Shown here one piece after another: positions 1-64,000 of a DNA stretch of 64,000 nt. The translations under genes were made by a program, and so were the position numbers. The notes below the pieces were generated by a model. That model ran no database searches, had not been told where the DNA came from, and worked only from the letters and a program-made list of their open reading frames with translations. Source of the DNA: an uncultured Bacteroidales bacterium. Lineage in GTDB: Bacteria; Bacteroidota; Bacteroidia; Bacteroidales; Muribaculaceae. Position 1 is the stretch's first letter. Every line of letters starts with the position of its first letter. The DNA is taken from positions 1 to 64,000 of the forward strand of contig CACYCT010000174.1 in assembly GCA_902772965.1 (NCBI GenBank), in the 5' to 3' direction.

Positions 1-37
1 CATCATCATACGCAACGGCAAGAAGATTCTTCGCTAA
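1..37 (+). CDS. C-terminal tail of a secreted protein (partial, runs off left edge)
   Basis: Only the last eleven codons are in the window, reading IIIRNGKKILR before a TAA at 35-37. A short hydrophobic strand followed by R/K-N-G-K-K-h-h-R/K is the usual ending of the type A-like C-terminal sorting domains on secreted Bacteroidales proteins, and the protein encoded at 752-2431 ends in a similar way. The tail is followed by a hairpin at 101-137, which fits a gene end. The rest of the gene and its function cannot be seen. Confidence 0.5.
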   Translation, partial: IIIRNGKKILR

Positions 38-100
38 CCCACACAAGATATGCCGTAAGCATTAGATAAACTACAGACGGTAATACCTATATATTACAAT

Positions 101-137
101 AACAGCAGCTATAACTTCAGGTGCTATAGCTGCTGTT
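101..137. terminator. Perfect 13-bp inverted repeat, probable bidirectional terminator
   Basis: Arms 101-113 (AACAGCAGCTATA) and 125-137 (TATAGCTGCTGTT) pair perfectly around an 11-nt loop. It lies between the 3' end of the plus-strand gene ending at 37 and the minus-strand cysteine synthase remnant ending at 184, so it could have served both. The downstream plus side is only moderately T-rich (GCGTTTGTT). Confidence 0.6.
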
Positions 138-183
138 GCGTTTGTTATGTTGTAATGCCCCTAGTGGGTGTGGGGGCTGGCGT

Positions 184-333
184 TTACAGCGGGTAGTCCT
201 CAAAGGCGTAGAGGACGGTGGAGAGGTAGCGCTCGCCGGTGTCGGGCAGGAGGGCTACGATCTTTTTGCCCTTGTTCTCAGGACGCTTGGCGAGGGCGAT
301 GGCTCCTGCGAGTGCTGCGCCTGATGAGATGCC
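184..333 (-). pseudogene. cysK: 3' remnant of cysteine synthase A (CysK), 49 codons
   Basis: Reading the minus strand from 333 to the stop at 184-186 gives 49 residues starting [20 protein letters not shown] and containing [13 protein letters not shown], then ending in FEDYPL. GISSGAA and LPD(S/T)GERYLST are diagnostic of the C-terminal part of PLP-dependent O-acetylserine sulfhydrylases (CysK). An in-frame TGA stands immediately upstream (334-336), and the sequence beyond it no longer resembles CysK, so about five sixths of the gene, including the PLP lysine, is missing. The reading frame of the remnant is intact and well conserved, which suggests recent loss. A frame on the opposite strand (340-405) begins at the breakpoint. 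Confidence 0.8.
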
Positions 334-339
334 TCACGA

Positions 340-405
340 GTGAATCAATGGCGCCAAGAAGTCGGATTGCCGGCCATCGAACAGTTTGAGAACAGAAACA
401 AGTAA
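340..405 (+). pseudogene. Possible 3' fragment of an unidentified gene abutting the cysK breakpoint
   Basis: A plus-strand frame open from 328 reads NQWRQEVGLPAIEQF and then ENRNK before a TAA at 403-405. It begins exactly where CysK similarity stops on the other strand (about 334-340) and has a polar, gene-like composition, so it may be the tail of a second gene joined to the cysK remnant by a deletion. It is too short to identify and could be chance. Confidence 0.25.
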
Positions 406-429
406 ATCCCAACTTAACGAGATAATCAA

Positions 430-633
430 ATGAAACTGAAGAAAAGAAAAGTCAAATATGCAGCCATATTCTTCATCTGCTGGTTTGCGCTCCTGACCAT
501 TCTTGTGGATGGAGTCTTGAAGTTCCAGACATTGGTTGACTATTTCGGATCATACGCATGGGTGGAGATAGTCTTATTGCTGTTGGTCATCCTGCCTACA
601 TGTGCGGTTTACAGATTCACCAAAGAGAAATAG
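430..633 (+). CDS. Small membrane protein, 67 aa, unknown function
   Basis: The product has a very basic N-terminus (MKLKKRKVK) followed by two hydrophobic stretches, about residues 10-30 and 43-60, separated by a short polar segment, and a charged end (RFTKEK). This predicts a two-helix inner-membrane protein. No family was recognised. It lies between gene remnants and a strong hairpin (671-707), with DNA less GC-rich than the main part of the window. Start chosen as the first ATG after the TAA at 403-405. Lone small membrane proteins next to gene debris may be leftovers of mobile DNA, but no integrase is visible. Confidence 0.55.
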   Translation: MKLKKRKVKYAAIFFICWFALLTILVDGVLKFQTLVDYFGSYAWVEIVLLLLVILPTCAVYRFTKEK

Positions 634-670
634 ACTCACCCGGCTCGGAATCTGTACTCTGGGAATCCAA

Positions 671-707
671 AGAGGGTGTGTCATAACTGAACTATGACAC
701 ACCCTCT
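671..707. terminator. Perfect 15-bp inverted repeat between convergent genes
   Basis: Arms 671-685 and 693-707 (AGAGGGTGTGTCATA and its complement) pair perfectly around a 7-nt loop. It sits between the small membrane protein gene (ends 633) and the minus-strand gene ending at 752, so it is placed to terminate both. There is no clear T-tract on either side. Confidence 0.6.
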
Positions 708-751
708 CGTGTGGCTGTTATCGGGCGGTGTGCCCGGCTTGTGTGGCGGAA

Positions 752-2431
752 TTATTTGCGGATCTTGGTTCCGTCGGTTCCGATGTACATGCCTGCGGGC
801 GCGCTGTCGAGCGATGTGCCGACGTAGCGTCCGAGCGCGTCGAAGTAGCGGACCGGCCCCTTATTGACGCTCGGTTTGATTTCGGTTACGGCGGTGACTT
901 CGGAGCGTGTGACGTGAATCACGTCGTCGGCGCCGAGGATGGACAGGCGGATGTCGCAGTCGGTGGCTTCTCCGGGCTGATAGGGCTGCACGGTGACGGT
1001 GACGTCGGTGAGGAACTGGTATCCGTAGGCTTCTTGCGTGGAGTCGGTGCAGGCGATGGAGATCCAGTCGGGGAGCTGGTTGCCGTCGGCGTCGGTCACT
1101 TTCCACATCTCGGAAGGCTTGTAGGCGTTGACGGTGAAGGTTTTCTCGACGGGGTCGCTGATGACGTTGATCCGGTTGTCCTGTCCCACGTAGAGGTAGT
1201 TGTAGCATGCGTTGATGCCGGCGTTGAAGGTGGTGGTGTAGCCGACGGCGGAGTTGAGGTTGCAGCTCACGAGTTGGGTTTGCCGCCCGCTGCCCTCGAC
1301 GTCGTGGCTGACCAGCGCGTAGGCGTGGTTGTCGTTGGGTATGTACTGCGGGTGGATGGAGTACATCACGGCGAGTTTGGTGTCGACGTCGGCGGGGTCA
1401 TTCAGGGAGAAGGCGAGCATGATGGGCGTGTCGATGAGCAGGTCACGCATCTCACCGGTTTCGGGGTCTTGTTCCTGCAGTCCGGGGAAGATGTAGGAAA
1501 TCCACGCGTTGGATTGCAGGTTGTAGGTGCGGCTGTTCACGGCTGAGGCGCGCTCGCGTCCGATTGCGGTGACGTTGCCCTGCTCGTCGAGTTCCACTTC
1601 GTAGACAGTGACTTTGAGGTTCCCGGGTGTCTCGCTTGTGTTGTAGAAGGAGATGTTCGCCTCGTTGAAGGTGTAGGGCACTTGGGGTTTGAAGAACACT
1701 TCGCAGATTGCGTCGAGGCTTGCTCCGGTCACGTCAAGCCGTTGGTTCCATGCCTCGGATGTTCCTTCGGCGTTGAAGGCGAACAGGGCGGGCTGGTAGT
1801 TGCGTTTGCCTGAGTTCCAGAAGCGGTCGTAGTTGCAGGCGTAGTAGGTTCCGGTCATGGGGTTTCCTCCGCATTCACCTCCGGCGATGATGCGTTGGTT
1901 GTTTGCGGCTTTGTGGCGCAGCATCAGGGTGAAGGTGGAGTCCTGTCCGCCGGCGGTGGCGGTGAGCACGGGGGCCGGGTGGACAGCGTTTTGGATATTG
2001 TGGTCAAAGCGCGGGCTTTGGCTGGTTGAGGGCGGCAGGAATGTGAAGATGTCGACATCGGTGGAAGTGGCTTCCGCTCCGACTTTGCCGTTCATTTCGC
2101 CGGTGGGGTATGTCCAGAGGTAGGTGGCGTTGTCTGTCTCGGGCGTGGTGTTGACCCACGTCACGGGCACAAAGGCGGGGCAGAACAGCGACGGGTAGGC
2201 GAGGAAAGAGTTCATCCAGCCGGAGATGCCGAGGTAGAACACGCCGTTGGGGCGGGCGAAGGAGGCTTCGGGTTTGCCGTTCTCGGCGATTTTGGCGGGT
2301 GCCTTCGCGCCGATTTGGTAGGACGACAGGGGGATTTCCTCGAAAATCACCTGTCCGGGTTGTTCGGCATACTGCGCCGACATCATCAAGCCGCATGAGG
2401 CTAAAAGCGAGAGGAGTAAGGTTTTTTTCAT
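752..2431 (-). CDS. Secreted protein with T9SS type A-like C-terminal domain, 559 aa
   Basis: A signal peptide (MKKTLLLSLLASCGLMMSA, cleavage near AQ) is followed by a mostly beta, Ser/Thr/Asn-rich body with no recognised catalytic motif. The last ~80 residues look like a type A-like secretion sorting domain, with the hallmark YFDALGRYVG and an ending of MYIGTDGTKIRK (compare 'v.YD.nGr.v' and 'vv..g.k..k'). It is therefore probably exported by the type IX route and anchored at the surface. Domains between residues ~100 and 470 resemble jelly-roll or Ig-like modules by composition only. A -7 box lies at 2521-2529. Function unknown. Confidence 0.7.
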   Translation of the reverse strand: MKKTLLLSLLASCGLMMSAQYAEQPGQVIFEEIPLSSYQIGAKAPAKIAENGKPEASFARPNGVFYLGISGWMNSFLAYPSLFCPAFVPVTWVNTTPETDNATYLWTYPTGEMNGKVGAEATSTDVDIFTFLPPSTSQSPRFDHNIQNAVHPAPVLTATAGGQDSTFTLMLRHKAANNQRIIAGGECGGNPMTGTYYACNYDRFWNSGKRNYQPALFAFNAEGTSEAWNQRLDVTGASLDAICEVFFKPQVPYTFNEANISFYNTSETPGNLKVTVYEVELDEQGNVTAIGRERASAVNSRTYNLQSNAWISYIFPGLQEQDPETGEMRDLLIDTPIMLAFSLNDPADVDTKLAVMYSIHPQYIPNDNHAYALVSHDVEGSGRQTQLVSCNLNSAVGYTTTFNAGINACYNYLYVGQDNRINVISDPVEKTFTVNAYKPSEMWKVTDADGNQLPDWISIACTDSTQEAYGYQFLTDVTVTVQPYQPGEATDCDIRLSILGADDVIHVTRSEVTAVTEIKPSVNKGPVRYFDALGRYVGTSLDSAPAGMYIGTDGTKIRK

Positions 2432-2520
2432 AGATAGATCGGTCGGGCTCAGGGGATGTTCACCGTTTTAGGCACGAGAGCGGAGCCTTTTTACGCTTCG
2501 CGCCCTGGGTATTGCTAAGC

Positions 2521-2529
2521 GCAAAGTTA
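2521..2529 (-). promoter_or_regulatory. Bacteroidetes -7 box (TAACTTTGC) upstream of the secreted protein gene
   Basis: On the minus strand this reads TAACTTTGC, a full match to the TAnnTTTG -7 element used by the primary sigma factor of Bacteroidetes. It lies 90 bases ahead of the ATG at 2431, giving a leader of roughly 80 nt. No convincing -33 TTTG was seen. Confidence 0.55.
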
Positions 2530-2686
2530 CGAAATTATCGGCCTTATTGTGCTGTGTTTTCCCGGATTTAATGATTTTTAAACTTGGAATGTTCTTGGCG
2601 GACACTCGCGCGGGCTATGAGGACATCGCCCTGACGGTGGAGGTGTGCGTGATTTGGCACCGCGCTTAATGATGCCGGGGCAGCCG

Positions 2687-3721
2687 TCACGCATTATCCA
2701 GGCTTGCCGCGAACTGGCTTGGGGTCTGTCCGGTGATTTTGAGGAAGGCTCTCCGGAAGGTGGACAGCGAGGCAAAACCACTCTCATTGGCCACATGCTC
2801 GAAAGTGAACTCCGGGTGGTCCCTGATCATGGGAATACTGACCCGCTCTATCCGCAGCCGGTTGATGTAGTCGTAGAATGTCAACCCGAGTTGTTGACTG
2901 AGGTAGTTGCTCACGTAGGTGCGGTTTGTGCCCAAAATCTTGGCCAGGTCTCCGACGGTCAGATTCTTGTTGAGATACAACTCTTTCTCTTCCACCACCT
3001 GCTCCAGCACGCCTTCGGGCAAGGGGGTGGCCTTCTTTTTCTTGCCCGCCTCATGCCCCAGAGAATCGGCCGACACGGTAACAGGGCGGAAATTCCGGCA
3101 GTAGTGGAGCACCATCAGCCACAGTGCCATCGCCACCACATAATACACCGTATCGACCAGAAGTGAAGACCAGAACGACACGGCAAGCCACAGCAACTGC
3201 CCGATGATACAGAAAAAGAACACGGGGCGAAGCCATGATACATCAATCTTGTCGGTGTTCGAGAAATTGTCGTGCAGATAAGTCAGTGTCTTCTTCATCC
3301 TGACGTAACCGATGATGACAATGGTCCATGAGAAGCACCATAGGAACGCCGCGTAGGCGTAAATCACCATCATACCCGGCCATAAGGCATAGGCCACGGT
3401 AAAGACGGCGAAAGGTATGGCCGACAACAGCAGACGGCCCCATGTGAGCCAACCCGGCTTGACAACCTCGAAGATGAGCGCCATATAGGTCAACGCCGAC
3501 CAGCCGTCGATGATGAAAATCCAGTTGAGCACATCTTCACGGTACATTCCGGGGAGGGTCAGCACCAGGTCTTTTACCATCCACACACACCAGACCGCCA
3601 TGATGCAGCCGAGAATGGTCTGAAACCGGGACAGGCGCTTGCGCCGGAACAGGATGCTGATTGAGAAAATGGCAAAGAAAGCTGTTGCCACACCGATTGT
3701 GAATGCTGTGATGTTGTTCAT
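2687..3721 (-). CDS. AraC-family regulator with an N-terminal membrane domain, 344 aa
   Basis: About six hydrophobic segments fill residues 5-215, from the start through the VYYVVAMALWLMVL region. After a basic linker (GKKKKATPLPEG, ~225-236) comes a classic two-HTH AraC domain: LTVGDLAKILGTNRTYVSNY for the first helix-turn-helix and FASLSTFRRAFLKITGQTPS for the second. Membrane-embedded AraC regulators are common in Bacteroidetes and are thought to sense an envelope signal. The gene is divergent from the secreted protein gene at 3918, and the shared region holds a split palindrome at 3789-3839. A TAATTTTG box on the minus strand at 3727-3734 lies only 6 nt ahead of the ATG, so transcription could begin at or near the start codon. 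Confidence 0.88.
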   Translation of the reverse strand: MNNITAFTIGVATAFFAIFSISILFRRKRLSRFQTILGCIMAVWCVWMVKDLVLTLPGMYREDVLNWIFIIDGWSALTYMALIFEVVKPGWLTWGRLLLSAIPFAVFTVAYALWPGMMVIYAYAAFLWCFSWTIVIIGYVRMKKTLTYLHDNFSNTDKIDVSWLRPVFFFCIIGQLLWLAVSFWSSLLVDTVYYVVAMALWLMVLHYCRNFRPVTVSADSLGHEAGKKKKATPLPEGVLEQVVEEKELYLNKNLTVGDLAKILGTNRTYVSNYLSQQLGLTFYDYINRLRIERVSIPMIRDHPEFTFEHVANESGFASLSTFRRAFLKITGQTPSQFAASLDNA

Positions 3722-3788
3722 AACCGCAAAATTAACACATTCCCGACAATGTGCAACCTCCGCGGCAGGTCAATCCGACAAAAAAACG

Positions 3789-3839
3789 CTCCAATACACC
3801 AAAAACGCGTCAAATCGGCAATTTTTTGACGCATTGGAG
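3789..3839. promoter_or_regulatory. Split palindrome in the divergent promoter region (candidate operator)
   Basis: The right half is one continuous block, TTTGACGCATTGGAG (3825-3839). Its complement on the left is broken in two: CTCCAAT (3789-3795) and GCGTCAAA (3807-3814), separated by 11 extra bases. The result is a 7-bp plus 8-bp stem with an asymmetric bulge, or two half-sites of different spacing. It lies between the AraC-type gene and the divergent gene starting at 3918. It has no T-tract, so operator use is more likely than termination. This is inference from position. Confidence 0.4.
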
Positions 3840-3917
3840 TGTCTAACTCCGTCATGTGTTTGGGGCATTTGCCATGTTTTTCGGAAATTTGCCGGACAAA
3901 ACAAAAACATAAACCAC

Positions 3918-6026
3918 ATGCGCAAAATCTTACTGATTCTGTTGAGTCTGTTTTACATCTGCGCCCAGGCGCACCTGCCCCACAACGGACCGGGCAACAA
4001 CCAGACACCCTCACCGGAAAAGAACGGAAGTCTGGAGACCGACTATTTCTATTTCGACAATCCCGATGGCACCATCGAGTCTTTCCCCGAATACTGCTAT
4101 CCGGACTTGAGACGGCGAATGATGAGCATCTCGTCTTCCAGATATGCCACGCCGTTGAAAACCGCCGATTTCGATGGCGTGCTCAAGAAGTATGAGAACT
4201 TGCTCAATCTTTTCTTCGGCCGTCAGACACGCACCACCGTGTTTGTGTTCGACGGTCAGGAGTCGGCACAGGCCGCCGTGTTCACCACCACAATCTACTC
4301 ATCGTCGATTCTCGGCCTGTGGGCCGCGCTGGAAGACGGGATGCGGCAGAAGTTCAGCCGCGAGCTGACAAAGGCCAACATCCCGCACACCACCAGCGCC
4401 ACATGGAAAGACGCCATCAAGCAGGGGAAACCCGAGGAACTGATTTTCAATGGCCACGAAGGCGGACATATCGTGAACAAAATCGACCTGAGCAACTCAT
4501 GGCTCTCGCTTATGGCCGGAGCCAACATCGAGATTGTGCTCGACAACTATTTCTACTACGACGAGGAATACGACAAAATCGTGTGTGTCGTGTTCTGCTA
4601 CTCCGAGATCAGCGACCCGAAAAACAAATACGAGGCTGCCGCCCACTCCGCCGTCAAGGCCATCAGCGGTTTCATGGGCTATACCGACCCGACCACGGGC
4701 AACACCACACTGGCCTCCATGTTCGAGCACCGCGACATGATCGACTACTTCAAGAAACACTTCCACCTCAAGAAACAGCCATCCGGACAGGAAAAGTGTG
4801 TGGCCAACTATGCCGGAACCCCGCAGAACCCGACCCTCGAACTCTGCGACACCACAGTGTGCATCGGCGTCGAATGCCTGATTTTCCAAAATGTCGAATC
4901 AGGAGGAGGCACGCTTATCGACGACCAAGATGACGACACAGGAGGAGGCACGCTTATCGGCGACCCGGGTCCGCCCGAGAAAGGAACCGAAAACTTCGGC
5001 CAGTCGCGGGCTGAACATTCGAACAACAAGTTCGCCGTTATCGGGCAACTCAATCACGCCAGCAACGAGAAACCCTTTGCCGAGAACGACGACCACATCT
5101 ATCTCATGCAGGACACCTACGGGGACAATGCCGTGCTGGCCATCGACAAGAGAACAGGCGAGTTGTCCGAGGCGGTGCCGGGCAAGCGGAAAGGCGACCG
5201 GCCGGGAATCCTCAGCATCGGGGCCTACGGAAACGACCTTTATCTCGACGTGGATGGCCGGGGACTTGTGCGCTATGACGGAAAGGATGTGCAGACCTCG
5301 GAACTGATCCGCGAGATTGACCGCGGCTTTATGGACAGCTACGGGAAAATCGCGCTCTCGCCCAACGGACGGTATTTGGCATACGCCGGGCAGAACTGCG
5401 CCGGCTGTGTAATCGACCTGAAAGAGAACAACAGGCTTGTCAAGAATTTCCACGACGGATTTGTGGACTTTCTCGTCACCGATGACGGCGACTTCTTCGG
5501 CGTAAACAACTTCCGCGTCATGGTCTACCGCAACAACGGGAACACCGACGGCGACCCGACCGCCGTCGCGCAAATCGGCGACCTGCTCAAGGACAATCCG
5601 ATCGCCATACGGCAGTGTGGCGGCGACATCTATATCGCCGGCGGGAAGAAAGTGTTCAAGACCGGAGCCGGAACGTTCGAATGGACCGAGACCGCCACGC
5701 TCGCAGGGAACAACCTGAAACTCTACGACGGGGCACTCGGCGCCGACGGAAACGGATTCGCCTATATGAGCGACAACGACCTGAACCGCTTCGCCCTGTT
5801 CAATGCCCGCAGCAACAGCCCCACACTGATGAAGAAACTCTCCACCGGAATCAATGTCGGCCGCAAAACGCCGCTGACGGTGGAGACAGCCGGAAATATC
5901 CATATCGACCGCAACGGCAACATCTGGATGGTGGAAAGATCCGGTGCCGGCTTCATCGTTGTGTACAACCCGAAGGGGATTGTCATGCTGAAATCGCTCG
6001 CCGGAAAGTTTATACAACAGAAATAA
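3918..6026 (+). CDS. Secreted protein with caspase-like His/Cys motif and propeller-like C-terminus, 702 aa
   Basis: The start at 3918 is chosen because it gives a clean signal peptide (MRKILLILLSLFYICAQA). The frame is open further upstream, but without a signal sequence. Residues ~85-300 form an alpha/beta domain with IFNGHEGG (His180) after a hydrophobic strand and IVCVVFCYSE (Cys227) after the next long strand. That spacing and these flanks recall the catalytic His and Cys of clan CD (caspase-like) folds, but this is inference. A Cys-containing stretch (294-320) and a duplicated GGGTLI linker (~329-348) follow. From ~370 to the end, repeated short beta motifs such as YLAYAGQNCAG suggest a beta-propeller. 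It is divergent from a membrane AraC regulator and probably co-transcribed with the lipoprotein at 6048. Confidence 0.75.
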   Translation: MRKILLILLSLFYICAQAHLPHNGPGNNQTPSPEKNGSLETDYFYFDNPDGTIESFPEYCYPDLRRRMMSISSSRYATPLKTADFDGVLKKYENLLNLFFGRQTRTTVFVFDGQESAQAAVFTTTIYSSSILGLWAALEDGMRQKFSRELTKANIPHTTSATWKDAIKQGKPEELIFNGHEGGHIVNKIDLSNSWLSLMAGANIEIVLDNYFYYDEEYDKIVCVVFCYSEISDPKNKYEAAAHSAVKAISGFMGYTDPTTGNTTLASMFEHRDMIDYFKKHFHLKKQPSGQEKCVANYAGTPQNPTLELCDTTVCIGVECLIFQNVESGGGTLIDDQDDDTGGGTLIGDPGPPEKGTENFGQSRAEHSNNKFAVIGQLNHASNEKPFAENDDHIYLMQDTYGDNAVLAIDKRTGELSEAVPGKRKGDRPGILSIGAYGNDLYLDVDGRGLVRYDGKDVQTSELIREIDRGFMDSYGKIALSPNGRYLAYAGQNCAGCVIDLKENNRLVKNFHDGFVDFLVTDDGDFFGVNNFRVMVYRNNGNTDGDPTAVAQIGDLLKDNPIAIRQCGGDIYIAGGKKVFKTGAGTFEWTETATLAGNNLKLYDGALGADGNGFAYMSDNDLNRFALFNARSNSPTLMKKLSTGINVGRKTPLTVETAGNIHIDRNGNIWMVERSGAGFIVVYNPKGIVMLKSLAGKFIQQK
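4901..4959 (+). repeat. 20-bp direct repeat, 39-bp period, inside the 3918-6026 gene
   Basis: AGGAGGAGGCACGCTTATCG occurs at 4901-4920 and again at 4940-4959. The period is 13 codons, so the duplication keeps frame and doubles a Gly-Gly-Gly-Thr-Leu-Ile linker between the N-terminal domain and the propeller-like part. Confidence 0.85.
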
Positions 6027-6047
6027 TCTTAATAAAAACCCAAAACA

Positions 6048-6743
6048 ATGAAACAGGCAAGATTACTTTTGGCTCTGGGCGTGATGGCGCTCATGGCCGG
6101 TGTTCTCTCCGGTTGCGGCGGCAGCGGCGCCGGTACGGACAATGATGCGGTGGCGCTGCCCACCGATGGAATCCTGGGCGAACTGCCCAAAGTCGTGGCT
6201 GAGTATGAGGCCGGCGAGGCGGCCGCGTCTGCCAAGTACGAAGAACTGAAAAAGAGCGACCCCGAAAAGGCACGGGAATTCTGGACAGAGTATATCGGGC
6301 AGGGAAACACCACAAAGTTCAAGAAGGAGACCCTCCCCGCCGTTGAGAAGACACTCGAGGGCAGAGAAATCCCCGCGGAACTGGCCGACGGACTTCCCAT
6401 GCGTCTCGACGGAAACTTCAAGTTGGACGGCCAACGTGGGGCCACCGTGGGCGGAACCTTCACCGCCGGTGCATCGAACGACACCAAAATCCTGACCTTA
6501 AAAGCCGTGGCCTTCGACAGCGACGGCAAGCCCATCGCCATTGGCGCCCGAGGCATCAACTTCAGCGACTATCCCATCAAAGAGGGCAAGAAATTCACAT
6601 TCGGTTTTTTCATCAGTGTCAGCGCCCACGATGCCGCCGGCTGGGCCAAACTGCAGAAAATCGTCATCATGGACAAGGAAAGCGAGGCCTACAAGCAAGC
6701 CGAGCAGCAGATCAAGGCCAGCAAGGACGCGTCGAAGACTTGA
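6048..6743 (+). CDS. Lipoprotein, 231 aa, unknown function
   Basis: The N-terminus is a lipoprotein signal peptide with the lipobox LSGC (Cys23) followed by a Gly/Ser-rich tether. Residues ~45-125 are rich in Glu, Lys and Ala and probably helical. Residues ~130-205 form an all-beta region (GNFKLDG, FTFGFFISV) that could be an Ig-like or FxLD-type domain. The end is Lys-rich. It starts 21 nt after the caspase-like/propeller gene and runs in the same direction, so the two probably form an operon ended by the hairpin at 6815-6866. No known family was recognised. Confidence 0.7.
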   Translation: MKQARLLLALGVMALMAGVLSGCGGSGAGTDNDAVALPTDGILGELPKVVAEYEAGEAAASAKYEELKKSDPEKAREFWTEYIGQGNTTKFKKETLPAVEKTLEGREIPAELADGLPMRLDGNFKLDGQRGATVGGTFTAGASNDTKILTLKAVAFDSDGKPIAIGARGINFSDYPIKEGKKFTFGFFISVSAHDAAGWAKLQKIVIMDKESEAYKQAEQQIKASKDASKT

Positions 6744-6814
6744 GGCGGGTCCGGGTCTGCCGGATCTTCAGCGGGAATGACCCCGAAGCGCGGTTGTAAT
6801 GCGCTGATTATATT

Positions 6815-6866
6815 GTATCCGTCCGGAAAAAGCCGGCTCGCAAGCCTGTTTTTTCCGGACGGATAC
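6815..6866. terminator. Strong bidirectional terminator hairpin
   Basis: Arms 6815-6831 and 6850-6866 form a perfect 17-bp stem (GTATCCGTCCGGAAAAA against its complement) around an 18-nt loop. A T-run (GTTTTT) follows on the plus side. It lies between convergent genes ending at 6743 and 6879. Confidence 0.85.
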
Positions 6867-6878
6867 GTTTTTCCGGGA

Positions 6879-9467
6879 TTACTGTCCGAGGATGGTGTTG
6901 ATGATTATGTTCAGGTCCGACAGGTCGACGTTTCCGTTGCCGTCGGTGTCGGCGTCGCCGACATAGTCGGAGGCGTTGTTCTTGCCGAGGATGATGTTCA
7001 CGATGGCGTTGAGGTCGGCCAGGTCAACGCGTCCGTCACCGTCCACGTCACCGGCTATGCCCGAGGCCTTGTAGACAAAGGTCATCACGGGTGAGTATTC
7101 GGTGTACTGTGCGACGGCTCCGGCGGCGATGGTGTTGTAGGCGTAACGGGTCCGGAGGTAGTAGGTTTTTCCGTCAACAAGTGCTCCCACACCGGTGATC
7201 TCGCTCAATTTCGGGGTGGCGAAGGAGTTGTCGGTGATTACGCCGCGGTAGCTTGTGCGCGCGGGGAAGGTTGTCGAGGTGCTTATTTCCACGCGGAGCG
7301 ATCCGATTCCGGCTTCGGGCCGGACTTGGACGCGCGAAGTTCCGTAGAGTGTCTGCCCGTCGGCCGAGGGGTTGATCACCACGGGCGTTGCCGGCGTGAC
7401 CTCGGCGGTTTGGAACGAGATGACGGGTGAGGCGTCAGCGGCTCCGTCGACGGTTGCCGTCAATCGGGCGTAATAGGTGGTTGCTCCGGCGAGTTTGTAT
7501 TGCGGGACGGTGAGCGATGTTGCTGTGGTTGTGGCGCTGTATCTTACGGTGTTCATGTCGGCCGTGGTGGAGATTTCGAGCAGATATTGGACACCTGTTC
7601 CGGCGTCGTTCCACGTGAATGTGGGCGTGAGCGAGACACCGGCGGCTCCGTTGGCGGGACTGTTGATGATGACCGAGCCGAGTGTGAACGAGCGCGCGTC
7701 GGAAATGTTGTCCCACAGGTTGAGGCCGCGGGCGGACACGCGCCAGTAGTAGCGTTGTCCGACGGTTAAGCCGGGGATGGCTGTCAGAGGAATGCTTGTG
7801 GAGTCGACTTCGACGTGGGCGACGAGGTTTTGCAGGTCGGCGTCGGAGTAAACCTGAACGGTGAACGACGTTGCGTCGGGCGCCGCCCAGCGCAGGCTGC
7901 CCATGCGCGGCACATTGGCTCCGTCGGCGGGAGCGAGCAGGGTGGGTTTCTGTGCCTGGTGCGGCGTGTGGCCTTCCACCAGGGGAGCGTACTCGTTGCC
8001 CCATCGGTCGAGGATGGAGACAGCGAAACGGTAGCCGGTTTTATATGCGGCCGGGATATGAAAGGCGGGACTGTACGAGACACCGAGCATATACTCCGGC
8101 TGACCATTGAATCCGGCGAGTTCAACCGACAGGGGAACCGCGTACACCACATATCGCACGTTTTCTTCCGGGTTCCACCGGAGCGTGTCGCCGTCGAGGC
8201 TGACGTTGGTCACGGTGGTGTACGTTTGTGTGGGTTGTTCCCACGACAGTGCGGGCGAGAGCGAGGGCGTGGTGTAGACGTGCTGCTTGAGGTATTGCCG
8301 CAGTTGCTGCACCTTTGTTCCGATTTTCTGGCTCAGGTTTCGCCAAGTGGCGTACTTGAAGTAGACCATGCCATAGACACCGTTCTCGTTGGCCTGGCGC
8401 ATGATGTTGACTTGGGTGACGTATTCGTCGAGGCTCCATGCCGAAGTGGCTGCCTCGACGGCGTAACCGCTGATGTAGACGTGGCGGTTGAACTTGGTTC
8501 CGATTTTTCCCCACCATTGCGTGACGCCGGTGTAGGTCTGCGAGGTGTTCCAGTACACTTGCGGCGAGATGAAGTCGATGGTTCCTCGTGAGATCCACGC
8601 CATGGGGTCGGAGTAGATCTGGTTGTACTGCCAGTCGTTTCCGGGGCTTGGGTCAACGCCGTATTTTGCTGCCACGTTGGGGTCGGAGCAGGCCACGCCG
8701 GCGGGGCTGATGCCGAAGCGCACCCAGGGCTTGGTGGCTTTGACCATGTCGCGCACGTCCTTGACCATCCGGTTGACGTTCTCGCGCCGCCAGTCGCCTT
8801 GCGAGAGCGTTCCTCCGCCGGTTTTATAGGCGTTGTAGAGGTTGGCGTCGAGCGAGAATGAGGGGTTGTCCTGGTTGTAGAAGTAGTCGTCGAAGACGAG
8901 GCCGTCGATGTCGTATTTCGTGAGAATGTCGCGGCACACGTCAACCACGCGCTGGCGTACTTCGGGCAGCCCGGGGTTGAGCACGGTCTCGTAGTCGGTT
9001 TGCAGGAGCCAGTCGGGGTGCGCGTTCTCGTAGTTGAGCGGGTGCGAGCCCCACGAGGAGACGGTTTTCGGCTTGTAGCGGTAGGGATTCACCCACGCGT
9101 AGAGTTCGATTCCGCGCTTGTGGGCTTCCTCGATGATGAATGCGAGCGGGTCGAAGGCGGGTGCTGTTCCGCGCGATGTGGAGCAGTAGGACGACCAGGG
9201 CTCGTAGGCCGAGTCATATAGGGCGTCGGCCATGGCGCGCACGTGGAAGTAGACGGCGTTCATGTTGTTCACGGCGAGCGTGTCGAGCATTTTCTGGCAC
9301 GCGCGCTTCATGGTGTTGGCGTTTGAGGCGGTGATGGCTCCGCTGGGCCAGTCGGTGACGTATGCGCTCATCCACACGGCTCTGTGCTCGCGTTTGACGG
9401 CTTGTGCGCCGGCGGTGGCTGTCATCGAGGCGATGATGAGTAGAAAGAGGAGTATTCTGTGTTTCAT
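6879..9467 (-). CDS. Secreted GHL10-type glycoside hydrolase-like protein with FnIII-like modules and dockerin, 862 aa
   Basis: After a signal peptide (residues 1-22), residues ~25-370 match the GHL10/DUF187 family of TIM-barrel hydrolase-like proteins: REHRAVWMSAYVTDWPSG at the start, GIELYAWVNPYR, DGLVFDDYFY, then FISPQVYW. The Asp pair in VFDDY sits where family members carry acidic active-site residues. Residues ~460-790 form three to four Ig/FnIII-like beta modules. The last ~60 residues are two dockerin-type calcium loops (GDVDGDGRVDLADL and DTDGNGNVDLSDL). The gene follows the SusC/D operon on the same strand after a hairpin, so it may be the enzyme partner of that locus. Substrate is unknown; peptidoglycan or glycan hydrolysis is possible. 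Confidence 0.85.
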   Translation of the reverse strand: MKHRILLFLLIIASMTATAGAQAVKREHRAVWMSAYVTDWPSGAITASNANTMKRACQKMLDTLAVNNMNAVYFHVRAMADALYDSAYEPWSSYCSTSRGTAPAFDPLAFIIEEAHKRGIELYAWVNPYRYKPKTVSSWGSHPLNYENAHPDWLLQTDYETVLNPGLPEVRQRVVDVCRDILTKYDIDGLVFDDYFYNQDNPSFSLDANLYNAYKTGGGTLSQGDWRRENVNRMVKDVRDMVKATKPWVRFGISPAGVACSDPNVAAKYGVDPSPGNDWQYNQIYSDPMAWISRGTIDFISPQVYWNTSQTYTGVTQWWGKIGTKFNRHVYISGYAVEAATSAWSLDEYVTQVNIMRQANENGVYGMVYFKYATWRNLSQKIGTKVQQLRQYLKQHVYTTPSLSPALSWEQPTQTYTTVTNVSLDGDTLRWNPEENVRYVVYAVPLSVELAGFNGQPEYMLGVSYSPAFHIPAAYKTGYRFAVSILDRWGNEYAPLVEGHTPHQAQKPTLLAPADGANVPRMGSLRWAAPDATSFTVQVYSDADLQNLVAHVEVDSTSIPLTAIPGLTVGQRYYWRVSARGLNLWDNISDARSFTLGSVIINSPANGAAGVSLTPTFTWNDAGTGVQYLLEISTTADMNTVRYSATTTATSLTVPQYKLAGATTYYARLTATVDGAADASPVISFQTAEVTPATPVVINPSADGQTLYGTSRVQVRPEAGIGSLRVEISTSTTFPARTSYRGVITDNSFATPKLSEITGVGALVDGKTYYLRTRYAYNTIAAGAVAQYTEYSPVMTFVYKASGIAGDVDGDGRVDLADLNAIVNIILGKNNASDYVGDADTDGNGNVDLSDLNIIINTILGQ

Positions 9468-9494
9468 TGTGTGCTTGCTGGTGGTTTTAAAATA

Positions 9495-9525
9495 CAGGGG
9501 TGCACTGTTGAAGTATGCACCCCTG
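9495..9525 (-). terminator. Rho-independent terminator at the end of the SusC/D operon
   Basis: Arms CAGGGGTGCA (9495-9504) and TGCACCCCTG (9516-9525) pair perfectly. On the minus strand the stem is followed by TATTTTAAAA. It lies 20 nt beyond the stop of the PKD lipoprotein gene and separates the SusC/D operon from the GHL10 gene. Confidence 0.8.
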
Positions 9526-9545
9526 AGTGATGGGAAGTCAACGAT

Positions 9546-11276
9546 TTAGAAGAGGTTGGTCAGTCGTGGATTGATGGTCACTCCGAGGATTTTCTCTTTG
9601 TTGTCGTTGTAGTTGGTGACGGTCTTCGTGTTGGGGTCGAAGTAGTACAGGCCAGTGGTGTAGGTTTTCTCGGTGGAGGCGGCGCGGAAACCAAAGTAGA
9701 CGTAGTGTGTGCGCTGGTCAACCACCATTTGGGTTGTGTACACGCCTTCGGCGTCGGTTGTGTTGATCGGGTCGGCGTCCATGGGGATGAAGGCCTCGTA
9801 GTTATCGTAGGCGGCTGTTTCGGTGTCGCCCGGGAGTGCGTACATGGTGAAGCCCACGCCGGGGGTGGTGCCTTTGGTCATCCACACGTAGAGTTTTCCG
9901 AGGTCCTCGTCAAGGGTGAACGCGCGCGGCTGTGTTGTCTCGAGCACGATGGGGAAGGGTAGGGGAATGCCGGTTCCGGTTTTGCCGATGTCGGAGGGAC
10001 GGAAGCGGTAGATTCCGTAGCCGGAGTAGTTCTTGCCCCACCAGAAGACACCCTTGCGGTCGATGTACAGTCCGGTGTGGATGGCGCCGTACGACATGCC
10101 GTTGTTGTAGTACTGCAGCTGGTTGTTCACGACAAAGTAGCCGGCCGTCTTCGAGAAGGTTGTCGGCTCAACCACGCCGCGCTTGTCGAGTTCGAGGCGG
10201 CGGATACCGGTGTTGCGGTCGGTGTAGTAGAGGTAGGTTCCGTCGGCGCAACCCTGGAAGGGGTCGTTGAAGGCCTGCTTGCCGACGTTGGTGACCATGA
10301 TGTTGGCGCTGCTGCCGTCGCATGCCATGACGGTGATTTTACCGTCACCGAGCACGGAGTCGGCGTCGTTGACGTAGTAGTATTGCTTACCGCAGTCGAG
10401 GATGTAGACGTTGTCTTGTATGGTCGCGCTGTCGCCCTCGCCGTTTTTCTGTGCGGCATAGACGATTTGCGTGGGCATGTTACCCGAACTCACACCCATG
10501 TCGAAGGGCATGTTCTTGGTTCCTTCGGGCAGGGTTGCGGGGTCAACGAGTTTGTAGGCTTTGATGTTTCCTCCGAGCACGGCGTAGTACAGTGTCGGCG
10601 CGGGAACGTTGGAGCCCACCTGCACGTTGACGTAGGAGTCTTCGAGTCGGCGGTTCTCTCCGTTGACATCGAACCATGCCTGGATTTCGATTTTTTGCGA
10701 GCCGATGTGCTTGAACGAGAGCGCGCCGGGGTTGTCGATTGTTCCGTCGGCGTGGCTGAAGCCCTCGAAGGTGGCGATTTCCTCGCCGTCAGCGTTCTTG
10801 GTTCCTTCGGGGAATTTCCAGAGGTAACGGCAGATGAGGTTCTCGGGGTTGGGCAGTTCCACGTCGAGGCTGACGGTTACGTCGTTGATTACCACGGTCG
10901 GGGCCGATTGCTCTTTGACCGAGAGTATGGGCGCGATGTCGTAGATGAGCAGTGGGTAGGTTTGCTTGCCGACGCCCTCAACTTGCAGGGTGACGTTGTA
11001 GATGCCCGCTTTGGTGTATTTGTGCTGCGGGTTTTGCTCGTTGGACGCGGTTCCGTCGCCGAAGTCCCACGTCACGGCTCCGGTTTTAGCGGAGGTGTTG
11101 TTGAACTGTATGGTCGACACCACGTAGAAGTCGAGCGTATACTGGTCTCCGGCGACGTTGAAAGTGAAGTCGACGTCTTTGCCCGAGAAGTCGCCGTAGG
11201 CGGGTTCCTTGTCGGTGCAGGCACCCGCGAGCAGGGCAAGGGCCAGTAGCGTCAGGATATGTTTTAATGCTTTCAT
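9546..11276 (-). CDS. PKD-domain surface lipoprotein of the SusC/D locus, 576 aa
   Basis: A lipoprotein signal peptide ends in LLAGAC (Cys20). Residues ~70-115 are a PKD domain with the signature VTWDFGDGTASNEQNPQHKY. A second beta domain spans ~120-225. The remainder (230-576) alternates short strands with ligand-like loops such as GTYLYYTDRNTGIRRLEL, suggesting a beta-propeller. Fourth gene of the operon, 20 nt after the lipoprotein at 11297 and ended by the hairpin at 9495-9525. In such loci proteins of this kind act as surface glycan-binding partners (SusE/F position), but the ligand cannot be read from sequence. Confidence 0.8.
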   Translation of the reverse strand: MKALKHILTLLALALLAGACTDKEPAYGDFSGKDVDFTFNVAGDQYTLDFYVVSTIQFNNTSAKTGAVTWDFGDGTASNEQNPQHKYTKAGIYNVTLQVEGVGKQTYPLLIYDIAPILSVKEQSAPTVVINDVTVSLDVELPNPENLICRYLWKFPEGTKNADGEEIATFEGFSHADGTIDNPGALSFKHIGSQKIEIQAWFDVNGENRRLEDSYVNVQVGSNVPAPTLYYAVLGGNIKAYKLVDPATLPEGTKNMPFDMGVSSGNMPTQIVYAAQKNGEGDSATIQDNVYILDCGKQYYYVNDADSVLGDGKITVMACDGSSANIMVTNVGKQAFNDPFQGCADGTYLYYTDRNTGIRRLELDKRGVVEPTTFSKTAGYFVVNNQLQYYNNGMSYGAIHTGLYIDRKGVFWWGKNYSGYGIYRFRPSDIGKTGTGIPLPFPIVLETTQPRAFTLDEDLGKLYVWMTKGTTPGVGFTMYALPGDTETAAYDNYEAFIPMDADPINTTDAEGVYTTQMVVDQRTHYVYFGFRAASTEKTYTTGLYYFDPNTKTVTNYNDNKEKILGVTINPRLTNLF

Positions 11277-11296
11277 TTCGTACTCAGGTGAACAGA

Positions 11297-12346
11297 TTAG
11301 TTAAGTGTGATTTCTTTGTTGTCGGTTGTGACTCCGACTTTTCCTTTCTCGTCGATTACGCGGAACTCAGGCTCGAGGAAGTAGGTTCGGCTATATTCCA
11401 CGGCGTAGACTTTATCGGCTGTGTTGTAGATCCACGCAGTGAAGGGGATTGTGCTGATAAGGTCTTTCCAGTAGGGCATGTACTCGGGTCGCACGGAGGT
11501 GATTTTCCCGCCGGTGTCGTCGCTGTACCGGCACAGGAGCCAGGGCGAGGATTTATACACGGGGTAGACGTTGGCGCCCGAGGGAGCGTCGCTTTCGTTC
11601 TGAATCTCGTGGATGATGGTCACGCCGTCGACAACGGTGGTGTAGTAGTAGTGGTCCACCTCATCGGTTTCGGTGACGAACCAGCGGTCGGACTTGTCGG
11701 CCGTGGCGGTGTCGGTGGGAATGTCGAGGTTGTACTTGGCGTTGAGTTGCTCGAAGATTGACTTGGGGAAGTCGTAGTTGATGTACACGCGTCGCAGGTC
11801 GGCGATGTAGGTGCTGTCTTTTGTGAGCGCGTTCACCACATAGTCGACAAATTCCTGCTGGAATGTGGCGGGGTAGTAGGAGTCAAATTTTTCCTGGTCC
11901 CATTCGGCGGGTTCAGTCCACGACACCGGGCCGAGGGTGCGCGATGTCGGGAAGGAGTCGGTGAGCGTGTACTCGTATCCGTCCCATTCGGCTTTGCTGT
12001 GGGCGTAGGAGCCCATGATGGAGGTCTGCCGGACGGTGTCGGTCAGGGTAAAGATTTTGGTGTACGACAGTGAACTTGTGAGTTTGCAGGTGGCTTGCGC
12101 CGATTGCTCGCGTTTTGTGAGCGCCCACACTTCCGAGCGGTCGATCTGGTGGTCGGCCGAGGTGTAGTATTGTCCTTTAAAGGTGGCGTAGGTTCCTGCT
12201 TTCACCACGGTGGAGTTTTGCTCCCAGTAGACGGTCGGGAGGATTTGTCCGATGTCCATCCGGTCGCCGAAGGGGTCGTGGTTGGCGCAGGAGGTGACTC
12301 CGGCCAAGAGCAGCGCTACGCTTCCGATGATTTGATATAGTTTCAT
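11297..12346 (-). CDS. Lipoprotein of the SusC/D locus, 349 aa
   Basis: A signal peptide with lipobox GVTSC (Cys20) is followed by a Ser/Thr/Tyr-rich all-beta region, with an aromatic segment (DEVDHYYYTTVVDG) near residue 235. No catalytic motif or named family was recognised. It is the third gene of the SusC-SusD-lipoprotein-lipoprotein operon, 46 nt after SusD. By position it is probably an accessory outer-membrane lipoprotein contributing to ligand capture or to the SusCD complex. Confidence 0.75.
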   Translation of the reverse strand: MKLYQIIGSVALLLAGVTSCANHDPFGDRMDIGQILPTVYWEQNSTVVKAGTYATFKGQYYTSADHQIDRSEVWALTKREQSAQATCKLTSSLSYTKIFTLTDTVRQTSIMGSYAHSKAEWDGYEYTLTDSFPTSRTLGPVSWTEPAEWDQEKFDSYYPATFQQEFVDYVVNALTKDSTYIADLRRVYINYDFPKSIFEQLNAKYNLDIPTDTATADKSDRWFVTETDEVDHYYYTTVVDGVTIIHEIQNESDAPSGANVYPVYKSSPWLLCRYSDDTGGKITSVRPEYMPYWKDLISTIPFTAWIYNTADKVYAVEYSRTYFLEPEFRVIDEKGKVGVTTDNKEITLN

Positions 12347-12392
12347 AGATGGTTTCGTGTTTTTTTGATTGTTAAGTGATTTGCGCTTACGT

Positions 12393-14327
12393 TTACTCTT
12401 GTGTGAGAGATTTCACTTCGCCGTATGCGCGCGCCCAGATCATAGGCGTTTGGAGCCATTTGTAGTTCTTGTAGGCGCCGAGGCGTTGGAGTTCCGAGCG
12501 GTTGTACTTCTCTTCGGTTTCGGGGTCGTAGTTGATGCGCTGGATCCATGTGTTCTCTTTCTCGGCTTCGGAGAGGCCGTTGACCCAGTAGGCGGCGTAG
12601 AGGTTGTAGGGCCGGCGCAGGTTGGGATAGATGATCTCGTTGTTGTCGCCGATACCGTAGTTGTTGCGCTTGTTGGAGTAGTGGTAGCGACGCATGTCGG
12701 TCCACTGCTCGGGCTGGAGATACATGGCGATGTATTTCTGCTGCATCAGGTCCGAGAGGGTGTATTCGCTCTCGTTGAAGAACCAGTGTTTGTTACCGCG
12801 TTCGGTCACTTTGTGGTGTGAGTATGTCCGTACGATTTGTCCTCGGATGATGCGCTCGGTGTAGAGTTCGGTGTTGTCGAGGAAGGATTCGACCTGGTTG
12901 TCGAAGTATTCCTTGGCCTGGTATCCGGGCTTTCCGCCGGCTTGGGCGTTTCCGGGATAGCGGTTGTCGGTTGACTCGTTGTAGTTGGGGTTGGGATATT
13001 TCTCGATGAAGAAGTCAACGTGGCGCTGGATGTTCCATCGGGTGGCCTCTTTGGCGAGTTGGCATGCTTCGGATTTGCGTCCGAGCCAGTAGAGGGCTTC
13101 CGCTTTGATGAAGTAGAGTTCCTCCATGGTGAACAGCGGGTTGTAGCAGTCGTTCCATCCGGCATATGCGCCCATGTAGAGGTTGGGGTAGTGGGCGATT
13201 TTGTAGGATGTTCCCATTCCGATGTTTGCCTCGAGGTAGCGCATTTTGATCTGGTAACTGCCTTCGGCGGTGTTGGATGCGGATTGCGGTCCTGTACGGG
13301 CAATCATGAGCAGTCCGCAACGGGGGTCGTTGGCGAAGCCTTCGTGTGTTCCGCCGTCGCCGTTGAACAGTCCGCAGTTTTTCTCGTCGTTGGGCGCGCT
13401 CAGTCCGAGCAGGTCAATCATGAAGAAGCGTGAGGGGATCGCGCTGCTGAGCAGGTTTCCGCGCGACTCCCAGGAGTTGATGATGGGCTGTGCCACGCTC
13501 CACACGGCCGATTGTGTTCCGGTTCCGCCGTCCCATTTGTAGCGGGGCTCGTTTCCGAACCAGTTGCCGTAGAGCAGTGTGCCCTTGCGCCACTGGTTGA
13601 TGGCTTGGTCGGCCGCGTCGATGATTTTCTGGCACATGGTGGCGCTGCGGTCCACGTTGGGGATGTTGCGCAGCAGCAGTCTCGCCTTGATGGCGTAGAC
13701 GAGTCCTTTCCATTTCTCGAGGTCACCGGCGTAGATACGGTCTTCGGCCGCGGTGATGGGCTGGTTGTCGGGGTTCTCGGTGATGGACTTGTCCTCAAAC
13801 ATGGCGATCAGGTCGTCGGCCTCTTGCATCATCCATGCGTACACGCTGGTCTGCGAGTCGTAGGTGGGCGCGTTGGACAGGTATGCCTGGCTGCGTGGAA
13901 TGTCTCCGAAGGCGTCGGTGGTGAGTTGTGTCGACATCAGCCGGATGGCGCGGACGATAAGTTCGTAGTTGGGCGAGTTGATTTTCTTGGAGTTCTCGAT
14001 GATGGTGTTGCCGTTTTTACCGATGTCGTAGAAGTGGCGGCGCCACATCGGGTGTCGGTTCATGGTGAGCATCTCTTGCTCGCACTTGTAGGAGTATGCT
14101 CCGATGGAACTTTTACCTCCGGTGGTGAGCATTTGCGAGAGGTATGCGTAGTACTCGCTGTGGTCGTACACGATTTGCTGGCTGTAGAAGATAAGCACCG
14201 GCAGCCCGGCCTTGGCGTCGATCTGGTGGGCGCGGTCGGGGTTGATGTTGTCGTCAAGCATGTCTTTGCAGGCGGTGGTTGTCATGCTCAGCAGCAGAGC
14301 GACGGCGATATATTTCAGATATTTCAT
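12393..14327 (-). CDS. SusD/RagB-family nutrient-binding lipoprotein, 644 aa
   Basis: The lipobox MTTTAC (Cys20) follows a short hydrophobic signal. The N-terminal region (LDDNINPDRAH, then a long helical TPR-like half) and the later LTTDAFGDIPRSQAY segment are typical of the SusD-like/SusD-homolog families. The C-terminal half has the family's mix of Trp/Tyr-rich loops. SusD proteins sit as a lid on the SusC barrel and capture glycans or peptides at the cell surface. Length is in the upper part of the usual range. It starts 14 nt after susC, so expression is coupled to it. Confidence 0.92.
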   Translation of the reverse strand: MKYLKYIAVALLLSMTTTACKDMLDDNINPDRAHQIDAKAGLPVLIFYSQQIVYDHSEYYAYLSQMLTTGGKSSIGAYSYKCEQEMLTMNRHPMWRRHFYDIGKNGNTIIENSKKINSPNYELIVRAIRLMSTQLTTDAFGDIPRSQAYLSNAPTYDSQTSVYAWMMQEADDLIAMFEDKSITENPDNQPITAAEDRIYAGDLEKWKGLVYAIKARLLLRNIPNVDRSATMCQKIIDAADQAINQWRKGTLLYGNWFGNEPRYKWDGGTGTQSAVWSVAQPIINSWESRGNLLSSAIPSRFFMIDLLGLSAPNDEKNCGLFNGDGGTHEGFANDPRCGLLMIARTGPQSASNTAEGSYQIKMRYLEANIGMGTSYKIAHYPNLYMGAYAGWNDCYNPLFTMEELYFIKAEALYWLGRKSEACQLAKEATRWNIQRHVDFFIEKYPNPNYNESTDNRYPGNAQAGGKPGYQAKEYFDNQVESFLDNTELYTERIIRGQIVRTYSHHKVTERGNKHWFFNESEYTLSDLMQQKYIAMYLQPEQWTDMRRYHYSNKRNNYGIGDNNEIIYPNLRRPYNLYAAYWVNGLSEAEKENTWIQRINYDPETEEKYNRSELQRLGAYKNYKWLQTPMIWARAYGEVKSLTQE

Positions 14328-14341
14328 GGTGTGTTTCCTCC

Positions 14342-17300
14342 TTAGAATGTGGCTTTGACAGTGAGGTTAAAACTGCGTGTAGTGGGCACGTTGTAGTTGT
14401 CGATACCCATGCCGCCGGTACCACCGCTGACGGCTGCCATGATGGCGGGGTCGTTGCCGGTGTACTTGGTGAGCAGGAACAGGTTGCGTCCGGTAAGTGT
14501 CGCGCTGAGTCCTTTCACGGCCCAGGTTTTCTTGAGCAGCGAGTCGAAGTTGTAGTTCAGCGTGACGTAACTCAGGCGGATGTAGGAACCGTCTTCGATG
14601 AAGTTCGACGAGACGGAGAAGTAGGTGTTGATGAAGTTCTGGTCGAGCACGATGGGCGTGCGGTTTTGTTCGTAGGTTACGGTTCCGTCGGGAGCGGTGA
14701 CGGCCTGCACACCCTTATATATAATCTCGCGGTTGCGGTAGTTGGTGTAGTGGCGGTCCATACCGTTGGAGATCAGGCTTCGTCCGGTGACGTTGACCAC
14801 GTCGCCGCCGCAGCGTCCGTCGAGCAGGAACGACAGGGTGGCGTTTTTGTAACGGAATGTTGAGCCGAGTCCCATCAGGAACTTGGGCTCGCGGTTGCCG
14901 ATATAGAATCCTTTAGCGGAACTGATCAGGGGGTATCCGTTCTGGTCGCAGATCACGTTTCCGTTGGGGTCGCGCTCGTAGTCCTTACCGGAGATACCGG
15001 TTGTGGAGCCGTTCAGGCGTGCCACGGGGAAGATGTCGCCGTACTGTGTTCCCTGGATCTCGACGATGTCGTCGGGGAGTTTCTTGACGCGGCCGCGGTT
15101 GAACGAGAAGTTGAGATTCGCGGTCCAGTCGAAGTCTTTTGTTCTGAAGATGTCTTGGTTGAGTGTCGCTTCCACACCGTGGTTCTCGATGGTTCCCTCG
15201 TTGCGTGTTTGCAGGATGGTTCCCGAAGCGGGCGAGACGCGCACCGACACGATCTGGTTGTCGACCGTGGTGGAGTAGTAGGCCACGTCGAGGCGTGTTC
15301 GAGAGTTGAAGAATCGCAGGTCGGCGCCGATTTCCCACGAGGAGGTCATCTCGGGCTCAAGGGTTGTGGCGCGCGAGATGGTGGGGTCGATTCCGTATCC
15401 GCCGTCGGGGAAGAGGGTCCATTGCTTGTAGGTGTCGGTGAAGAGGTACGACGGGCAGTCTTTACCTACCTTTGCCCAGTTGCCGCGGATCTTACCGTAG
15501 GAGAACCAGTTGTTCTGCAGGTGGAACAGTTCACTGAAGATCACACCGCCGGTGACCGAGGGGTAGAAGTAAGTCGGTTTGACCTGCACCAGTCGCGACG
15601 ATCCGTCGTAACGTCCGGTGACGGAGAGTTGCGCCATGCCCTTGTAGTCGAAGCGGAGTTCGCCGAAGTAGCCGTACTTGTTCCACTTCGTGTGGTAGAG
15701 CGAGGGGTGGTTTGAGATGAGCAGGTCGCCGTTGGTGAAATCGGTGTTCATATAGGAGTAGAAGTCACCGCTGAGTTGGAAGTGCTCGTTGTACATGGTG
15801 GCCTCGTAGCTGGAGGCTTGCTTCCATTCCATACCGAAGAGGGCGTTGAAGGTGAAGTCTTCGGCGAAGGTTTTCTGATAGGTAGCGAGGAACTGCGCCG
15901 TGAATTGCTCTGAACGCGATGGCTGGAAGTTGTAGTATCCGAAGAGCGACTGCATGGAGGCGAGTTTCTGCTGGAGGTCGTCGTTGGTGGGGTCGATCAG
16001 GTCGGTGTCGTAGATTCGGGGCACACCGTAGGACTCGTAGGTGGAGTATCCCTTGTCGTAACCGAGTTTTCCGGTAAAGACGAGGTTCTTGATCGGCTCA
16101 TAAGAGATTTGTCCGTTCAGGATCATGCGGTTGCTCTCGGTTTCGGATTTGTCTTTGTAGCGTCCGTAGTAGGGCGACACGCCGGCGTTGATGCGCTCGG
16201 TGTCGAGCAGTTTGTCCCACGCGTCGTAGCGTGCTCCCCAGTTGACGTGGCCTTCCACGGTCTGGTAATCTTTCATGTTCTTGTTGATCGGCCATGCGTA
16301 GATGGTCGACATCGAGTTGCCGAAACCGCGGCCTTTGCTGTTGACGAAGTGGGTCGACAGTTGGATGTTCACCTGTTTGCTCGGGCTGAATGCGCCTTTG
16401 AGGAAAACGGTGAGCTGCTTCTTGTAGTCCTTGGGCACGATACCGTCGTGGTTGGTGTATGCCACAGAGGCGTACGCGTTGAATTTTTCGGTACCGCCGG
16501 AGACGGAGAGGTCATACTTCTGGAGCCATCCTGTACCGAGGAATCCGCCCACGTTGTCGTATCGCGTGTCGGACTCGCGCAGGTAGGGTCCCCAGCCGCC
16601 GCTGACGGAGTTCTCTTTGTACATGCCTCGTGCTCCGGCCATGAATGCCTCCTGCACTTTGGGCACGCGCATGGCGTTGCTCATCTCAACGCTTGCCGAG
16701 GCCGTCACGCGCACCGAGCCGTCTTTCGCGCCGCTCTTGGTGGTGATCATGATCACACCGTTTGCGGCCTCCTGACCATACAGCGCCGACGCGGCCGCGC
16801 CCTTGAGTACGGTCATGTTCTCGATGTCGTTGGGGTTGATGTCGGCCAGCGTGGAGCCTTTACCGCGAATGGGCACACCGTCGACAATCATCAGCGGCTC
16901 GTTGCTCTGCGAGTTGTTCACCGACGAGATCGCGCGGATAATCACCTGCGTGCTCGAGTTGGGCGAGCCGCCGCCGGTGCCCACTTGCAAACCGGCCACC
17001 TTACCTTGCAGCGAGGCGGCGAAGTTGCTCGAGCTACCGGCCGTGACCTGGTCGGAGTTGAGCGACTGGACGGCGAAGTTCAGTTTCTTCTTCTCCTGTG
17101 TCTGCCCCATAGCGGTCACAACCACTTCGCTGAGCACCTGGGCGTTGTCTTTCATTTCGATGTTGATCACCGATTTTCCTCCGGTGACTTTCACCGACAC
17201 CGGAATCATTCCCACGTAGGTCACCTCGAGCACGTCGCCGTCGTTGGCCTCAATGGTGTATTTTCCGTCGAAGTCCGTGGCTGTTCCGCGGGTGGTGCCA

Positions 17301-17431
17301 TGCACTTTCACCGACGCGCCGATAATCGGCTCGCCATCGGATGCCTGCGTGACCACACCGCTGATTGTACGGGCATAACCCAACACGGCTAAGAAGGAAA
17401 ACAACAGTAGTAGTGCTTGTTTTCTCATCAT
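14342..17431 (-). CDS. SusC/RagA-family TonB-dependent outer-membrane transporter, 1029 aa
   Basis: A signal peptide (residues ~1-20) precedes a carboxypeptidase-regulatory-like domain (TISGVVTQASDGEPIIGAS). Next comes the SusC signature region (SEVVVTAMGQ, close to residue 110), the plug (~115-235, ending LYGQEAANGVIMITTK) and a long 22-strand barrel with a C-terminal aromatic (KATF). It imports the ligand captured by the SusD partner using TonB energy. It is first in a four-gene operon, with a promoter-like box at 17518-17525. No dedicated regulator (ECF sigma/anti-sigma or hybrid two-component system) is adjacent, so control is unclear. Confidence 0.95.
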   Translation of the reverse strand: MMRKQALLLLFSFLAVLGYARTISGVVTQASDGEPIIGASVKVHGTTRGTATDFDGKYTIEANDGDVLEVTYVGMIPVSVKVTGGKSVINIEMKDNAQVLSEVVVTAMGQTQEKKKLNFAVQSLNSDQVTAGSSSNFAASLQGKVAGLQVGTGGGSPNSSTQVIIRAISSVNNSQSNEPLMIVDGVPIRGKGSTLADINPNDIENMTVLKGAAASALYGQEAANGVIMITTKSGAKDGSVRVTASASVEMSNAMRVPKVQEAFMAGARGMYKENSVSGGWGPYLRESDTRYDNVGGFLGTGWLQKYDLSVSGGTEKFNAYASVAYTNHDGIVPKDYKKQLTVFLKGAFSPSKQVNIQLSTHFVNSKGRGFGNSMSTIYAWPINKNMKDYQTVEGHVNWGARYDAWDKLLDTERINAGVSPYYGRYKDKSETESNRMILNGQISYEPIKNLVFTGKLGYDKGYSTYESYGVPRIYDTDLIDPTNDDLQQKLASMQSLFGYYNFQPSRSEQFTAQFLATYQKTFAEDFTFNALFGMEWKQASSYEATMYNEHFQLSGDFYSYMNTDFTNGDLLISNHPSLYHTKWNKYGYFGELRFDYKGMAQLSVTGRYDGSSRLVQVKPTYFYPSVTGGVIFSELFHLQNNWFSYGKIRGNWAKVGKDCPSYLFTDTYKQWTLFPDGGYGIDPTISRATTLEPEMTSSWEIGADLRFFNSRTRLDVAYYSTTVDNQIVSVRVSPASGTILQTRNEGTIENHGVEATLNQDIFRTKDFDWTANLNFSFNRGRVKKLPDDIVEIQGTQYGDIFPVARLNGSTTGISGKDYERDPNGNVICDQNGYPLISSAKGFYIGNREPKFLMGLGSTFRYKNATLSFLLDGRCGGDVVNVTGRSLISNGMDRHYTNYRNREIIYKGVQAVTAPDGTVTYEQNRTPIVLDQNFINTYFSVSSNFIEDGSYIRLSYVTLNYNFDSLLKKTWAVKGLSATLTGRNLFLLTKYTGNDPAIMAAVSGGTGGMGIDNYNVPTTRSFNLTVKATF

Positions 17432-17517
17432 GTTTAGTCTTTGTATTTGTTTATGTTAGTGTTTCTGATTAGAGGTTGGTTTCAGACACGCTCTCGGGTA
17501 TAGAGCGTATCACGTTA

Positions 17518-17525
17518 CAAACTTA
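17518..17525 (-). promoter_or_regulatory. Bacteroidetes -7 box (TAAGTTTG) upstream of susC
   Basis: The minus strand reads TAAGTTTG, matching TAnnTTTG, 87 bases upstream of the susC ATG. A weak -33 candidate may lie in the AT-rich DNA beyond it. Confidence 0.5.
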
Positions 17526-17644
17526 CTTGATTTTTTTCTAACACTGACACATAATCCCGCAAAAAATTCAAGTTATTTTAAATTTTTAAGTTTTAACTAC
17601 GAATATTTGCAAATATTCACAAATACAACTCAGACCCGGTCAGG

Positions 17645-17691
17645 TTCCGGGTGTTCCGCTGTTCCGGGTGTTCCGCTGTTCCGGGTGTTCC
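17645..17691. repeat. 17-bp tandem repeat, about 2.8 copies, in the susC-queA intergenic region
   Basis: TTCCGGGTGTTCCGCTG occurs at 17645-17661 and 17662-17678, followed by a 13-bp partial copy to 17691. Within each unit TTCCG and GTTCC elements are themselves repeated. It lies in the 428-bp gap between the divergent susC and queA genes. An open frame across it is short and overlaps the queA promoter, so it is not annotated as a gene. The rest of the gap holds only the two promoters and AT-rich leader DNA. Confidence 0.85.
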
Positions 17692-17735
17692 ATCTGCCCG
17701 CACTTGTCGCGGAGTGAGGGCTGGGTGAAAATTTT

Positions 17736-17767
17736 TTTGGCTGGTTGGCGAAAAAAATGTAACTTTG
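17736..17767 (+). promoter_or_regulatory. Bacteroidetes promoter (-33 TTTGG, 19-bp spacer, -7 TAACTTTG) for queA-rpoN operon
   Basis: TTTGG at 17736-17740 and TAACTTTG at 17760-17767 are separated by 19 bases, which fits the consensus spacing. The leader to the queA ATG at 17860 would be about 85 nt. Confidence 0.7.
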
Positions 17768-17859
17768 CATGTTAATTGCGCATCGTAGCGCCCTGTGGCT
17801 GCCGCAAAACGCAACTAAATCACAATCACACAGCGCAAAAACCACACACTCAACTCCCT

Positions 17860-18912
17860 ATGAAGCTCTCTGAATTCACCACCAAGATGACCGACGACCT
17901 GATCGCCGAACACCCCGCCAAACACCGCGATGAATCCCGACTGATGGTCCTGCACCGGAAATCTGGTGAAATCGAACACCGTAACTTTAAAGACATCTTG
18001 GAATACTTCAATCCGGGTGACCTGATGGTCTTCAACGACACCCAGGTGTTCCCCGCGAAACTCATCGGAAACAAGGAAAAAACCGGAGCGCGCATCGAGG
18101 TGTTCCTGCTTCGGGAACTCAACGAGAACTTCAAACTCTGGGACGTGCTCGTGGAGCCGGCGCGGAAAATCCGTATCGGCAACAAACTCTATTTCGGCCT
18201 CGACGACTCGATGGTGGCTGAGGTGATTGACAACACCACCTCGCGCGGACGAACGCTGCGATTCCTTTACGACGGCCCGCACGACGAGTTCAAGCGCAAC
18301 CTCTACGCCATGGGGGCAACGCCCATTCCGCCGTACATCAAGCGTGATGTGGAACCTGAGGACGCCGAGCGGTACCAAACCATTTTCGCCCGTAACGAGG
18401 GCGCGGTCGTGGCTCCGGCAGCCGGGCTGCACTTCAGCCGCGAACTGATGCGCCGACTTGAGATCCGCGATATCGAAACCGGATTCCTCACCATGCACCT
18501 CGGACACGGATGCTACAAGCGGATTGAAGTGGAAGACCTCACAAAACACCGCATCGACAGCGAACAGATGGACGTGAGCGAGGAACTCGCGCTGCGCGTG
18601 AACGAGAAGCGCGACGCCAAGCAGAAAATCTGCGCCGTGGGAACGTCCGTGCTCCGCGCGATGGAAACCGTGGTGGGCATGAACGGCCACATCAAGCCCT
18701 TCTCCGGCTGGACCAACAAATTCATCTTCCCGCCCTACGAAGTCACCACAGCCGACGCTTTGATCACCAACTTCCACATGCCCATGTCGACCACACTGAT
18801 GGTTACCGCCGCATTCGGAGGATACGATAACGTTATGCGCGCCTACGACGTGGCCGTGGAGGAGAAATACGGCTTCGGCGCCTACGGCGATGCAATGCTC
18901 ATTGTTGACTGA
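17860..18912 (+). CDS. queA: S-adenosylmethionine:tRNA ribosyltransferase-isomerase QueA
   Basis: This enzyme transfers and isomerises the ribosyl part of AdoMet onto 7-aminomethyl-7-deazaguanine in tRNA, giving epoxyqueuosine in the queuosine pathway. The 350-aa product carries the family hallmarks: FNDTQVFPAKLIG near residue 60, GATPIPPYIKR (~150), AAGLHFSRELM (~190), TMHLGHGCYKRI (~215) and ITNFHMPMSTTLMVTAAFGG near the C-terminus. Start at 17860 is chosen because homologues begin MKLSxF. Longer in-frame openings upstream run into the promoter. First gene of a plus-strand run with rpoN, 25 nt downstream. Confidence 0.95.
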   Translation: MKLSEFTTKMTDDLIAEHPAKHRDESRLMVLHRKSGEIEHRNFKDILEYFNPGDLMVFNDTQVFPAKLIGNKEKTGARIEVFLLRELNENFKLWDVLVEPARKIRIGNKLYFGLDDSMVAEVIDNTTSRGRTLRFLYDGPHDEFKRNLYAMGATPIPPYIKRDVEPEDAERYQTIFARNEGAVVAPAAGLHFSRELMRRLEIRDIETGFLTMHLGHGCYKRIEVEDLTKHRIDSEQMDVSEELALRVNEKRDAKQKICAVGTSVLRAMETVVGMNGHIKPFSGWTNKFIFPPYEVTTADALITNFHMPMSTTLMVTAAFGGYDNVMRAYDVAVEEKYGFGAYGDAMLIVD

Positions 18913-18937
18913 AAACCTGAAAAACCTTACCGCAACC

Positions 18938-20536
18938 ATGGCTAAAACACAAAACAGAACCATCACCACAACCGAAGGAGGAACCAGACATAGACAGAAA
19001 GCCAAGCAGTTTCCGATCGAGGTCTCCCGCCTGATAGACAAATCCGATGACGAAGTCAGGCTCGACATTGAGAAAACAATAGAGGAATTCCCCTTTATCG
19101 AGACGATTTCTCCAGACATAGACATAGTTTCCCCAGACAATGACATAGTACGCCCAGACATAGCAGGGTTAAAAATGTTATCAGATGAGGACACCGGTGT
19201 CGCAATAGAGGCACGCGCCGAAAAATCTGGCCGAAAAATGCGTGTCCGTCGTCGCCAGGAAAAAAGTGTCGATCGGGACATTGACGCGTCAGGAAGTTTG
19301 TCCGTCAGAGCTGATATTGAAACTCGGGACATTGACGCGTCAGGAAGTTTGGCCGGCAGAACTGGTTATGAAGTTGCCGCATACGTTCCGACGCCCACAC
19401 CCGGCCTCACTAACCGAACATGGTCGGAGTCTCCCGTGCCATACGAAAGACCGGCACTGCCGTCACTCTACGAGCACCTCTCTGGGCAACTCGGAAACCT
19501 CAACCTCGATGACTTGCAGATGCAAATCGCCGAAACCATCATAGGCTCATTAGACGACTATGGTCTACTCGACGGCAGCGTAAACCTGATCGCGCAGACA
19601 CTCAACGAAGAACTCGGATACGGCACCGTAGACCCCACCCGCGACGTCGAGCCGGTGCTCAAGCTGATTCAGCAACTCGACCCGGTCGGCATCGCCGCGC
19701 GGGATTTAAGAGAGTGCCTTATTCTTCAACTTCTTCCGCATCAGAAAGACCCGAAGGCCGAACTGCTTTTACATATCCTTGAACAAGACTACGACGGATT
19801 CCTGAAAATCGGCACCACACCCGGGCAAAAAAAGCGTCTCGCGGACAAATTCGGTGTCTCAACCGATGAACTTGAACTCGCTATTCACGCCTACCGCCTC
19901 ACGACACGCCCCGCCGCCGATTACGACACGGGCGGTTTTGATAATCCCAACCTGATTGTGGACTACACTGTTGAAGTTGACGATAACGACCAAATCACCA
20001 TCGAGGCGCTCAACAGCATTCCCGAACTGCGGATTTCGTCCGTGATCACAAGCAAGTCCACCAAAGCGTTCCGCGAAAAGTACGTCAAGCCCGCACAGAA
20101 TTTCATCGACGTGCTGCGCCAGCGCCAAGAGGCTCTGATGACAATTATCGAAGCCGTTGTCCTGGCCCAACGCGACTTCTTCCTCAGCGGCGATATGGCC
20201 CACATTCACCCGCTCACGCTTAAAGACATCGCCAATCAGGTGGGCTATCACCCGTCGAGCATCTCGCGCGTGACATCAAAGCGCGCCCTGGCGACGCAAT
20301 ATGGAAACGTGCGGCTTAAAAACATGTTCACAGGCGATGTCGATGAGGGAAAAACCAAGCACGAAATCCGAGAGCGAATCAGGCAGATAATCAATCAGGA
20401 GGATCCTGAAAAACCGTTGTCTGACCAAGCCATCACCGAGCAACTCAAAAAAGAGGGCTACAATATCGCGCGGCGCACCGTCTCAAAATACCGCGATGAA
20501 TGCGGTATAGCCGGACAAAAAATGCGGAAAAGATGA
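18938..20536 (+). CDS. rpoN: RNA polymerase sigma-54 factor RpoN with degenerate Region I and repeat-rich linker, 532 aa
   Basis: The C-terminal two thirds are typical: core-binding region (DDLQMQIAETIIGSLDDYGL, LDPVGIAARDLRECL), HTH (PLTLKDIANQVGYHPSSISR) and the RpoN box in IARRTVSKYRDECG. The N-terminus is unusual. Region I normally is Gln/Leu-rich; here only a rough match remains (SRLIDKSDDEVRLDIEKTIE, then EFPFIE) with hardly any Gln. Residues ~60-175 form an acidic, repeat-built linker, with PDIDIVSPDND-type repeats and RDIDASGSL occurring twice. Region I holds the enhancer-activator response, so activation may be altered. Its stop overlaps the ATG of the next gene by ATGA. Start taken as the first ATG after queA. 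Confidence 0.92.
   Translation: MAKTQNRTITTTEGGTRHRQKAKQFPIEVSRLIDKSDDEVRLDIEKTIEEFPFIETISPDIDIVSPDNDIVRPDIAGLKMLSDEDTGVAIEARAEKSGRKMRVRRRQEKSVDRDIDASGSLSVRADIETRDIDASGSLAGRTGYEVAAYVPTPTPGLTNRTWSESPVPYERPALPSLYEHLSGQLGNLNLDDLQMQIAETIIGSLDDYGLLDGSVNLIAQTLNEELGYGTVDPTRDVEPVLKLIQQLDPVGIAARDLRECLILQLLPHQKDPKAELLLHILEQDYDGFLKIGTTPGQKKRLADKFGVSTDELELAIHAYRLTTRPAADYDTGGFDNPNLIVDYTVEVDDNDQITIEALNSIPELRISSVITSKSTKAFREKYVKPAQNFIDVLRQRQEALMTIIEAVVLAQRDFFLSGDMAHIHPLTLKDIANQVGYHPSSISRVTSKRALATQYGNVRLKNMFTGDVDEGKTKHEIRERIRQIINQEDPEKPLSDQAITEQLKKEGYNIARRTVSKYRDECGIAGQKMRKR
19273..19351 (+). repeat. 28-bp direct repeat (51-bp period) within rpoN linker
   Basis: The same 28 bases (beginning TCGGGACATTGACGCG) occur at 19273-19300 and 19324-19351. 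The period of 17 codons keeps the frame and duplicates RDIDASGSL. Just upstream (about 19110-19165) a shorter degenerate repeat built on CCAGACATAGACATAGT encodes SPDIDIV/SPDNDIV/RPDI. Confidence 0.9.
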
Positions 20537-21180
20537 AACGCCTCTCGAAATACGCCTTCCGACGCCTGCTCTCGGCCTCGGCACGGTTTTTCTCCACCGT
20601 GCTCTCGCCGATTCTGGCGCCCACCTTTGGCGCATTTCTCTCTTTATGGACATCGGTGCTGTGTCTGTTGCCCGGAGGCACCCGTGTGACCGTGCTGGTG
20701 ATGATTCTCGGAATCACCGGTATCCTGCCGCTCATCGCCATCGGCGTGCTGCAGCACTTCGGTGTCATCACCGGTAAGAACCTCGTCCGCCGTCAGGAAC
20801 GGCACTTGCCCTACCTCGTGGGCATCGCCTGCTACGTCGGCGCGACGTTGTACCTGCGCCACATCCACTCGCCCGAGTGGTTTGTCATGTTTATGGCCGG
20901 AGGCGCCGTGGCCTGCACGATTTGCGCGGCGGTCAACACCGTATGGAAAATCAGCGCCCACATGGCCGGAATGGGCGGACTGGTGGCGCTGCTGTTTCAA
21001 ATCCACGTTCAGGGTTTGAGCGCGTTCAATCTGTTCTGGATCATCAACGCGACCATCCTGCTGGCCGGAGTGCTCGGCACGTCACGCATGATTCTGCGGC
21101 GGCACACCATCATGCAGGTACTCACGGGCTTCGCCGTGGGATACGCCGCCGTTACTATCGCGATAAAATATTTCAGTTAA
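20533..21180 (+). CDS. PAP2-superfamily-like integral membrane protein, 215 aa
   Basis: The protein has about six hydrophobic segments. It retains weak versions of the PAP2 (lipid phosphatase) motifs: KISAHMAGMGG near residue 140, and SRMILRRHTIMQVLTGFAVG near the end, where RRHT and QVLTG resemble the 'R...H....QV..G' motif 3. Motif 1 (KxxxxxxRP) is not evident: NLVRRQERHLPY near residue 90 may be its counterpart. A lipid or polyprenyl-phosphate phosphatase role is plausible, activity uncertain. Its ATG overlaps the rpoN stop. The order rpoN-PAP2-like-purE-ispG is what I recall from Bacteroidales genomes. Confidence 0.75.
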   Translation: MKRLSKYAFRRLLSASARFFSTVLSPILAPTFGAFLSLWTSVLCLLPGGTRVTVLVMILGITGILPLIAIGVLQHFGVITGKNLVRRQERHLPYLVGIACYVGATLYLRHIHSPEWFVMFMAGGAVACTICAAVNTVWKISAHMAGMGGLVALLFQIHVQGLSAFNLFWIINATILLAGVLGTSRMILRRHTIMQVLTGFAVGYAAVTIAIKYFS

Positions 21181-21198
21181 ACTCTCAATATCAATCAT

Positions 21199-21696
21199 AT
21201 GGTTAGCATCATCATGGGCAGCACAAGCGACCTGCCCGTTATGCAGAAAGCAATGGACTGGCTCGATGGGCACAACATTCCCTTCGAGGTGAACGCACTC
21301 TCGGCCCATCGTACGCCCCTGGCCGTAATCGAGTTTGCCCAGCAAGCCGCCCAGCGGGGCGTGAAAGTGATTATCGCCGGCGCCGGTATGGCCGCGGCTT
21401 TGCCCGGTGCCGTGGCCGCGTCGACCACCCTGCCGGTAATCGGCGTACCCATTAAGGGTATGCTCGACGGCCTCGACGCCCTGCTCAGTATGGCGCAAAT
21501 GCCCCCGGGAGTGCCCGTGGCCACCGTCGGGGTCAACGCCGCCCAAAACGCCGCCATACTCGCCGCGCAGATCCTCGCCCTGTCTGACCCCGAGATAAAC
21601 GCCACCATCAGCGAGGCGAAAAACCAACTCGAACAGAAAATCATCGAGGCCAACCGCACCCTGGCCGACCTCGAATACACCCATAAGACCAACTGA
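21199..21696 (+). CDS. purE: N5-carboxyaminoimidazole ribonucleotide mutase PurE
   Basis: PurE class I converts N5-CAIR to CAIR in purine biosynthesis. The 165-aa product has the conserved phosphate loop IIMGSTSDLPVM at the N-terminus, the SAHRTP motif (residues ~35-40), GAGMAAALPG with the catalytic region, and PVIGVPIKG. Normally GAGxAAHLPG carries a His; here it reads GAGMAAALPG, so that His is replaced by Ala. The downstream ispG start overlaps its TGA by one base, so the two are translationally coupled. PurD lies far off at 53681. Confidence 0.93.
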   Translation: MVSIIMGSTSDLPVMQKAMDWLDGHNIPFEVNALSAHRTPLAVIEFAQQAAQRGVKVIIAGAGMAAALPGAVAASTTLPVIGVPIKGMLDGLDALLSMAQMPPGVPVATVGVNAAQNAAILAAQILALSDPEINATISEAKNQLEQKIIEANRTLADLEYTHKTN

Positions 21697-23342
21697 TGCC
21701 CTCACCGTTTGATTACCGCCGCCGGTCGACCGTCACCGTCAGAGTGGGCAACGTGACCATCGGGAGCGAGTGGCCCATCCGGGTGCAGTCGATGACCAAC
21801 ACCGACACCAACGACGTGGAGCGCAGCGCGGAGCAATGCCTGCGTATCGCGCAAGCCGGTGGGGAAATCGTGCGCCTGACAGCCCAAGGCGTGCGTGAGG
21901 CCGAAAGCATCGGTATGATTTCCAACCTGCTCCGCAAGCAGGGTTGCGACGTGCCGCTCGTGGCCGACATCCACTTCAACCCGCGTGCCGCACTCGCCGC
22001 CGCCGCTTTGGCCGAGAAGGTGAGAATCAACCCGGGCAACTTCGTTGACCCGGCACGGAAATTCAACCACATCGACTACACCCCAGAGCAGTACCAAGCC
22101 GAACTCGACAGAATCCGCGAGGCGCTGTTGCCGCTGATACAGATCTGCCGGGACCACAACACCGCCCTGCGTATCGGCGTAAACCACGGGTCGCTCTCCG
22201 ACAGGATCATGAGCCGCTACGGCAACACGCCCGCCGGTATGGCCGAAAGCGCGATGGAGTTTCTCCGGGTGCTCAACGCGGAGCATTTCACCGACGTGGT
22301 GATCTCCATGAAAGCGAGCAACGTCGTGGTGATGGTAGAGGCCGTGCGGCGCGTTGTCCGGGCGATGGACAGCGAAGGCATGCGCTTCCCCCTGCACCTC
22401 GGCGTTACCGAAGCCGGATTCGGAGAGGACGGACGCATCAAAAGCGCCGTAGGAATCGGAACCCTGCTTGCCGACGGTCTCGGCGACACCGTCCGGGTCT
22501 CGCTCAGCGAGCCGCCCGAAGACGAAATCCCCGTGGCGCGTCTGCTTGTCGACTACATCGCCGGCCGGAAAAACCACCCCGAAATCGCCGGCACGCTCTG
22601 CCGCGGCTACGACCCGCTCTGCCCGCCGCCCATGCGTCGGCTCAGTGTTGACGGAAAGCAGACACCCGTCGTCATCGCCTCGGCCACACCCGAAGAAATC
22701 ACCGGCAGCATGAAGCCGGACATCTACGCCGACCGCCTCGCCGAGATTTACGACCAACTCCTCGTCATCACGCCCGACAACATCAACATTCCCGGCTCGC
22801 TGCTGGCGCAACTGCATGAACTCGCCGAGTCGGGCAACACCCTGCCCGTGGTGGTTAAAGTCACCTACGGCGACACCGACCCGCAAACGCTGCAAGTCAA
22901 AGCCGCCGCCGACCTCGGTCCGGTGGTGATGAGCCACCTCTGCGACGGAATTTGGATTGAGGCGCCCGACGCGCCCGCCCAGGACACCGTTGTCCAAACC
23001 GCGTTCTCCATCCTGCAAGCCGCCCGGGTGAGAACGACGAAAACCGAGTTCATCTCCTGCCCCTCGTGCGGACGGACGATGTTTGACCTCCAGAAAGCCG
23101 TGAAAGACGTCCAGGCCGCCACAGCCCACCTGACCCACCTCCGCATCGCCGTGATGGGGTGCATCGTCAACGGGCCGGGCGAGATGGCCGACGCCGACTA
23201 CGGCTACGTCGGAGCGGCGCGGAACTGCGTCTCACTGTTCCGGAACCGCGAATGCGTGAAAATGAACATACCACAAGAACAAGCCGTTGACCAACTCGTC
23301 GAACTCATCAAAGCCGACGGGCAATGGAAACAACCCACATAA
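21696..23342 (+). CDS. ispG: 4-hydroxy-3-methylbut-2-enyl-diphosphate synthase IspG (GcpE), long form
   Basis: IspG reduces MEcPP to HMBPP in the non-mevalonate isoprenoid pathway using a [4Fe-4S] cluster. The N-terminal TIM barrel begins RRRSTVTVRVGNVTIGS and has PIRVQSMTNTDT, VPLVADIHFNPRAAL and INPGNFVDPARKF. The C-terminal Fe-S domain has the ligands in ISCPSCGRTMFDL and VMGCIVNGPGEMADADYG. At 548 aa it is the long type with an inserted middle domain (about residues 270-440) known from Bacteroidetes and plants. ATG at 21696 overlaps the purE stop. Confidence 0.96.
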   Translation: MPSPFDYRRRSTVTVRVGNVTIGSEWPIRVQSMTNTDTNDVERSAEQCLRIAQAGGEIVRLTAQGVREAESIGMISNLLRKQGCDVPLVADIHFNPRAALAAAALAEKVRINPGNFVDPARKFNHIDYTPEQYQAELDRIREALLPLIQICRDHNTALRIGVNHGSLSDRIMSRYGNTPAGMAESAMEFLRVLNAEHFTDVVISMKASNVVVMVEAVRRVVRAMDSEGMRFPLHLGVTEAGFGEDGRIKSAVGIGTLLADGLGDTVRVSLSEPPEDEIPVARLLVDYIAGRKNHPEIAGTLCRGYDPLCPPPMRRLSVDGKQTPVVIASATPEEITGSMKPDIYADRLAEIYDQLLVITPDNINIPGSLLAQLHELAESGNTLPVVVKVTYGDTDPQTLQVKAAADLGPVVMSHLCDGIWIEAPDAPAQDTVVQTAFSILQAARVRTTKTEFISCPSCGRTMFDLQKAVKDVQAATAHLTHLRIAVMGCIVNGPGEMADADYGYVGAARNCVSLFRNRECVKMNIPQEQAVDQLVELIKADGQWKQPT

Positions 23343-23357
23343 CAAAGAACCCACCTC

Positions 23358-24437
23358 ATGAAACATAACCTTCTTCTGCTGCTTATCGCAATCCTGCTCG
23401 GCGCGTGCACCGACAACAAATTCTCCGTTGAAGGCACCGTCGAGGGTGCAAAACCCGAAACGCCACTCATCCTCGAAACCTCGCGCAACGGGGCGTGGCT
23501 CATCGTCGACACCACTTTCACCGACAAAAACGGCAACTTCGCCATCAAAGCCGACGCTCCCGACGTGCCCGACATCTTCCGGTTGCGCCTCGACCAAGAC
23601 TTCATCACCTTCCCCATCGACAGCCTTGATCACCTCACCATCAAGGCAAAAGCCGCCAGTTTCGGAACCGACTACGACATCACCGGCTCTGAGCACGCCC
23701 GGCAAATCATGGAAATCGACAAGGCCGCGCTCAAGATGGCCGGCCAAATCGGCAGCGAGGCATTCAAGCAGTGGAAACAGAAACTCGCGCGTCAGATCGT
23801 GGCCGACCCGAGCGGTATCGTGGCCTACTACGCCGTGAACAAAACCATCAACGGAACGCCCCTGTTCGACCCCACCGACGACAGCGACTTCCGGATTATC
23901 GGCGCCGTGGCGAACTCCTTCTACTGCTTCCGGCCCACCGACCGCCGGACCGACTACCTCGTGGCCGTGCTCACGCAAGGACAGCAACTCCGGCGACAAG
24001 CCGAGAATCCGTCCGACACCATCGTGGCCGACATCGCCTCGGTAATCAACATCAAACTGCAAGACTACAACGGCACCACCCACGAACTCGCCAAAGTGGC
24101 CACCTCCAACCGGGCCGTCATCCTGAACTTCACCATCTATGACGCCGACTTCTCGCCCATGTTCAACAAGTTGCTCAACGATATCTACACCCGTTATCAT
24201 GCCGCCGGACTGGAAATCTTCCAAGTGAGCCTCGACCCCGACAACGTGGTGTGGAGCCAATCGGCACGCAACCTGCCGTGGATCACCGTCTACGAGCCGA
24301 TGGGACAGAACGCCGTCAGTGTGGGCGCATACCAAGTGATGGGCGTGCCCACGTGTTTCATCATCAGTCATGGGGAAATCGTCGCCCGCGTCGAAGATCC
24401 GAGCCAACTCCAGGCCACCGTGGCTAAATATATGTGA
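23358..24437 (+). CDS. Lipoprotein with DUF4369-like and thioredoxin-like domains, lacking CxxC, 359 aa
   Basis: The lipobox is LLGAC (Cys17). Residues ~22-115 form a beta domain like DUF4369 (FSVEGTVEGAKPETPLILE), a helical linker follows, and residues ~235-359 have a thioredoxin/AhpC-TlpA fold: VILNFTIYDADFSPMFNKLL, IFQVSLDPDN and MGVPTCFIISHGEIVAR with the cis-Pro loop. The CxxC active site is missing: the equivalent position reads IYDADFSP. It is therefore unlikely to be a disulfide oxidoreductase and may be a structural or ligand-binding derivative. It is 15 nt after ispG and overlaps the region of the next start. Confidence 0.82.
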   Translation: MKHNLLLLLIAILLGACTDNKFSVEGTVEGAKPETPLILETSRNGAWLIVDTTFTDKNGNFAIKADAPDVPDIFRLRLDQDFITFPIDSLDHLTIKAKAASFGTDYDITGSEHARQIMEIDKAALKMAGQIGSEAFKQWKQKLARQIVADPSGIVAYYAVNKTINGTPLFDPTDDSDFRIIGAVANSFYCFRPTDRRTDYLVAVLTQGQQLRRQAENPSDTIVADIASVINIKLQDYNGTTHELAKVATSNRAVILNFTIYDADFSPMFNKLLNDIYTRYHAAGLEIFQVSLDPDNVVWSQSARNLPWITVYEPMGQNAVSVGAYQVMGVPTCFIISHGEIVARVEDPSQLQATVAKYM

Positions 24438-24442
24438 TCACC

Positions 24443-25081
24443 ATGAGGCAGAAGTGGTATGTGGTTTGGGTCGGGAACAACCCCGGGATATACGACAGTT
24501 GGGAGGAATGCAAAGCCCAGGTTGACGGATACCCCGGCGCACGCTACAAGTCGTTCAACAACCAGACCGAAGCCACCGAGGCATACCGTAACGGGGACAT
24601 CACCGTTCGGGAAACCCTGCGCGCCATCGCCCGTGGCCCGCGAAACACAATCAACTATCTCGCCTTCGACGACATCATCGCCGACAGTATCGCCGTTGAC
24701 GGTGCCTGCGCCGGAAATCCGGGCATGATGGAATACCGAGGCGTTGACGTGCAAACCGGCGTTGAACTCTTCCGGCGCGGGCCTTTCCCCGACGCCACCA
24801 ACAACATCGGCGAGTTTCTCGCCATCGTTCACGCCCTCGCGATGTTCCACCAGCAAGGCAACGACCACACAGCCATCTACTCCGACAGCCTTACCGCCAT
24901 CTCGTGGATTCGGCAATGCAAGTGTAACACCAAAGTGCAACGCACGCCCGGCAACGGACTGCTTTTCCAACTCATCCAACGCGCCGAGTCATGGCTTCAG
25001 GCCCACACATGGAAAAACGCCATCGTCAAGTGGCAAACCGACCGCTGGGGCGAAATCCCCGCTGACTTCGGGCGTAAATAA
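24443..25081 (+). CDS. Ribonuclease H with N-terminal viroplasmin-like domain, 212 aa
   Basis: Residues 1-55 form the small RNA/DNA-hybrid-binding viroplasmin domain (KWYVVWVGNNPGIYDSWEEC, FNNQTEATEAY). The RNase H domain follows with all four acidic residues visible: Asp in VDGACAGNPG, Glu in NIGEFLAIVHAL, Asp in YSDSLTAI and Asp near the end in QTDRWG. It removes RNA from hybrids. A GTG at 24434 also opens the frame, but the ATG at 24443 gives the expected N-terminus MRQKWYVVW. It lies directly after the thioredoxin-like gene, whose stop is at 24435-24437. Confidence 0.9.
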   Translation: MRQKWYVVWVGNNPGIYDSWEECKAQVDGYPGARYKSFNNQTEATEAYRNGDITVRETLRAIARGPRNTINYLAFDDIIADSIAVDGACAGNPGMMEYRGVDVQTGVELFRRGPFPDATNNIGEFLAIVHALAMFHQQGNDHTAIYSDSLTAISWIRQCKCNTKVQRTPGNGLLFQLIQRAESWLQAHTWKNAIVKWQTDRWGEIPADFGRK

Positions 25082-25098
25082 CCCTTCACGCACGCGCC

Positions 25099-26340
25099 AT
25101 GAACGTTTTGCTCATCAACCACAGCGACCTGCTCGGCGGAGCCTCCATCGCCTCGCTGCGCCTCACCGAAGCGCTGCGCCGGCAAGGCTTCGACGCGCAC
25201 CTGCTCGTAGGGAATAAACGCTCGGAGCACAACTTTGTCCACCAACTCGGGCAACCCCTGCGGCGTCGCGCGGCCTTCCTGGCCGAACGCGCCAAAGTGA
25301 TTCTCCAAAACGGACTTAACCGCGCCACACTCTTCAAAATCGACGCCGCGACAAACGGCATCAACATCGCCAGCCATCCGCTCGTGCGTCAGGCCGACAT
25401 CATCGTGCTCAACTGGGTGAACCAGGGTATGCTGTCGCTCAAGTCCATCCGCCAACTCGCCGAGTCGGGAAAACCGATTGTGTGGACCATGCACGACATG
25501 TGGAACTGCACCGGAATCTGCCACTACGCCCACGAGTGTACCGCCTACCGTGGCGCCTGTGCGCCGTGCCCCATCATCGGACGCGATTACACGCACCTTG
25601 CCCCACGCACACAACGCCGGAAAGCGTCGCTTTATCAAGCCGCACCCATCACCTTCGTCGCCGTGAGCCAATGGCTGCGCGAGTGCTGCAACAGCAGCAG
25701 CCTTATGCGGAACATTCCGGTAGAAGTGATCAGCAACCCCTGTCCGAGCGACAACTTCGAATACACCCGCCTGCCCGGAGACCGCGACCACATCGTGATG
25801 GTCATGGGGGCCGCGCGTCTCGACGACCCCGTGAAGGGATTCGACATCCTGCTTGAGACCATGACCCATATCCGGCACAACCACCCCCAACTCGCCGACC
25901 GGCTCCATCTGCTCCTGTACGGCGACATCCGCGACCGCGGCCTGCTCGACCGGATAGACGTCGGGCACACCTACCTCGGATACATCGACAATATCAACGA
26001 AGTTTTCCGGAAGGCCGACATCGTGCTGTCGATGGCACGCTACGAATCGTTCGGCTACACCATCGCCGAGGGCATGGCCTCGGGCTGCCTGCCCGTGGTG
26101 GCCGGCCGGGGCGGACAGGTCGACATCGTGGACCACCTCGCTAACGGCTACATCTGCGCCTCCACCGCCCCGGCCGATGTGGCGCAAGCCATCATTTGGG
26201 CAGCCGACCACATCGAAAACAACGGCGGCCATCCCATCACCCGCGCCGAACTCCACCGGCACATCGCCGAGCGATTCCACCCCGACGTGATAGCGGGACA
26301 ATACGCCGGTCTGTTCAGTCGGCTTTTGCCGTCACGGTAG
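25099..26340 (+). CDS. Glycosyltransferase family 4 (GT-B fold), 413 aa
   Basis: The N-terminal half opens with the NDP-sugar/acceptor Rossmann signature VLLINHSDLLGGASIASLRL and carries TMHDMWNCTGICHYA followed by a Cys-rich loop (CTAYRGACAPCP) seen in the WcaC-like GT4 subgroup. The C-terminal half has the donor-binding motif YESFGYTIAEGMASGCLPV with the E-x7-E element of GT4 enzymes. It probably adds a sugar in capsule, LPS or glycoprotein synthesis. It is the last gene of the run from queA and is convergent with the DUF4954-like gene. No other glycan genes are adjacent, so the pathway is not clear. Confidence 0.88.
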   Translation: MNVLLINHSDLLGGASIASLRLTEALRRQGFDAHLLVGNKRSEHNFVHQLGQPLRRRAAFLAERAKVILQNGLNRATLFKIDAATNGINIASHPLVRQADIIVLNWVNQGMLSLKSIRQLAESGKPIVWTMHDMWNCTGICHYAHECTAYRGACAPCPIIGRDYTHLAPRTQRRKASLYQAAPITFVAVSQWLRECCNSSSLMRNIPVEVISNPCPSDNFEYTRLPGDRDHIVMVMGAARLDDPVKGFDILLETMTHIRHNHPQLADRLHLLLYGDIRDRGLLDRIDVGHTYLGYIDNINEVFRKADIVLSMARYESFGYTIAEGMASGCLPVVAGRGGQVDIVDHLANGYICASTAPADVAQAIIWAADHIENNGGHPITRAELHRHIAERFHPDVIAGQYAGLFSRLLPSR

Positions 26341-26399
26341 CGCTGATTCCGGAACGGATTCGGCTATTATGTGAAAGTGGTTGTAAATCGCTGATTGCT

Positions 26400-28256
26400 T
26401 TACATGTAGAGGCGCTGGTTCTCGAAATCGACTTCGTGGTCGAGTTTGTCGATAAAATCATTGAACACTTCGGGAGCGACATCGCCCAGCGAGAATTCCT
26501 TCTCGGCATCCTTGCGGATGAGTGCCACCCATTTGCGGCGTGCCTCCACATAGTCGGCGCGTATGCGCTCCACAGCCTCGTCATTGAGCTCGTCAATGCC
26601 GTAGTAGTCCAGGATCATCCGGTAACTCCACGTCCACCGCAGTTCGTTGTAGTTGTTGTGAATGGCCCTGAACCTTTCGAGAACCGCCTGGATGGAGCCG
26701 AGTTTTCCGTTGATGATGTCATCAATCACGCGCTGCTCCTCGCTCTCGGGCATGAGCAGCCCCGAGAGGTCAATCCAGTTGCCTTCCCCTCTTGTGGAAA
26801 GCGGTTTTTCGGGGTTGTGGCGTTTCAGGACGGCTCCCATGTAGATGCGCAGCGCAAGGTCATAGTACTCAATTCCTTTCCTCAATAGAGGGGCTTTGAT
26901 GACATATTCGTGGTAGTTGTAGGTGCTCACGCGGTCGCCCGAAGCTTCCTTGAGCCGCTCGAGGATTTTCTTTCCGCGCAGCACTTCACTGATGGTGAAC
27001 GGGCTCAGCCAGTCAAAGTTGACGCTGCTTTTCCGCTCCCCGCTTTTTCGCTTGTCCCGCTGTGGCCATTTTCGTATGTCGCGGTACAGTCCGACGGTGG
27101 CGAAGTTGCGTCCCGGCACGAGGTACATGGTGTCGCTGTATGCGATGAGGTAGGAGAACGGCAGGTCACGCGTGTCGGGGTGATACATCAGTTTGCCGAA
27201 CAGCACCGAGAATGCGCCGATGTTGGCGGGCATAAGCAGGTAGGCGCCGCTGGCGGTTTTGGTGCCGCGCTCAAGGATTCCATAGTGCATGGGCCCCATT
27301 TTGTAGGCGTGGTTGCTGAAATTGGTGGCCGATCCGGCATTGTAAAACGAGAACATGCCGCCAATGAGCAGCGAACTCTTGTGATGACTCACGCTGAACG
27401 GCCCGCAGAAAGCGGCGCAGGCCTCGCCGTTGGCCATATAACTGTTGGCGAAGAACACGCTGCTGGCGGCGGTGAACCCGTTTACCAACTCGCATGCCTC
27501 GCCCACCAGGCAGTCGATCATCTTCACACTGCCTGTAATCTTGGATCCTCCGCTCACGATGGAGTTCTCGCAGATGACCCCAGTTCCTATGGTGATGGGG
27601 TTGTCCAGCGAACAGGCAATGGTGCACTCATACAGGCGTGATGCGCCGGAGATTTGGCAACCATCGCCGATGATGGCGTTTGTGATTTCGTTGGTGTTGA
27701 CAATGTGCACCTGATTTCCTATCGAACTGTATTCGGGACGGGTCTCGGCCACATTCCGCTCAACGAGTTGCCGGAGTTTGGCCATGAGCGGCCCGTTGTC
27801 GCCGTGCTTGACCATGAGAGCCGCCAGTTGGCTATTCAACTCGCTGAACAATAACAGGTTTCCGTCACCGGCCTCGTTGAGAACGGAGATGAGGTGTCCT
27901 TGTCCGAAGGTTGGGGTTTTGCGTGTGCCGATGGTGCTGACGTTGGAGATGTGGCATCCGTCTCCAATGGTGACGCAGTTGATGTAGTTGCCGATGTTCT
28001 CAATCAGGCATCCGTCTCCGATGGTCACATTCCGCAGCGTGACATTGTTTATTCCGCAGTTTTTGACAAATCCGTCACTCACGTCGATGCGGCCTGCGGT
28101 GCTCCCCAAACGGGCTTCGCCGTAGAAATTGACGCGGTGACAGTGGTTGGCATCAAATCCGTCACTCACTTTTATCAGGTTCCAGTCTTCGGCCAAGCAG
28201 CCATTGCTCGTTAATATTCCAATCTCATCAGGGGTGAGTTCTCTATAATCTTTCAT
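26400..28256 (-). CDS. DUF4954-like protein with left-handed beta-helix repeats, 618 aa
   Basis: The product starts YRELTPDEIGILTSNGCLAEDW and then has many hexapeptide-type turns (residues ~70-300: GDGCLIENIGNYIN, IGDGCHISNVSTIG, IGDGCQISGASRL, IGTGVICENSIVSGGSKITG). This is typical of left-handed beta-helix acyl/nucleotidyl transferase-like proteins. The rest (310-618) is a mixed helical domain. I recall the pattern as the DUF4954 family of Bacteroidales. Enzymatic role unknown; a link to nucleotide-sugar or LPS chemistry is plausible. Its ATG overlaps the TGA of the 47-codon frame at 28253-28396. It is convergent with the GT4 gene. Confidence 0.75.
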   Translation of the reverse strand: MKDYRELTPDEIGILTSNGCLAEDWNLIKVSDGFDANHCHRVNFYGEARLGSTAGRIDVSDGFVKNCGINNVTLRNVTIGDGCLIENIGNYINCVTIGDGCHISNVSTIGTRKTPTFGQGHLISVLNEAGDGNLLLFSELNSQLAALMVKHGDNGPLMAKLRQLVERNVAETRPEYSSIGNQVHIVNTNEITNAIIGDGCQISGASRLYECTIACSLDNPITIGTGVICENSIVSGGSKITGSVKMIDCLVGEACELVNGFTAASSVFFANSYMANGEACAAFCGPFSVSHHKSSLLIGGMFSFYNAGSATNFSNHAYKMGPMHYGILERGTKTASGAYLLMPANIGAFSVLFGKLMYHPDTRDLPFSYLIAYSDTMYLVPGRNFATVGLYRDIRKWPQRDKRKSGERKSSVNFDWLSPFTISEVLRGKKILERLKEASGDRVSTYNYHEYVIKAPLLRKGIEYYDLALRIYMGAVLKRHNPEKPLSTRGEGNWIDLSGLLMPESEEQRVIDDIINGKLGSIQAVLERFRAIHNNYNELRWTWSYRMILDYYGIDELNDEAVERIRADYVEARRKWVALIRKDAEKEFSLGDVAPEVFNDFIDKLDHEVDFENQRLYM

Positions 28257-28396
28257 ATACTTGTAATTCGGTATATTGTTCCGTATGTTTCTTCACCGGA
28301 TTGAGGCCGATTCAATACCTTTGGTTTAACACGTTGGCAGATAATCCGCCACATGTCGCGAAGTTGTGCAGCGGTTAGGCCGGTATAAGCCTCCAT
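28253..28396 (-). CDS. Possible 47-aa small protein translationally coupled to the DUF4954-like gene
   Basis: An ATG at 28396 opens 47 codons (MEAYTGLTAAQLRDMWRIIC, later RPQSGEETYGTIYRI) that end in a TGA overlapping the ATG of the downstream gene as ATGA. It fills most of the gap between the SRPBCC gene and the DUF4954-like gene. The overlap suggests translational coupling, but the frame is short and unsupported by similarity, so it may be coincidental. Confidence 0.25.
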   Translation of the reverse strand: MEAYTGLTAAQLRDMWRIICQRVKPKVLNRPQSGEETYGTIYRITSI

Positions 28397-28430
28397 CGCG
28401 ACTCGGGCAATTTGCGGAATCCGCCTGGAA

Positions 28431-28877
28431 CTATTGGATTTCCTCGTAGGGCAGCATGGCGAGCATACGTCCGAACTGCCTTGCGCCTTCGGCAAGGTGT
28501 TTTCCGACCATTCCTTTGAGGAAGAAAGGCAGGTCGACTTCGAGGGCGGCCACGGATTCGGTTTCTGTATCGGATATTTGTGTGAGGTTGACAGCGAGGT
28601 TGAACGCGACGGGGCTTTGCGCGGCGGTGAACACAAGTCGTTGCGGGGCGGCGCTCTGGTTCGGGTCGACAGAGATTTTTACCGGTCCCATGGGCGATTG
28701 AATGGTGATGGAGTCGGGTCCGAACTCGATTTTGTCAAGGTTTTCGACTGCCTCGCGGGGCAGTCGGTCGCGGTTGGCTTCGATTTGTGCCTGGAAAAGT
28801 TCGGGTTTTGAGAGCCGGTTGTAGATGGTGTTGATATTCGCCGCAATGGTTGCGGGTTCGCTGTGGTAAGTGTCCAT
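28431..28877 (-). CDS. SRPBCC-fold small-molecule-binding protein, 148 aa
   Basis: The start at 28877 (MDTYHSEPATIAANINTIYN) is chosen because the preceding frame overlaps pyrE. The pattern is that of the START/SRPBCC fold: an N-terminal strand and helix pair (SKPELFQAQI), several strands (FGPDSITIQSPMGPVKISV, LVFTAAQSPVAFNLAV), and a long C-terminal helix (GMVGKHLAEGARQFGRMLAM). The fold binds hydrophobic ligands; no specific ligand can be inferred. It follows pyrE on the same strand (32 nt apart), the arrangement I recall from other Bacteroidales. Confidence 0.8.
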   Translation of the reverse strand: MDTYHSEPATIAANINTIYNRLSKPELFQAQIEANRDRLPREAVENLDKIEFGPDSITIQSPMGPVKISVDPNQSAAPQRLVFTAAQSPVAFNLAVNLTQISDTETESVAALEVDLPFFLKGMVGKHLAEGARQFGRMLAMLPYEEIQ

Positions 28878-28909
28878 GTGTTTGCTGATTTCAGGGGGGT
28901 GTGTCGTTG

Positions 28910-29560
28910 TCAGTCGATGTCGCGGTGTTGCGGAGTCCAGTTGGCGGGGTCTTCGCGCCATTGGCGCAGAGTGGCGTCGTCGTCGGACTTGATGAGTCCC
29001 TGCTCGATGGCGGCTCCGATCATGGCGGTGTAGTTGCTGATGGTGAGCAGTTGAATGCCGGCTTGCTTGAAGGCTTTGACCGCTTCGGGGAATTCGTATG
29101 TGAACATGGCTACCATGCCAACGACTTCGCCTCCGGCGTCGCGAACGGCTTGCGCGGCTTTGAGCGAACTTTTTCCGGTGGAGACGAGGTCTTCAACGAT
29201 AACCACTTTCTGTCCGGGTTTGATGTTGCCCTCAATGAGGTTTTCGAGTCCGTGGTCTTTTGGCGTGCTTCGGATGTAGACGAATGGCAGCGAGAGCGTG
29301 TCGGCCACGAGTGCTCCTTGCGCGATGGCTCCGGTAGCGACCCCGGCCACGACTTCGGCGTTGCTGAAGTTCTCCATAATCATACGCGCCAACTCCACCT
29401 TGATGAAATTTCGTATTTCGGGGTATGACAGGGTTTTCCGGTTGTCGGTGTAGATGGGTGAGTTCCAGCCCGATGCCCACACGAACGGGATGTCGGGTTG
29501 GAGTTTGATGGCGCTGATTTTGAGTAGTTTTTCGGCGAGTTGTTGGTCTATCGGTTTCAT
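28910..29560 (-). CDS. pyrE: Orotate phosphoribosyltransferase PyrE
   Basis: Converts orotate and PRPP to OMP in pyrimidine synthesis. The 216-aa product has the PRPP-binding motif VVIVEDLVSTGKSS (residues ~119-132), the conserved loop FVYIRSTPKDHGLENLIEG in place of the usual RKExKxHG (the catalytic loop Lys-Asp-His is present), and ASGWNSPIYTDNRKTLS at the N-terminus. A promoter-like box is at 29591-29598. It heads a likely operon with the SRPBCC gene. Confidence 0.95.
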   Translation of the reverse strand: MKPIDQQLAEKLLKISAIKLQPDIPFVWASGWNSPIYTDNRKTLSYPEIRNFIKVELARMIMENFSNAEVVAGVATGAIAQGALVADTLSLPFVYIRSTPKDHGLENLIEGNIKPGQKVVIVEDLVSTGKSSLKAAQAVRDAGGEVVGMVAMFTYEFPEAVKAFKQAGIQLLTISNYTAMIGAAIEQGLIKSDDDATLRQWREDPANWTPQHRDID

Positions 29561-29590
29561 CGGTAACGGTATAAATTCGGTTATAGGCTA

Positions 29591-29598
29591 CAAAATTA
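29591..29598 (-). promoter_or_regulatory. Bacteroidetes -7 box (TAATTTTG) upstream of pyrE
   Basis: The minus strand reads TAATTTTG (matches TAnnTTTG), 31 bases ahead of the pyrE ATG, giving a short leader of about 25 nt. Confidence 0.55.
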
Positions 29599-29674
29599 AT
29601 ACAATTTTTCTGATTTAAGGGTGATTTATGGATTTGGTTGATTTTTTTCTGAACATTATCCCGATGTGAATGTC

Positions 29675-29713
29675 AACGCCCCTCAGGCGGAACCGGTCGG
29701 CTTGAGGGGCGTT
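29675..29713 (-). terminator. Hairpin beyond pgi, probable terminator
   Basis: Arms AACGCCCCTCA (29675-29685) and TGAGGGGCGTT (29703-29713) form a perfect 11-bp stem with a 17-nt loop. It lies 23 nt past the pgi stop on the minus strand and ahead of the pyrE promoter. Confidence 0.75.
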
Positions 29714-29735
29714 GTGATGGAGTTGTCGAGGTGTT

Positions 29736-31052
29736 TCAGAGCCGGCTTTTTATTTGGGCTGATTGTGCTTCGTAGCCGGGTTTGTCGAGCAGGGCGAACA
29801 TGTTGCGTTTGTAGTCTTCCACACCGGGTTGGTTGAAGGGGTTCACGCCGAGGATGTATCCGCTTATGCCGCAGGCTTTTTCGAAGAAGTAAAGCAGTTG
29901 TCCGATGTAGCGCGGGCTGAGTTCGGGCAGGTTGATGTTGATGCATGGCACACCGCCGTCGATGTGTGCGAGGCGAGTTCCGATTTCGGCCTGTCGGTTG
30001 ACCCATCCGACGCGTTTTCCGGCGAGGAAGTTCAGTCCGTCGAGGTTGGCCTCATCTTCGGGGACAATGACCTCCTGTTGCTGTTTCTCGATGGTGATGA
30101 TGGTTTCGAAGATGTTGCGCTCTCCGTCTTGGATCATCTGTCCCATGGAGTGGAGGTCGGTGGTGAAGTCGAGACTTGCCGGGAAGATGCCTTTTCCGCC
30201 TTTTCCTTCCGATTCTCCGTAGAGTTGTTTCCACCATTCGGCGAGGAAGTGCAGTCGCGGGTCGAAGTTGACGAGGATTTCGATTTTATGTCCGGCTTGG
30301 TAGAGTGCGTTACGCGTGATGGCGTATTGGAGCATGCTTTCGTCGGGAGCGTTTTCTGCTTCGACGGCACCGGCGATGAGTTGCCGGATGTCGATTCCTG
30401 CCACGGCGATGGGCAGTAGTCCGACGGGCGTGAGCACGGAGAAGCGTCCGCCCACGTTGTCGGGAATGACGAAGGTGTCGTATCCTTCCTCGTTGGCGAG
30501 GGTACGCAGTGCGCCGCGGTGCTCGTCGGTGATGGCCACGATGTGTGTTGCGGCCCATTCGCGTGAGAGTTCGCGTTCGAGTTGCGCTTTGAGCAGTCGG
30601 AAGGCGATGGCGGGTTCGGTGGTGGTGCCGGATTTGCTGATTACGATAATGCCCCAGCGCCGGCCGTAGAGCAGGTTCATCAGGTCGGCCATGTAGTCTT
30701 CGCCGATGTTGTTTCCGGCGAAGAGCACGTGTGGCAGGTTGGTCTTATATGCGGCGAAGTTGTCGCTGAGCGCTTCGATGACGGCTTTGGCGCCGAGGTA
30801 ACTGCCTCCGATTCCGACGCAGACCACGATTTCGCAGTCTTGTCGCAGTCGGGCGGCGATGTTTTCGATTCGTGTGAGTTGCTCGTCGCTGACGCTTGAG
30901 GGGAGGTGTAGCCATCCGAGGAAGTCGTTTCCGGGCGCGTCGGCGTTGTTCAGGTGTGCGAGTGCTTGTTCGGCCTGCGGGCGCAGGGCGGCGAGTTGTT
31001 CGGGCGTTACCGCGGCTTGGGTCGCTGCGGTGTTTAAAGAGATGAAGTTCAT
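29736..31052 (-). CDS. pgi: Glucose-6-phosphate isomerase Pgi (short Bacteroidetes type)
   Basis: Interconverts glucose-6-phosphate and fructose-6-phosphate in glycolysis. The 438-aa protein has the sugar-phosphate isomerase signatures: [19 protein letters not shown] (SIS domain, ~80-98), [18 protein letters not shown] (~137-154), and the catalytic region [20 protein letters not shown] (~270). Length is in the short Firmicutes/Bacteroidetes class. It starts 13 nt after the stop of the M6 peptidase gene, so it may be read through from the S41-M6 promoter. Confidence 0.96.
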
Positions 31053-31065
31053 ATGATATTCGTTT

Positions 31066-32829
31066 TTACTTTTCTAAGATGATGGTGCACATCACGTTCA
31101 AGTCGGCTATGGTGATATTGCTGTCTCCGTTGAGGTCGGCTCGGTCGAGTGTGTTGTCATTGGTGAGCAGCGCGTTGATGAGCAGGTTGAGGTCGGAGGT
31201 GTTGACCATCTGGTCGTTGTTGATGTCTCCGAGCAGACCGGTGGGCTGTCCGTCGGGTGTTGCGCGGAAGAAGATGGTTTGCCCTTGCTCTCGGATGTCG
31301 GCGAGCACGAAGGGCGAGTTGTTTCCGGCCCAGGAGCGTATCGAGGGGGCGGTGTCGGCATTGAGCAGACAGTGCACGCCGGCCTGTCCCGGGAAGGGGT
31401 CGCGGGGCGAGTCGACGGCTACGACGTATTCTTTGCCGGATTCCGTTACGGTGGTGTCGATTCGCGCGGCGCGGACGAGTTCGAAGTAATTGTGGCTCGG
31501 GTTGGCGTTGATGCGGTTGTTGTTGTAGGGTGTTAGCAAAGTGGAGTCGACGCGCCAAACGAGCATGCCGTGTCCGGGCAGGTATTGGTCCCACTTGATG
31601 GGTTGGCGGTTTTCAATCAGGAAGAACTCTTTGTCGGAGTTGTTGATCCGGTAGCCCGTGTTTGAGGTTTGCAGCGGCGGCAAGGTGTAGTTCCGTTCGG
31701 AGTCGATTCGGGTGATGTTTGCCCACCCCATCGACATACGTTCGTACAGTCCGTATCCGGCCGGTGTGAGGGAGTTGTTGAGGTAGCACCCGTAGGCCAT
31801 GATTGACCAGTCGCCCGGGTGAGTGCTCAATCCGCCCGAGCCGGCGTAGTCGGCGTCGTATAGGTCTCCCACTCCGAGCACGTGGCTGAACTCGTGGCAG
31901 ATGGTTCCGATGCCGTCGATGACGCAATCCTCCTCAAGGTCGAACAGTTCGGTTGAACAGGCGTAGACGTTGAACGTTTTTCCGTCGAGTGTGGGCGGGT
32001 AGTTGAAAGTCCATTTGTGCGGCCACAGATAGCGGCTGTTGTTTCCCATGTTCGCTCCGCCTCCGGCAACGATGAAGTAGACCATATCGACCACTCCGTC
32101 GTCATCGGCGTCGTATCGGCTGTAGTCGACCGAGTCGTTTGCGGCGTTCAATACGGCCGAGAAAAGCGCGCGGGCGTTCGAGGAGCCGTTGGGGAAGGTT
32201 TGCTGGTATGGCGCGGTGATGGGTCCAACCACGTCGAATTCAGGGTCGAACCGTCCGGCGGTGTTGTCGCGGAAGTAGTCGCGCACACTGCCGGTGAATG
32301 CCTGCCATTGTCCTGTGGAGTCGTTCTGCAGTCCGTCGAAACCGCGTTTGTTGATCATGTCGGTGAATACCTCTCTCGCGTTGTCGAAAAGGAATTTGCG
32401 GTTGGAGTATTCCACCAAGATGACCAGTCCGCGGAAGCGGTCGGGGTTGAGATTGGCTTTTTGCGCCTCGATTTTAGCGTTGGCCCGGGCGGCCTGCGCG
32501 CGGGTGGCATCGGTGGTGAGGCGTTGGGGAATGTTCGCGATGAATGCGCGTTCAGCGTTGGTTCGCATGTGAGGTTCGTGGGCCACAAAGGCGGTTGGGG
32601 CGAGGCTTTCTCCGCTGAGTTGGGCGTAGCAGAAGCGGCCGTGGTTGTCTGAAACCACTGTGTATCCGTCGGTTGTGGTTGCGAAACCTTGCCATTCGTC
32701 ACCGTTCATAATGATGGTGAGCCGCGAGCCGTCGGGTTGCGTCACGGTCACCGGTCGAGGCCACGCCGGCACGGCTTGTGCCGCAACGGCGAGTAACAGT
32801 GTGATCGCGAGCAGTGTGAGTCTCTTCAT
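31066..32829 (-). CDS. Secreted M6-family metalloprotease with dockerin-like C-terminus, 587 aa
   Basis: A signal peptide (residues 1-20) and an N-terminal propeptide-like region (~22-125) precede the M6 (immune inhibitor A-type) catalytic domain. The zinc motif is [15 protein letters not shown], with His312, Glu313, His316 and Asp322. An IMAYG-containing Met-turn region follows ([11 protein letters not shown]). The last ~60 residues are two dockerin-type calcium loops ([15 protein letters not shown] and [14 protein letters not shown]). Exported and probably surface or extracellular, it degrades host or dietary protein. It follows the S41 protease gene by 17 nt on the same strand. Confidence 0.9.
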
Positions 32830-32846
32830 TTGGAATGCGTTTGTGA

Positions 32847-34508
32847 TTAGAGCCCGAGGGTTTTCTTGAGTGCCTTGGGGTCGGTGAGAATCTTTGCTGC
32901 CTCGGCGAGTGCCTTGTCGTCACGTGTGGCATACTGCGTGTAGCCTTCGTTGAAGTAATAGCGTGTGACGAGTTCTTGTGCGAGTATGGTGCTGATGGCT
33001 TCGCGCTGTAGGTCGAGGTCGCGGTTGAGGTCGTGCTTGAGCAGGGTTTCGAGGCGGGCGAACTCGGCGCGTGTGCTGTCGTTCATATATCCCTCGGTCT
33101 CAGCCACTTTTTTGAGCGTTTCGAGGCCGATTTCACACACTTTGTCGTACTCGAACTTCTCGGGGTCGATGAATCGCTTGAAATCGTTGAAGATGGAGTC
33201 GGTGACGGTGAAGTTTTCGGGCGATGGCAGGGTAGGGTGTGTGGCCTGGTAGCGGGTGGCGTAGTCGAAGGCCCAGTTGTCGCGCACGATGTTGTACACG
33301 AGGCGGTTGAGTTCGGGGTAGTCGATTTTGATGTCGGGCGTGATTCCGCCGCCGTCGCGCACCTCGCGGCGATGGGCGGTGTAGAACACGTTCCCGAGTG
33401 TGTCGGCTACGGTTCTCTGGTAGGTTCCGTCGTCGTTTCGTTGTGAGTAGTCCACTTCCTGAATCAGTCGTCCGGAGGGAATGTAGTATTTCGAGACGGT
33501 GAGTTTGAGCAGTCCGTCGTAGGGCAGGGGGCGTGTCGACTGTACGAGTCCCTTTCCGTAGGAGCGTGTTCCGATGATTACGGCGCGGTCGAGGTCTTGC
33601 AGTGCTCCGGCGGTGATTTCGCTTGCCGAGGCGCTTCCGCCGTCGATGAGCACGGCGAGCGGGATGTCGGTGTCGATGGGCGGTTGTGTGGTTTTGTAGA
33701 TTTTTTCGCTGGCTTTCTCGCGTCCCCGTGTGGTGACCACGGTGGTTCCTTTAGGCACGAACAGGCCCACAATCTGCACCGCGCCTTCCATCACACCGCC
33801 TCCGTTTCCGCGCAGGTCGAGCACAAGCCCCCGCACGGCGGGGTTCTTACGGAGTTCGAGCACGGCCTCGCGCACTTTGGCGGCTGAGTGCTCGTTGAAA
33901 GTGGTCAGGGCGATGTATCCGAGCGAGCCGTTGACCACGCCGTAGTAGGGCACGGGGGTCACATTGATGTTTTCTCGGGTTATGGTGAACTGCAGCAGAC
34001 TGTCTTCCACGTAAGGCCGCACGACATCGATGGTGACGCGTGTGTTGGCTTGTCCTTTGAGGTGGCGGCTCACGCTGTCGGATGTCCAGCCTTTTGTGCT
34101 CACTCCGTCGATGGCCACGATACGGTCGCCCGAGCGCAGTCCGGCGCGTGCGGCGGGACTGTTCTTATACGGGCCGGAGATGTACACGCCGGTGTTTCCG
34201 CGCAGGCGTTGCTGGATGTATGACCCGATGCCGCCGTATTGTCCGGTGCTGATCATCATGAAGTCGGACTGCTCTTCGGCGGGGATATAGTCGGTATACG
34301 GGTCGAGTTGCTCGAACAGGGCTTGCAAGGCCGTTCCGATGGTTTTTTGGGCGTCGAGGGTGTCGACGTAGAAGGAGTTGAGTTCCTTGTACACGGCGTT
34401 GAAGATGTCGAGTTGCCGCGCGACGGCCGAGCCGGAGTTGTCTTTATTTTGCGCTACGGCGGAGGTGATTGCCATCAGGGCCGTGAGCGAGAGCAGGAGG
34501 CGTTTCAT
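32847..34508 (-). CDS. S41-family C-terminal processing peptidase (CtpA-like), 553 aa
   Basis: The start at 34508 gives the signal peptide MKRLLLSLTALMAITSAVAQ. Residues ~85-175 are a PDZ domain (GIGSYIQQRL, YKNSPAARAGLRSGDRIVAI). The S41 protease core follows: GYIALTTF, VRGLVLDLRGNGGGVMEGAV, then DGGSASASEI with the nucleophile Ser and RSYGKGLVQ with the catalytic Lys. A helical C-terminal domain completes it. It acts in the periplasm on C-terminal tails. A -7 box lies at 34538-34546. Confidence 0.93.
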   Translation of the reverse strand: MKRLLLSLTALMAITSAVAQNKDNSGSAVARQLDIFNAVYKELNSFYVDTLDAQKTIGTALQALFEQLDPYTDYIPAEEQSDFMMISTGQYGGIGSYIQQRLRGNTGVYISGPYKNSPAARAGLRSGDRIVAIDGVSTKGWTSDSVSRHLKGQANTRVTIDVVRPYVEDSLLQFTITRENINVTPVPYYGVVNGSLGYIALTTFNEHSAAKVREAVLELRKNPAVRGLVLDLRGNGGGVMEGAVQIVGLFVPKGTTVVTTRGREKASEKIYKTTQPPIDTDIPLAVLIDGGSASASEITAGALQDLDRAVIIGTRSYGKGLVQSTRPLPYDGLLKLTVSKYYIPSGRLIQEVDYSQRNDDGTYQRTVADTLGNVFYTAHRREVRDGGGITPDIKIDYPELNRLVYNIVRDNWAFDYATRYQATHPTLPSPENFTVTDSIFNDFKRFIDPEKFEYDKVCEIGLETLKKVAETEGYMNDSTRAEFARLETLLKHDLNRDLDLQREAISTILAQELVTRYYFNEGYTQYATRDDKALAEAAKILTDPKALKKTLGL

Positions 34509-34537
34509 TGGGTGTTTATACTTAAAGGATAGGACTT

Positions 34538-34546
34538 GCAAAGTTA
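34538..34546 (-). promoter_or_regulatory. Bacteroidetes -7 box (TAACTTTGC) upstream of the S41 peptidase gene
   Basis: The minus strand reads TAACTTTGC, 30 bases ahead of the chosen ATG at 34508. This supports that start, because a longer ORF beginning at 34541 would overlap the box itself. Confidence 0.6.
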
Positions 34547-34595
34547 CAACAATGCCTCGACATGGGGTGATGTTGATGCGGTTTTTATTGTTTTT

Positions 34596-35720
34596 TCAGT
34601 TTTCGTGTTGCGTAATGAGCAGGGACTTCAGTCGTTCGGCGGTGGTTGTGGCGCTGATGTTGCCCGCGTGTCGGGCTTGTGTCTTGAGGGTGTCGCGGAG
34701 TTTAGGGTCGTCGATGAGGCTGCCCACGGCATCGGCCAGCGCGGAGGCGGTGAGGCCGGTGGTGATTCCCCCTCCGCGCGCGAGGAGTTCTTCCACTCCG
34801 CCGCAGCGCGTGGCCACCACGGGCACGCCGAGCGTGAGTGCTTCGGAGACCACCGTCGGCAGTCCTTCGGCGTCGCTCGGGAGCACGAGGACATCGGCTT
34901 GGGCGAGGGTGGGGTAGGGATTGGTTTGCAGTCCGAGCATGTGAATCCGACCGGAAAGCCGGAGGTGCTCCACTTGCCGCTCCACTTGCCCTCGCATCCG
35001 GCCGTCGCCTATGACCCAGCCTTCCACGTCGTATCCTCTTCGGGTGAGTTCGGCCACGGTGTCGACAAAGCGGTCGGGGCGCTTCACGGTTTCCAGCCGG
35101 CCGAGAAACAGCAGCGTAAACCGCCGGTGTCGGATTGGCGCGGATTGTTCCGACAAGTCTGTAATGCGTTTGCGGTCAATCAGATTCGGAATCACCTCCA
35201 TGGGTGTGTCTACGCTATAGGGGAAGCCGTGCCGCGCCTGGCCGGAGACGAACACGATTCGGTTCACGCGTCGGTAGAACCCGTGCTCGCGGTGCTCCGA
35301 GCCGAAAAAGGGAAGTGTCCAGTGGTTGTCACTCATGTCGGTGTGCACCCAAGTGAGGTGTCGCGCATGGGCAAACGAATCAAGCAGGTAACTGTGCATC
35401 ACCGCGGCCGGCCCTTCGAGCCAGGAGATGACGGTGTGGTATTTCCGGCCGGCGAGGATTTGCCGGAGTCGCCGTTGTTGATAGTTGTGTCGCAGGGGGG
35501 TGTTGTACAGAATGCGTTGCGCGAGTGATTTCCCTTCGGGCGGATAGAGGCTGAAGGCGGTCATCGTGTGGGGCAGTTCAGCAGTCAAAGGGCCGTTCAG
35601 GCGGAAAAAGCACAGGTCGACGGGCTGGTCGGGCAGAACTCGTCGGAGCAGGTCGATGAGCACGCGCTCGGCGCCGCCGACATTCATCGTGTCGGCAAGG
35701 ATGAGTGTGCGCGGTGTCAT
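34596..35720 (-). CDS. Glycosyltransferase family 4, 374 aa
   Basis: The start is the ATG at 35720, which overlaps the stop of the upstream GT2 gene. The N-terminal acceptor domain starts TLILADTMNVGGAERVLIDLL. The donor domain has FTLLFLGRLETVKRPDRFVD and the GT4 signature with two Glu (PSDAEGLPTVVSEALTLGVP), then VATRCGGVEELL. It probably builds a surface glycan together with the GT2 partner immediately upstream. A longer frame continues upstream but overlaps the GT2 gene in another frame. Confidence 0.92.
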   Translation of the reverse strand: MTPRTLILADTMNVGGAERVLIDLLRRVLPDQPVDLCFFRLNGPLTAELPHTMTAFSLYPPEGKSLAQRILYNTPLRHNYQQRRLRQILAGRKYHTVISWLEGPAAVMHSYLLDSFAHARHLTWVHTDMSDNHWTLPFFGSEHREHGFYRRVNRIVFVSGQARHGFPYSVDTPMEVIPNLIDRKRITDLSEQSAPIRHRRFTLLFLGRLETVKRPDRFVDTVAELTRRGYDVEGWVIGDGRMRGQVERQVEHLRLSGRIHMLGLQTNPYPTLAQADVLVLPSDAEGLPTVVSEALTLGVPVVATRCGGVEELLARGGGITTGLTASALADAVGSLIDDPKLRDTLKTQARHAGNISATTTAERLKSLLITQHEN

Positions 35721-36691
35721 TTGCGGAGTTTTTGAATCCATTGTTTGGCCCGCCGGTTCCAGGCTACGGCTTTCCGAAGCAGCCACGGGTGCCGGAGCAG
35801 CCGCTGAATGACACGGCTTTTGCGTGTGAAATGCTCTGACGGATAGTGGCACACGTCGCGATACCACTGGTCTGACGTGTCCACCTCGTTCATCATAAAG
35901 GCGAACCGGTGGAGTTCCATTTGCCGCACGAGAGGTTCGAGGCGTTGGTCCAGCCCGCGGCGGCGGAGTTCCTCGCGGATCTTGTTGAAGTGCTCGCGCC
36001 AAAGCGGCTGACGATGGAGTGTTCCGGTAACGGAGAGGGAGTCGGAGTTGTAGTAGTAGTTGTAGATGGAGATGTCGTTGAACAGCCCCATCCGTCTGAC
36101 GTAAGCCGAGAGGCGGATATTGATTAGGATGTCCTCGCTCGGGAGGCGCACTCCGACTGGCGGGAAGACGTCGTTGAGCCAGAGTGCGCGCCGTCCGAGG
36201 CAGAAGCATGAGCCGCAGACGCATCGTGGGTCGAGCAGATATTCGAGAAACTCGTCGCCGGAGAGGATTCCCTCGCGCGCGTGGTACTCGGGCCTTTCTC
36301 CCGCGGGCATAATCCTGTTCCACGCGCCGTAAACGAGGTCGAGATTGTGTTCCACGGCCCGGTCGTAGAGGTCTTGCACGGCGTTGGTGGGCAGTGTGTC
36401 GTCGGAGTCAAAGGGGAAGATCCACTCGCCCCGGGCGGCTGTCGCTCCGGTTCTGCGCGTTTCGGCCAATCCGCGGTTGGTGGGGTGGTGAACCACGCGC
36501 ACTCGGCTGTCTCGGGCGGCATATTCGTCGGCGATTGCCCCTGAGCGGTCGGGCGACCCGTCATCAACCACCACCACTTCGAGCGCGCAGAAGGTTTGCG
36601 CCAGCGCCGAGTCAATCGCGCGGGCCAGTGTCTTCTCCACTTTATAGGCCGGCATCACAATCGACACCGTTACAGTTGACTTGTCGTTCAT
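35717..36691 (-). CDS. Glycosyltransferase family 2 (GT-A fold), 324 aa
   Basis: The N-terminal GT2 domain has VSIVMPAYKVEKTLARAIDS, then VVVVDDGSPDRSG and WIFPFDSDDTLP (the DxD-like metal/nucleotide motif). The C-terminal part (about residues 200-324) is helical and basic. Start ATG at 36691 is preferred over upstream in-frame openings because the GT2 motif begins only 10 residues in. It lies 5 nt after the histidine kinase gene and its stop overlaps the GT4 start by ATGA. Confidence 0.92.
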   Translation of the reverse strand: MNDKSTVTVSIVMPAYKVEKTLARAIDSALAQTFCALEVVVVDDGSPDRSGAIADEYAARDSRVRVVHHPTNRGLAETRRTGATAARGEWIFPFDSDDTLPTNAVQDLYDRAVEHNLDLVYGAWNRIMPAGERPEYHAREGILSGDEFLEYLLDPRCVCGSCFCLGRRALWLNDVFPPVGVRLPSEDILINIRLSAYVRRMGLFNDISIYNYYYNSDSLSVTGTLHRQPLWREHFNKIREELRRRGLDQRLEPLVRQMELHRFAFMMNEVDTSDQWYRDVCHYPSEHFTRKSRVIQRLLRHPWLLRKAVAWNRRAKQWIQKLRK

Positions 36692-36696
36692 GACCG

Positions 36697-37653
36697 TTAT
36701 CGGGTTTGGTTTGCCTCCGACGCTCTGTTGTGCTTGATTTTGAGCGTGAATTGGAACTGTACACCTCCGTTGGGTGGGCGGGAAGCGGAGATTTGTCCTC
36801 CGTGGAAATTGACGGAGTTTTTCACGATGGCCAGTCCGAGGCCTGTACCGCCCATGGCCCGGCTTCGTCCTTTGTCCACTCTGTAGAACCGCTCGAACAG
36901 TCGCGGGAGGTGTTCCTCGCTGATACCTACGCCGTTGTCGGCGAAGGTGAATCGCCATTGGTCGCCCTCGTTCCGAGCCGTGATTACAACGCTTGCCCCA
37001 TCGCCGGCATAATGGAGCGCGTTGTCGGTCAGGTTTCGGAAGATGGTGTAAATCAACTGTTTGTTTCCTTCGATGATGATGTCTTCGGGGAGGTAGTTCT
37101 TGTAGGTTTGGTTCCGGTTTTCGATTTCGAATTCCGATTCGGCGATGATGTCGGCCACGATGTTGTCCACGTTGACGCGCTCAACGAGGATCATGTCGGT
37201 TGCGAAGTCCATTCGGTTTAGTGTCGACAGGTCGGTGAGCAGTGCGGTGAGGCGTCGCGCCTGGAAGTTGGTTCTGACGAGGAAATGCTGTCGCTGCTCG
37301 GGTCCGATTTGCGGGTTGTCGAGCAGGGTGTCGGTGTATCCGAGGATTGAGGCGACGGGAGTTTTGAGTTCGTGGGCGATGTTTTGCGTGAGTTCGCGTC
37401 GCATAAGAGCCTGCTGTTCGGCCTGCTCGCGGCTGATTCGCCGGTCCATTTGCCTGGCGAAACGCAGGAGGATAAGTCCGAGCACCGTCATGGCGGCTAT
37501 CGAGAAGGTTACCAGATGCCAGTCTTCGGCCATGTTGAAGGGGTGGAACCGTTTGCGGTCGTAGTCGTCAAAGATGATGAAAATGGTTGCGTATGCGAGG
37601 AAGATGAGCATCACCGCAATCCACATTTTTTTCCCTTCCGAAATTTTTTTCAT
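36697..37653 (-). CDS. Membrane sensor histidine kinase, 318 aa
   Basis: Two hydrophobic helices (residues ~10-28 and ~46-65) bracket a very short periplasmic loop, so sensing is probably in or near the membrane. The HisKA motif is IAHELKTPVASI with the phospho-accepting His94. The ATPase domain has the N box (NLTDNALHYA), G1 (FADNGVGISEEHLP) and G2 (GGTGLGLAIVK). It pairs with the OmpR-type regulator at 37650-38333, whose end overlaps its start by 4 bp. The pair resembles the RprX/RprY type of Bacteroides by domain layout, but orthology was not tested. Confidence 0.93.
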   Translation of the reverse strand: MKKISEGKKMWIAVMLIFLAYATIFIIFDDYDRKRFHPFNMAEDWHLVTFSIAAMTVLGLILLRFARQMDRRISREQAEQQALMRRELTQNIAHELKTPVASILGYTDTLLDNPQIGPEQRQHFLVRTNFQARRLTALLTDLSTLNRMDFATDMILVERVNVDNIVADIIAESEFEIENRNQTYKNYLPEDIIIEGNKQLIYTIFRNLTDNALHYAGDGASVVITARNEGDQWRFTFADNGVGISEEHLPRLFERFYRVDKGRSRAMGGTGLGLAIVKNSVNFHGGQISASRPPNGGVQFQFTLKIKHNRASEANQTR

Positions 37654-38333
37654 CCGATGAAACAGTATCCGAATCCCTGTTTGGTTGTGATCAGTGCGGC
37701 GTAAGGTCCGATTTTCTTGCGCAGTCGGGTTATGTTGACGTCCACGGCCCGTTCAGTCACGATTACGTTTGGGGGCCAGGCCTCGCGGATGAGTTGTTCG
37801 CGTGATAGCACTTGTGAGCGCCGCGAGAGGAGCGTGTAAAGCAGTTCGAACTCTGTTTTGGTGAGTTGCACCTCGTTTCCGTCGACGGTGACCTGCTTGA
37901 GGTCGAGGTTCACTCTCAGTCCCTCGTAAGAGAGGATTTTATGTGGTTGCGGGTTGTTTCGGCGCAGCACAGCCGAGACGCGCGCCACAACCTCCCGGAC
38001 GGAGAACGGTTTTGTCACGTAGTCGTCGGCTCCGAGGTCGAAGCCGTGCAGCGTGTCGGCCTCAGTGTCTTTTGCAGTGAGGAAGATGATGGGTGTGGCT
38101 TTTGCGTCGGGGTAGTTTTTCAGCGTCTCGGCGAGTTGAAATCCCGACATTCCTGGCATAAGCACATCGAGCAGGAAGAGATCGAATTGGGCGAGGTCGG
38201 TTCCCATCGCCTCGATGGCCGAGTGCGCCACGCTGACTTTGATTCCCGCGGCTTCGAGATTGAAGCGCAGAATTTCGCACAGGTCGGTTTCGTCGTCGAC
38301 GATGAGGATGTGGTTAGGCTTGAAGTTTGGCAT
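37650..38333 (-). CDS. OmpR/PhoB-family response regulator, 227 aa
   Basis: The receiver domain has HILIVDDETDLC (Asp13/Asp14), the phospho-acceptor Asp56 in LFLLDVLMPG, and Lys108 in GADDYVTKPF. The C-terminal winged-helix DNA-binding domain (residues ~130-227) contains LTKTEFELLYTLLSRRSQVL and VDVNITRLRKKIG. It is the cognate partner of the histidine kinase that follows directly. Targets are unknown; the adjacent glycosyltransferases are candidates by position only. Confidence 0.95.
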   Translation of the reverse strand: MPNFKPNHILIVDDETDLCEILRFNLEAAGIKVSVAHSAIEAMGTDLAQFDLFLLDVLMPGMSGFQLAETLKNYPDAKATPIIFLTAKDTEADTLHGFDLGADDYVTKPFSVREVVARVSAVLRRNNPQPHKILSYEGLRVNLDLKQVTVDGNEVQLTKTEFELLYTLLSRRSQVLSREQLIREAWPPNVIVTERAVDVNITRLRKKIGPYAALITTKQGFGYCFIG

Positions 38334-38356
38334 ATGCGTTGTGTTGTGAATTGTTG

Positions 38357-39016
38357 TCAGATTTTGTTTCCGTAGAGGAGGTCGCCCGCATCTCCGAGTC
38401 CGGGCACGATGTATGCGTGTTCGTTCAGTTGTTCGTCGAGCGCGCAGGTCCAGATGGTGGTGTTTTCGGGGAAGTTGTCTTTGACGAAGTCGATGGCTTG
38501 CCGTGATGCGATTACCGAGGCGATGTGGATGTCGGCGGGAGTTCCGTGGGTGAGCAGAGCCTGGTAGGCGAGCAGCATGGAGCGCCCAGTGGCGAGCATG
38601 GGATCGGAGATGATGAGTGTCCGCTGTTCGATGGAGGGCGCGGCGAGGTATTCGATGTGGATGTCGAATTGGTCGGATCCGTCGCGGTATTTCCGGTATG
38701 CGCTCACGAACGCGCTTTCGGCCTCGTCTAAGAAGGAAAGCATGCCTTCGTGCAACGCGAGGCCTGCCCGGAGGATGGTTGCGAGCACGACGTGTTCGGT
38801 GTTGATGATATCGGTTGGTGCTGTTCCGAGGGGCGTGGCCACGTCGCGCTTGGTGGCGGGAAGGGTTTTGGAGATTTCGTATGCGAGTATTTGTCCGAGG
38901 CGGTGCACATTATTCCGGAATCGTGCGCTGTCGGTCTGAATGTCGCGGTCTCGCAGTTGCGCCATGTAGTGGCTCACGAGCGAGCTGTTTGTGCTGAGGT
39001 TGTTGAGTTTGTTCAT
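38357..39016 (-). CDS. upp: Uracil phosphoribosyltransferase Upp
   Basis: Salvages uracil with PRPP to UMP. The 219-aa product has ATILRAGLALHEGMLSF (uracil-side loop), the PRPP-binding motif RTLIISDPMLATGRSMLLAY (residues ~132-151), and the uracil-specific C-terminal motif YIVPGLGDAGDLLYG. It lies between the response regulator and ribF on the same strand. Confidence 0.95.
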   Translation of the reverse strand: MNKLNNLSTNSSLVSHYMAQLRDRDIQTDSARFRNNVHRLGQILAYEISKTLPATKRDVATPLGTAPTDIINTEHVVLATILRAGLALHEGMLSFLDEAESAFVSAYRKYRDGSDQFDIHIEYLAAPSIEQRTLIISDPMLATGRSMLLAYQALLTHGTPADIHIASVIASRQAIDFVKDNFPENTTIWTCALDEQLNEHAYIVPGLGDAGDLLYGNKI

Positions 39017-39047
39017 TTTCGGGCTTGTCGCTTTCGGCTATTTCGGG

Positions 39048-40007
39048 TTAGAACGGAAGTGTGAACCATTGTCGGGCGTTTTCTTTGTCGGCGCTGAGTT
39101 GCCGGCTGAGTTGTTCGAGGTTGTCGAATTGCGTTTCCTCGCGCAGGAATTCGAAGAAACTGACGGTGATTTTCTTGCCGTATATGTCTTGGTCGAAGTC
39201 GAAGATGTTGACTTCGACCGACACGTCGGTGGTTCCGCCGAGTGTGGGGCGCACGCCCACGTTGGCCATTCCCTCATAGATTTCATCGTCGTATTCGGGA
39301 ATCTCCACTTGCACGGCATATACGCCGAATCGGGGCAGGATTTGTTGCGGGTCGATGTGTCCGACGTTGGCGGTGGGGAATCCGAGTTTCCGTCCGTTTC
39401 CGAATCCGTGCACCACCACCCCTTCGATGGTGTACGTGGACATCATCAGTTCATTGGTTTTCGTGATGTTACCGTTTCGAATGAGTTGCCGGATAATGGA
39501 GGAACTTACTTTCTCGTTGTTTTCTGTTTCTTCTTTCTCGATACATACGCGTATGCCGAGTTCGTGTCCAAGTTCCTGGAAGTTGATGTTTTTCCCGTCG
39601 GAGCCGAAGTGTTGGTTGTATCCCATCAGGAGAATGTCGACACCGTACTTGTCGCGCAGGAAGGTGAGGAACTCACGTGCGGTTTGTCGCGCGAACTGTT
39701 TAGTGAACGGGAGCACGAGCAGGAAAACCGGATCTGTGAGCCGGCTGAAAAAACTCTGAATGTCATCGAGGCGCTGCCGGTTGGTCTGAATGGTTCTGAA
39801 TGGGTCGCCGGCTTTGCTGCCGAGCACGAATTGCGGGTGCCGGTCGAAGGTGACCAGCAGCGGCTGACGGTCGTTTTGGTATCCGCGTCCGTATAATTCC
39901 TCAGCGATGTGCCGGTGTCCGGTGTGGAATCCGTCGAACATTCCGATGGTGGCTATGGTTGTGTGCGGCTGCAGCCGGTCGGCGTCAGTCAGACGTGTCG
40001 GAATCAT
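39048..40007 (-). CDS. ribF: Bifunctional riboflavin kinase/FAD synthetase RibF
   Basis: The N-terminal FMN adenylyltransferase domain has IATIGMFDGFHTGHRHI (GxFDGxHxGH), and FTKQFARQTAREFL and GYNQHFGSDGKN loops in the middle. The C-terminal riboflavin kinase domain has GFGNGRKLGFPTANV with the Thr-Ala-Asn flavin/ATP site and ends in FEFLREETQFDNLEQL. Size (319 aa) is normal. Its start overlaps the 3' end of the upstream SDR gene by 23 bases, in a different frame. Confidence 0.95.
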   Translation of the reverse strand: MIPTRLTDADRLQPHTTIATIGMFDGFHTGHRHIAEELYGRGYQNDRQPLLVTFDRHPQFVLGSKAGDPFRTIQTNRQRLDDIQSFFSRLTDPVFLLVLPFTKQFARQTAREFLTFLRDKYGVDILLMGYNQHFGSDGKNINFQELGHELGIRVCIEKEETENNEKVSSSIIRQLIRNGNITKTNELMMSTYTIEGVVVHGFGNGRKLGFPTANVGHIDPQQILPRFGVYAVQVEIPEYDDEIYEGMANVGVRPTLGGTTDVSVEVNIFDFDQDIYGKKITVSFFEFLREETQFDNLEQLSRQLSADKENARQWFTLPF

Positions 40008-40839
40008 TGGGCAGGTGTTTTTTGATGATGCGCATGGTGTCGTTGCAGAGTTTGATGAACACGTCGCGGTTTTTGAGTATGGAACTGGTTTTGATTTGTG
40101 TGGAAGAGCCCTGGAAGATGAATCCTGTGTCGGAGGATTCGAGCGCTCTCATGGTGGGTATGACTCCTGCTTCGGGGTTGGTGATGGGTTTTACGATGTA
40201 GTCTGCGGCGCGGTCGAGCCACCGGTGCAGGGCGAGCACGCTGGTGTTGATTACGCCCGGGTTGACGCAGTTGACGCTCACGTGGCGTGTTTTCATCACG
40301 GTTGACATATAGATGGAGAACAGTGTGAGCGCGAGTTTGGCCTGTGCGTAGGAGCCGATTTGCGTGAAGTTGCTCACGGCGGGGAATTCGTAGGGCAGTG
40401 AGACGAGGCGGCGTGAGATGCTGGTTGACAGAATGATTCGTCCGCCTTCGGTCATCAGGGGGTACATGGCCATTGACAGCAGTGCGGTGCTGAGGAAGTT
40501 GACTTGTATGGTGTGCTCGTATCCGTCGGGCGAGATTCGGCTGTGCCGGGGCAGTGTTCCGGCGTTGTTGACCAAGGCTGCCACGGGTCGGTTGAGTGCG
40601 CGAATGCGGTTGACAAAGTCGGTTACCATGCTGAAGGCGCTCAGGTCGAGTTGCACGGCCTGGATGTCGCTGTTTCCGGTTTCGGCTTTGAGTTGCTCGG
40701 CGTAGCGTTGCGCTTTTTCCTGGTCCCTGCAGGCGAGCACGAGCGGTTTTTTCTGCTCGGCCAGTCGCCGGGCGATGACGGTACCCATAGCGTCGGTCGC
40801 GCCGGTGACGATGTAGATGGGATTGTGGTTGGTATCCAT
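39985..40839 (-). CDS. Short-chain dehydrogenase/reductase, 284 aa
   Basis: Classical SDR motifs are present: cofactor loop TGATDAMG (residues ~12-19), NNAG (~88-91), Ser-containing STSISRRL with the catalytic Ser, and YAQAKLAL with the Tyr-x3-Lys pair. The Arg at the end of the second strand (LACRDQEKA) suggests NADPH preference. Substrate unknown. It ends 23 bases inside the ribF coding region. Confidence 0.88.
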   Translation of the reverse strand: MDTNHNPIYIVTGATDAMGTVIARRLAEQKKPLVLACRDQEKAQRYAEQLKAETGNSDIQAVQLDLSAFSMVTDFVNRIRALNRPVAALVNNAGTLPRHSRISPDGYEHTIQVNFLSTALLSMAMYPLMTEGGRIILSTSISRRLVSLPYEFPAVSNFTQIGSYAQAKLALTLFSIYMSTVMKTRHVSVNCVNPGVINTSVLALHRWLDRAADYIVKPITNPEAGVIPTMRALESSDTGFIFQGSSTQIKTSSILKNRDVFIKLCNDTMRIIKKHLPNDSDTSD

Positions 40840-40865
40840 ATGCGGTAGGGGGATGTTTAGTGGAG

Positions 40866-42137
40866 TTATTCGGGTTGTTTGACGTGGAGTTTGAGCAGTT
40901 CGATTCTGGCTGCGGTTTTCCGCGTGATTTCGATTTCGTATTTTCCGTCGTCGATACGCTCACCTACAGCGGGAATGGCCTCGTTGATGTGGAGTACGTA
41001 TCCGGCAAGGGTTTGGTAGTCGTCGCTTTCGGGCAGGTCGAGGTGGAATCGGTCGTTGATTTCCTCGATTTCGAGGCGTCCGCTGAGTTCGTAGGTTTCG
41101 GGGTCGATTTGTCGTGCTGTGAGGTGGTTGCGGTCGTGCTCGTCTTCGATTTCTCCGAAGATTTCCTCCACGAGATCCTCCAGGGTGAGCATGCCTGAGG
41201 TTCCTCCGAACTCATCGAGGACGATTGCCATGGAGCGTTTTTTGTCGAGCAGCTGCTGCATCATTTTTCTGGCCAGCAGTGTCTCGGGGGCGAAGATGAC
41301 GGGTTTGATGCGGGTTTTCCAGTCGATGTTCAGGTTGAATAGTTCGCTCACCTGGATGAATCCTTCCACGTTGTCGATCTCGTCGCGGTAGACCACGATT
41401 TTGCTCAGTCCGGATTTGGAGAACAGGGCCACGAGTTGGTCGCGTGTTGTGTCTGTGATGTCGACGGCGACAATCTCGTTTCGCGGCACCATGCAGTCGC
41501 GCAGGCGTGTGTCTCCGAAGTCGAGCGCGTTCTCGAAGAGTTTCACCTCGTGCTCGACGGTTTTGTCGGCGTCTTCGTGCTTGTCGATGTTTTCTTGCAG
41601 GAAGGCGTCGAGTTCGTCGATGGTGATGAGTCCGAGGCGGTCGGATTTGGCTTTGATTCCGAACAGGCGCATCAGGGCCACGGAGAGCATTTGCGTGAAC
41701 CGGGAGATGGGGTATAGGAGCAGGTATACCGTCAGCAGCGGGAGTGAGAAAGTTCTGAGCGAGTAGTTCGGGTTGATCCGGAACACGGCTTTCGGCAGGA
41801 ACTCGCCGGCGAAGAGGATGAGCAAAGTGGAGATGACGGTTGTGCTGAGCAGGAGCACGAAGTCGTTGTTTCCGAACAGGTTTGTCAGAGGCCTTGCGAG
41901 CAGGTTTGCCATCGCGATGGAGTAGACGACGTTGACGATGTTGTTCCCGATGAGCAATGTAGAGATGAACATTTCTCGGTGGGAGTAGAACACGTTGATG
42001 ATCCGGTCGATGATTCCGCCGCGGGCGATGTCGATTTCCGCTCTGACTTTACTTGAGGAGATGAATGCGATTTCCATTCCCGAGAAGAAGCCCGAGAGCA
42101 GGAGTGATAGAATGACTATGATGAGTGAAGTGGTCAC
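40866..42137 (-). CDS. CNNM/CorC-type hemolysin-family transporter (GldE-like), 423 aa
   Basis: The N-terminal DUF21 (CNNM) membrane domain spans residues ~1-190 with the small-residue signature SGFFSGMEIAFISSS and later LLYPISR. A CBS pair follows (~200-330: MVPRNEIVAVDI and DEFGGTSGMLTLEDLVEEIFG). The C-terminal CorC_HlyC domain (~340-420) has GRLEIEEINDRFHLDLPES. This family transports Mg2+/divalent cations or acts in envelope maintenance. Bacteroidetes homologues include the gliding-associated GldE, but no gliding genes are near. It follows lptC on the same strand. Confidence 0.9.
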   Translation of the reverse strand: MTTSLIIVILSLLLSGFFSGMEIAFISSSKVRAEIDIARGGIIDRIINVFYSHREMFISTLLIGNNIVNVVYSIAMANLLARPLTNLFGNNDFVLLLSTTVISTLLILFAGEFLPKAVFRINPNYSLRTFSLPLLTVYLLLYPISRFTQMLSVALMRLFGIKAKSDRLGLITIDELDAFLQENIDKHEDADKTVEHEVKLFENALDFGDTRLRDCMVPRNEIVAVDITDTTRDQLVALFSKSGLSKIVVYRDEIDNVEGFIQVSELFNLNIDWKTRIKPVIFAPETLLARKMMQQLLDKKRSMAIVLDEFGGTSGMLTLEDLVEEIFGEIEDEHDRNHLTARQIDPETYELSGRLEIEEINDRFHLDLPESDDYQTLAGYVLHINEAIPAVGERIDDGKYEIEITRKTAARIELLKLHVKQPE

Positions 42138-42155
42138 GGTTGTCGTGTGGTTGTG

Positions 42156-42722
42156 TTACGGGTTCGGCATTCTGCTTTCGTCAACTGGGAAGATGGCCTC
42201 GACGCTTCGGAGGGTGTAGTTGGTGAATTGCTCGTTGCTCCGGTATCCGTATCCTTCGATGACGCGTCCGGATTTTTCGATGTGGATAAACGCTTCGGAG
42301 TAGAGTTCGTGGTTGGCTTGGTTCCAGAAGAGTTGGTCTGTCAGGATAACGTCTCCGGCGGCGTTTGTGATTCGGACGTTTCTGTTGAGGTCCCACAGCC
42401 GGAGCTGCTCGTCGTAGTATGCCGAGTCGCATTTGATGGTTGTGACGGGTTTCAGGGCAGAGTCGAGTTCTTCGGCCTGCACTCCGTTGGGGAAGATCCA
42501 GTGCGGTTTGGTGGCTTCCTCAAACATGAGCCATCGTGGTGTCGTGATCCGGTATCTCGACATTCCGTTGTCGCTGATGATGGTCTGCACCTGTCGGGTG
42601 TCCATGGTGGGCACGGAGTCGGGATTGGTGGGGTGCGCGACGACGGAATCGAGTTCGCCGTCTTTGCAGGCCGTTATCGAGACTGCAAGGGTGAGGGCGA
42701 GAATGAGCGTTTGTCGTCGCAT
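42156..42722 (-). CDS. lptC: LptC-like LPS export periplasmic lipoprotein, 188 aa
   Basis: The start at 42722 gives a lipoprotein signal (VSITAC, Cys19); an upstream in-frame opening would place it after 14 residues that overlap the preceding gene. The mature part is one LptC/OstA-like beta-jellyroll: WIFPNGVQAEELDSALKPVT, IKCDSAYYDEQLRLWDLNRN, VRITNAAGDVILTDQLFWN. LptC bridges the inner-membrane LptB2FG complex and LptA in lipopolysaccharide transport. The neighbouring barrel-type and CNNM genes are typical for Bacteroidales. Confidence 0.85.
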   Translation of the reverse strand: MRRQTLILALTLAVSITACKDGELDSVVAHPTNPDSVPTMDTRQVQTIISDNGMSRYRITTPRWLMFEEATKPHWIFPNGVQAEELDSALKPVTTIKCDSAYYDEQLRLWDLNRNVRITNAAGDVILTDQLFWNQANHELYSEAFIHIEKSGRVIEGYGYRSNEQFTNYTLRSVEAIFPVDESRMPNP

Positions 42723-42736
42723 GTGGCCGTGTTGAG

Positions 42737-43969
42737 TTATCGGATTTTGTTTTTCCAGAACCACATTTCGTTCACGTTCACGGAGAGCGTGATGTTGAAG
42801 TAGTCTTCTTCAATCATGGTTGTCGGGGAGGAGTAGCGATGTTTCCATTCGAGACCGATGTTGAAGGTTGTCTTTCCGTTGGGCACGGGCAGGCCGATAC
42901 CGATGGATGCTCCGTAGTCGCGCAGGTTGTTTCCTGAGATGTTGATGTAGTCGTGGTTGTAGTACGCTCCGGCGCGGAAGGCCATGGCTCCGAAGTAGGA
43001 TCCGCGGCGGTTAGGCGTGTATTGCAGTCCGAGCGCGGCTTTGTAGCGGTTGTCCCATTTTTGGTTTGGCGTTTCGAATCCGGCGAGTGGCTGGTATTTA
43101 GCCGAAGCCCAGTTCTGGTAGGTGAAGTCGGCTTCGGCTGTGAGTTTGCGGTTCCAGGTGTAACTCAGGCCGGCTCCGATGGTGTGCGGCCGGCTGAAGT
43201 TGCCTGCCAGGGAGGTGTATCCGACGGTGTCGCGTCGTGTGTCTTGTGTGTCGTAGAGGGTTCCCCATGTGTGTCCGTGGAAGGAGAGTGGTGGCTGGTA
43301 GGCGAGTCCGAGCACGAGTTTGTCGTTGCCGATGTTTGCCACGTACTGCGCTCCGAGGTGGAGGTTCCAGTCGCGCACTTCGAGTGTGCGCTGGAAGTAG
43401 GAGATGGAAGATGAGGTGACGGAGGTGTAGTTGGTTGTAGTACCGAAGAGGTAGGCCACGTTTGCTCCGAGGCTGAATCCTTTGAAGATTTCGTATCCCG
43501 CTCCGGCATAGAGTTGGAGCAGTCCCCCGCTTCCTGAGCGGGTTTCCGATCCGTGGTCGATGTCTGAGCCGAAGGAGTATCCCACGGAGGAGTAGGGCAC
43601 GAGGCCGAAGGAGCCGCCGAGGCGTTTTGTGATGCGGAATTGTGCCGTGAGGTAGTCGAGTCCGCCTCCGAAGTTGTATCCTCGCTTCCCGTTTTCTTTC
43701 GACCAGAGGTTTGTCAGGTCAACTCCGACGTCCCAGAGGAAAGTCAGGGAGTCGACTTGCGAGTAACTTGCTGGGTTCATCACGTTTACTACTCGTTGTC
43801 CTGTCATGGCGTATCCGACGCCCCCCATGGAGCGCTGGATTCCTGAAGCGTTGTCGCTGAGCAGTCCGTATCCGATTCTGGAGTAGGGGCTTGTTGTGCT
43901 TCCTTGCGCGAAGGCGATTGAGCAGGCGATTGAAGCGAGTGCTGCGAGCAGGATGTGTTTGGTTTTCAT
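42737..43969 (-). CDS. Outer-membrane beta-barrel protein (FadL/OmpP1-like), 410 aa
   Basis: A signal peptide (residues 1-21) is followed by YSRIGYGLLSDNASGIQRSM and then MGGVGYAM, the N-terminal pattern of FadL/TodX-type porins in Bacteroidetes. The remainder is alternating beta strands rich in aromatics and Gly (RPHTIGAGLSYTWNRKLTAE, GASIGIGLPVP), ending near NEMWFWKNKIR. It may move hydrophobic molecules across the outer membrane or act as a structural barrel. It is 14 nt ahead of lptC in the same direction. Confidence 0.8.
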   Translation of the reverse strand: MKTKHILLAALASIACSIAFAQGSTTSPYSRIGYGLLSDNASGIQRSMGGVGYAMTGQRVVNVMNPASYSQVDSLTFLWDVGVDLTNLWSKENGKRGYNFGGGLDYLTAQFRITKRLGGSFGLVPYSSVGYSFGSDIDHGSETRSGSGGLLQLYAGAGYEIFKGFSLGANVAYLFGTTTNYTSVTSSSISYFQRTLEVRDWNLHLGAQYVANIGNDKLVLGLAYQPPLSFHGHTWGTLYDTQDTRRDTVGYTSLAGNFSRPHTIGAGLSYTWNRKLTAEADFTYQNWASAKYQPLAGFETPNQKWDNRYKAALGLQYTPNRRGSYFGAMAFRAGAYYNHDYINISGNNLRDYGASIGIGLPVPNGKTTFNIGLEWKHRYSSPTTMIEEDYFNITLSVNVNEMWFWKNKIR

Positions 43970-43974
43970 TATGC

Positions 43975-44358
43975 TTAGTTGTGTTTTTTATCGGATTTTT
44001 TGAGTCGTTTGAGCTCGGATTCCGTGGCGAGGCTGACGTAGATCTGGAGTGCCGCTCCGGCCATGAGGATTCCCACCCAGTCGGTTGTTCCTTGCCGGTA
44101 GAATGTGGTTGCCGCGGAAACGCAGTAAAGCAGTGCAGCGATGATTCCGATGCGGTGGAGGCGCCGGAGTCTGAGATTTGCTCCGCGGTTGGGTGTGAGC
44201 AGTTGCGAGATGAGCACGAGTGCCGCTCCCGCGGCGAAAACCCATCGCATCCATTGCTCCATGGGTAGAAGCAGCGGCAGCACGGCCATGGCCATAATCA
44301 GTAGCATTCCCACCATGAGGGCGCCGTTGAGCAGTATGGCTGAGGTTTTTTCGTTCAT
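43975..44358 (-). CDS. Small membrane protein with about four helices, 127 aa
   Basis: Residues ~8-30, 38-55, 72-88 and 95-112 are hydrophobic, and the C-terminus is basic (KRLKKSDKKHN). No family was recognised. It lies between the FtsB/DivIC-like gene (4 nt upstream) and the outer-membrane barrel gene (5 nt downstream), so it is certainly part of the same operon. Confidence 0.7.
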   Translation of the reverse strand: MNEKTSAILLNGALMVGMLLIMAMAVLPLLLPMEQWMRWVFAAGAALVLISQLLTPNRGANLRLRRLHRIGIIAALLYCVSAATTFYRQGTTDWVGILMAGAALQIYVSLATESELKRLKKSDKKHN

Positions 44359-44362
44359 CTGA

Positions 44363-44680
44363 TCAGGGGATGTCGGTGATGTAGACGTCCTCGTTGGTAC
44401 GTTTCATTCCGTATTGTTCACGTGCGATTTTCTCGAGGGTCACGCGGTCGGTGTGGAGTTCCTCGAGTTTTGCGCGGTAGATTGCGGCGGAGTCCTCGTT
44501 TTGTTTGATTTTCGCTTTTATCTCGTTGATTTGCTGCTTGTAGGCGTTCTGTCGGAAGAAGTTGTTGTCGCCGAAGAAGAGCAGCATCACGATAAAAGCG
44601 ATGAAGATGAGTTGCGGCACGTTCATCCACCGTGGAATCCACTTGGGTCGCTGTATTTTTTTGAAGTCAAAGATGGACAT
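44363..44680 (-). CDS. Septum-formation initiator FtsB/DivIC-like protein, 105 aa
   Basis: A single membrane helix (residues ~22-42, PQLIFIAFIVMLLFFGDNNF) is followed by a coiled coil (about 48-85, KQQINEIKAKIKQNEDSAAI) and the typical C-terminal block LEKIAREQYGMKRTNEDVY. This fits FtsB/DivIC, which bridges FtsL and FtsQ in the divisome. The Bacteroidetes proteins share YGMK(R/K). A weak -7-like box (TAACTTTA, minus strand 44708-44715) lies 28 nt ahead. Confidence 0.88.
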   Translation of the reverse strand: MSIFDFKKIQRPKWIPRWMNVPQLIFIAFIVMLLFFGDNNFFRQNAYKQQINEIKAKIKQNEDSAAIYRAKLEELHTDRVTLEKIAREQYGMKRTNEDVYITDIP

Positions 44681-44751
44681 GGCTCGGTTGTGTTTCGAAA
44701 AATCGGGTAAAGTTACTAAGAAAACTTGGAATGGCGTGTACTTTTTGTGTG

Positions 44752-44796
44752 GAATTAAGGAATTTAAGGAATTTAAGGAGTTTAAGGAAATTAAGG
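44752..44796. repeat. 9-bp tandem repeat (TTAAGGAAT-type) at the end of a phosphatase gene
   Basis: The core AAGGAATTT is repeated with single changes about four to five times from 44752 to 44796 (GGAATTAAGGAATTTAAGG, then AATTTAAGGAGTTTAAGG). It overlaps the stop codon of the histidine phosphatase gene (44791-44793). A related copy of the same array, on the other strand, lies at 60555-60579. Confidence 0.8.
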
Positions 44797-46095
44797 GTTG
44801 AGGTTGATGGGTGTGTCGAGTTTATTGAGGTAGAATTGCCGCAGTTCGCTCCATCGGTAGTAGGGCGGGTTGTCGGTGTGCACGGGCAGTGTGGCCTCGT
44901 GTTCGTTGTAGAGCACTTTCACGAGAATGTCACCGGTTCCTGTGGTGGGCCGGTAGAAAATCATCTGCATGTTTGCGGCCATGGGTATGATGCGGTAGTC
45001 TTGCCAGTGCAGGTGCAGGTTGTCGAGGTCGGCGGTGTTGTAGCCGATGGAGTCGATGCCCATCAGGCATGCCAGGGGCAGGATGATGGTGTCGTGTCCG
45101 AACCGGAGCGCGGCTCCGCGGGTGTTGGCGTTGATGGTGGTGTCGGCGGTGTAGATGATGTTCCGCAGCAGTTCTCGTGTGGCGAATGGCATGCGGTTTC
45201 CGTTGGCTTCGGCGTTGGCCCAGCGCACATACCAGTAGATGTTTCTAAGTCGCCAGAGTGTGAATATTTCCTCGTTGGTGAAGAGTTTGAACAGGTTGAT
45301 GTGCTCGAACCGATGGTGGTTTTGCAGTGAGCCCACGATTTGGAACACGTCGCGCATGAGGCGGTAGGGGTGCATTTCGTGGTTTGCGTAGGCGGTGTCG
45401 TTAACGAGCATGGAGATGAACCGTTGCGGTTTTATCAGGTTACGGTAGAGGCTGTCGGTGATGTGCGTTGTGGCTTTTCGGATGGGTGTGAAGAGCGTGT
45501 CGGGTCCGTATCCGTAACTGGTGTAGTACATGTCGTGGTACGACGCGTCGGTGGTGATGTTCATCCGTGGGTTTGCCGCGCGCAGGGTCATGGTTTCGTT
45601 CTGCATGGAGAGAATGCACCGCAGCACGACGGTTGCGCGCGCGTCAATCCGTGCGTTTCCCCGGAAGACGGCGGGGAAGTTCTTGAGCATTCTTCGTGCG
45701 ATGGCTTGGTGTTGCTCGGCGCCGATGTCGGTGAGGTCGCCTGTCCGGAGCAGTGATGCGTTCTGCACTTGCTCGAGCACTTGGAGCAGTTGTTCGCCTT
45801 GCGGTGTGAGTTTACCGTCTCGCCGGGCTTTTCTCAGTAGTTCAACGGGTCGTTCATAGGTTTCCTTGTTTGAGAGCCATCTCGAGCCGTGGCGTCCGTA
45901 GTGGTTGATGAAGAACGGCTCGTAGCCTGCCGGAGGCTGTGTGAGCGTTGGCGTGAGGGCGTCGTCGGTGATGGGGTATACGGTGTGGTTTGAGGCCGAG
46001 AGGCGGTGGTTGTCGGTGACCTCGGTTTGTGCTGTTGTGCGTGCCGCGGCGATGAGTGCGGCAAAGGTTATGAGGAGTGTGAGTAGGTGCTTCAT
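44791..46095 (-). CDS. Histidine-type phosphatase (MINPP/phytase-like), RHG...HD type, 434 aa
   Basis: The start at 46095 follows the stop of the upstream paralogue as ATGA and gives a signal peptide (MKHLLTLLITFAALIAAA). The branch-2 histidine phosphatase motif is INHYGRHGSRWLS near residue 67 (nucleophile His in RHG). The proton-donor motif near residue 320 is ALRFGHDTIILPL (HD type). Multiple inositol polyphosphate phosphatase-like proteins of this size are secreted in gut Bacteroidetes. It probably removes phosphate from phytate or other phosphoesters. It is one of a tandem pair. Confidence 0.85.
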   Translation of the reverse strand: MKHLLTLLITFAALIAAARTTAQTEVTDNHRLSASNHTVYPITDDALTPTLTQPPAGYEPFFINHYGRHGSRWLSNKETYERPVELLRKARRDGKLTPQGEQLLQVLEQVQNASLLRTGDLTDIGAEQHQAIARRMLKNFPAVFRGNARIDARATVVLRCILSMQNETMTLRAANPRMNITTDASYHDMYYTSYGYGPDTLFTPIRKATTHITDSLYRNLIKPQRFISMLVNDTAYANHEMHPYRLMRDVFQIVGSLQNHHRFEHINLFKLFTNEEIFTLWRLRNIYWYVRWANAEANGNRMPFATRELLRNIIYTADTTINANTRGAALRFGHDTIILPLACLMGIDSIGYNTADLDNLHLHWQDYRIIPMAANMQMIFYRPTTGTGDILVKVLYNEHEATLPVHTDNPPYYRWSELRQFYLNKLDTPINLNP

Positions 46096-47396
46096 TGTAT
46101 GATGGCGGGGATGTAGGGTTGTCGGGAGAGTTTGTCCATGTAGTAGTCGCGCACGTCTTTCCACCGGTAGTAGGGTGCGATGTCGGTTTTGACGGGCAGT
46201 GTGGCTTCGGCTTCGTTGAGCAGAACCTTGACGAGGATGTCCTCGCCGGGATGGTCAGGCCGGTAGAAGATCATCTGGATGTTGCATGCCATGGGGAAGA
46301 TTTTGTAGCTCTGCCAGTGTTTGTCGAGGTTGAGCAAGTCGGTTGTCTGGTAGTCGGCTCCGTTGATGCCCATCAGGCAGGTCAGCGGCAGAACGACGCT
46401 TTCGTGTCCGAAGCGCAGGCTGGCCGAGTTCCGGTTGAGGGCGATGGCTCTGTCGGCGTCTTCGATGAAACTGAGCAAGAGGTTGGTTTGCATGAAGTCG
46501 ACGCGGCAACGCGTGAGTGGTGTTTCTCCGGAGTAGACGTACCACCGCATGTTGTTGTACCGCCACACGTTGTATGCGTCGTCGAGGCTGAACAGGTCGT
46601 ACATGTCAACGTGCTCCCATGCGTGGTGGCTCTGCATGTTGCCCACCACGTCGAAGAGGTTGATCATCAGTTCTGTTCCCTGGATGCTGTCTCGGGCGAA
46701 CCGTTTGTCGGAGAAGAGTTTCCGGAGCATGTGTTCGGGTTTGACGAGTTTGTCTCGCAGTTGTTCGGTCAGCGGCAGGGCGGCTTTTCTGAGCGGTCCC
46801 ACGACGGGGTCGTCGTAGTTCATGTAGTACATCTCGGCGTGGCTGGCGTCGGATGTGATCTGCAGGTTCGGATTGAGGCTTTTGAGCACGTCGAGCTCGT
46901 TCTGCATCGAGAGTATGCACCGGATGACGATTGTGCTCCTTGCCCGCACGGGTGCGTCGCCCAGGAAGACGGTTGGGAAGTTGCGGAACATTCTCCGTGC
47001 GATGCCCTGGTGCTGTTCGGCTCCGATGTCGCTGAGTTCTCCGTCGCGTCCGCGTGCGGCGTCGCGGAGTTGGCGGAGGATGTCGAGCACTTGTTTCCCT
47101 CGCGGAGTGAGTTTTCCGTTGCGTTCTCCTATTTCGAGTTGCTGCACGGGGAACTCGTACATTTTCATTCCGATGAGCCAGCGTGAGCCGTGTCGGCCGT
47201 AGTGGTTGATGAAGAATGGCGTGTAACCTTCGGGTGTCGGGGTGAGTTCGGGTGCATCGCTGTCGTTGACGATGGGGTATGCCCAATAGTTGTTGGCGCT
47301 GATGCGGATGTCTTTTTTGAAGTCGTCTTTGGCTCCGGCGTTTGCCGTGATGGCGAGTACGGCCAGGAGAGCGGGCAAAAGGTGTTTTATGCTCAT
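46092..47396 (-). CDS. Histidine-type phosphatase paralogue, RHG...HE type, 434 aa
   Basis: A signal peptide (MSIKHLLPALLAVLAITANA) precedes the same fold as the neighbour at 44791-46095. The RHG motif is FFINHYGRHGSRWLIG (His65-His69). The distal donor motif is SLRFGHESVVLPLTCLMG, with Glu in place of the Asp of its partner. It is clearly a tandem duplicate: the segments SRWL, LSDIGAEQHQGIARRMF, RCILSMQNEL and the end DVRDYYMDKL have counterparts in both. The HE variant recalls the HAE motif of MINPP enzymes, so the two copies may differ in cleavage or substrate. It starts 12 nt after the stop of the AlbA_2 giant gene. Confidence 0.85.
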   Translation of the reverse strand: MSIKHLLPALLAVLAITANAGAKDDFKKDIRISANNYWAYPIVNDSDAPELTPTPEGYTPFFINHYGRHGSRWLIGMKMYEFPVQQLEIGERNGKLTPRGKQVLDILRQLRDAARGRDGELSDIGAEQHQGIARRMFRNFPTVFLGDAPVRARSTIVIRCILSMQNELDVLKSLNPNLQITSDASHAEMYYMNYDDPVVGPLRKAALPLTEQLRDKLVKPEHMLRKLFSDKRFARDSIQGTELMINLFDVVGNMQSHHAWEHVDMYDLFSLDDAYNVWRYNNMRWYVYSGETPLTRCRVDFMQTNLLLSFIEDADRAIALNRNSASLRFGHESVVLPLTCLMGINGADYQTTDLLNLDKHWQSYKIFPMACNIQMIFYRPDHPGEDILVKVLLNEAEATLPVKTDIAPYYRWKDVRDYYMDKLSRQPYIPAIIQ

Positions 47397-47407
47397 GGTT
47401 TCGTGTG

Positions 47408-50400
47408 TTATGGTTTGAGTTGTTCGAGCAGTCGATTGATGGCGTCCTCGACGGTTCCGGTTCCGGGTCGGACGCTGTATCCGACCTGTCTAGCGGGCAG
47501 GTCAAGTCCGTTCTCGAACCGTTTGAGCAGCGCCGCGGGAATGACTTCGCAGGTGATGAGTTGGTTGAAGTCGGCGTTAAACAGGGTGGCGCCGCGTGAG
47601 TTGATGGTGTTGTCTTCGAGTGTGGTTACGCGTTGCGCCCGGAAGACGGTGTTGTTTTGTCCGTCTTTGAGAATCAGGAGTATGGCGTCGTCCTTGTGCA
47701 CGGGGCAGACGAACACGGGGCGTTGTCCGGCGCCGTAGTTGTAGAAACTTTTGTCGTTTTTCTCGGTGATTTCGTGCAAGGGCACCCGCAGTGCGGTCAG
47801 TTGCGGCCGTGAGCCGTTTTTCCCGAGGTATACCATTGCGAGGAATCCGTCGGCTTCGTGCTCGTGAATGGCGAGGGTGAGTTCGCTGGAGTATTCCTCA
47901 TGGATGTCGTTGCGTGTGTAGAAGTACTTGTTTTCGGGCCGGAAGTAGATGTATCCCACGATGTCGGGGATGTATTCGGGGTCGTATTCGTGAAGGGCGT
48001 TGGGGCGGATCAGGCTTGTGGGAATGTTCTGCAGTTGTTGGGTGGCAGGCGGTGTGGGCACGGGTTCGGGCGCGGGCTCGTCGATGGGGACTTTCTCGTC
48101 GGCGGATTTTTGCTGGTCGAAGAGTTGGCTTCGGTCTTCGCGGTATCTTTCGAGGTCGTCTCCGGTGAGTTCGCGGGTGGAGGTTCCTTGTCGGACGTAG
48201 ACGTGCCCGTCGAGGGTGATCAGGTGGGAGCAGGATTTGATGGAGAGGATGTACACGTCGTGTTTGGCCGTGTCGTCCCATTTTCCGTCGACGAAGTTGT
48301 TTGCCGTCACGCCGAGTTGGTCGTGGATGAGGTTTCTCACGTGCAGGTCGAACTTGTCGCGTGAGCGGAAGAATTTGAGGTCTTCGTCAAGACCGGCTTC
48401 CACGCCGTTGTCACGCACGCCGAAGTAGAGAGTTCCACCGTTCGCGTTGAGCATGCCGCACACGACGCGCAGTATGTTTCGTCCTTGCCGTTCGATGTCG
48501 CGCTGCATTCCGCTGTCGGGCGGGGTGATGATGCTGGTTTTGAACTCGACGTAGAGCGATTCGGAGCCGTAGTATTTGGCCTGTTCCTGGCTGTGGTCGT
48601 TCACCCGGAGCAGTGTCATCAGCCTTGCCTTGATGGCCGAGCGTTGCTCTTTGACGGCGTCTTGTCCGAGCAGGTTGATGGAAAGCACCATTTTTGCCAT
48701 CAGTGCCTCGGTGGAACTCTCGTTGATGGTCATCTCGTAGAGTTGCTCGTTTGCCACGGGGAAGTCGAGGCTTCCCACGATGTAGAGCATGTTGTAGAGG
48801 CGTTTCAGGGTTGGTGTGTTTTCGACCGATTGCGCGTATTGCTGCAGTTTTTCGAGATTGATCCGGTCGTTCTGGTCGTATCCGGCGAGAATGTCGAGCA
48901 GGTCAAGGTGCCGGTTGATGATGTCGACTTGCTCATCGTCGTTGATGATCCGGGCAAGTGTGCGGGCCATGAACAGGAAATTGAACGAGCCCACGTAGTC
49001 GTCGGGCAGGAATTGCGCCGCGCGGCGCACCACGAGCACGAGTTCGCGCATCATTTCGGCGGGCAGTTCGTCGTAGACTTCGGGGGTGGCTTGCCCTTCG
49101 TTGTCGGTGTACTGTTTCTGTCCGAAGTTCTGCATCAGGTTTCTGAACGGGTCGTGGTGCTGGAAGGTCTCGAGGTCGTCGGCGAGTCGTGTGATTTCGC
49201 CGTAGATACTGTTGCCGCTGTTGATGTTGTTTATTTTCACGTGCACGAAGGAGCGGTTGGAGATTGTGCCGGCGATTCCGTCGGCGGTGGCCCAGATGGA
49301 GTAGCCTTCGCGTGTGAGGATGGTGTATTGTCCCCGCTCGTTGCGTGCCGCCACCACGCCGACAAACTCGTCGCCGACGTGGACGTTCTCGTAAATGAAG
49401 TCGCCCACGTGCTGCGCCATCCGCATTTGCGGGTCGCCTTGCCGGTTGTGGGTGGTTACGGTGGCCGGGTAAATGAGATGTTGTCCGGTTTCGTTGTCTT
49501 TGAAGTAGTTCAGGTCGGGGTCGTCTTTGAACCACTGCACGATGTCTCTGACGTGGAGCCATCCCTCACCGGTGAATTCATCGTCTACGATGGTGCAGTG
49601 CAGCACGCTTAGGTTGTTGCTGTCGGTTCCGTCGATGATCACGTGTACGTTGTCACCGATGTCGGCTTGCATTTTCCGTCCGATGGTGGTTGTTTTCTCG
49701 GCATGTTGCCCGAATAGGGCGTCGTCGATTTCTTCCCACATGCGTCGGAGGTAGGTTGTGTTTCTCATCCGCTTGTGGTTGGGTGTGTTGACGGATTCGA
49801 GCAGGTTGACCTGCATGTTGTGCCACGGCAGGATTCCCCCGGGCAAGACGGGGCTGGCCATTTGAGAGGCGTTGAGCGGCTCAACGGCGATGCCGTCGGG
49901 CTTGATGACGAGTTGCACTTTCTGTCCGGAGAACCGTAACGGTGTGAAAGTGGTCGGCAGCGTGGGTAGGTCGGTACTGAGTTTGTGTCCGAGCAGTGTG
50001 ACCTGTCCGGTTTCCTCCCATTTGTATTCAAGGGTGCTCTGCTTGAACATGCACAGCGCTGCGAACGCTTTCTCGAGCAGGTTCGCGCGGTTGACACCGG
50101 GTTGCAGGGTGAGGTACCGGTAGAGCAGGGCGAGATTCCGGTTTCTCACGGCGTCGTCGCGGTTGTCGGTGAGCATGAGTTGGATGGTGAGCGCCTGCAC
50201 GATTTTGGTGTAACTGTCGTTGTCGTCTTTGTTGTCCAGCGCCGAGAGTTCGTCAACACGTTCGCGTGTGTCTTCGATGAACATCTGCAGTGTTTCGACA
50301 AACGCGCCGCGGAAGGGCTCGTTCATCCAGTTGCCTCGGTCGGAGCCGTGAATGACGTCGAAGATGTTACCCATCTTTTGGTTCACCAGTTGGGGCAGAA

Positions 50401-51076
50401 TCTTGAAGATGGTCATCATCACCTGGAATTGTTTGTGCGGGTGGTAGAGGTATCCCGATTTCTGCATGTTGTCGAGCAGGGTGTCGATGTACTGCTCGTG
50501 CTGGTCCGACTCCACCAGTTCGAGCGCTCTGATGAAGTGGTTGGCGTTCTCGGCGCGTGTCGAGAGCCAGTCTTGCAGGGCAGTCCGCTCTTGTGCGGTG
50601 AAACATTGCCGGAGGAATCCCGAGCCTTCGAGCAGGTAGAGGCAAATACGGCGGTAGATTCCCAGCATGGCAATCATGCGGTTGATGCTCCGGTTGAGTT
50701 GTACAACGATGGCTCGCCGCTGATTTTGTAGGGTGAGTGCCTTGTTTACCTCGATTTTCCTGTCAAGCGCCTCGATTTGGTCGCGCCGGTCTTGAATGTT
50801 CTGCTCAATAATCCAGGGTGTGATGTGCCGTTCGGTGGAAGAGAGCGCCGTGATTACCCATCTGGGGTCGTTTTCCTGAAACCTGAGGCGTGCCACGGTG
50901 TAGGCGTCAAGGTTGTCGAACATTCGCCGTATAAACTCGATGTAGACTTGGCTTTGCGGTTCCACGGAGGCCGAGACGGCGTTGATGATTTTCTTGAACG
51001 ACCACAACGGCAGTGAGCGTTGCCGGATGTGCGTTCCGCCAATGTGGTTGGCTTGGGTTGTGTTCATGTCTGGCAT
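47408..51076 (-). CDS. Large AlbA_2/Schlafen-like nucleic-acid-associated protein, about 1222 aa
   Basis: Residues ~840-985 match the AlbA_2 (SLFN-like) domain: SLYVEFKTSII, then RVVCGMLNANGGTLYFGVRD and DGHVYVRQGTSTRELTGDDL. The large N-terminal part (~1-835) is mostly helical with beta inserts near 480-620 that look like OB/S1 folds (GEGWLHVRDIVQWF, GDEFVGVVAARNERGQYTIL). A proline-rich linker follows the AlbA_2 domain, then a ~200-aa beta C-terminus. The family is known to bind nucleic acid. A -7 box at 51111-51118 would place transcription near 51104, so the first ATG (51103) would be leaderless. I chose the ATG at 51076; another is at 51067. Function unknown. Confidence 0.75.
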   Translation of the reverse strand: MPDMNTTQANHIGGTHIRQRSLPLWSFKKIINAVSASVEPQSQVYIEFIRRMFDNLDAYTVARLRFQENDPRWVITALSSTERHITPWIIEQNIQDRRDQIEALDRKIEVNKALTLQNQRRAIVVQLNRSINRMIAMLGIYRRICLYLLEGSGFLRQCFTAQERTALQDWLSTRAENANHFIRALELVESDQHEQYIDTLLDNMQKSGYLYHPHKQFQVMMTIFKILPQLVNQKMGNIFDVIHGSDRGNWMNEPFRGAFVETLQMFIEDTRERVDELSALDNKDDNDSYTKIVQALTIQLMLTDNRDDAVRNRNLALLYRYLTLQPGVNRANLLEKAFAALCMFKQSTLEYKWEETGQVTLLGHKLSTDLPTLPTTFTPLRFSGQKVQLVIKPDGIAVEPLNASQMASPVLPGGILPWHNMQVNLLESVNTPNHKRMRNTTYLRRMWEEIDDALFGQHAEKTTTIGRKMQADIGDNVHVIIDGTDSNNLSVLHCTIVDDEFTGEGWLHVRDIVQWFKDDPDLNYFKDNETGQHLIYPATVTTHNRQGDPQMRMAQHVGDFIYENVHVGDEFVGVVAARNERGQYTILTREGYSIWATADGIAGTISNRSFVHVKINNINSGNSIYGEITRLADDLETFQHHDPFRNLMQNFGQKQYTDNEGQATPEVYDELPAEMMRELVLVVRRAAQFLPDDYVGSFNFLFMARTLARIINDDEQVDIINRHLDLLDILAGYDQNDRINLEKLQQYAQSVENTPTLKRLYNMLYIVGSLDFPVANEQLYEMTINESSTEALMAKMVLSINLLGQDAVKEQRSAIKARLMTLLRVNDHSQEQAKYYGSESLYVEFKTSIITPPDSGMQRDIERQGRNILRVVCGMLNANGGTLYFGVRDNGVEAGLDEDLKFFRSRDKFDLHVRNLIHDQLGVTANNFVDGKWDDTAKHDVYILSIKSCSHLITLDGHVYVRQGTSTRELTGDDLERYREDRSQLFDQQKSADEKVPIDEPAPEPVPTPPATQQLQNIPTSLIRPNALHEYDPEYIPDIVGYIYFRPENKYFYTRNDIHEEYSSELTLAIHEHEADGFLAMVYLGKNGSRPQLTALRVPLHEITEKNDKSFYNYGAGQRPVFVCPVHKDDAILLILKDGQNNTVFRAQRVTTLEDNTINSRGATLFNADFNQLITCEVIPAALLKRFENGLDLPARQVGYSVRPGTGTVEDAINRLLEQLKP

Positions 51077-51110
51077 AATAAATCTTTTTTTGGGTTGATG
51101 CAATAGCAGG

Positions 51111-51118
51111 CAAAATTA
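51111..51118 (-). promoter_or_regulatory. Bacteroidetes -7 box (TAATTTTG) upstream of the AlbA_2 gene
   Basis: The minus strand reads TAATTTTG here, so the predicted start of transcription is about 51104. That argues against translation from the ATG at 51103. The 290-bp gap to the divergent gene at 51393 also contains the plus-strand promoter at 51321-51350 and otherwise only AT-rich DNA. Confidence 0.55.
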
Positions 51119-51320
51119 CAAAAAACCGATGAATTTCTTCGGTTGCTTTTTCTTAAATAATGTGTATGATATATTTTGCGGTTGATAATGAAACACATAC
51201 ATTTTTCTCAAAAAAAGTTAAACCGCCATGCATGGGTCGAGAGCGGTTCGGCCGGTGGCTGATTTCCGGCCGCTGAAAACGATAATGTGTGGTTTTGAGC
51301 AAAAAAATGATGGTAAATAA

Positions 51321-51350
51321 TTGTGGGTTGACAAATATTTTATACTTTTG
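51321..51350 (+). promoter_or_regulatory. Bacteroidetes promoter (-33 TTG, 19-bp spacer, -7 TACTTTTG)
   Basis: TTG at 51321-51323 and TACTTTTG at 51343-51350 are separated by 19 bases. It is 43 nt ahead of the TPR gene ATG at 51393. Confidence 0.65.
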
Positions 51351-51392
51351 CAGGCTGAAAAATTTCCGCAAACAATATAGAACGAAAATACA

Positions 51393-52073
51393 ATGGCAAA
51401 GAAAAAGAACGAACCCGTGCGCACCACGCTTGAGGAAGTGAACGAGTCACTTTCAACGGCCGCGCACCGACTGGAAAGCAACAAGAAGTACATCTACTGG
51501 GCGCTGTACGCCGTGGCCGCAATCGTGGTATTGATTGCCGCTTATGTGTACCTTTACCGTAATCCCAATCTGGAGAAAGCCCGCGACATGATCGGAAAGG
51601 CCGACGTTGAACTGCTGCAGGGCGACACCGAAGCCGCCTTGGCCGACTATCAGAAAGTGGCCAACGCATACAGCAACAAGCCCGCCGAGCGCGCCCCGCT
51701 CAACGCCGCCATCCTGCTTTTCGACCAAAAGAAATACAAAGAGGCAGCCCAATATCTCGAGAAATACGACCCCGACGGCAACCTCGTAGGCCCCGCCTCG
51801 CAATCGCTGCTCGGCGACTGCTACGTGAACATGGACCAACTCGACAAGGCCCTGGCCGCATTCGACAAAGCCATTGAGCTGGCTAAGGACAACGACTATT
51901 ACAAGCCCACCTTCATGGTCAAGAAAGCCACCGTGCTTCATGCTCAAAAGAAATACGATCAGGAACTGAAAATCTACGAGGACATCCGCGACAACTACTA
52001 CGAGTGGACGCAGATCTACCGCTTCAGCCCCGAGAAATACATCGAGCGCGCCAAAGCCGCCGCAGGCAAGTGA
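51393..52073 (+). CDS. Membrane-anchored TPR protein, 226 aa
   Basis: A basic N-terminus and one membrane helix (residues ~33-55, YWALYAVAAIVVLIAAYVYL) are followed by three to four tetratricopeptide repeats (e.g. ADVELLQGDTEAALADYQKV and SLLGDCYVNMDQLDKALAAF). This resembles YfgM-type periplasmic TPR proteins anchored in the inner membrane that interact with chaperones or the translocon. Such homologues are common in Bacteroidetes. It has its own promoter and a terminator at 52110-52145. Confidence 0.85.
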   Translation: MAKKKNEPVRTTLEEVNESLSTAAHRLESNKKYIYWALYAVAAIVVLIAAYVYLYRNPNLEKARDMIGKADVELLQGDTEAALADYQKVANAYSNKPAERAPLNAAILLFDQKKYKEAAQYLEKYDPDGNLVGPASQSLLGDCYVNMDQLDKALAAFDKAIELAKDNDYYKPTFMVKKATVLHAQKKYDQELKIYEDIRDNYYEWTQIYRFSPEKYIERAKAAAGK

Positions 52074-52109
52074 TTCCGCCGCAGCGAGAATCACGCCAAA
52101 AGACACATC

Positions 52110-52145
52110 AGCGTTTCCGTGCCATCGGCATGGGAACGCTTTTTT
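52110..52145 (+). terminator. Rho-independent terminator after the TPR gene
   Basis: AGCGTTTCCGTGCC and GGCATGGGAACGCT pair with one bulge around ATC, followed by TTTTTT. Confidence 0.8.
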
Positions 52146-52201
52146 GCGGAACCTTTCCGATTTTTAGCCGTCATGGTATCCGGAAATCGGCAAGAAAGTG
52201 T

Positions 52202-52209
52202 TACCTTTG
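52202..52209 (+). promoter_or_regulatory. Bacteroidetes -7 box (TACCTTTG) upstream of the THUMP methyltransferase gene
   Basis: TACCTTTG matches TAnnTTTG and lies 31 nt ahead of the ATG at 52241. This supports that start over in-frame openings further upstream, which lie inside the terminator. Confidence 0.6.
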
Positions 52210-52240
52210 CGCTCACAAACAATCTCACCCCCTGATCGCG

Positions 52241-53677
52241 ATGACTGAAAAATTTGACATGGTGGCAAAGACCTTCCAGGGACTGGAGGGCGTCTTAGCC
52301 GACGAATTGGCCGCCCTCGGCGCCGAAAACGTAGAGCAAGGAACACGTATGGTGGCCTTTACCGGCGACAAGGAAATGCTCTACCGAGCCAACTTCTGCC
52401 TGCGCACGGCACTGAGAATCCTCAAACCCTTCCACAAATTCCAAGCCATTGACATTGACGACCTCTACCGGCAAGTGAAGGCCTACAACTGGCAGGCCAT
52501 GATGACGGCCGAGCAGACCTTCGCCATCGACGTGACCGCCAACAGCGAGGAATTCCGTCACTCACGTTTTGTCACCTACCGCGTCAAAGACGCCATTGCC
52601 GACCACTTCAACGAAGCGCTCGGCCGGCGTCCGTCGATTCGCGTGACCAACCCCGACCTGCGTATCGATGTGCACATCAGCGGCAATCAGGTGACCCTCT
52701 CGCTCGACTCCAGCGGCGAGCCCCTCTACCGCCGGGGATGGCGCGAAGGGCAAACCGACGCACCCATCAACGAGGTGCTCGCCGCGGGCATTATCCTGCT
52801 CAGCGGATGGAACGGGCAGACCGACCTCGTTGACCCCATGTGCGGCTCGGGTACTTTCCTGGTCGAGGCCGCGTTGATTGCCGCCAACATCAACCCGGGC
52901 GTGTTCCGAAAAGGCTTCGCGTTCCAGAACTGGGCCGACTACGACGACGAGATGTTCAACCAGATCTATAACGACGACAGTGGTGAGCGCGAGTTCACGC
53001 ATAAAATTTACGGCTACGACATCGACGGCAAAGCCATCGCCATCAGTCGCGCGAACGTCAAGAGTGCCGGCGTGGCGCGCTATGTGGAACTCGGCCTGCG
53101 CGACATCGCCGAGTGGACTGAAGCCCCAGCCGGCGGCACGCTGATCACCAACCCGCCCTACGGCGAGCGCCTCAAAGGCGACATCGGCGCGCTGTATCAG
53201 ACCCTCGGCCAGAAACTCAAGCATGTCTTCACGGGCTACAACGCCTGGCTGATCGTGAACCGCGACGAGCATAACGACCACATCGGCCTCAAACCTTCGT
53301 TGACCTACCGGCTGCTCAACGGCGCGATTGAATGCGAACTTCGGCAATATGTGATTTTCGAAGGACGTTACAGCGACCTGCGTAGCCGCGGCGAGAGCAT
53401 CAAGAACGAAGGTTTCCGCGCAAGCGACCCCAACCGCGGCCGCCAGCGGCGTGAGCATATGGGCGAGCGCAAGCCGCGTCCCCGGCGTGAGTTCTCCGAC
53501 CGCGGTGACTCTGCCGGGCGTCCGTCAGAGCCGCGACATCCGCGAAACTTCAGCCCGCGTGAACCGCAACTCGGTGTGGACAAAGAGGTGCCCATCATTC
53601 GCGGACGACGGAAGTCGTGGAAACGCCGAGACCTTGATATCCCAACTCCTCCCGAAAACAACTCCACCGACGAATAA
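52241..53677 (+). CDS. THUMP-domain class I RNA methyltransferase (RlmL/RlmKL N-terminal type), 478 aa
   Basis: N-terminal THUMP domain (~45-155) followed by a Rossmann methyltransferase with LVDPMCGSGTFLVEAALIAA (motif I-like), YGYDIDGKAIAISRAN and the catalytic LITNPPYGERL (NPPY). The family installs m2G on 23S rRNA (G2445 by RlmL in E. coli). The last ~80 residues are an Arg/Pro-rich basic tail (RGRQRREHMGERKPRPRRE) likely to bind RNA. The start at 52241 (MTEKFDMVAKTFQGLE) is favoured by the -7 box and by family N-termini. Confidence 0.9.
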   Translation: MTEKFDMVAKTFQGLEGVLADELAALGAENVEQGTRMVAFTGDKEMLYRANFCLRTALRILKPFHKFQAIDIDDLYRQVKAYNWQAMMTAEQTFAIDVTANSEEFRHSRFVTYRVKDAIADHFNEALGRRPSIRVTNPDLRIDVHISGNQVTLSLDSSGEPLYRRGWREGQTDAPINEVLAAGIILLSGWNGQTDLVDPMCGSGTFLVEAALIAANINPGVFRKGFAFQNWADYDDEMFNQIYNDDSGEREFTHKIYGYDIDGKAIAISRANVKSAGVARYVELGLRDIAEWTEAPAGGTLITNPPYGERLKGDIGALYQTLGQKLKHVFTGYNAWLIVNRDEHNDHIGLKPSLTYRLLNGAIECELRQYVIFEGRYSDLRSRGESIKNEGFRASDPNRGRQRREHMGERKPRPRREFSDRGDSAGRPSEPRHPRNFSPREPQLGVDKEVPIIRGRRKSWKRRDLDIPTPPENNSTDE

Positions 53678-53680
53678 CCC

Positions 53681-55069
53681 ATGACACCGCGAAAACTCAA
53701 TATCCTCCTGCTCGGCAGTGGCGGCCGCGAATGCGCCATCGCATGGAAAATGGCGCAAAGCAGTTTGCTCGGCAACCTGTACATTGCCCCCGGAAATGCC
53801 GGCACGGCGCGCTACGGCACAAACCTTTCGCTTGACCCGTGCGACTTTGCCGCCGTGGGGCAGGCCGCGCTTGAAAACCACATCGATATGCTCGTTGTGG
53901 GCAGCGAGGCTCCGCTCGTGGCCGGCATCGCCGACCATTTTCACGCCACCGCCGAACTCAGCCACATCGCCGTAATCGGCCCCGGGCAGGCCGCCGCGCA
54001 ACTTGAAGGAAGCAAGGAGTTCGCCAAGCGGTTCATGCTCCGGCATGATATTCCCACGGCGCGCCACCTCGCCGTCACCGCTGACAACCTCGCCGAAGGC
54101 CTCGCCCTGCTCGACACCCTTGAGGCTCCCTACGTGCTCAAGGCCGACGGGCTCGCCGCCGGAAAGGGGGTGCTTATCATCGACGGCTTGGATCAAGCCA
54201 AACAGGCGTTGAAAGACATGCTCGGCGGCATGTTCGGCGACGCCGGCAACACGGTTGTTATCGAGGAATACCTCTACGGCGTGGAATGCTCGGCCTTTGT
54301 CATCACCGACGGAAAAGACTATCGCCTGCTCTCGTGCGCGAAAGACTACAAGCGCGTCGGCGAGGGTGACACCGGGCCGAATACCGGCGGAATGGGCTCC
54401 GTTTCTCCGCCGGCGTTCATCACCGAAGATACCGCGCGGCGCATTGAGGAACGTGTCATTCGCCCAACCATAGAAGGCCTGCGCGCCGAGGGTCTGCCCT
54501 ATTGCGGGTTCATCTTCTTCGGGCTGATGATTGACTACGATGGAAATCCCAAAGTGATTGAGTACAACGTCCGCCTCGGTGACCCGGAAACCGAGAGCCT
54601 GATGCCCCGGCTGAAAACCGATCTGGTGGAGTTGCTTCACGCGAGTGCCGTCGGCCGCCTCGGCGAAATGCCTGTCGAGTTCGTGCCCGATGTCGCCGCA
54701 ACGGTGATTCTCGTCAGTGAAGGATACCCGGGTGCTTACCGCAAAGGCTTGCCCATCATCGGGTTGGATACCGAAATGGAGAACGTGGTTGTGTTTCATG
54801 CCGGAACGAAGGCCGACGACGGCCGGGTGGTTACCTCCGGCGGCCGCGTGTTGGCTGTGACCGCGCTCGCGCCCACCTTGCCCGATGCGCTCACTATGGC
54901 TTACCGCCGCGCCGGGCAAATCCGATTCGAGGGAGTAGCCTATCGGCGCGACATCGGCTCCGACATCGACGACCCTTACGCCAACCGCACGCCCGATTTT
55001 GTGCGGCGCGCCAAGAACCAGGCCACGCTATATACAGCAGATTATAACACCAAACACAACCGAAATTGA
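53681..55069 (+). CDS. purD: Phosphoribosylamine-glycine ligase PurD
   Basis: Catalyses the ATP-dependent joining of phosphoribosylamine and glycine in purine synthesis. The ATP-grasp enzyme shows LLLGSGGRECAIAWKM at the start (normally GGREH, here Cys), VLKADGLAAGKGVLI, SPPAFITED, and VIEYNVRLGDPETESLMP. At 462 aa it is longer than usual (about 420-430), with a polar C-terminal extension. It begins 3 nt after the methyltransferase gene. Confidence 0.95.
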   Translation: MTPRKLNILLLGSGGRECAIAWKMAQSSLLGNLYIAPGNAGTARYGTNLSLDPCDFAAVGQAALENHIDMLVVGSEAPLVAGIADHFHATAELSHIAVIGPGQAAAQLEGSKEFAKRFMLRHDIPTARHLAVTADNLAEGLALLDTLEAPYVLKADGLAAGKGVLIIDGLDQAKQALKDMLGGMFGDAGNTVVIEEYLYGVECSAFVITDGKDYRLLSCAKDYKRVGEGDTGPNTGGMGSVSPPAFITEDTARRIEERVIRPTIEGLRAEGLPYCGFIFFGLMIDYDGNPKVIEYNVRLGDPETESLMPRLKTDLVELLHASAVGRLGEMPVEFVPDVAATVILVSEGYPGAYRKGLPIIGLDTEMENVVVFHAGTKADDGRVVTSGGRVLAVTALAPTLPDALTMAYRRAGQIRFEGVAYRRDIGSDIDDPYANRTPDFVRRAKNQATLYTADYNTKHNRN

Positions 55070-56049
55070 CCCGCGACGAGCAAATCACCGGTTTTCTGCA
55101 CGGCCGGCCGCTGATGATTCTGTCGGCTATCGCCTTTGCGGCCTGTGGAGTCGGATGGGGCATGTCCGGTCAGTTGCCCAAGCCCGAGCAGAGTGTGGGC
55201 GTGTTTTTCTCGCTCAACGCGGCGATGGCCTCGCCCTTACTCTCGGCGGTGTTGAATGTGGTTTGTGTGATTGCCTGCGGGGCAATTCTGATTGTTCTCA
55301 ACAAGTTGTTCAATTTCATCAGGGCATACACTTTTGTGTTTGTCTCGATGTTCTTCCTTCTGGAGATGAGCACGCCCGCAACGGCGGCGCAACTCAGCGT
55401 CGGCTCGGCGTTGTGCCTGGCCACGGTGGTGGGTATGTTGCCGATGTTCGCCTCTTATGAGAGCAACCGTTCGCAGGGGCGAATCTTCCTCACGATGGTT
55501 ATCCTGTCTTCGGCCACGCTGTGGCAATGGGCGGCAGTGGTGCTGATTCCGGCGTTTTTCGTTGGCTTTATCCAGATGCGCGCGATGCACTGGCGTGCCT
55601 TTCTCGCCGCCGTGCTCGGACTGGCTACTCCCGTGTGGATTGTACTGGGTTTGGGTCTGGCCAACCCCGTCACCGACTACCATTCCTTTGATATCGGAGC
55701 CGCGTGGCAATCGATACGGAGCGGACAGATACAGTTGCTCGTGGGTTGGACGACCGCGCTGACACTGGTCTCCATCGGTCTGTCGGTGATTAACCTGTTT
55801 ACTATCATGAACTTCCGGCTGCAATTCAGAGTTTACAACGCGTTCTTTATGGTTGTGAACCTGCTTGTGGTGATCGCCATGATACTCGACCGGAAAGATA
55901 TTTCGGCGTTTTTGCCGTTGCTGAATATGTGTATCGCCGTGCAAACGGCCCACTGGCTCACGCTTAACAGCCACCCGAAACGCTACCTGCTTGTGCTGAT
56001 TCTAATGGCGTTGTGTCTGATTCATGCCGGTAGTACAATGTTTATTTGA
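55066..56049 (+). CDS. Integral membrane protein, 327 aa, unknown function
   Basis: About nine hydrophobic segments. The probable start is the TTG at 55066-55068, which overlaps the purD stop by TTGA. The next ATG in frame (55113) would remove only a polar N-terminus. No named family was confirmed; the layout resembles DUF6427-like membrane proteins of Bacteroidetes. It lies between purD and pdxB. Confidence 0.65.
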   Translation: MTRDEQITGFLHGRPLMILSAIAFAACGVGWGMSGQLPKPEQSVGVFFSLNAAMASPLLSAVLNVVCVIACGAILIVLNKLFNFIRAYTFVFVSMFFLLEMSTPATAAQLSVGSALCLATVVGMLPMFASYESNRSQGRIFLTMVILSSATLWQWAAVVLIPAFFVGFIQMRAMHWRAFLAAVLGLATPVWIVLGLGLANPVTDYHSFDIGAAWQSIRSGQIQLLVGWTTALTLVSIGLSVINLFTIMNFRLQFRVYNAFFMVVNLLVVIAMILDRKDISAFLPLLNMCIAVQTAHWLTLNSHPKRYLLVLILMALCLIHAGSTMFI

Positions 56050-56063
56050 CGCTTATGGCCTCA

Positions 56064-57068
56064 ATGAAAATAGTTATCGACGAACGCATTCCCGCTTTGG
56101 CCCATCGGCTCGCACCGGTGGCCAACGTGCAAGCTCTGCCCGCGGAGCGGATTACCCCGGCGACAGTGGCCGACGCCGATGCCCTTGTGGTTAGAACACG
56201 AACCCGCTGCGATGCGCGGCTGCTCGATAACAGCCGGGTGCGCTTTATCGGCACAGCCACCATCGGCACCGACCACATCGACCTGGCGTGGTGCGCAGGG
56301 CACGGAATCAAGGTTGTGAACGCGCCCGGGTGCAACGCTCCGGCTGTGGCGCAATGGGTGATGTCGACCATCGGTCACTTTTTGAGAGAAAAGGATTACA
56401 CGCCCGATCGGCTTACGCTCGGTATTGTCGGCGTCGGCCACATAGGCTCGTTGGTAAGCCAATGGGCAAGACACTGGCGATTCCGGGTTTTGCTCAACGA
56501 CCCGCCCCGGGCGCTTGCCGAAGGCGCGGAAAATTTTACCGACCTCGACACGCTCCTCAGCCAAAGCGATATCATTACCGTTCACACGCCGCTCACCCAC
56601 AACGGCCCTTATCCGACTTACCGTCTGATTGACGGGCGGCGGCTGCGCCTTGCCTCGTCGTGTGCGCTTCTGCTCAACGCCGCCCGAGGCGGAATCATCG
56701 AAGAGCGTGCCCTGGGTGACTTTCGCGGAAACATTGCAATTGACTGTTGGGAAACCGAACCTGTGCCTGATCCCGACCTGCTTGGCCGCGCCTATGTGGC
56801 AACACCGCACATTGCCGGATATTCGCTCGAAGGGAAACTCCGCGCCTCGGCGCATATGTTGGCCGAACTCAAACGCCATTTCAGCCTCGCCGTGCCGGAC
56901 TTGCCGGCGTATCCCGATTCCTTTTCTCCGGCTTCGATTGAAGAGGTCACCCGGTCGTACAACCCTATGGCCGACACCGCCAAACTCCGCGGAAATCCCG
57001 CAGATTTCGAGCACCTGCGCAATACCTACCCGCTGCGCCACGAAACGCATTATTTCTTCCGGCAATAA
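56064..57068 (+). CDS. pdxB: Erythronate-4-phosphate dehydrogenase PdxB
   Basis: Oxidises 4-phosphoerythronate in the DXP-independent start of PLP synthesis. The D-2-hydroxyacid dehydrogenase pattern is present: FIGTATIGTDHIDLAWC (~60-76), the NAD-binding GIVGVGHIGSLV, HTPLTHNGPYPTY, LLNAARGGIIEE, and ATPHIAGYSLEGK with the catalytic His. The start at 56064 (MKIVIDERIPALA) agrees with family N-termini; an upstream ATG at 56055 adds three residues. Confidence 0.93.
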   Translation: MKIVIDERIPALAHRLAPVANVQALPAERITPATVADADALVVRTRTRCDARLLDNSRVRFIGTATIGTDHIDLAWCAGHGIKVVNAPGCNAPAVAQWVMSTIGHFLREKDYTPDRLTLGIVGVGHIGSLVSQWARHWRFRVLLNDPPRALAEGAENFTDLDTLLSQSDIITVHTPLTHNGPYPTYRLIDGRRLRLASSCALLLNAARGGIIEERALGDFRGNIAIDCWETEPVPDPDLLGRAYVATPHIAGYSLEGKLRASAHMLAELKRHFSLAVPDLPAYPDSFSPASIEEVTRSYNPMADTAKLRGNPADFEHLRNTYPLRHETHYFFRQ

Positions 57069-57071
57069 CCA

Positions 57072-57117
57072 CGGAATCATCGAAGAATCCGGGTATCAGA
57101 ATTCTTCGATGATTCCG
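57072..57117. terminator. Perfect 17-bp inverted repeat after pdxB
   Basis: Arms 57072-57088 (CGGAATCATCGAAGAAT) and 57101-57117 pair perfectly around a 12-nt loop. No T-tract follows. It lies directly past the pdxB stop and before the GH97 gene. Confidence 0.7.
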
Positions 57118-57157
57118 CTAAATATGTACTCATAACCAGATAATTAAAAAAGAATAG

Positions 57158-59332
<2,175 letters not shown>

Positions 59333-59338
59333 ATCGCT

Positions 59339-60379
59339 ATGAAAACGCTCAAATCCTCTCTCGTCCTCGTGATTGCCGCCCTGACACTCACCGCTGCGGC
59401 AAACGATGCCACTTACTTCACCAAAGGCGCCCAGCTCATTCCTCTGCAGGAAAGCGACATCGCAATAAAGTCGGAAGTCCTCACCTTCACGCTCACCGAT
59501 GACGGGTACACTACCGTTGACGTGCTTTACGAGTTCAACAACACTGGAGCGGCCAAGACCGTGAAAATGGGCTTTGAGGCCATCAGTCCGTACAATTCCG
59601 GCGACGAGGTGCGCACCGACGGCGTGCACCCCTACATCGACCGGTTTACCGTGGAAATGAACGGAAAGACCCTCAGTTACAACAACCACCTGAGCCCGCC
59701 CATCAACCCCGATGCACCCGAAGAAGAACGTTCGTATTACTACATATACGCCTTCGACGCGCCGTTTAACCACGGTATCAACCGCGTACACCACACTTAC
59801 CGCTTCCGCGACTCCAACGGCGTGGGACGCGCTTTCATCATCCCCTATTGGCTCATGCCCGCGACACGATGGAAAGGCGAAGCCATAGGCGATTTCACAC
59901 TCAACATCCAAGCCCCGGAAACGGCTAAACACTTTGTCTTACCCACCGGCGTGTTCGAAGGCGCCGAGTTTAAAGTGACAAAAGGCGCAGGAAAAGTGCG
60001 AACCACGAACCAATGGGGCGACAAATACATCGAAATCGCCCTGCGCAACGGCGCTGTCCAATGGCACAAAACCGGCTTCCGCCCCACCGACGACTTCGAA
60101 ATCACCTCAGCCGACCTGCTCTACGCTTTCAACGAGAATGCCTCCGTGGGAGCGTTTTACGACCGTTCGCCCAGTTACATCGTCCGCTACGACGACAAGC
60201 CACTCCCCAAAAGAATTGTCAGAAACATGCCCTACGCCAACCGCGGTTACGTGTTTAAGAGCCGCGATCTGCGTGACTACTTCAGCAAGTTTTTCTGGTA
60301 TATGCCTGACCCGCTTTACGTGCCGTCGACCAGCGATTTCACGCCCCGCGAGCAACGGTTGCTCAAAGAGTTGAGATAA
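59339..60379 (+). CDS. Secreted protein with YARHG-like C-terminal domain, 346 aa
   Basis: A signal peptide (~1-21) leads into a beta-sandwich domain (~25-280) with a DUF4424-like look (VDVLYEFNNTGAAKTVKMGF, YYYIYAFDAPFNHGINRVHH). Residues ~290-340 match YARHG: MPYANRGYVFKSRDLRDYF and FFWYMPDPLY, where the usual YARHG reads YANRG. YARHG domains are extracellular or envelope modules in bacteria. It is in an operon with the GH97 gene. Confidence 0.75.
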   Translation: MKTLKSSLVLVIAALTLTAAANDATYFTKGAQLIPLQESDIAIKSEVLTFTLTDDGYTTVDVLYEFNNTGAAKTVKMGFEAISPYNSGDEVRTDGVHPYIDRFTVEMNGKTLSYNNHLSPPINPDAPEEERSYYYIYAFDAPFNHGINRVHHTYRFRDSNGVGRAFIIPYWLMPATRWKGEAIGDFTLNIQAPETAKHFVLPTGVFEGAEFKVTKGAGKVRTTNQWGDKYIEIALRNGAVQWHKTGFRPTDDFEITSADLLYAFNENASVGAFYDRSPSYIVRYDDKPLPKRIVRNMPYANRGYVFKSRDLRDYFSKFFWYMPDPLYVPSTSDFTPREQRLLKELR

Positions 60380-60625
60380 GATAGGTTACCGTTCCGGCCA
60401 CTGTTGGCTCATGTATTATTATTTTGACTGTGCGGGCAAAGCGAGTACGCCCTTAATGGGGGTGGTAACTGCAAACCGATCGGCTCATGCCAGCAGATGA
60501 ACAAACAATCCATAAAACGGCTCTCTCTGAATCGCTGCTCAGTCACTAACCTTGTTAAATTCCTTAAATGCCTTAAACAAATCAAAATTTCCATCTAAAG
60601 TTTAGGTTTTCTCGATTCTTTCAAT
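60380..60625. other. AT-rich gap upstream of the E2-E1 cassette
   Basis: No gene was found here. It contains a TTAAATTCCTTAAATGCC-type tandem (60555-60579), which is the reverse complement of the array at 44752-44796. The base composition drops clearly from the preceding GC-rich genes, marking the probable left boundary of an acquired segment. Confidence 0.55.
60555..60579. repeat. Second copy of the TTAAGGAAT-type tandem repeat
   Basis: TTAAATTCCTTAAATGCC, then TTAAACA. On the other strand this reads TTTAAGGCATTTAAGGAATT, sharing the core TTTAAGGAATTTAA with the array at 44752-44796. Confidence 0.7.
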
Positions 60626-60633
60626 TAACTTTG
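60626..60633 (+). promoter_or_regulatory. Bacteroidetes -7 box (TAACTTTG) of the E2-E1 cassette
   Basis: TAACTTTG matches TAnnTTTG. It would start an mRNA near 60640 with a leader of about 140 nt before the 44-codon frame at 60782. No strong -33 element was seen. Confidence 0.55.
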
Positions 60634-60639
60634 CCAAGT

Positions 60640-60700
60640 CATTTTGGGAATTTCATTTGATTAAACCGCACCACGAATCAAATGAGATATCCCATTTGGC
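60640..60700 (+). promoter_or_regulatory. Hairpin or operator in the leader of the E2-E1 cassette
   Basis: CATTTGATT (60654-60662) and AATCAAATG (60676-60684) form a perfect 9-bp inverted repeat around 13 nt. Flanking GGGA (60646-60649) and TCCC (60690-60693) can extend the pairing with interior loops. It lies just downstream of the -7 box, so it could be an RNA structure, an operator or both. There is no T-tract. Confidence 0.5.
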
Positions 60701-60781
60701 CAAATCCTGCAGACATCCACTCAGGACTTTGCAAACCAACATCACCAACGTGGCGCGGAAGTAAATCTAAACATCTAAATT

Positions 60782-60916
60782 ATGGACGATAACCCCTCAT
60801 ACAATGGCCTAAGACGAAGAACAGTTTTGCGCACATCACGCAAGCAAACTGAAAACAATCAAATAACCACTCAAAGACCTCCTTCTACAACTCCATCTCC
60901 AAGAGGTCACGCCTAA
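60782..60916 (+). CDS. 44-aa small basic disordered protein upstream of the E2-E1 gene
   Basis: An ATG at 60782 opens 44 codons to a TAA at 60914-60916, 12 nt ahead of the E2-E1 start. The product begins MDDNPSYNGLRRRTVLRTSR and ends TQRPPSTTPSPRGHA: it is rich in Arg, Thr, Pro and Asn, with no predicted fold. Its place between the promoter and the E2-E1 gene suggests translation with it. It has no recognised homologue. A short peptide ending in RG-HA could be a conjugated tag or a leader peptide; both are speculation. Confidence 0.5.
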   Translation: MDDNPSYNGLRRRTVLRTSRKQTENNQITTQRPPSTTPSPRGHA

Positions 60917-60928
60917 ATCTTTTGCCAT

Positions 60929-63334
60929 ATGTTTGAATACAGAGAAGCTGATTTCTTCACTTCGTACTTCAAAAATCATCCTGATTTCAATGTGATTGAG
61001 GAGTTCAAGGTATCAGAAGAGGAGGATGAGAAGAATCTCTTTGTGGGTTATGTTGAGGTTCTTAACTCCATCCACCCACTTCAATTAAGAGTTGAAATTC
61101 CCAAAGCTTTTCCTCATCAAAAACTGACATTCCGCACCAAGTCGCTGAGCGGATACCCCCACTTGATTCATACCGGTAAGATCAAACATGGAGATTGGTT
61201 TTGCCTGAATACACCATTTGCGGAAACAGCAGAAGAACAACTTAACCAAGAAGTGGCTCGACTAAAACAATGGTTAGACCGTTGCCGGCAGATTTTGGAG
61301 AATTATCCTCCCATAATAGAAGATGTCAATGTGATAGAAGCACTTCGTCGCCAATACGTTTATGAATGGGAGAATGTTGATGAAGTCAATGAGTTTACTG
61401 CTAATGCCTTGCTGACTTTTATCGGAGATTTCGCGAATGACCTTGATTTTTTCAAGGAAAATATGGGCTACCTGCATTGCGTAAAAACTCCGGACGATAG
61501 ATTCTATGCGCTTCAGAATAACGACTTAACCAATTTTAAACTGCCTTACATTATTGTGGATGAACCCCCAAAATCAATCGAGGTTTTGAAAGATTTTGTG
61601 GCTCTAAGAGACCAATACAACTGGGATGAGAAAATCTGTGAGCATTTGTTGCCTGATTTTAATTTGACAAATAAATGGACAACAGACAGTACATATGATG
61701 ATATTAGTTTGCTAAATTGTCCATTGGAAGAGGCTTTGGATATAATAAATAGAATGAGGGCAGAACTCCATAAAGAGGAGTCTTACCTGCCTGTATCTGA
61801 TGGAGATACCCCTTCTGCTCAAACGCCAAAGAAAGTTCTTCCTCAACAAAAGGAAGTTCTCCTAAAAGAACTTCAAAATTTGGAGGAAAAAGTTCGAAAA
61901 AATGGAGGGTATAAAATTACAATAATGGTGCCTTCATGTGACAAGAAACCCGAGGAAATGACTCCTGAAGAGTTAACGGAGTTTTATACGGATCCAGATG
62001 ATTTAATGGATGCTTATTTGTACACATATCACCACTTTGCATTAGGAATTAAACATAATAGTGGTATTTCATGGTTTGTTTTACTTACTTTCCGTGCCTG
62101 TCGTGAAGGCACAAAAGCGTCTTTTAACATCCGTTTTTATACCATCCACCTCAGCAAACTTGTTTCTCATCCATTAGCCTACTTGTATGCACAACATGTT
62201 GATGAAAGATTGTTTTTTGGACGCGGAATGTTTTCAAATCGGTTTATAGATAAGAAAATAGCTTTGGTCGGCGTTGGAGCGATAGGTTCCATGGTCGCTG
62301 AATCTCTCGCGAGAAGTGGAGTGACTGTCATAGGCCTTTGGGATAACGATACCATCGAGCCGGGGAATATCTGCAGAAGTACTTACACTTTATCAGACTT
62401 GGGAAGCAGGAAAGTTCATGCCTTAAAAAAGAAGATTCTCTCAATCAATCCGTTTATTAAAACAAAGGAGATAATAGCTGAAGGCTCTTTTTACGACAAT
62501 ATTAACTACGAAAACCAAGAGGAAAGCCTGAAGAAGATTCAAGAATATGATATGATTATCGATTGCACCGGAAGCAATGAGATGTTACATTTCTTGAGTT
62601 ACGCTGTGCCCGACAAGGAGATTATCAGTTTGTGCATCACCAACCGCGCCAAAGAGTTGTTGTGTGTCACCAACAAACAATTCAATCTGTTTGAACTTCG
62701 CAAGGCATATTTGTCACGAATAGAACAAGACACCAAGAACTTCTATCTGGAAGGAAGCGGATGCTACTCACCAACATTCCTTGCCACCAACAGTGACATC
62801 GCTTCGCTTGTGAACCTTGTCCTCCGCGAGATGAATGCGGCTATCGGAAACAATGACAAGATGGGGTCGATGGTGTTATCACACGGCCGCAGAGGCATCC
62901 TGATTGATCGCATTGAAAGTTTCAAACTTGAAGGGTACGACATCAAGATGGCAATCCCGAATGAAACACTATTGGATGCAGAAGAAATGAGCGATGTTCC
63001 CGATGGGGCAATCGGTTATTTTCTGGGCTGCTATAGCAAAGATGGGCTTCAAATTTTGGTCACCCATGCAGTTGAAGCACCGAATGCGGAAAAATTGCTG
63101 AACGATGCCTATGGTACATCAAAAGGCATTATTGACTATATCGGCGATTTTGTGTATTCTGGCGAACAGGCCGGATCGTATAGCAACGAAGCACTTGAAC
63201 TCCTTGCCTCCAAAGCCGAAGACGAGACAATCAACACAAACAATCCACTATTGGCAACAAGAAATCCCGACGGGTCGGTATCTTTCTTCCTTTACATCAA
63301 CAACGGATTGGTACCTTTTGTCAAAGAGGATTAA
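60929..63334 (+). CDS. E2-E1 fusion protein with a degenerate JAB/MPN-like C-terminus, 801 aa
   Basis: Residues ~1-130 resemble prokaryotic E2-like (UBC-fold) domains: LQLRVEIPKAFPHQKLTFRT, then YPHLIHTGKIKHGDWFCL with the putative catalytic Cys92. Residues ~131-430 are a helical linker. Residues ~438-635 are a ThiF/E1 adenylation domain: LVGVGAIGSMVAESL (Gly448/450/453), LWDNDTIEPGNICRS (Asp474, Asn480, Arg483), Lys495 and DCTGS (545-549). Cys612 (EGSGCYSPT) is a candidate E1 thioester Cys. Residues ~670-801 look like a JAB/MPN domain whose motifs have lost the metal ligands: GAIGYFLG (694-700) and IDYIGDFVYSGE (735-746), where active enzymes have HxH. AT-rich, with its own promoter. E2-E1 fusions are known as Cap2 in CBASS, but no CD-NTase is adjacent. 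Confidence 0.8.
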   Translation: MFEYREADFFTSYFKNHPDFNVIEEFKVSEEEDEKNLFVGYVEVLNSIHPLQLRVEIPKAFPHQKLTFRTKSLSGYPHLIHTGKIKHGDWFCLNTPFAETAEEQLNQEVARLKQWLDRCRQILENYPPIIEDVNVIEALRRQYVYEWENVDEVNEFTANALLTFIGDFANDLDFFKENMGYLHCVKTPDDRFYALQNNDLTNFKLPYIIVDEPPKSIEVLKDFVALRDQYNWDEKICEHLLPDFNLTNKWTTDSTYDDISLLNCPLEEALDIINRMRAELHKEESYLPVSDGDTPSAQTPKKVLPQQKEVLLKELQNLEEKVRKNGGYKITIMVPSCDKKPEEMTPEELTEFYTDPDDLMDAYLYTYHHFALGIKHNSGISWFVLLTFRACREGTKASFNIRFYTIHLSKLVSHPLAYLYAQHVDERLFFGRGMFSNRFIDKKIALVGVGAIGSMVAESLARSGVTVIGLWDNDTIEPGNICRSTYTLSDLGSRKVHALKKKILSINPFIKTKEIIAEGSFYDNINYENQEESLKKIQEYDMIIDCTGSNEMLHFLSYAVPDKEIISLCITNRAKELLCVTNKQFNLFELRKAYLSRIEQDTKNFYLEGSGCYSPTFLATNSDIASLVNLVLREMNAAIGNNDKMGSMVLSHGRRGILIDRIESFKLEGYDIKMAIPNETLLDAEEMSDVPDGAIGYFLGCYSKDGLQILVTHAVEAPNAEKLLNDAYGTSKGIIDYIGDFVYSGEQAGSYSNEALELLASKAEDETINTNNPLLATRNPDGSVSFFLYINNGLVPFVKED

Positions 63335-64000
63335 CGTCTACGTTTTCTTCCACAGTTTCTGCGAGTGCCACTCCCATGGCATTCGCAGTATTTCTTCCCA
63401 CTGCCGCAAGGACATGGGGCATCATCTGCTATTGATATAGGATGTTCCGGCGATTCCGGTAGGTTATCTCCAATATCAGACTTATCAGTTTTTTCCTCTT
63501 CAGTACCTTCTGAAAATGGAATAACAGCATTCATTAGACGGCTAATGATAATCGAGTTAATCTCTGACATCATCTTGTCGTATCGGTCTTTCAAGAGATT
63601 CACCTCATGTTTATCAAGATTCCCCATCATATATTCCACAAAACGCTTCCATAATTTATCATAAACCTGCAAAGTGATTTGCCGCTTAAATTCATGGCAG
63701 AAGTAGTTAAATCCTTTGTTACTCACCATCTTCTGAGCATTCAAGCCGATAGCAAACGGATGCCGTGAATCAGAAAAAGACACCCACAAAAATCCAAGAT
63801 TGATATTATTCCTCAGACTGCGATTCACCAGTTCTCTTGTTCTCAAATATAACTCTTTCAAATGCTTCTCTACGCTTATTTTTGACACCTCAAACCGGCA
63901 TATTAAACTATCTATCAAATCTTCTGAAGCAGATGCTTCATGCAGTAACTTGTTACGTTGCGTATAGAATGTCAAACGATGCGGGGCAATTATATCATCT
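63331..64000 (-). CDS. SEC-C-motif protein, partial (5' end beyond right edge)
   Basis: The frame is open to the window edge, so the gene continues at higher coordinates; the visible part is about 223 codons. The body is helical and charged (RFEVSKISVEKHLKELYLRT, LNAQKMVSNKGFNYFCHEFK). The end carries a metal-binding SEC-C motif (DAPCPCGSGKKYCECHG) and an Arg-rich tail. SEC-C modules bind zinc and often tether proteins to ribosomes or SecB. The stop overlaps that of the E2-E1 gene by two bases on the opposite strand. It is equally AT-rich, so it may belong to the same acquired segment. Family beyond SEC-C not recognised. Confidence 0.7.
   Translation of the reverse strand, partial: DDIIAPHRLTFYTQRNKLLHEASASEDLIDSLICRFEVSKISVEKHLKELYLRTRELVNRSLRNNINLGFLWVSFSDSRHPFAIGLNAQKMVSNKGFNYFCHEFKRQITLQVYDKLWKRFVEYMMGNLDKHEVNLLKDRYDKMMSEINSIIISRLMNAVIPFSEGTEEEKTDKSDIGDNLPESPEHPISIADDAPCPCGSGKKYCECHGSGTRRNCGRKRRR

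Follow-up and report, generated by a model that had tools for sequence, protein, structure and literature searches.

A Cap2-type E2–E1 fusion with a ligand-free JAB-like domain, a candidate peptide substrate and SecA-like and PLD neighbours in Bacteroidales

Known bacterial E2–E1 enzymes attach a whole signalling enzyme, the CD-NTase, to their targets. The 64,000-nucleotide stretch of DNA from an uncultured gut Bacteroidales bacterium analysed here (hereafter the window) encodes an E2–E1 fusion with no CD-NTase gene beside it, which raises the question of what this enzyme conjugates, and with which partners. We read the locus as a mobile Cap2-type conjugation module in which the substrate would be a stand-alone peptide encoded directly upstream, the fused JAB-like domain is a ligand-free pseudo-JAB, and a SecA-like ATPase and a PLD-domain protein would act as partners, probably in defence; the probability of this reading is in our judgement roughly 0.55. 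The features are collected in Table 1.

Table 1. Features of the module, with window coordinates unless stated otherwise.
Feature	Coordinates	Strand	Basis or remark
Acquired low-GC segment	60380..64000	.	about 41% GC vs 57 +/- 2.2% in 1-60379
44-aa peptide ORF, MDDNPSYNGLRRRTVLRTSRKQTENNQITTQRPPSTTPSPRGHA-stop, candidate modifier/substrate of the E2–E1 enzyme	60782..60916	+	conserved position, coding selection
E2–E1–pseudo-JAB fusion protein	60929..63334	+	ATG start, 801 aa, frame intact
E2-like domain, residues 1-130	60929..61318	+	hhalign vs Cap2 E2 domains 97.0%, E 1.1e-10
Cys92 codon, predicted E2 active-site cysteine	61202..61204	+	aligned with Cap2 E2 Cys
Linker, residues 131-425	61319..62203	+	fast-evolving; profile unrelated to Cap2 linker
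ThiF/E1 adenylation domain, residues 426-640	62204..62848	+	ThiF match, Cap2 alignment
Cys612 codon, predicted E1 thioester cysteine (GCYSPTF)	62762..62764	+	aligned with Cap2 position 548
Pseudo-JAB/MPN domain, residues 641-801	62849..63331	+	hhalign, AlphaFold2, PDB fold match
DFVYSG replacing the (E/D)WHxHP metal-ligand motif	63146..63163	+	alignment
SecA-like ATPase, C-terminal part with SEC-C motif	63331..64000	-	whole gene contig C174 63331-65976, 881 aa
PLD-domain protein, upstream of the SecA-like gene	65969-66718, outside the window	-	cut by contig end

A single-sequence Pfam search of the 801-aa protein recognised ThiF alone (E 1.4e-20) and returned no match for the E2 region or the C-terminal domain, so that profile-profile comparison was needed for both. 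The PADLOC E1-E2 model PDLC00827 (711 positions, spanning Cap2 and JAB) matched residues 419–797 (E 2e-76); because in genome G283 the same model covers the Cap2 gene and, across a stop, a separate downstream Cap3 gene, the match beyond the E1 domain was an early hint of a JAB domain. The NCBIfam 6A-MBL cap2_3 model NF058523 matched residues 440–718 (E 6e-28) with 97.7 bits, far under its cut-off of 320. The nearest solved structures are those of Cap2, and BubCD matches the E1 domain weakly. An AlphaFold2 model of the full-length protein, run with the three homologues, was unusable (pLDDT 34.5). A scan of genome contigs that used this protein alone returned no relative, and repeating the scan with a two-row alignment recovered a relative in Phocaeicola barnesiae. 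The three full-length homologues, from the window, G766 (L062) and P. barnesiae (L061), share 53–55% protein identity overall. Close relatives of the E2–E1 enzyme and of the SecA-like protein were both absent from the viral contigs searched, which weakens the case for a phage-borne origin.

The enzyme is composed of an N-terminal E2 domain with its cysteine, followed by a ThiF/E1 domain with its thioester cysteine, the arrangement that defines the Cap2 type. Cys92 sits in the sequence GDWFCLN, and Cys612 is invariant among nine relatives; the aligned active-site position 548 in Enterobacter cloacae Cap2 is Ala in the crystal chain used, which we take to be the C548A mutant. The GVGAIG motif, N480, R483 and K495 show little or no variation over the Cap2 relatives. 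Among the three homologues identity is highest in the E2 domain (70–80%), followed by the E1 domain (65–71%), and falls to 36–42% in the linker; likewise, E2 and E1 are under the strongest constraint, and the core of the C-terminal domain is constrained too (pN/pS about 0.3).

The C-terminal domain is JAB/MPN-like, well above chance. Compared by hhalign with ten Cap3/JAB domains, the three homologues matched over the whole domain at 96.6% (E 6.6e-10), against 0.1–0.2% for the controls (Cap2 E2 domains, PLD, SecA and Cap2 linkers). An AlphaFold2 model of residues 641–801 built from a 19-row alignment (pLDDT 86.6, pTM 0.81) found Cap3 as its top PDB match (9ild_A, E 2.6e-7, TM 0.66/0.69), with further matches to the MPN domains of CSN6, Rpn8, Rpn11 and eIF3; since the folding alignment included JAB sequences, hhalign is the more independent test. 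The MPN fold is thus present without the Glu, HxH and Asp zinc site of JAB/JAMM enzymes: the Glu of E(T/F)GG and both His of (E/D)WHxHP are gone in all three homologues, the Asp ligand position is occupied by Glu, Glu and Asp, and about 14 residues are absent before the lost ligands. Ligand loss in all three proteins at their level of divergence, together with a core under selection, argues that the loss is old and that the domain has been retained, and disfavours recent decay. Such a domain parallels the inactive MPN subunits of eukaryotic complexes, e.g. CSN6 and Rpn8. An earlier, sequence-only reading of this DNA had proposed an E2 domain with Cys92 in GDWFCL, a full ThiF/E1 domain with the residues named above and Cys612 as candidate thioester, and a C-terminal JAB likeness lacking the HxH ligands; all of these stand, and both profile comparison and structure prediction, the checks it had suggested, returned a JAB fold with missing ligands and not an unrelated one. 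Its further proposal of three activities acting in cis needs correcting to two, accompanied by one non-catalytic module.

That reading had left modifier and target open; a conserved peptide encoded directly upstream, which it does not mention, now narrows the choice of modifier. The ORF is separated from the start of the enzyme gene by 12 nt (12–15 nt among loci), and counterparts of 45 aa (G766, contig of L062) and 50 aa (P. barnesiae DSM 18169, L061) occupy the same place; the peptide is known from these three loci. Its C-terminus is identical in all of them (PSPRGHA-stop), and PS(Y/F)NG near the start, LRT and TQRP are conserved as well. Synonymous divergence (pS 0.61–0.78) exceeds nonsynonymous divergence (pN 0.18–0.30; pN/pS about 0.3–0.4), and third positions dominate the codon differences (15/10/26, 15/10/30 and 8/8/23 at positions 1/2/3), a pattern from which we conclude that the ORF is under purifying selection on its coding sequence. 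Comparison of the peptide with PDB, Pfam and plasmids gave no match. Proteins conjugated by Cap2 systems carry a C-terminal Gly or Ala and become linked to lysines (PMC11153139, PMC10097602), and at most E2–E1 loci examined the gene directly upstream encodes a protein with a Gly/Ala-type tail, whether a CD-NTase (KRFG, NQFG, GRFA) or, at two loci, a DUF1508 protein (REQFA, SRFA). Judged by its end and position, the peptide looks like a Cap2-substrate tail set free, with His as the penultimate residue where most of the tails surveyed have Phe. It is a strong candidate for the modifier of the E2–E1 enzyme, and is probably a tag joined to other proteins.

A regulatory leader, either a uORF or a ribosome-arrest peptide controlling translation of the enzyme, would also be short and Pro-rich with a conserved C-terminal end close to the downstream gene, as in the arrest leaders SecM and TnaC; the true substrate would then be another protein, such as the PLD protein, the SecA-like protein or a host protein, in keeping with the larger folded proteins that are the known Cap2 substrates. 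We consider this unlikely, however, since the conserved N-terminal PS(Y/F)NG is hard to account for in an arrest leader, folding of the peptide/E2–E1 junction RNA revealed no conserved structure (z -0.83, -1.13 and +0.23), the Ala end and the position of the peptide match Cap2 substrates, and neither the PLD nor the SecA-like protein carries a tail of that type.

The survey of upstream genes also yielded observations on other systems. At L044 (6746-9298, -) and L045 (6941-9247, -), Cap2-like E2–E1 enzymes lie behind DUF1508 (YegP-like) genes with tails REQFA and ESRFA rather than behind a CD-NTase, and these loci are candidates for another conjugation system, in which YegP itself would be conjugated. 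Two upstream proteins carry residues past the Ala/Gly. In a haloarchaeal CBASS with a fused E2–E1–JAB (WHYHP; L040:4779-8248, +) the CD-NTase ends ...HQFAESDS, four residues past FA, and is possibly a JAB-processed precursor. In a Bacteroidales locus (L070:419-3243, -) an E2–E1–JAB with DWHSHP follows immediately after a PLD gene; the PLD product ends ...PPTSYGK, and the Lys after Gly suggests a precursor trimmed by the JAB.

The SecA-like and PLD genes, neither of them recognised in the sequence-only reading, belong to the module. The divergent SecA-like protein has the domains expected of a SecA family member (DEAD motor, preprotein cross-linking domain and SEC-C), and the PLD protein retains an intact HxK motif. 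An ortholog of the SecA-like protein occurs in exactly 3 of 327 host-family genomes (G000, G766 and G807), and the E2–E1 gene or a fragment of it is present in the same three, the host-family samples for the two proteins being overlapping and not necessarily identical. The order peptide, E2–E1, SecA-like, PLD recurs in L053/L062 and in P. barnesiae (L061); in G807 (L054) the E2–E1 gene runs off the contig edge, and the position of the peptide falls outside the contig. Elsewhere the host genome contains another, partial SecA match, which is 36% identical to the SecA-like protein and is probably the host's own SecA. PLD relatives elsewhere align mainly in the catalytic N-terminal part, and the three loci of such relatives that we inspected contain neither a SecA-like nor an E2–E1 gene. 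Two other leads were set aside: PADLOC "E2" models match SEC-C through a shared zinc motif alone, and of the plasmid SecA matches three on inspection were ordinary SecA in chromosome-like surroundings and one further record was unannotated. In the literature searched, with preprints and most subscription journals outside its coverage, no description of a SecA/PLD/E2–E1 combination was found.

The SecA-like and PLD genes are convergent with, and downstream of, the enzyme gene, and need not share a transcript or pathway with it. Two independent systems, one of enzyme and peptide and one of SecA-like and PLD proteins, could therefore be travelling on the same type of element, and opposite strands with separate expected promoters, as well as the frequent sharing of defence islands by unrelated systems, would fit that reading. 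It is rather improbable, since wherever the SecA-like protein was detected among the sampled family genomes (three of three) the E2–E1 gene was present as well, as it is in P. barnesiae; the pairs stay together while the outer flanks of the module differ between genomes; and in both the window and P. barnesiae the stop codons of the E2–E1 and SecA-like genes share a 4-nt overlap, though in G766, too, the convergent gene ends lie within a few nt of each other.

The GC content of the segment marks the module as acquired. In P. barnesiae the surroundings of the module (L061:269-21004) include tra and relaxase genes, a parA and an integrase, judging from translations, and in G807 (L054:3989-8771, -) a WYL-domain regulator and matches to the PADLOC candidate defence system PDC-M16A/B stand beside the SecA/PLD pair. 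Together, the low GC, the tra/integrase setting and the PDC-M16 neighbour point to mobile, probably defensive cargo; from this context, the module most likely guards against phages or other mobile DNA. Elsewhere in the window (47408-51103, -), a 1231-aa protein contains a Schlafen AlbA_2 domain at residues 848–979 (E 1.7e-13) and has no PADLOC match.

In the conjugation reading that we prefer, the E1 domain would adenylate the C-terminal Ala of the upstream peptide, which would be loaded onto Cys612, handed to Cys92 of the fused E2 and then linked to lysines of target proteins, presumably through an isopeptide bond. The ligand-free JAB would be kept as a non-catalytic domain that binds peptide, target or a second subunit, and with its metal site lost the tagging would not be reversed by the same protein. 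The convergent SecA-like ATPase and PLD protein may form a partner or effector arm, the motor and nuclease-type domains suggesting that material which is tagged or invading is processed. The Cap2 substrates known so far are folded proteins carrying a tail, contacted via their folded part according to a review; recognition of a free peptide would have to work differently. If the peptide is a dedicated substrate, an ancient machinery works with a minimal tag lacking the ubiquitin fold, and the tail-bearing protein is exchangeable (CD-NTase, DUF1508, PLD or bare peptide); this would be a new kind of bacterial protein-tagging system, probably directed against viruses. The presence of the module in the cultured strain P. 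barnesiae DSM 18169 makes it directly testable.

A bolder version, which we regard as quite doubtful, would build the logic of the Pup-proteasome pathway from ubiquitin-type enzymes: the E2–E1 enzyme would tag proteins, perhaps of phage, with the peptide; PS(Y/F)NG would dock them on the SecA-like motor for threading and unfolding; and the PLD protein would supply the nuclease arm, with the tag read by the pseudo-JAB. Such an arrangement would amount to a tag-and-segregase immune system whose modifier lacks the ubiquitin fold. Like the peptide in the proposed system, Pup is a short, probably disordered protein attached via its C-terminus, with an ATPase nearby; PafA is glutamine-synthetase-like and Pup ends in GGE or GGQ, whereas the enzyme here is an E2–E1 and the peptide ends in PRGHA.

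Assignment of the locus to CBASS is not supported. The lack of an adjacent CD-NTase, observed already in the sequence-only reading, extends to the contig end, 2.7 kb beyond the window, with no such gene just past the window edge; SMODS CD-NTases are absent from G000, G807 and P. barnesiae, and G766 has one on another contig. A catalytic Cap3 JAB is missing, and a nucleotide-gated effector (SAVED, CapV etc.) is not found, the neighbours being the SecA-like and PLD genes. Decay of a type II CBASS, with the CD-NTase lost, the peptide a tail remnant and the JAB decaying, would suit the Cap2-like enzyme, the tail-like peptide in the CD-NTase position and the lost ligands, but it is highly improbable and was dropped because three genomes at 53–55% protein identity share peptide, enzyme, gene order and ligand loss, purifying selection acts on both the peptide and the pseudo-JAB, the peptide possesses a start of its own and a conserved N-terminus, and three of the four genomes lack a SMODS CD-NTase.

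Among known systems, type II CBASS (PMC10097602, PMC11153139) shares with the module the E2-then-E1 order, both cysteines, the adenylation residues, a JAB fold nearest to Cap3 and a substrate-like gene immediately upstream; it differs in that here a 44–50-aa peptide replaces the CD-NTase, the JAB is fused and ligand-free, the linker is unrelated and the partners are SecA-like and PLD proteins. Bub/Bil ubiquitin-like pathways likewise use a bacterial E1/E2/JAB cascade, whereas here no beta-grasp modifier gene was found and the peptide stands alone upstream. The "6a" operons with metallo-beta-lactamase genes (PMC1779556) have a single-chain E2–E1–JAB, which the protein here matches by fold and order; the JAB ligands are lost here, and no metallo-beta-lactamase gene lies among the immediate neighbours in the window, L053, L054 or L061.

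In a tree of 14 E2–E1 proteins, the three homologues form a single clade (100/100), set on a long branch, and the surrounding group contains Bacteroidota CBASS Cap2 and the Bacteroidales E2–E1–JAB of G1050 (L070). The latter is the nearest non-ortholog by tree path and has a PLD partner and a fused JAB; there, in contrast, the JAB ligands are kept, the PLD gene itself lies directly upstream, and no SecA-like gene or peptide was seen on the contig. Frames of 771, 784 and 389 codons with a JAB motif on the viral contigs L117, L123 and L130, the last maybe partial, are possibly further E2–E1–JAB triple modules. The fusion proposed in the sequence-only reading is present, but is not new: it was described in 2006 as a "triple module" (Iyer et al. 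2006, PMC1779556), and active types occur in haloarchaeal CBASS and in the Bacteroidales locus with the PLD gene. Relative to these known fusions, the unusual feature of the enzyme described here is the loss of the JAB ligands.
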